The notes under the pieces: model-generated
Seen by the model: only the letters and a program-made list of their open reading frames with translations
What the model was told of the DNA's origin: nothing
Database searches by the model: none
In this document: piece after piece, positions 1-20,895 of the stretch
Layout of the letters: each line of letters opens with the position of its first letter
Position numbering within the stretch: position 1 is the first letter of the stretch
Assembly (NCBI GenBank): GCA_002691795.1
Contig: NZIY01000058.1
Span: 1 to 20,895, forward strand
Origin: SAR116 cluster bacterium
Lineage (GTDB): Bacteria; Pseudomonadota; Alphaproteobacteria; Puniceispirillales; Marisalimonadaceae
Direction of reading: 5' to 3'
Length of the DNA: 20,895 nt
Position numbers and translations under genes: made by a program

Positions 1-255
1 ATAAATTCTATCGACTTAAGGTTAGTTATACTTCTCTCACTCTTTACATTTTTGTTGTAAAATTTATCTATAAAATGTTTTTTTTAGCGAATTATATGTT
101 ATTATGATATTAATTGTGGTTTTTTTAAACTATAAGTATCTCTTTATAGGACAAGGAAATAGTTCATAAGATCTTAGGATGGTTTCTTCTAGTATAAGTT
201 CTATATTTGGGTCAAGTAAAATAGTTAGGGAAATAATTAGAAAAAGGAGCACTAA
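1..255. other. AT-rich upstream region, unassigned
   Basis: No convincing gene is visible here. Two + strand frames are open from the window edge (one to the TAA at 58-60, one to about position 104), so a few residues of an upstream gene could be present, but neither translation is recognisable. A weak promoter-like pair, TTTACA at 43-48 and TATCTA at 65-70, lies near the left end. A perfect 10-bp palindrome TAAGATCTTA sits at 167-176. The segment ends in a strong ribosome binding site (AAGGAG, 244-249) for rsfS. It may be the leader of the rsfS transcript, but that is inference. Confidence 0.3.
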
Positions 256-630
256 ATGAAAAAACAGACAACTTCCATTAACATGAAAAAAATTTTATCT
301 TTAATTTGTCATTCTCTTGAAGATGATAAAGCGATTAATATTAAAACAATAGATTTAAAAAAAAGAAGTAGCATTGCTGATTTTATGATTATAGCAAGTG
401 GAAACTCTACAAGGCAAGTTTCTAGTATGGCTAATAATTTGATAAAAAAATTAAAAGATAACGGTATTTCTTCAAGAAAACCTGAAGGAATAACAAATTC
501 AGATTGGGTTTTAATTGATGCTTATGACATCATCATACATTTATTCAGACCGGAAGTTAGAGATTTTTATGCATTAGAAAAAATGTGGGAAATACCAAGT
601 TCAATTAATTCTGAAATTAAAACCAAATAA
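256..630 (+). CDS. rsfS: Ribosomal silencing factor RsfS
   Basis: This is a RsfS/Iojap (DUF143) family protein of 124 residues. In this family it binds ribosomal protein L14 (uL14) and blocks joining of the 30S and 50S subunits, acting in the cytoplasm when nutrients are short. The family pattern is clear: an ADFMIIASGNSTRQV block near residues 41-55, then EGITNSDWVLIDAYD and HLFRPEVRDFYALEKMW towards the C-terminus. AAGGAG lies 6 bases before the ATG at 256, which supports this start, although an in-frame Met at residue 10 exists. It is followed 12 bp later by rlmH, a pairing common in bacteria. It heads the + strand run that ends with rppH. Confidence 0.93.
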   Translation: MKKQTTSINMKKILSLICHSLEDDKAINIKTIDLKKRSSIADFMIIASGNSTRQVSSMANNLIKKLKDNGISSRKPEGITNSDWVLIDAYDIIIHLFRPEVRDFYALEKMWEIPSSINSEIKTK

Positions 631-642
631 ATTTTTTCTGAT

Positions 643-1077
643 ATGAAATATCAAATTTCATGTATTGGAAAGTTAAATAAAATTGATGAAAACAAAATTA
701 TTCAAAAATATTTAAAAAGAGTGAAAAAGAAAATACAGATTATTGAATATCCTCAATCAAGTATTGAAAAAGAAGGTTTAAAAATCTTTGATAGTTCACC
801 AAAAGATTCAAGTCTTATTCTCCTAGATAAAGATGGTACTATTTTATCAACAGAAGAATTAATGGAATTAATAAAGTCTTATCAAATGAATAATTTTAAA
901 ACCCTTAACTTTGCTATTGGTGGACCACTTGGACATGGTCAATTTATAAAACAAAAAGCAAGTGATATAATTTCGTTCGGTAGAATGACATGGTCTCATA
1001 TTATTGCTAGATTAATGCTTGTTGAACAATTATATAGAATCGAGTGCATATTTAATAATCACCCTTATCATAAATGA
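643..1077 (+). CDS. rlmH: 23S rRNA pseudouridine-1915 N3-methyltransferase RlmH
   Basis: SPOUT-class methyltransferase of 144 residues that, in its family, uses S-adenosylmethionine to methylate pseudouridine 1915 in helix 69 of 23S rRNA on assembled 70S ribosomes. The knot-forming SAM site is visible as IGGPLGHG (residues 92-99). The conserved C-terminal block follows, with MTWSHIIARLMLVEQLYR and a terminal PYHK. It is slightly shorter than the usual 155-160 residues, with no sign of truncation. It lies between rsfS (12 bp upstream) and gpmI (7 bp downstream), so all three are probably cotranscribed and the two ribosome-maturation genes form a functional pair. Confidence 0.94.
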   Translation: MKYQISCIGKLNKIDENKIIQKYLKRVKKKIQIIEYPQSSIEKEGLKIFDSSPKDSSLILLDKDGTILSTEELMELIKSYQMNNFKTLNFAIGGPLGHGQFIKQKASDIISFGRMTWSHIIARLMLVEQLYRIECIFNNHPYHK

Positions 1078-1084
1078 GATTAGT

Positions 1085-2617
1085 ATGAATAAAATAAAAA
1101 ATTCTCCCTTGGTTCTTTGCATCATGGATGGATGGGGTCTAAGAGATCAAAAAAATTGTAACTCAGTAAAATTAGCTGAAACCCCAAATTTTGATAAATT
1201 TTTCAAAAGTTATCCATCATGCAAACTTGAAGCCTCAGGAGAATATGTAGGCCTTCCTGCCAATCAAATAGGGAACTCTGAAGTAGGGCACATGAATATT
1301 GGTTCTGGTAGAGTTGTTTTACAATCATTGCCTAGAATAAACGAGGCTTTTAAAGATAAAAAAGTTTTTGATATAAAAGAGTTTAAAGATTTTTTTAAAA
1401 ATCATCAAAATAATAAAACAATTCATATCATAGGATTATGTAGCACTGGTGGAGTCCATTCTCATGAAAATCATATTGTCAATATTTGCAAACTTGTGTC
1501 TAAAAAAGTAAAAAAAATTAAGCTACATTTATTTTCGGATGGTAGAGATACTCTGCCTAATGAGTTTGGTAAAATAATCCATGAATTCACTTCTAAAATT
1601 CCTAAGTCAGTCAAAATTTCTACATTAATTGGAAGATATTACTCAATGGATAGAGATAATCGATGGGAAAGAATAGAAAAAGCTTATAATTTAATTATAG
1701 ATGGTGAAAGTAAATATAAGTGTAACAACATAGTTCAGGCTATTACAGAGGCTTACGCAAGAAATGAAACTGATGAATTTGTTTCTCCTACATCGATAAA
1801 TGATTATAAAGGAATAGAAAATGGAGATAGTTTATTAATTGTTAATTTTAGATCGGATAGAGTAAGAGAGCTATTAGAGAGTTTTTTAAAAGATGATTTT
1901 AGTTTTTTTAATCGAAACAATAACAATGCACCTTTCATAAACGCACTTGGTATGAATGAATATTCAGAAGAATTGAACAAATATATACCAAGTATTTTTA
2001 AAAATGAAATTCATAAAGATACATTGGGAGAAATAATATCTCAATCTAAATTAAAACAATTGAGAATAGCTGAAACTGAAAAATACCCGCACGTTACTTT
2101 CTTTTTTAATGGTGGACATGAAAAAAAATATGAGCTCGAGGAAAGAATTTTAATCCCCTCACCTAAAGTCGCAACATATGATATCAAGCCAGAAATGTCA
2201 GCCTTTAAAATAAGAGACGAATTGATAAATTGTATTAAAAATAAAATTTATGATTTTATTGTTGTCAACTTTGCAAATCCAGACATGGTGGGGCATACTG
2301 GAAATCTTGATGCTACAATTAAAGCGGTTGAAACTGTAGATAATTGCATTGGAGATATTACTACAGAGATTAAAAAAATTAACGGCACCATTCTTATTAC
2401 AGCCGATCATGGTAATTGTGAACAAATGTGGGATGATCAAAGCAATTCAGTACATACTGCACATACAACTAATTTAGTTCCTTTTATAATGATTAATGAA
2501 AATCAAAATATCGTAAAATTAACTGATGGTAAATTATCTGACATAGCTCCAACTGTATTAGAGTTGTTAGGAATTAAACAACCAAAATCAATGACTGGTC
2601 AAACTCTTATCACATGA
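1085..2617 (+). CDS. gpmI: 2,3-bisphosphoglycerate-independent phosphoglycerate mutase
   Basis: Cofactor-independent, metal-dependent phosphoglycerate mutase that interconverts 3- and 2-phosphoglycerate in glycolysis and gluconeogenesis. The translation from 1085 is 510 residues, the usual family length. Metal-binding Asp15 sits in LCIMDGWG, and the catalytic phospho-serine Ser65 sits in QIGNSEVGH. The second metal cluster is seen in NFANPDMVGHTGNLDAT and TADHGNCEQMWD, followed by HTAHTTNLVP. An in-frame ATG at 1019 lies inside rlmH and would add 22 unrelated residues. The ATG at 1085, 7 bp after the rlmH stop, gives the correct N-terminus, although its ribosome binding site is weak (GAG at 1076-1078). 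Confidence 0.95.
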   Translation: MNKIKNSPLVLCIMDGWGLRDQKNCNSVKLAETPNFDKFFKSYPSCKLEASGEYVGLPANQIGNSEVGHMNIGSGRVVLQSLPRINEAFKDKKVFDIKEFKDFFKNHQNNKTIHIIGLCSTGGVHSHENHIVNICKLVSKKVKKIKLHLFSDGRDTLPNEFGKIIHEFTSKIPKSVKISTLIGRYYSMDRDNRWERIEKAYNLIIDGESKYKCNNIVQAITEAYARNETDEFVSPTSINDYKGIENGDSLLIVNFRSDRVRELLESFLKDDFSFFNRNNNNAPFINALGMNEYSEELNKYIPSIFKNEIHKDTLGEIISQSKLKQLRIAETEKYPHVTFFFNGGHEKKYELEERILIPSPKVATYDIKPEMSAFKIRDELINCIKNKIYDFIVVNFANPDMVGHTGNLDATIKAVETVDNCIGDITTEIKKINGTILITADHGNCEQMWDDQSNSVHTAHTTNLVPFIMINENQNIVKLTDGKLSDIAPTVLELLGIKQPKSMTGQTLIT

Positions 2618-2644
2618 AACTAAAAAATTGCGAATATAGTAATT

Positions 2645-2653
2645 TGGTATATT
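2645..2653 (+). promoter_or_regulatory. Candidate extended -10 promoter for ctpA
   Basis: TGGTATATT matches an extended -10 element (TGn plus five of six bases of TATAAT). It lies in the 53-bp gap after gpmI, about 18 bases before the ctpA start. No good -35 is present at standard spacing; the nearest candidate, TTGCGA, is only about 14 bases upstream. The gap is the longest inside this + strand run, which makes an internal promoter plausible but unproven. Confidence 0.3.
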
Positions 2654-2670
2654 ATTAATATATAGGATCT

Positions 2671-4035
2671 ATGATGAAAAAAATTGTGAACAATGTATTT
2701 AAAAATGGATATTTTATTTTTTGTTTATTTCTATTTGCAGTTTTAATTTTAAGCTTTACACCAAATCATTTTTTGAATGCACAAAATAACAGGCAGGAAA
2801 CTTACAAACAATTGAGCCTATTTGGTGATATTTTCGAGAGAGTTAAAGAACAGTATGTAGAAGAAATATCTGATAAAAAATTGATTGAAGCAGCTATTTC
2901 AGGAATGTTGCAATCTCTAGATCCACATTCAGCTTACCTCTCTTCAAATGATTATTCAGAAATGAAAGTTAAAACGAAAGGTTCCTTTGGTGGTTTAGGA
3001 ATAGAAATAACACTTGAAAATGGTGTCGTAAAAGTTGTGTCCCCAATTGATGATACACCAGCAGATAAGGCAGGTATGCAACCGGGTGATTTAATTATTG
3101 GAGTTGAAGGCGAATCTATCAGAGGATTACCTTTGAATAAAGCTGTAGAAAAATTAAGAGGGCCAATAGGTACAAAAGTGAAAATTACAGTTTTAAGGAA
3201 AGATATAGATCCTTTTGACTTAGAAATTGTAAGAGATAAAATAAAGATAAAATCAGTTAAATACGAAATTATCAATAATGTTGGATATCTAAGGTTAACA
3301 ACATTTTCACAAAATACTACAACGAGCATGATTTCAAAAATTGAAGAAATAAAAACAAATCTTGATGATAAATTTGAAGGTTTAATTTTAGACTTAAGAA
3401 ACAACCCTGGAGGGTTGTTAACGCAATCAATTTCTGTAACCGATGCTTTTTTAAATAATGGTGAAATAGTATCAACCAAAGGAAGAAATGAAGGCGATGT
3501 TGACAGAACTTTTGCAAAACCTGGAGATGTTTTAAACAATTTTCCATTAGTAATATTAATTAATAATGGTTCAGCATCAGCAAGCGAAATTGTAGCAGGG
3601 GCTTTAAAAGATCACGGAAGAGCTATTATCCTAGGAACCAGAAGTTTTGGGAAAGGATCTGTTCAATCAATCATTCCTATTTCAAATGACGGTGCCATTA
3701 GATTAACAACTTCGAGATATTATACTCCTAGTGGCATTTCAATCCAAGCTAAAGGAATTGAGCCAGACATAATTGTAGAGGCAGGTACGACGAAAAAGAA
3801 AAAAAATAAAGCCTCTATAAGAGAAGAAAATTTAAGAGGGGCATTGGATAAAATGAATACTCCTACAACAAAAGAAAAAAATAGTGAATTAAGTAAAATT
3901 GAGATTCTTTTAGAGGATAATCAAATTTCAAGAGCTTATGATTTAATAAGAGGTATTCAATTGTATGGTAAGAAAAATAAAATAAATAAAAAGAAATTGG
4001 TTCATCATAGATTAATCAAAAATGATCTTGGATAA
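2671..4035 (+). CDS. ctpA: C-terminal processing peptidase, S41 family
   Basis: Periplasmic serine protease of the S41/CtpA family, 454 residues, which in this family trims or degrades envelope proteins from their C-termini. Domains in order: a hydrophobic membrane anchor or uncleaved signal at about residues 14-35; a PDZ domain at about 100-180, containing the GFGGLGIE-like start and AGMQPGDLI; and the peptidase domain. The catalytic dyad is Ser303 in NNGSASASEI and Lys328 in FGKGSVQ, at the family's 25-residue spacing. The C-terminus is lysine-rich. There are two adjacent ATGs (2671 and 2674). AGGA at 2664-2667 is better spaced for the second, so the true start may be 2674. rppH follows 8 bp later. 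Confidence 0.92.
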   Translation: MMKKIVNNVFKNGYFIFCLFLFAVLILSFTPNHFLNAQNNRQETYKQLSLFGDIFERVKEQYVEEISDKKLIEAAISGMLQSLDPHSAYLSSNDYSEMKVKTKGSFGGLGIEITLENGVVKVVSPIDDTPADKAGMQPGDLIIGVEGESIRGLPLNKAVEKLRGPIGTKVKITVLRKDIDPFDLEIVRDKIKIKSVKYEIINNVGYLRLTTFSQNTTTSMISKIEEIKTNLDDKFEGLILDLRNNPGGLLTQSISVTDAFLNNGEIVSTKGRNEGDVDRTFAKPGDVLNNFPLVILINNGSASASEIVAGALKDHGRAIILGTRSFGKGSVQSIIPISNDGAIRLTTSRYYTPSGISIQAKGIEPDIIVEAGTTKKKKNKASIREENLRGALDKMNTPTTKEKNSELSKIEILLEDNQISRAYDLIRGIQLYGKKNKINKKKLVHHRLIKNDLG

Positions 4036-4043
4036 TACTATTA

Positions 4044-4538
4044 ATGAACGATCTAAAACCACTTTCAGAAAGACCTTATAGACCTTGCGTAGGTATCATG
4101 GTTTTTAATAATGAGGGGTTAGTTTTTTCTGGAAAAAGAATTGATAACCCAAATAATGCCTGGCAATTACCTCAAGGAGGAATTGATAACAATGAAACCC
4201 CTATAGAAGCAGGTTTTAGAGAATTGATTGAAGAAACAAGTATTAATTCCGTTGAATATATTGCTGAGTATCCAGATTGGATAAACTATGATGTTCCTCA
4301 TAACTTAGCAAATAAACTTTGGAATGGTCAGTTTAGAGGCCAAACCCAAAAATGGGTCTTATTTAACTTCACTGGAGATGATAATGAAATTAATATTAAT
4401 ACTGAATATCCAGAATTTAACGAATGGCAATGGACAAGTCCCCTAGACCTTACCAATAAAGCTATTTACTTTAAGAAAGATGTTTATGAAAAGATCAATT
4501 TAATTTTTTTGCCAATAATAAAAGATTTTATTAATTAG
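4044..4538 (+). CDS. rppH: RNA pyrophosphohydrolase (Nudix) RppH
   Basis: Nudix hydrolase of 164 residues that, in its family, removes pyrophosphate from the 5' triphosphate of RNA and so exposes transcripts to 5'-end-dependent decay. The N-terminal RPCVGIMVFN and WQLPQGGID blocks are typical of RppH. The Nudix box spans residues 45-67 with its catalytic Glu residues present (Glu60, Glu63, Glu64). The Gly near the end of the box consensus is replaced by Ser66. It follows ctpA by 8 bp, and its stop overlaps the 3' end of the convergent atpC by 8 bp. A distant Ap4A-type Nudix function cannot be excluded, but RppH fits the sequence and the position. Confidence 0.9.
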   Translation: MNDLKPLSERPYRPCVGIMVFNNEGLVFSGKRIDNPNNAWQLPQGGIDNNETPIEAGFRELIEETSINSVEYIAEYPDWINYDVPHNLANKLWNGQFRGQTQKWVLFNFTGDDNEININTEYPEFNEWQWTSPLDLTNKAIYFKKDVYEKINLIFLPIIKDFIN

Positions 4539-4938
4539 ATTTCTCTAAAACGAAGTTTAAAAATTCTAGTTCATCTTTTAATGTTTTATCTTCGGCAATC
4601 TCAGGTTTTTTTAACTTTAAATTTAAATCGTTGATTTTCTCTTCAAGAATTTGCTTATTTGAAGAATTTGAGCCAATAATTTCAGCTCTTTCACTTAATA
4701 CGGTAATGCCTTCTTCAGAAATATCAGCAACACCACCATCAACAGCAATTTTATCACTTAAAGAATTATTTTCATCAAACAACTTTATAACACCTCTATT
4801 TAACAATGTCATAAGCGGAGTATGCCTACTCATTACACCAAGATCACCTTCAGATCCCGGTAAAACTGACATTTTAGTTTCTTTTGATTTCAAAAGTTCT
4901 AAAGGCGTAACTATATTTATTTTTATCAAATCACTCAT
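4531..4938 (-). CDS. atpC: F1-ATPase epsilon subunit
   Basis: Epsilon subunit of the F1 sector, 135 residues, part of the rotor stalk with gamma and able in many bacteria to inhibit ATP hydrolysis. The N-terminal beta-sandwich carries the conserved LPGSEGDLGVMSRHTPLMT and a following RGVIKL. The charged C-terminal part (about 95-135) is predicted to be helical. It is last in the atpHAGDC operon, 24 bp after atpD, with no clear Shine-Dalgarno, which suggests translation coupled to or dependent on the upstream gene. Its last 8 bases overlap the end of rppH on the opposite strand, leaving no room for an ordinary intergenic terminator. Confidence 0.93.
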   Translation of the reverse strand: MSDLIKINIVTPLELLKSKETKMSVLPGSEGDLGVMSRHTPLMTLLNRGVIKLFDENNSLSDKIAVDGGVADISEEGITVLSERAEIIGSNSSNKQILEEKINDLNLKLKKPEIAEDKTLKDELEFLNFVLEKSN

Positions 4939-4962
4939 ATTTCTATTCTGTACAACCTAAAA

Positions 4963-6414
<1,452 letters not shown>

Positions 6415-7287
6415 TTAAAGAGCCTCTGCTCCTGAAATAATCTCTATCAATTCTTTTGTAATAAACGCTTGTCTTGTTCTATTATATTGTAAAGTTAGCC
6501 TATCTATCAAGTCACCAGCATTTCTTGTAGCGTTATCCATAGCTGTCATTCTTGCTGCTAGCTCGCTTGCTGTGCTTTCCATTTGTGCACTAAATAATTG
6601 TGTTGCTATATTTTTGTTTAACAACTCTTTAAGTATAACATCTTCTTCAGGTTCATACTCATAAACTGAAGTTACTTGTTTGCTGGTATTATCCTCTTGA
6701 CTTGTCTCTATAGGTATCAAACTTTTAAGTGTTACTTCTTGATTAATGGCTGATACAAATTTATTAAAAATTATTTTACATGTTCCAAATTCATCATTTT
6801 GATAAAGCTCAATAATTTTTAAAGCAATCGATAGAGCATCGTTATAAATAGGATTAGTAGAATTTCCTGTAATGACTTCAACAAAGTTCTGTCTAAAATC
6901 TTTCTTTAAAGTATCAGCTGATTTTCTTCCAATAAATAATAATTTGGTTTCGATACCTAGATTATTGGACTTTTGAATTTCAGTTTTAACCGCTCTTGAA
7001 ATTGAACCATTAAAACCTCCACATAGTCCTCTGTCAGCAGAGAAAACAACAAGTAATTGTTTGTTAATCTCTTTTTTCCCCTTTAAAAGATCTGGAGCAT
7101 TATCAATTAATTTTCCAGCCAAACTAATTACAATTTTTTCCATACTAGAGCAAAATGGTCTTGATGAAATAGCTTGTTCTTGAGCTTTTCTTAGCTTTGC
7201 AGCTGCAACCATTTTCATTGCAGATGTAATTTTCTGAGTGGATTTTACAGATCCAATTCTATTTTTTAGATCTTTTAACGAGGGCAT
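6415..7287 (-). CDS. atpG: F1-ATPase gamma subunit
   Basis: Gamma subunit, 290 residues, the central rotor shaft of F1. The two ends that form the coiled coil inside the alpha3beta3 ring are well conserved: LKNRIGSVKSTQKITSAMK followed by MVAAAKLRKAQ at the N-terminus, and ASELAARMTAMDNATRNA then YNRTRQAFITKELIEI at the C-terminus. The Rossmann-like middle contains SADRGLCGGFN. An AAAGGAT ribosome binding site precedes the ATG. It lies 11 bp after atpA and 18 bp before atpD, so it is clearly within the operon. Confidence 0.97.
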   Translation of the reverse strand: MPSLKDLKNRIGSVKSTQKITSAMKMVAAAKLRKAQEQAISSRPFCSSMEKIVISLAGKLIDNAPDLLKGKKEINKQLLVVFSADRGLCGGFNGSISRAVKTEIQKSNNLGIETKLLFIGRKSADTLKKDFRQNFVEVITGNSTNPIYNDALSIALKIIELYQNDEFGTCKIIFNKFVSAINQEVTLKSLIPIETSQEDNTSKQVTSVYEYEPEEDVILKELLNKNIATQLFSAQMESTASELAARMTAMDNATRNAGDLIDRLTLQYNRTRQAFITKELIEIISGAEAL

Positions 7288-7298
7288 TAAAGTATCCT

Positions 7299-8834
7299 TT
7301 ACTCGTAACTATTGACTAAATCTTCAATTATTTTTTGAAGATCTTTTTCAGATTTCTCATTAAGTGCTTTTTCTATAGTAATAGAATCAATAATTGAGGA
7401 ACCTTTTGAATTTAGTGTTTGCATTAGAGCTTTTTCAAATTCTCCAATCTGATTAATGCTTATTTTGTCTAAATATCCTTTAACACCAGCATAGATAACA
7501 CACACTTGATGTTCTACAGATAGCGGTGAATATTGTGGTTGTTTCAATAATTCAGTCAACCTTTCACCTCTTGCTAGCAATTGTCTTGTTGAAGCATCCA
7601 GATCAGATGCAAACTGAGCAAAAGCTGCCATTTCTCGGTATTGAGCTAAATCTAGTTTGATTGTTCCTGCCACCTGTTTCATAGCTTTAATTTGAGCAGA
7701 TGATCCAACCCTTGATACTGACAAACCAACATTAACTGCTGGTCTAACACCTTTATAAAATAATTCTGTTTCTAAAAATATTTGTCCATCAGTAATCGAA
7801 ATCACGTTAGTAGGAATAAATGCCGATACGTCTCCACCTTGTGTTTCAATAACTGGTAATGCTGTTAATGATCCAGATCCATTGTCTGAATTAAGCTTTG
7901 CTGCTCTTTCTAGTAGCCTTGAATGGAGATAAAAAACATCCCCTGGATAAGCTTCTCTTCCTGGAGGTCTTCTTAATAACAATGACATTTGTCTATAAGC
8001 TACAGCCTGTTTAGATAGATCATCATATACAATTACAGCATGCATTCCATTATCTCTAAAATACTCACCCATTGTAGCTGCTGAATATGGCGCAAGAAAC
8101 TGCATTGGAGCAGGATCAGACGCAGTTGCAGCAACAACTATTGTATAATCTAAAGCTCCATTTTCCTCGAGAGTTTTTACAATTTGAGCTACGGTAGATC
8201 TTTTTTGTCCTACTGCAACATAAATACAAAAAAGCTTTTTACTATCATCTTTTCCTGCTGCATCATTAACAGACTTTTGATTTAAAAAAGTATCAATGGC
8301 AATTGCAGTTTTGCCAGTTTGTCTATCACCAATAATAAGTTCTCTTTGACCTCGACCGATAGGTATCAAAGAATCAATAGCTTTCAAACCAGTTTGCATT
8401 GGCTCATGAACAGATTGTCTAGGCATAATACCTGGAGCTTTAGTTTCAACTCTTGCTCTTTTGACATTCTTTAATGCACCTTTACCATCTATAGGATTAC
8501 CGAGTGCATCTACAACTCTTCCAAGTAGACCTTTTCCTGAAGGAACATCAACTATAGATCCTGTTCTTTTTACAATATCACCTTCTTTAATATCTTTATC
8601 GCTACCAAAAATAACAATACCAACATTGTCTTTTTCAAGATTAAGAGCCATTCCGGCAATGCCGCCATCAAACTCAACCATTTCTCCTGCTTTTATTTCA
8701 TCTAATCCATGAACTCTAGCAATACCGTCACCAACTGATAATACTTTACCAATTTCTGAAACCTCGGCGTCTGTACCAAAATTTCTAATTTGATCTTTTA
8801 GAATAGAGGAAATCTCTGCTGCTTTAATATCCAT
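7299..8834 (-). CDS. atpA: F1-ATPase alpha subunit
   Basis: Non-catalytic nucleotide-binding alpha subunit, 511 residues, full length. The P-loop is GDRQTGKT at residues 169-176. The [10 protein letters not shown] segment in the C-terminal half contains the family's conserved Arg that reaches into the catalytic site on beta. The N-terminal segment (ILKDQIRNF) matches the region that binds delta. The ATG directly follows the atpH stop codon with no gap, and its ribosome binding site (AAAGGTG) lies inside the end of atpH, so translational coupling is likely. Confidence 0.98.
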
Positions 8835-9398
8835 CTAATTTGCACCTTTCATCGCTAATTCAAGATTTTTCAATTTAGTTTTGATTGAAGTATCAATCAT
8901 CTTGGAACCATACTTTACAATTAAACCACCTAATAAAGTACTATCAATATGGGTAAGTAAAGAAATATTTTTTCCATTAATTTTACTCAGAATTGTTTTT
9001 TTTAAATCTTCTTCTTCCTTATTATCGAGCTTGTAAGGTGAAAACACCTCAACCACTATTTCACCTCTTCGACGAGACACCTCATTTAAAAATTCTTTCA
9101 TTACCTTTGTGATTAAACTTACTCTTCCATTTCTACACATTACACCACAGAAATTGGTAGTAAGTTTATCTGCCTTACTTTTTTTTAAAATATCATTTAG
9201 ACATTTGCCTTGATTTAATTTACCAATGGTTGGAGAATTAAGAAGAACACTAAAATCATTATTTTCTTTAGACAAACTAATAAATTTTTCAAAATCTTGG
9301 GTTACTTTTTTTAACTTTTTTGTTTCATCACATAATTCGTATAAAGCATTAATATACCTGCTAGGTAAGCCAACATTTTTCTTATCTACATTTTCCAT
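8835..9398 (-). CDS. atpH: F1-ATPase delta subunit
   Basis: Delta (OSCP-like) subunit, 187 residues, linking F1 to the peripheral stalk of F0. Recognisable features are an N-terminal helical domain starting SRYINALYELC, a conserved C-terminal LLGGLIVKYGSKMIDTSI, and position directly before atpA. It is first in the five-gene F1 operon. The F0 genes (atpIBEF) are not in the window, as expected for alphaproteobacteria, where F0 is encoded elsewhere. The sequence is more divergent than alpha, beta and gamma, which is usual for this subunit. Confidence 0.94.
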   Translation of the reverse strand: MENVDKKNVGLPSRYINALYELCDETKKLKKVTQDFEKFISLSKENNDFSVLLNSPTIGKLNQGKCLNDILKKSKADKLTTNFCGVMCRNGRVSLITKVMKEFLNEVSRRRGEIVVEVFSPYKLDNKEEEDLKKTILSKINGKNISLLTHIDSTLLGGLIVKYGSKMIDTSIKTKLKNLELAMKGAN

Positions 9399-9496
9399 TA
9401 AACAACCAAATATTATTATTCGATAGCTATCACAGCATTCATATTATTGCAAGCATAACCATATAATTTTAGACAATAAATTCTATTACTGAAGGT
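9399..9496 (-). promoter_or_regulatory. priA-atpH intergenic region
   Basis: This 98-bp gap separates the priA stop from the atpH start on the same strand and is where an atp operon promoter would be expected. I find no pair of -35 and -10 elements close to consensus. A perfect palindrome GATAGCTATC is present at 9422-9431, about 25-35 bases upstream of atpH. Whether the operon has its own promoter here or is read through from priA cannot be settled from the sequence. Confidence 0.2.
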
Positions 9497-11503
9497 TTAT
9501 GAAAATGTATAAGGATCCACATCAATACTTACTCTTACCTGCTTAGAAACTTTAGAATTTTGAATCCATGACTTAACTATATCTTGAATAAAAATATTCT
9601 TCTGGGATTTAATTAAAAATCTATTTCTATATCTTCCTCTTAAAAAATTTAAAGGTGCTGGTGCAGGACCAAGAATTTTTACTTCATCATATTTTGGAAA
9701 GTTTTCTAACAAATTGTAACATACATCATGAAGTAAGCTCTCTGATTTTGAAGAGATTATTATTGATATTAAACGTGAAAATGGTGGCATCAATGCATTT
9801 TTTCTATAACTAATTTCTTCTTGATAAAACTTATTTTCGTCCTTATCTCTTATTGTTTTTAAAATTGGATTTTGAGGGTTATAGGTTTGAATTTGGACAA
9901 GACCCTTTCTATCTTTCAAGTGCCTTCCTGCTCTTCCAGAAACTTGTTTTAAAAGTTGAAAACACTTTTCTGAGGCTCTAAGATCACCACCGTATACACC
10001 AATATCACCATCTACTATTCCTACATAGTTTAACTTGGGAAAATCGTAACCTTTAGCTAAAATTTGAGTTCCAATAATAAAGTCAACTTTACCTTTTATT
10101 ATATTTTTAACAATCAGATTAAAATTATCAATGTTAGAAAAAGTATCACTCGACAGATTTTCAATATGCGAATTTGGGAACAATTTTTTAATTTCATCAC
10201 TAATCTTTTCAATACCAGGACCACATGATACTAAATTTGAAGAATCACAATTCTGGCATTTACTAAAAGAAGGCTTTTTATAACCACAATGATGGCATAA
10301 ATATACTTTTTTACTTCTATGCTCAACAAGCCATGAATTACAATTTTTACAATTCATTTTATGCCCACAAGATCTACAGATTGTTAAATTGGAATAACCC
10401 CTTCTATTAAGAAATATCATAGATTGTTCTTTATTTTTATATCTCATCTTTAATTCATTTACCATAGGCTCAGAAATCCAATTTCCTGAAAGTGTGGGAT
10501 TATCTTTCATATCTATTATTTGAACTTCAGGCATTTGAGCTCCAGTAGCTCTAGAAGATAAGTTAAGATGAATATACTTATTGTTTGATGAATTATATAA
10601 ACTTTCAATTGAAGGTGTGGCCGAAGCTAATATCACGGGTATATTTGATTTTGACCCAAGATATATAGACATATCTCTAGCATGGTATCTTTGACCCTCT
10701 TCTTGTTTAAAAGAACTGTCATGCTCCTCGTCAACAACTATTAACCCTAAATTTGAAAAGGGTAAAAAAAGAGCTGACCTTGCACCAACTACTATTAAAT
10801 CTTTTTTGAAAACTGATCGTGCCCAGATACTTTTTTTTACACTTTTTTTAATGCCAGAGTGCCATTTGTCGGGTGATGTTTCAAATCTATCTTTAAACCT
10901 ACTTTCCCATTCAGATGTAAGTCCAATCTCAGGTAATAAAATAAGAACTTGTTTTTTGTTTTTTATACAAAAATCAATTGATTCAAAGTAAGTTTCTGTT
11001 TTTCCTGAACCAGCAACACCGTGAAGGAGAAAAATATTAGCTTTTTTTTGATAAAAGTTTTTATAAATTTTTTCAGAAGCAAATCTCTGATCATGATTGA
11101 GCAATATTTTTGAAATAACTTTAATTTTGGACATTTGATTGGAGTCGTATGTTTTTAAGTTTTCTACTTTTTTTATTGAATTTTTATCATGTGGTCCCAA
11201 AATATTTTTTAAAACTAATCCTTTGCTTATACAATTCCATTTGCTAAAAAAATTTATAAATTCTAAATAAGTTTTTGTTAAGGGTGGTACAACTATAGAG
11301 CAATCAACTTGTTTAATTTTTTGATCATCAATAATTTCAGGTTCCTCAGCTAATATGATACCTAATAATTTTTGGTTTCTAAAAGGAGCTATTATGATCT
11401 TACCAACTTGATATGATGAAATCTTAATTTTATAACTAAACGCTCTATCAAAAGGTCCAGATAATAATACTGAAATAAGTTTAAATTTTTTACTGTCAGA
11501 CAT
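9497..11503 (-). CDS. priA: Primosomal replication-restart helicase PriA
   Basis: Superfamily 2 3'-to-5' DNA helicase that recognises stalled forks and starts reassembly of the replisome; 668 residues, shorter than the E. coli protein (about 730). The N-terminal 3'-DNA-binding region includes GPFDRAFSY (residues 16-24). The Walker A motif is GVAGSGKT (162-169) and the DEEH Walker B is at 258-261. Eight zinc-binding cysteines fall in four pairs at 376/379, 385/388, 403/406 and 416/419. Motifs GTQILAKGYDFP and VSGRAGR follow. No clear Shine-Dalgarno precedes the ATG. It is divergent from the transaldolase gene and upstream of the atp operon. Confidence 0.95.
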   Translation of the reverse strand: MSDSKKFKLISVLLSGPFDRAFSYKIKISSYQVGKIIIAPFRNQKLLGIILAEEPEIIDDQKIKQVDCSIVVPPLTKTYLEFINFFSKWNCISKGLVLKNILGPHDKNSIKKVENLKTYDSNQMSKIKVISKILLNHDQRFASEKIYKNFYQKKANIFLLHGVAGSGKTETYFESIDFCIKNKKQVLILLPEIGLTSEWESRFKDRFETSPDKWHSGIKKSVKKSIWARSVFKKDLIVVGARSALFLPFSNLGLIVVDEEHDSSFKQEEGQRYHARDMSIYLGSKSNIPVILASATPSIESLYNSSNNKYIHLNLSSRATGAQMPEVQIIDMKDNPTLSGNWISEPMVNELKMRYKNKEQSMIFLNRRGYSNLTICRSCGHKMNCKNCNSWLVEHRSKKVYLCHHCGYKKPSFSKCQNCDSSNLVSCGPGIEKISDEIKKLFPNSHIENLSSDTFSNIDNFNLIVKNIIKGKVDFIIGTQILAKGYDFPKLNYVGIVDGDIGVYGGDLRASEKCFQLLKQVSGRAGRHLKDRKGLVQIQTYNPQNPILKTIRDKDENKFYQEEISYRKNALMPPFSRLISIIISSKSESLLHDVCYNLLENFPKYDEVKILGPAPAPLNFLRGRYRNRFLIKSQKNIFIQDIVKSWIQNSKVSKQVRVSIDVDPYTFS

Positions 11504-11522
11504 AAGTAATTTTAAATTCTCA

Positions 11523-11551
11523 TTAACAATTATGATATAACATAATATAGT
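11523..11551 (+). promoter_or_regulatory. Sigma70-like promoter for the transaldolase-xerC unit
   Basis: TTAACA at 11523-11528 and TATAGT at 11546-11551 each match five of six consensus bases and are separated by 17 bases. Transcription would begin near 11558, about 27 bases before the ATG at 11585, with AGGA just before the start. The site lies in the 81-bp gap between divergent genes. I find no equally good promoter for priA on the other strand. Confidence 0.55.
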
Positions 11552-11584
11552 GATTTAAATTACATATAAACATTAGGATATAAA

Positions 11585-12238
11585 ATGAAAATATTTATTG
11601 ATTCAGCTGACATTAATGAAATCAAGTCTTTAAATGAGACCGGTTTGATTGACGGAGTTACAACCAACCCATCCTTAATAGCAAAATCAGGTTTGGATTT
11701 TATTGATGCGATTGCACAAATATGTGAAATTGTGGATGGTCCAGTCAGCGCAGAAGTAACAGCTACAGATGCTGAAACAATGATATTAGAAGGAAAAAAA
11801 TTATCCAAAATTGCATCAAATGTTGTTATTAAAGTGCCGTTAACAATTGATGGACTTAAGGCGTGTAAAAGTTTTTCAAATGAAAATATTAAGGTAAACG
11901 TTACACTTTGTTTTAGTGCCGCTCAAGCTATATTAGCAGGAAAAGCAGGAGCTACATATATTTCACCATTTATTGGACGACTAGATGATATTGGAGCTGA
12001 TGGTATTAACTTAATTTCTGAAATTGTTGAAATCTATGATTTACATAACATTAATACTGAAGTTTTAGCAGCTTCAATTAGAAGTGTACAAGATATAGTT
12101 GATTCTGCTAAATTAGGAGCCCACATTGCTACTATTCCTCCAAAAATTCTAGAATCAATGTATAATCATCCATTAACAAATAAAGGATTAAATGCTTTTT
12201 TAGAAGACTGGGAAAAAACAGGTCAATCTATCTTATAA
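11585..12238 (+). CDS. Small transaldolase (TalC/FSA family)
   Basis: Class I aldolase of the short transaldolase / fructose-6-phosphate aldolase family, 217 residues, cytoplasmic, acting on sugar phosphates of the non-oxidative pentose phosphate pathway. The N-terminus [13 protein letters not shown] and [13 protein letters not shown] are typical. The Schiff-base lysine is Lys83 in NVVIKVP. Two residues that separate the activities in this family read as transaldolase: Glu57 (Gln59 in E. coli FSA) and Phe129 (Tyr131 in E. coli FSA). I therefore favour transaldolase (sedoheptulose-7-phosphate + glyceraldehyde-3-phosphate) over FSA, although family annotation often says FSA. xerC follows 12 bp later. 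Confidence 0.9.
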
Positions 12239-12250
12239 AAATTGGATATC

Positions 12251-13135
12251 ATGAACAATGATTATTTAAAAGAATGGATAAATTATTTAAAAGTTAATAA
12301 GAATTTTAGTGAACATACATTCAATTCTTATGGTCGAGACGTAAAAGAATACCTAAATCATTGTCATGTAAATAAACTTGATTTCAAATACCCTACACAA
12401 AATTCAATAAGAGGTTTTCTTTATGAATTAAATACTAAAAAACTCTCGAAAAATTCAATTGCTAGAAAAATTTCAAGTATTAAAAATTTCTTCAAATATC
12501 TATCTAATGAAAAAAAAATTAATGAGGTTGATTTTTCAATTTTTAAAAGCCCAAAAGTAAGTAAACCTTTACCTAAATCTATAGACCCTAAACTTGTTGC
12601 TGATGCAATAGAATATATTATGAAAGATGATAATGAGTTGTGGATTAATTTAAGAGATAAATCAGTTATTCTCTTATTATATGGAGCAGGTTTAAGAATA
12701 AATGAAGCATTATCTTTAAGAATAAAGGATCTTCCTTCAGATGATTGGCTTCGTGTTAAGGGTAAAGGGGGTAAATATAGAGATGTTCCAATTCTTCCTG
12801 AAATAAATAATATACTGAAAAAATATATTGACCATTGTCCTTTTAAACAAGCTCCTGAGGATTTAATATTCTTAGGCAAAAGAGGAAAGCCTCTTTCACC
12901 AAGAATAATTCAAAGAAGATTAGAAAAAATTCGTTATGAACTTGGATTACCAGATTTTGCAACTCCTCATTCATTGAGACATTCATTTGCAACACATTTA
13001 CTTTCAGGTGGAGCAGATTTAAGGGCTATTCAACAACTATTAGGACACGTAAGTCTATCAACGACACAGAGGTATACTGATGTAAATGAAGCCGAATTGA
13101 TTAAAACTCATAAAAATATTCATCCTAGATCTTGA
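12251..13135 (+). CDS. xerC: Tyrosine site-specific recombinase XerC
   Basis: Tyrosine recombinase of the XerC/XerD type, 294 residues, which resolves chromosome dimers at dif with its partner XerD. The N-terminal SAM-like core-binding domain spans about residues 1-85. The catalytic domain has Arg149 (GAGLRINEAL), Lys172 (VKGKGG), His240 and Arg243 (HSLRHSFATHL), His266 (LLGH) and nucleophile Tyr275 (TTQRYTDV). A TTG at 12242 would add three residues, but GGA at 12244-12246 looks like the ribosome binding site for the ATG at 12251, which I chose. XerC rather than XerD is inferred from similarity and from single-gene context near priA; a phage-type integrase is unlikely because no att site or element is visible. 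Confidence 0.85.
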   Translation: MNNDYLKEWINYLKVNKNFSEHTFNSYGRDVKEYLNHCHVNKLDFKYPTQNSIRGFLYELNTKKLSKNSIARKISSIKNFFKYLSNEKKINEVDFSIFKSPKVSKPLPKSIDPKLVADAIEYIMKDDNELWINLRDKSVILLLYGAGLRINEALSLRIKDLPSDDWLRVKGKGGKYRDVPILPEINNILKKYIDHCPFKQAPEDLIFLGKRGKPLSPRIIQRRLEKIRYELGLPDFATPHSLRHSFATHLLSGGADLRAIQQLLGHVSLSTTQRYTDVNEAELIKTHKNIHPRS

Positions 13136-13138
13136 ATA

Positions 13139-13171
13139 TTGGGTGGAAAGCTAAAAAGCTGAACCACCCAA
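13139..13171 (+). terminator. Stem-loop between convergent xerC and katG
   Basis: TTGGGTGG (13139-13146) pairs with CCACCCAA (13164-13171). Inside it a second pair, AGCT (13149-13152) with AGCT (13157-13160), closes an AAAA loop. The hairpin fills the 42-bp gap between the two stop codons, where a shared terminator is expected. The run of eight A residues (13170-13177) is on the wrong side for a normal U-tract: it follows the hairpin as A on the + strand and precedes it as U on the - strand. The stem is clear; the terminator function is inferred from position. Confidence 0.45.
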
Positions 13172-13177
13172 AAAAAA

Positions 13178-15310
<2,133 letters not shown>

Positions 15311-15346
15311 TTATGAAAACCTTTCTGATAATATCGTTATATTTAG

Positions 15347-15375
15347 AATATATTAATTGGGTATATTAATGTCAA
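15347..15375 (-). promoter_or_regulatory. katG promoter
   Basis: On the - strand, a perfect -35 TTGACA (15375 to 15370) is followed after exactly 17 bases by TATATT (15352 to 15347), five of six -10 consensus bases. Transcription should start near 15340, giving a leader of about 30 bases before the katG ATG at 15310. The -35 begins four bases after the Irr-box-like palindrome. This is the strongest promoter match I found in the window. Confidence 0.7.
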
Positions 15376-15379
15376 CAGG

Positions 15380-15394
15380 TTAGAATAATTCTAA
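15380..15394 (-). promoter_or_regulatory. Irr-box (iron control element)-like operator
   Basis: The 15-base palindrome TTAGAATAATTCTAA has perfect 6-bp arms (TTAGAA and TTCTAA) around a 3-bp centre, which matches the Irr-box architecture known from alphaproteobacteria as I remember it. It lies between irr and katG and overlaps the irr stop codon (15391-15393). Its centre is about 47 bases upstream of the predicted katG transcription start, directly before the -35. A site placed there is more typical of activation than of steric repression. That reading is inference; the palindrome itself is directly visible. Confidence 0.7.
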
Positions 15395-15822
15395 ACTAGA
15401 TTTTTACTCTCTAATTTTATAAGAACCTCTATTCCATCATTTTCAAAACCGTTCGGGATTTTGGGAAGTTTAGAAAAGCCGATTTCATCAGGCTCAATAT
15501 CAATTAATTCTCCAGTTTCCTGATTAAGAAAATGATGGTGGCACGATACATTTGTATCAAAAATTGTGACTTCACCCTGTTGGTCTATTTGTTTTAAGAG
15601 ACCTACACTTACAAATTTGTTTAAACAATTATATATTGTTGCTAGAGAAATGCTCTGACCTTTAGATAATACCTCTTTTTGAATTGTTTCGGCTGTAAAG
15701 TGTTTATTTGTTCCATCCAAAATTTGGTTGGCCAAAAGAATTCTTTGCTTAGTAGGTCTTAAATTAACATTTCTTAACTTTTCTACTATATCCATAATAT
15801 TACTATAATTATCCTTATGCAT
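15391..15822 (-). CDS. irr: Iron response regulator Irr (Fur family)
   Basis: Fur-superfamily transcription factor of 143 residues. The winged-helix DNA-binding region spans about residues 15-80 (LRPTKQRILLA, then SLATIYNCLNKF). The Irr-specific heme-binding histidines are His95-His97 in the CHHHF segment, following FDTN, and LIDIEPDE comes after. There are no CxxC structural zinc sites of Fur or PerR and no N-terminal Cys-Pro heme regulatory motif as in Bradyrhizobium Irr, so it resembles the shorter Irr form. Irr senses heme/iron status and binds DNA when iron is low. The start is uncertain: neither the ATG at 15822 nor the in-frame ATG at 15795 (Met10) has a clear ribosome binding site. 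katG lies 80 bp downstream on the same strand. Confidence 0.88.
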   Translation of the reverse strand: MHKDNYSNIMDIVEKLRNVNLRPTKQRILLANQILDGTNKHFTAETIQKEVLSKGQSISLATIYNCLNKFVSVGLLKQIDQQGEVTIFDTNVSCHHHFLNQETGELIDIEPDEIGFSKLPKIPNGFENDGIEVLIKLESKNLV

Positions 15823-15832
15823 TCTTTGTCAA
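15802..15832 (-). promoter_or_regulatory. Possible irr promoter overlapping its annotated start
   Basis: On the - strand TTGACA (15832 to 15827) is followed after 19 bases by TATAGT (15807 to 15802). These flank the ATG at 15822. Transcription about 7 bases after the -10 would begin at or next to the second in-frame ATG (15795), which would give a leaderless message for a 134-residue Irr. The 19-base spacer is longer than ideal and AT-rich sequence yields chance matches, so this is a weak call. Confidence 0.28.
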
Positions 15833-15849
15833 GTATTTGAATTAATAAT

Positions 15850-15858
15850 TGATATAAT
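15850..15858 (+). promoter_or_regulatory. Extended -10 promoter for the amidase gene
   Basis: TGATATAAT is a perfect extended -10 element (TGn plus TATAAT) in the 74-bp divergent gap between irr and the amidase gene. No strong -35 is spaced correctly for it. An alternative pair, TTGAAT at 15837-15842 and TATGAT at 15859-15864 (16-base spacer), overlaps it. Either would start transcription around 15865-15871, some 25-32 bases before the ATG at 15897. Confidence 0.45.
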
Positions 15859-15896
15859 TATGATGTGTAATAAAGTTATCCTTTTAAGGATTTAAA

Positions 15897-17315
15897 ATGA
15901 GTGAAATATCAAATCTACCTGCCTATGAAGCAAGAAAACTAATTGGACAAAAGCAAATTTCATCAACAGAAATTGTAAAAAGTTGCCTTGAGCAATACGA
16001 AAAGTACAATCCAGATGTAAATGCAATTGTAGCTATTGATAAAAAAGATGTTCTTAAACAAGCAAAAAATTGTGATGAAGAAGTCTTAAAAGGTCAACCT
16101 TTAGGATTACTTCATGGATTACCTGTTGGTATTAAAGATCTTCAAATGGTTAAGAACCTTAGATCTACATATGGATCATTATTATACAAAGATCATATAC
16201 CAAATAATGATGATGATATTATTAAAAATCTTCGGGAAGAAGGTGCTATTATTTTTTGTAAGACTAATACGCCTGAATTTGGTGCTGGAGCTAATACAAA
16301 AAATAAAGTTTATGGTGCAACTGGAAACCCATTTCAGTTTAATCTTACTTCCGCCGGATCTTCAGGAGGAAGCGCTGCTGCATTATCACTCAACATGATA
16401 TCACTCGCAACTGGAACTGACTATGGAGGAAGCTTGAGGACACCTGCTAGTTTTTGCGGTGTAACTGGCTTCAGACCTTCACCTGGGATGGTTCCATCTA
16501 CTGAAGGAATAAAATTAAACCCCTTTTCTGTGGCGGGTCCGATGGGAAGAGATGTAAGAGATGCCTATCTATTGTTACAAGCAATAGTTAATATTGATAA
16601 TAGTGATATTTTTTCAAGTTTAAATTCATTTTCTCTTCCTTCAGAACTTATACCATCAGATTTATCATCAATCAAAATGGCCTTTTCCAGTGATCTGGGT
16701 TGTGCACCAGTGGATAATGATATTAAAAAAGTTTTTCTTAAGAAAATTGAAATTATTAAAAGTTATTTTCATTATGCGAATAATGATCATCCAGACTTTT
16801 TAAATATACATGATTGTTTTGAAGTAATAAGAGGTTTTAATTATGTGACCTCTCATCTTGAAAAGGTTAAAAAAGATAAAGATCTATTAGGTCCAAATGT
16901 TATTGACAACGTAGAAAGAGGTCTTAAGTTTTCTATGGAGGATATAACTTGGGGTCATCAAGAACAAACTAAAATTTATAATAATTTTAGAAAGTTTTTT
17001 GAAAATTATGATGTTTTAATTTGTCCTGCTGCTTCTGTATCACCTTTTCCACATGAAAATCTTTATGTTGAACAAATTAATAAAGAAAAACTCCCTACTT
17101 ACATGAGATGGCTTGCACTTAGTTACGCTCCTACAATGGCTATACCTTGTGCTTGGGCATTACCATGTGGATTAGATCATAAAGAATTACCATTTGGCAT
17201 TCAATTAGTTGCCCCTGCAGGTAATGATGCAAAATTAAGTGAGATAGCTCTAGCTATTCAGCATGCTATGTCAAATTATGAGGAAACAAAAAGAGCTATT
17301 CCAGATATAGTTTAA
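15897..17315 (+). CDS. Amidase-signature family amidohydrolase
   Basis: Amidase-signature enzyme of 472 residues that hydrolyses a carboxamide to acid plus ammonia or amine. The Ser-cisSer-Lys triad is visible: Lys80 in GLPVGIKD, Ser155 in SAGSSGGSAA, and nucleophile Ser179 in GTDYGGSLRTPA. AAGGA 6 bases before the ATG supports the start, and this site sits inside a short palindrome (15878-15891). It is unlikely to be GatA because no gatB or gatC is near. The substrate cannot be told from sequence. Neighbours on the other strand (aminotransferase, CaiB-family, FAH-family) suggest a role in organic nitrogen or acid catabolism. Its stop overlaps the aminotransferase stop by 4 bp. Confidence 0.9.
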   Translation: MSEISNLPAYEARKLIGQKQISSTEIVKSCLEQYEKYNPDVNAIVAIDKKDVLKQAKNCDEEVLKGQPLGLLHGLPVGIKDLQMVKNLRSTYGSLLYKDHIPNNDDDIIKNLREEGAIIFCKTNTPEFGAGANTKNKVYGATGNPFQFNLTSAGSSGGSAAALSLNMISLATGTDYGGSLRTPASFCGVTGFRPSPGMVPSTEGIKLNPFSVAGPMGRDVRDAYLLLQAIVNIDNSDIFSSLNSFSLPSELIPSDLSSIKMAFSSDLGCAPVDNDIKKVFLKKIEIIKSYFHYANNDHPDFLNIHDCFEVIRGFNYVTSHLEKVKKDKDLLGPNVIDNVERGLKFSMEDITWGHQEQTKIYNNFRKFFENYDVLICPAASVSPFPHENLYVEQINKEKLPTYMRWLALSYAPTMAIPCAWALPCGLDHKELPFGIQLVAPAGNDAKLSEIALAIQHAMSNYEETKRAIPDIV

Positions 17316-18625
17316 TTTATCTCTTTTAGAGCCTCTCGCGTTTTATCAAACATTTCATCAATATGTTTTCGTTCAGCAATTAAAGGTGGAGTTACTGCCA
17401 TGGTATCTTGCGTAAATCTCACCATAACACCTTTGTCCCACATTCTTTTCATTAATTCATAACCACGTGATCCAATAGCACCTTCTCTTGGCATTAATTC
17501 AACAGAAGCAACTAAACCAATATTTCTAATATCTATAATATGATTTTCACCTTTTAAAGAATGTGCAACTTCTTCCATATAAGGAGAAAGTTCTGATGCT
17601 CTTTGAAATAAGTTTTCTTCCTTATATATCTCGAGTGAAGCTAGACCAGCAGCAGCAGCGATAGGATGTCCTGAATATGTATAACCATGGAACAATTCTA
17701 TTGGATTATCTGCTTCATCTAACATAGTTTCATATATTTCATCTTTAACTACTGCGCCTCCCATTGGGATAACGCCATTTGTAATACCTTTTGCACATGA
17801 AATTATATCAGGAACTACTCCAAAGTAATCTGAAGCTGTAGCAGTTCCTAATCTTCCAAAGCCTGTTATAACTTCATCAAATATTAAAAGAATGTCATGT
17901 TTAGTACATATAGACCTAAGCTTTTTTAAGTAACCTTTTGGAGGGGGTAAAACACCAGTTGAACCAGCCATGGGCTCAACTATTACAGCTGCTATTGTAG
18001 ATGCATCATGAAGTGCAATAATATCCTCTAACTTGTCAGCGAACTCTTCTCCAAACTCAGGCTCTCCCCTAGAGAATGCATTCCTTTCATGGTCAAAAGT
18101 ATGAGGAAGGTGGTCTACACCTGACAATAAGGTTCCAAAATATTGTCTATTTCTTGGCATTCCACCAACAGAAATACCTCCAAAACCGACACCATGATAA
18201 CCTCTTTCTCTTCCAATTAACCTTGTTTTAGTCCCTTTTCCTCTTGCTCTATGATAAGCCAAAGCAATTTTTAAAGTAGTATCAACAGCTTCTGAACCAG
18301 AGTTTGTAAAAAAAACGTGATTCATACCCTCTGGGAAAATTTCTGATATTCTATTGGCTAACTCAAATGCTTTAGGGTGACCAAATTGAAAACAAGGGGC
18401 ATAATCTAAAACTGAAAGTTGTTCGGTAATGGCTTCGTTAATTTTCCTTCTATTATGTCCAGCGTTAACACACCATAATCCTGCAGTAGCATCAAGAATA
18501 TCATTGCCTTCTTGACTTTTATAATACATGCCATCAGCAGAACAAACGATCCTAGGATCTTTTTTAAAATCCCTATTCGCAGTAAATGGCATCCAATAAG
18601 ATTCTAAATCATTAATTTTTTTCAT
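17312..18625 (-). CDS. Class III aminotransferase, omega-amino acid:pyruvate type
   Basis: Pyridoxal-phosphate aminotransferase of class III (fold type I), 437 residues. The N-terminal YWMPFTANRDFKKDPR and DATAGLWCVNAGH blocks closely match the omega-amino acid (beta-alanine):pyruvate aminotransferases. The PLP phosphate is bound around NSGSEAVD (108-115), the ring-nitrogen Asp250 is in LLIFDEVITGFGR, and the Schiff-base lysine is Lys279 in SCAKGITNG. It likely moves a terminal amino group (beta-alanine, diamine or similar) to pyruvate, giving alanine and a semialdehyde. AGAGGT precedes the ATG. It is the last gene of the - strand set FAH - CaiB - aminotransferase, 40 bp after the CaiB-family gene. 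No semialdehyde dehydrogenase gene is visible nearby. Confidence 0.88.
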   Translation of the reverse strand: MKKINDLESYWMPFTANRDFKKDPRIVCSADGMYYKSQEGNDILDATAGLWCVNAGHNRRKINEAITEQLSVLDYAPCFQFGHPKAFELANRISEIFPEGMNHVFFTNSGSEAVDTTLKIALAYHRARGKGTKTRLIGRERGYHGVGFGGISVGGMPRNRQYFGTLLSGVDHLPHTFDHERNAFSRGEPEFGEEFADKLEDIIALHDASTIAAVIVEPMAGSTGVLPPPKGYLKKLRSICTKHDILLIFDEVITGFGRLGTATASDYFGVVPDIISCAKGITNGVIPMGGAVVKDEIYETMLDEADNPIELFHGYTYSGHPIAAAAGLASLEIYKEENLFQRASELSPYMEEVAHSLKGENHIIDIRNIGLVASVELMPREGAIGSRGYELMKRMWDKGVMVRFTQDTMAVTPPLIAERKHIDEMFDKTREALKEIN

Positions 18626-18665
18626 AGATTACCTCTTAGAGTTTATATTCTATCACTTAAAAAAT

Positions 18666-19790
18666 TTATTTCATATAAGTTTTATTTTGTTCACCTAGAG
18701 TTGGAAAAGATTTAACTGTTTTTGGATTTAAAAATTGCTTACTGATCGGCAAAGGTAAAGAAGGCAAGGTTATTTCATCATTAATTTTAACTTTTTTTGA
18801 GAAAAGATTTCTTGAAACAAAATGGTCATCACCAACAGCTTCTTTAAGAGATTTGACAACAGTGCAACAACAATCTGCTTTTTTAAAAACCTTATCCCAA
18901 TAACCAGATGTTTTAGTTTTTATTATAGAACTAACTTTTTCAATAATTTCTTGATCTGTTTTTTTTTGATCTTTATAGGTAATGTTTAAATCAATTACTT
19001 CACAAAATTTATTCCAAAATCTGTCTTCAATAGGTGCCACTGCTAAATATCTTTTATCCTTAGTTTCATAAATATTATAACGAGGTGATCCCCCTGATAA
19101 ATAATAATCTGAATTTTGTGACCACTCGTTTTTAGAAAAACCTTTACCTAGTGCCCAAAACATAAAAGTGAATAATCCATCTGTCATCGAGATATCAATG
19201 TATGACCCCTCTTTGTTTAAGTCTCTTTTTCTTAATGCTAATAATATATTCATAATTGCAGGATAGGAGCCTGCCCCAATATCTGCAATCAGAGCTGGAG
19301 GTACTACTGTATTATCTTCATTACCCATACTTAAACTTAACAAGCCAGTGTCCCCAATGTAATTTAAATCATGTCCAGCAAAGTTACTTTTAGGACCTTC
19401 CTGGCCATAACCTGTAATTGAAACATATATAATTTTTGGATTTATCAGTTTTATTGAATCATAGTCTAAGCCTAATCGTTTCATAACTCCTGGTCTAAAT
19501 TGTTCTAGAACAATATCTACTTCTTTAATTAATTTTTTAAGTTTTTCATTTTGAAGAACATTTTTTAAATCAATTTCAATACTGTTTTTACCTCTATTTA
19601 AAATTGCAAAGGAGACATTAGTTCCATCAATCTCTGGTGTTTTCCTTCTCATCTCATCACCAAATTTTAATCTTTCAACTTTAATTACTTCTGCACCCAT
19701 CTCTGACAAAAAAAGTGAAGCCAAAGGTCCCGGTAATAAAGTTGAAAAATCTAAAACCTTAATATCAGACAATATTCCTTCAAAAGACAT
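18666..19790 (-). CDS. CaiB/BaiF family protein, alpha-methylacyl-CoA racemase-like
   Basis: Family III CoA-transferase fold protein of 374 residues. The start VLDFSTLLPGPLASLFLSEMG, followed by AEVIKVER, and the segment FRPGVMKRLGLDY are typical of the family. The active-site features fit the racemase branch: His140-Asp141 in the AGHDLNYIGDTG segment and Asp170 in ALIADIG, a 30-residue spacing as for the His126/Asp156 pair of mycobacterial racemase. YETKDKRYLAVAPIE, with Glu242, follows. The reaction is therefore either epimerisation of a 2-methylacyl-CoA or transfer of CoA between carboxylic acids; the sequence favours the former but does not settle it. It starts 2 bp after the stop of the FAH-family gene, so the two are cotranscribed. 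Confidence 0.85.
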   Translation of the reverse strand: MSFEGILSDIKVLDFSTLLPGPLASLFLSEMGAEVIKVERLKFGDEMRRKTPEIDGTNVSFAILNRGKNSIEIDLKNVLQNEKLKKLIKEVDIVLEQFRPGVMKRLGLDYDSIKLINPKIIYVSITGYGQEGPKSNFAGHDLNYIGDTGLLSLSMGNEDNTVVPPALIADIGAGSYPAIMNILLALRKRDLNKEGSYIDISMTDGLFTFMFWALGKGFSKNEWSQNSDYYLSGGSPRYNIYETKDKRYLAVAPIEDRFWNKFCEVIDLNITYKDQKKTDQEIIEKVSSIIKTKTSGYWDKVFKKADCCCTVVKSLKEAVGDDHFVSRNLFSKKVKINDEITLPSLPLPISKQFLNPKTVKSFPTLGEQNKTYMK

Positions 19791-19792
19791 AT

Positions 19793-20895
19793 TTATTTGT
19801 AGAATCCTCTTTTTATAAGGTTATTGTAAAGTTCAGAAATCCCAAAAGTCCATTCAGGACACTTAGTACTTAAATTTACATAATTAACTAAAGAACCAAG
19901 ATTTCTTTCTTTAATGGTAACCTTATCACCAATTTTATGTGTAAAACCTTCACCTTTTGTGTCTCTATCTTCAGTTGGTGCAAATAATGTTCCTAAAAAA
20001 AGCATAAAACCGTCAGGATATTGATGATGTCTTGATGAGGTTTGTTTTACTAAATCTTCTGGATTCCTGCTAATCTCTGACATATAACTTGACCCAATCA
20101 ATTGAAAGTCATCTATACCATCTATAGTCATTTTTAACTCAGCTTTTCTTACATCATCCAAAGAAAATGTTTCATCAAACAATCTTATAAATGGCCCAAT
20201 TGAACATGAAGCATTATTATCTTTTGCTTTCCCAAGGAGTAATGCAGATCGACCTTCTATGTCTCTTAAATTAACATCATTTCCAAGTGTAGCGCCTACT
20301 ATTTTAACCTTACTATTTACTGCTAAAACAATCTCGGGCTCCGGATTATTCCAGTTTGACACAGGATGAAGGCCAACCTCAGAACCATGCCCTACTGATG
20401 ATAAAACTTGAGCTTTTGTAAATACCTCAGCATCAGGACCAATGCCCACTTCTAAATACTGTGACCATAAATCTTCTTTAATAAGAAGTTGTTTTACCTC
20501 TTGGGCTTTTTTGGATCCAGGTATAATATTTTTAAGATTATCACCTATTAAATCACCTATAGATATCCTTAATTCTTCTGCTTTTTTAAAGTCACCTGAA
20601 GCTCTTTCTTCAATAACTCTTTCAACCATTGATTTTGCAAAAGTAACACCGCATGCTTTAACAACTTGTAAATCGCAAGGAGCTAATAATCTAATTTTTG
20701 TTTTGAAGTTTCTATTATTAATATCATTTTCTATATCTTCTATTGAGATTATTTTCTTGCCTTCTATACCTTTCACATAATCAATTGGGTTATCCAATTC
20801 TAAAAGACTGCTCATTGTAGGGACCAATTTTGATGTAATATCAAAAATAAAATTATCCTTAACCTTTATAATTGAAGGACCTTTATTTTCTTCAA
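19793..20895 (-). CDS. FAH-family protein, XylX-like 2-keto-3-deoxy sugar acid dehydratase (5' end outside window)
   Basis: Fumarylacetoacetate hydrolase superfamily protein. The reading frame stays open from 20827 to the right edge of the window. The added residues (including GPSIIKVKDNFIFDITSK) read as the genuine N-terminal domain, so a TTG at 20827 is not the start and the gene continues beyond the window. At least 366 residues are visible. Metal ligands are the NPEPEIVLAV pair Glu185/Glu187 and Asp206 in GNDVNLRDIEG (numbered from the first complete codon). ARSALLLGKAKDNN-like and HQYPDGFMLFLGTLFAP segments resemble Caulobacter XylX, which converts 2-keto-3-deoxy-xylonate to alpha-ketoglutarate semialdehyde. 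That assignment is from memory of the family, so the exact substrate is uncertain. It heads the visible part of the operon with the CaiB-family gene. Confidence 0.82.
   Translation of the reverse strand, partial: EENKGPSIIKVKDNFIFDITSKLVPTMSSLLELDNPIDYVKGIEGKKIISIEDIENDINNRNFKTKIRLLAPCDLQVVKACGVTFAKSMVERVIEERASGDFKKAEELRISIGDLIGDNLKNIIPGSKKAQEVKQLLIKEDLWSQYLEVGIGPDAEVFTKAQVLSSVGHGSEVGLHPVSNWNNPEPEIVLAVNSKVKIVGATLGNDVNLRDIEGRSALLLGKAKDNNASCSIGPFIRLFDETFSLDDVRKAELKMTIDGIDDFQLIGSSYMSEISRNPEDLVKQTSSRHHQYPDGFMLFLGTLFAPTEDRDTKGEGFTHKIGDKVTIKERNLGSLVNYVNLSTKCPEWTFGISELYNNLIKRGFYK

Follow-up and report, generated by a model that had tools for sequence, protein, structure and literature searches.

In the 20,895-nucleotide stretch of DNA from a SAR116 cluster bacterium that was analysed here (the window), the palindrome TTAGAATAATTCTAA at the irr-katG junction is probably the operator by which the adjacent Irr-clade protein controls katG, a reading that rests on sequence comparison and to which we assign a probability of roughly 0.72. 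This names concrete candidates for the regulator that acts on katG in the SAR116 order and for the operator and promoter involved; katG is predicted to be gated by the heme and iron status of the cell. In addition, the observation is more general than an earlier note on this DNA had it, as an irr-box-rubrerythrin architecture was found by sequence in other alphaproteobacteria. One operator-promoter design thus appears to front chemically different peroxide-removing enzymes in this class, which would represent a simple case in which the operator was retained and the enzyme replaced. The features of the locus are listed in the table.

Features of the irr-katG locus (window coordinates)
Feature	Position	Strand	Basis or remark
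katG, catalase-peroxidase, 710 aa	13178..15310	-	TIGR00198, 1057 bits (cut-off 770.25)
katG transcription start, inferred from -10 position only	15340	-	
katG promoter -10, TATATT, 17-bp spacer	15347..15352	-	consensus match only
katG promoter -35, TTGACA	15370..15375	-	TTGA 4-7 bp past box core in 77/77 loci outside family f3
Predicted Irr box (ICE-type operator)	15380..15394	.	palindrome; kept at 74/81 irr-katG loci
irr, Irr-clade Fur-superfamily regulator, 143 aa from first ATG	15391..15822	-	
irr promoter-like site TTGACA-16-AATTAT, overlaps first ATG	15805..15832	-	consensus match only

The earlier note had described the palindrome as two 6-bp arms around a 3-bp centre. The palindrome is real, but its true extent is a perfect 7-1-7 (TTAGAAT-A-ATTCTAA), longer than the 6-3-6 given. 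Its distance of 4 bp to TTGACA-N17-TATATT was confirmed, bases 15376-15379 separating the box from the -35 hexamer, and the promoter itself (minus strand, TTGACA at 15375-15370 and TATATT at 15352-15347) scored 11/12 against the consensus. With a transcription start assumed 7 nt past the -10 (around 15340), the box is centred at -47, as proposed before, with its near edge at -40. The coordinates also bear out its overlap with the irr stop codon, the box covering 15380-15394 and irr ending at 15391. The consensus of the Irr box (ICE) is TTTAGAA-N3-TTCTAAA, whereas the arm of the PerR box is ATTATAA. Near the promoter, the window word TTTAGAATTATTCTAAC matched the former at 13 of 14 positions, and its arms were kept in relatives. 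Perfect 7-1-7 palindromes as such were unremarkable in this window of 32% G+C (3 observed versus 3.4 expected); for the word TTAGAANNNTTCTAA, the expectation per window is 0.01. The own assembly, which is 85% complete, contained one further zero-mismatch match, with an N in its centre and lying within a coding frame on contig C5. It is mainly because of its conservation in relatives that the palindrome is not ascribed to chance.

This conservation was considerable within the SAR116 order. Among 101 genomes, many of them incomplete, 85 contained katG, and irr was located directly upstream of katG on the same strand in 81 of these, with a gap of 75-271 bp; four katG rows without an adjacent irr were left out (L107, whose katG is truncated by the end of its contig, L109, L110, and L111). 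The box TTAGAANNNTTCTAA was present in the gap with at most 2/12 mismatches at 74 of the 81 loci (16 exact, 52 with one and six with two mismatches), the other seven gaps having three (five loci) or four (two loci). Single-letter shuffles of the gaps reached two mismatches or fewer in 174 of 4050 cases (4.3%). The earlier note had named as evidence against its proposal the case that relatives retaining irr-katG had lost the palindrome; the opposite was found, and the note's view that the adjacent Irr-clade protein probably acts on katG directly holds on this comparative ground. In the genus of the window strain (the window plus eight relatives), the word was exact in 9/9 cases, only the central A/T varying, and the symmetric arms persisted over both the order and the class. 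The distance from the box core to TTGA was 5 bp in 59 of the 77 loci considered. Family f3 was left out of this count; in its four loci (L066, L067, L106, and L108) the box overlaps the -10, the promoters being TTGACT-16-TATATT in three and TTGACA-17-TATATT in L106. The composite pattern TTTARAANNNTTCTAAN{3,6}TTGAC occurred 58 times in 56 of the 101 genomes, versus seven times in the reversed control, and 55 of the 58 matches were irr-katG sites (the others being on G065 C20, G040 C21, and G036 C14). Against the operator model, besides the seven gaps with three or four mismatches, this strict pattern was missing from 30 of the 85 katG genomes. Likewise counted against it is genome G058, in which irr and katG lie apart and no box with at most two mismatches was found in the irr stretch; a weak box-like word (2/14 mismatches) lies 38 nt before its katG (L225).

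The same architecture occurred beyond the order. Two of the best 80 irr loci from a scan of named genomes were left out of the neighbour count as their contigs end too soon (L138 and L183, the latter carrying an exact box). The gene following irr was katG in 12 cases, a rubrerythrin of about 139 aa in 18 (PF02915 in the three loci checked) and another gene in 48. Sneathiella and Parvibaculum are examples with irr followed by rubrerythrin. A box with at most 2/14 mismatches lay behind irr at 11 of the 12 katG and 14 of the 18 rubrerythrin loci of these best 80, and at none of the 48 others, for which the first 250 bp were searched; single-letter shuffled stretches contained it in 1/240, 0/360, and 0/960 cases, respectively. 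Six of the 12 named katG loci (L112-L116 and L122) share sequence with the order set. The other six comprised an unplaced alphaproteobacterium (L124), in which the box was present, and five SAR11 members (Pelagibacteraceae), four of which had a variant box, TTTAGAATNATTATAAA, near the katG start, with ATTATAA on one side and no TTGA just below. No box was found in the irr-katG gap of SAR11 locus L170 or at rubrerythrin locus L136, and both were counted against the operator model. Where a rubrerythrin locus among the best 80 had a box (at most three mismatches), TTGA lay 4-6 bp past its core in 15 of 16 cases.

Similarly, a scan of 385 genomes of the class for the strict box plus TTGAC, made blind to irr, returned 26 matches, versus none in the reversed control. 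The genes concerned were 17 rubrerythrin, three katG, one catalase, four sufB, and one DUF2061 gene, so that 21 of the 26 matches precede a peroxide-removing enzyme. All 17 rubrerythrin matches had the order irr-box-rubrerythrin, and the three irr-box-katG matches came from G000, G060, and the more distant G473; six of the 26 had no irr within the 3-kb stretch. The sets overlap, in that three of the 26 loci also belong to the named set and that G000 and G060 also belong to the order set. Some of the irr-rubrerythrin and irr-katG boxes may, reportedly, already be listed by Rodionov et al. (2006).

Several of these loci deserve mention in their own right. The catalase gene (L275) encodes a monofunctional heme catalase (PF00199, 639 bits) and has an exact box plus TTGAC, with no irr within its 3-kb stretch. 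The four sufB matches (L257-L260, from G485, G407, G310, and G179, respectively), of which L257 was identified by Pfam, all come from family f27 and have the box and a TTGAC promoter before sufB, which suggests that this gene for Fe-S cluster assembly is a further Irr-type target. In eight irr-rubrerythrin loci (L117, L118, L132, L147, L149, L158, L172, and L185), the next gene encodes a protein of 445-452 aa that is perhaps a redox partner; that of L149, which was checked, contains a cysteine-rich CCG domain.

At E 1e-15, none of the 101 order genomes gave a match to the 139-aa rubrerythrin, in a search with no positive control alongside; rubrerythrin-domain matches in 41 of these genomes were longer frames (173-352 aa). 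The absence of the short form from these results fits the idea that the enzyme was exchanged while the operator stayed. Furthermore, the katG and rubrerythrin labels were clustered on a thinned Irr tree of 98 rows (seven changes versus 42 when shuffled), 44 of its 95 inner branches being open.

The placement of an Irr-type box beside an Irr-clade gene, as first proposed, agrees with both the box word and the best model scores of the protein. Indeed, the window protein (PF01475, 71.8 bits) scored 136.4 bits with the IrrA model and 128.1 with the Irr model, versus 70.7 with the best PerR and 45.9 with the best Fur model. As both NCBIfam equivalog cut-offs were missed (136.4 versus 150 and 128.1 versus 170), the regulator is named Irr-clade and assigned to neither equivalog. 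The HxH/HHH motif of the second heme site (H95-H96-H97) was invariant in 12 sequences, as were the PerR-type metal ligand positions H41, D89, H95, H97, and D108, which align with those of Bacillus subtilis PerR (2fe3). These His and Asp positions would be equivalent in role to the regulatory metal ligands of PerR. An N-terminal heme regulatory motif of the Bradyrhizobium Irr type (Cys-Pro) was absent, no Cys occurring before C66; heme binding without that motif is described for Brucella Irr (PMC3413700). A four-cysteine structural zinc site was absent as well, the only cysteines being C66 and C94. The best structure match was 5nl9, 2fe3 matching too. The former is an atypical PerR from Leptospira that reportedly also lacks the four-cysteine structural zinc site. 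Since the HHH motif and the PerR-type ligands are invariant and the best solved relatives include PerR-type structures, the sensing of heme, iron, and peroxide by this protein are all possible. Six Fur-family places were found in the own genome, of which the irr protein query retrieved the window irr alone at E 1e-10. Two Fur-family genes with identical scores (G000, contigs C41 and C80) perhaps reflect a duplicated contig or a strain mixture.

Concerning irr expression, the true start may be Met10 (around 15795), because the first ATG overlaps a promoter-like site and several relatives align with the window protein from residue 8-10 only. A word resembling the Fur/Mur box (TTGAGAATNATTATCAA and variants) was seen some 7-11 nt ahead of the start of irr at 12 order loci (L017-L020, L025, L027, L031, L033, L034, L077, L079, and L080), where irr itself may be under Fur/Mur control. 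As to self-control, an Irr box (at most 2/14 mismatches) lay near the irr start in just two of 82 loci. A box-like word with 1-2 mismatches occurs about 50 bp before irr in five SAR11 loci (L130, L133, L163, L169, and L170), suggesting self-control there.

For a global regulon of Irr, the own genome gave no support, since box-like words were not enriched over the reversed control (30 versus 61 at one mismatch). From these 30 places, 15 loci were viewed, including that of the window; at the 14 others (L037 and L039-L051), no promoter of a gene with an iron, heme or peroxide function was recognised from position and translation. One of them (L043) has the box-like word at the beginning of a coding frame, a frame resembling SufB lying at a greater distance. 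Across 15 order genomes, a degenerate word gave at least 97 forward and at least 176 reversed-control matches among those listed; the corresponding listed matches for genome G061 were six versus none. That box-like words as such are not enriched was counted against the operator model, as were the equivalog scores below the cut-offs. None of six extra order places (L216-L221) was recognised as preceding a gene linked to iron, heme or peroxide. Similarly, no box (at most two mismatches) was found in front of a 325-aa rubrerythrin-domain gene, presumably of the mbfA type, in the six loci with a full upstream region (L209-L214). One of the genomes concerned (G006) gave no irr match of its own clade, and a further locus (L215) is a partial gene with no upstream region.

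No OxyR was found with the Escherichia coli query at E 1e-40 in the 101 order relatives, many of which are incomplete. Of six calibration genomes, four gave a match at 4e-57 or better with this query, all with another irr neighbour, and the two of the rubrerythrin type gave 3e-29 at best; the latter matches were taken as paralogues. Extending the question to 56 of the best 80 named genomes (6 + 50), OxyR was found in 31. These comprised three of the 21 genomes with a box (at most three mismatches) and 28 of the 35 in which no such box was present (Fisher p 3e-6). Independent tree pairs were too few for this contrast, two lying on supported branches, so that the anticorrelation may reflect ancestry. 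A replacement of OxyR by Irr is put forward as a hypothesis. In its broadest and still tentative form, which we rate well short of even odds, an Irr-clade protein linked in cis to one peroxide-removing enzyme would be the peroxide- and heme-responsive master of peroxide defence in alphaproteobacteria lacking OxyR, including the abundant marine lineages SAR116 and SAR11, the enzyme having changed between non-heme rubrerythrin and heme-containing KatG or catalase while the operator was kept. SAR116 and SAR11 bacteria inhabit sunlit, iron-poor seawater that contains peroxide.

The module that appears to recur in alphaproteobacteria would hence consist of irr, an Irr box, 4-7 bp, a TTGAC promoter, and a peroxide-removing enzyme, this being KatG in the SAR116 order and SAR11 and mostly rubrerythrin elsewhere. 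When iron and heme are scarce, Irr would be in its DNA-binding form, sit against the -35 and hinder RNA polymerase, so that heme would not be spent on KatG; when they are plentiful, Irr would leave and the strong promoter would fire. Peroxide might also cause release, possibly by oxidising the metal or heme site. The favoured sign of control is the one suggested by the near-consensus promoter, the f3 box over the -10, and the SAR11 box near the katG start, namely repression relieved by heme or iron and perhaps by peroxide, which we hold to be reasonably probable. A condition-dependent sign is less likely than either repression or activation.

Activation, which the earlier note had suggested from the box position, is not favoured and seems unlikely. 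Irr bound around -47 would then contact RNA polymerase and raise katG during stress or a shortage of iron or heme. Its possibility is kept by the tight box-TTGA spacing outside f3 (4-7 bp in 77/77 loci, and 4-6 bp at the rubrerythrin loci mentioned above), and most genes were higher in the Rhodobacter sphaeroides wild type than in the irr mutant (PMC3413700). However, a promoter with 11/12 consensus positions should need no help, the f3 box overlaps the -10, and, as an argument rather than data, making more of a heme enzyme while heme is scarce would be wasteful. In a further interpretation, the protein would be a PerR-like, metal-dependent peroxide sensor dedicated to katG, heme being uninvolved. 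The invariant ligand positions, the matches to 5nl9 and 2fe3, and the failure to find OxyR in the relatives at the threshold used speak for it, but heme-sensing Irr proteins have the same ligands, the structural zinc site is lacking, PerR models reached at most 71 bits versus 136 for IrrA, and the box arm is TTCTAA instead of ATTATAA, the SAR11 variant having the latter on one side. We regard this as rather doubtful, if somewhat less so than activation.

Two other readings carry far less weight. The palindrome might be bound by a Fur/Mur-type regulator or be an A/T-rich upstream promoter element, the nearness of irr being incidental; Fur homologues are present in the genome, the element just above the -35 is A/T-rich, and the class-scan matches with no irr in the 3-kb stretch would be accommodated. 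This is very improbable in view of the restriction of the box behind irr to loci with katG or rubrerythrin next (25/30 versus 0/48 in the best 80 named loci), the persistence of the symmetric arms, and the different sequence of the Fur-box-like word near the irr start. Least probable, and rejected here, is the proposal that Irr mainly acts as a roadblock to irr-katG read-through. The stop-codon overlap at the window locus and the failure to find terminator-like sites in 14500-16000 would suit it, but the overlap was present in just three of 81 loci and is thus considered incidental, the box otherwise lying between the genes with its distance to the -35 kept.

Compared with known systems, the predicted arrangement resembles OxyR-katG of Proteobacteria in placing katG of the peroxide defence under a dedicated regulator. 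Unlike the present regulator, however, OxyR is a LysR-type activator, for which the 101 relatives gave no match at E 1e-40. With PerR-katA/katG of Bacillus and others, the locus shares a Fur-superfamily protein, there a repressor, next to a catalase-type gene, as well as the kept metal ligand positions; it differs in that Irr models score best, structural zinc cysteines are lacking, and the box is of the Irr type. The Irr regulon of Rhizobiales and Rhodobacter has the same box sequence, as judged from its general consensus. According to PMC3413700, R. sphaeroides Irr binds the promoters of mbfA and of the heme peroxidase gene ccpA (cytochrome c peroxidase), so that the earlier portrayal of a heme-dependent peroxide enzyme as an unusual Irr target was overstated. 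The same source reports that the catalase gene katE is not bound, which was counted against the operator model, and that, when iron is limiting, ccpA is a little higher in the irr mutant. Transcription of ccpA begins some 40 nt downstream of its Irr box (PMC3413700), a geometry similar to that of katG, with its near edge at -40 from the assumed start. Unlike the Rhodobacter mbfA target described there, the mbfA-type gene of the order had no box in front in the six loci mentioned. What sets the SAR116 arrangement apart from the Rhizobiales/Rhodobacter regulon is a katG target directly behind irr, with nearly all order matches falling on that one promoter (55/58).
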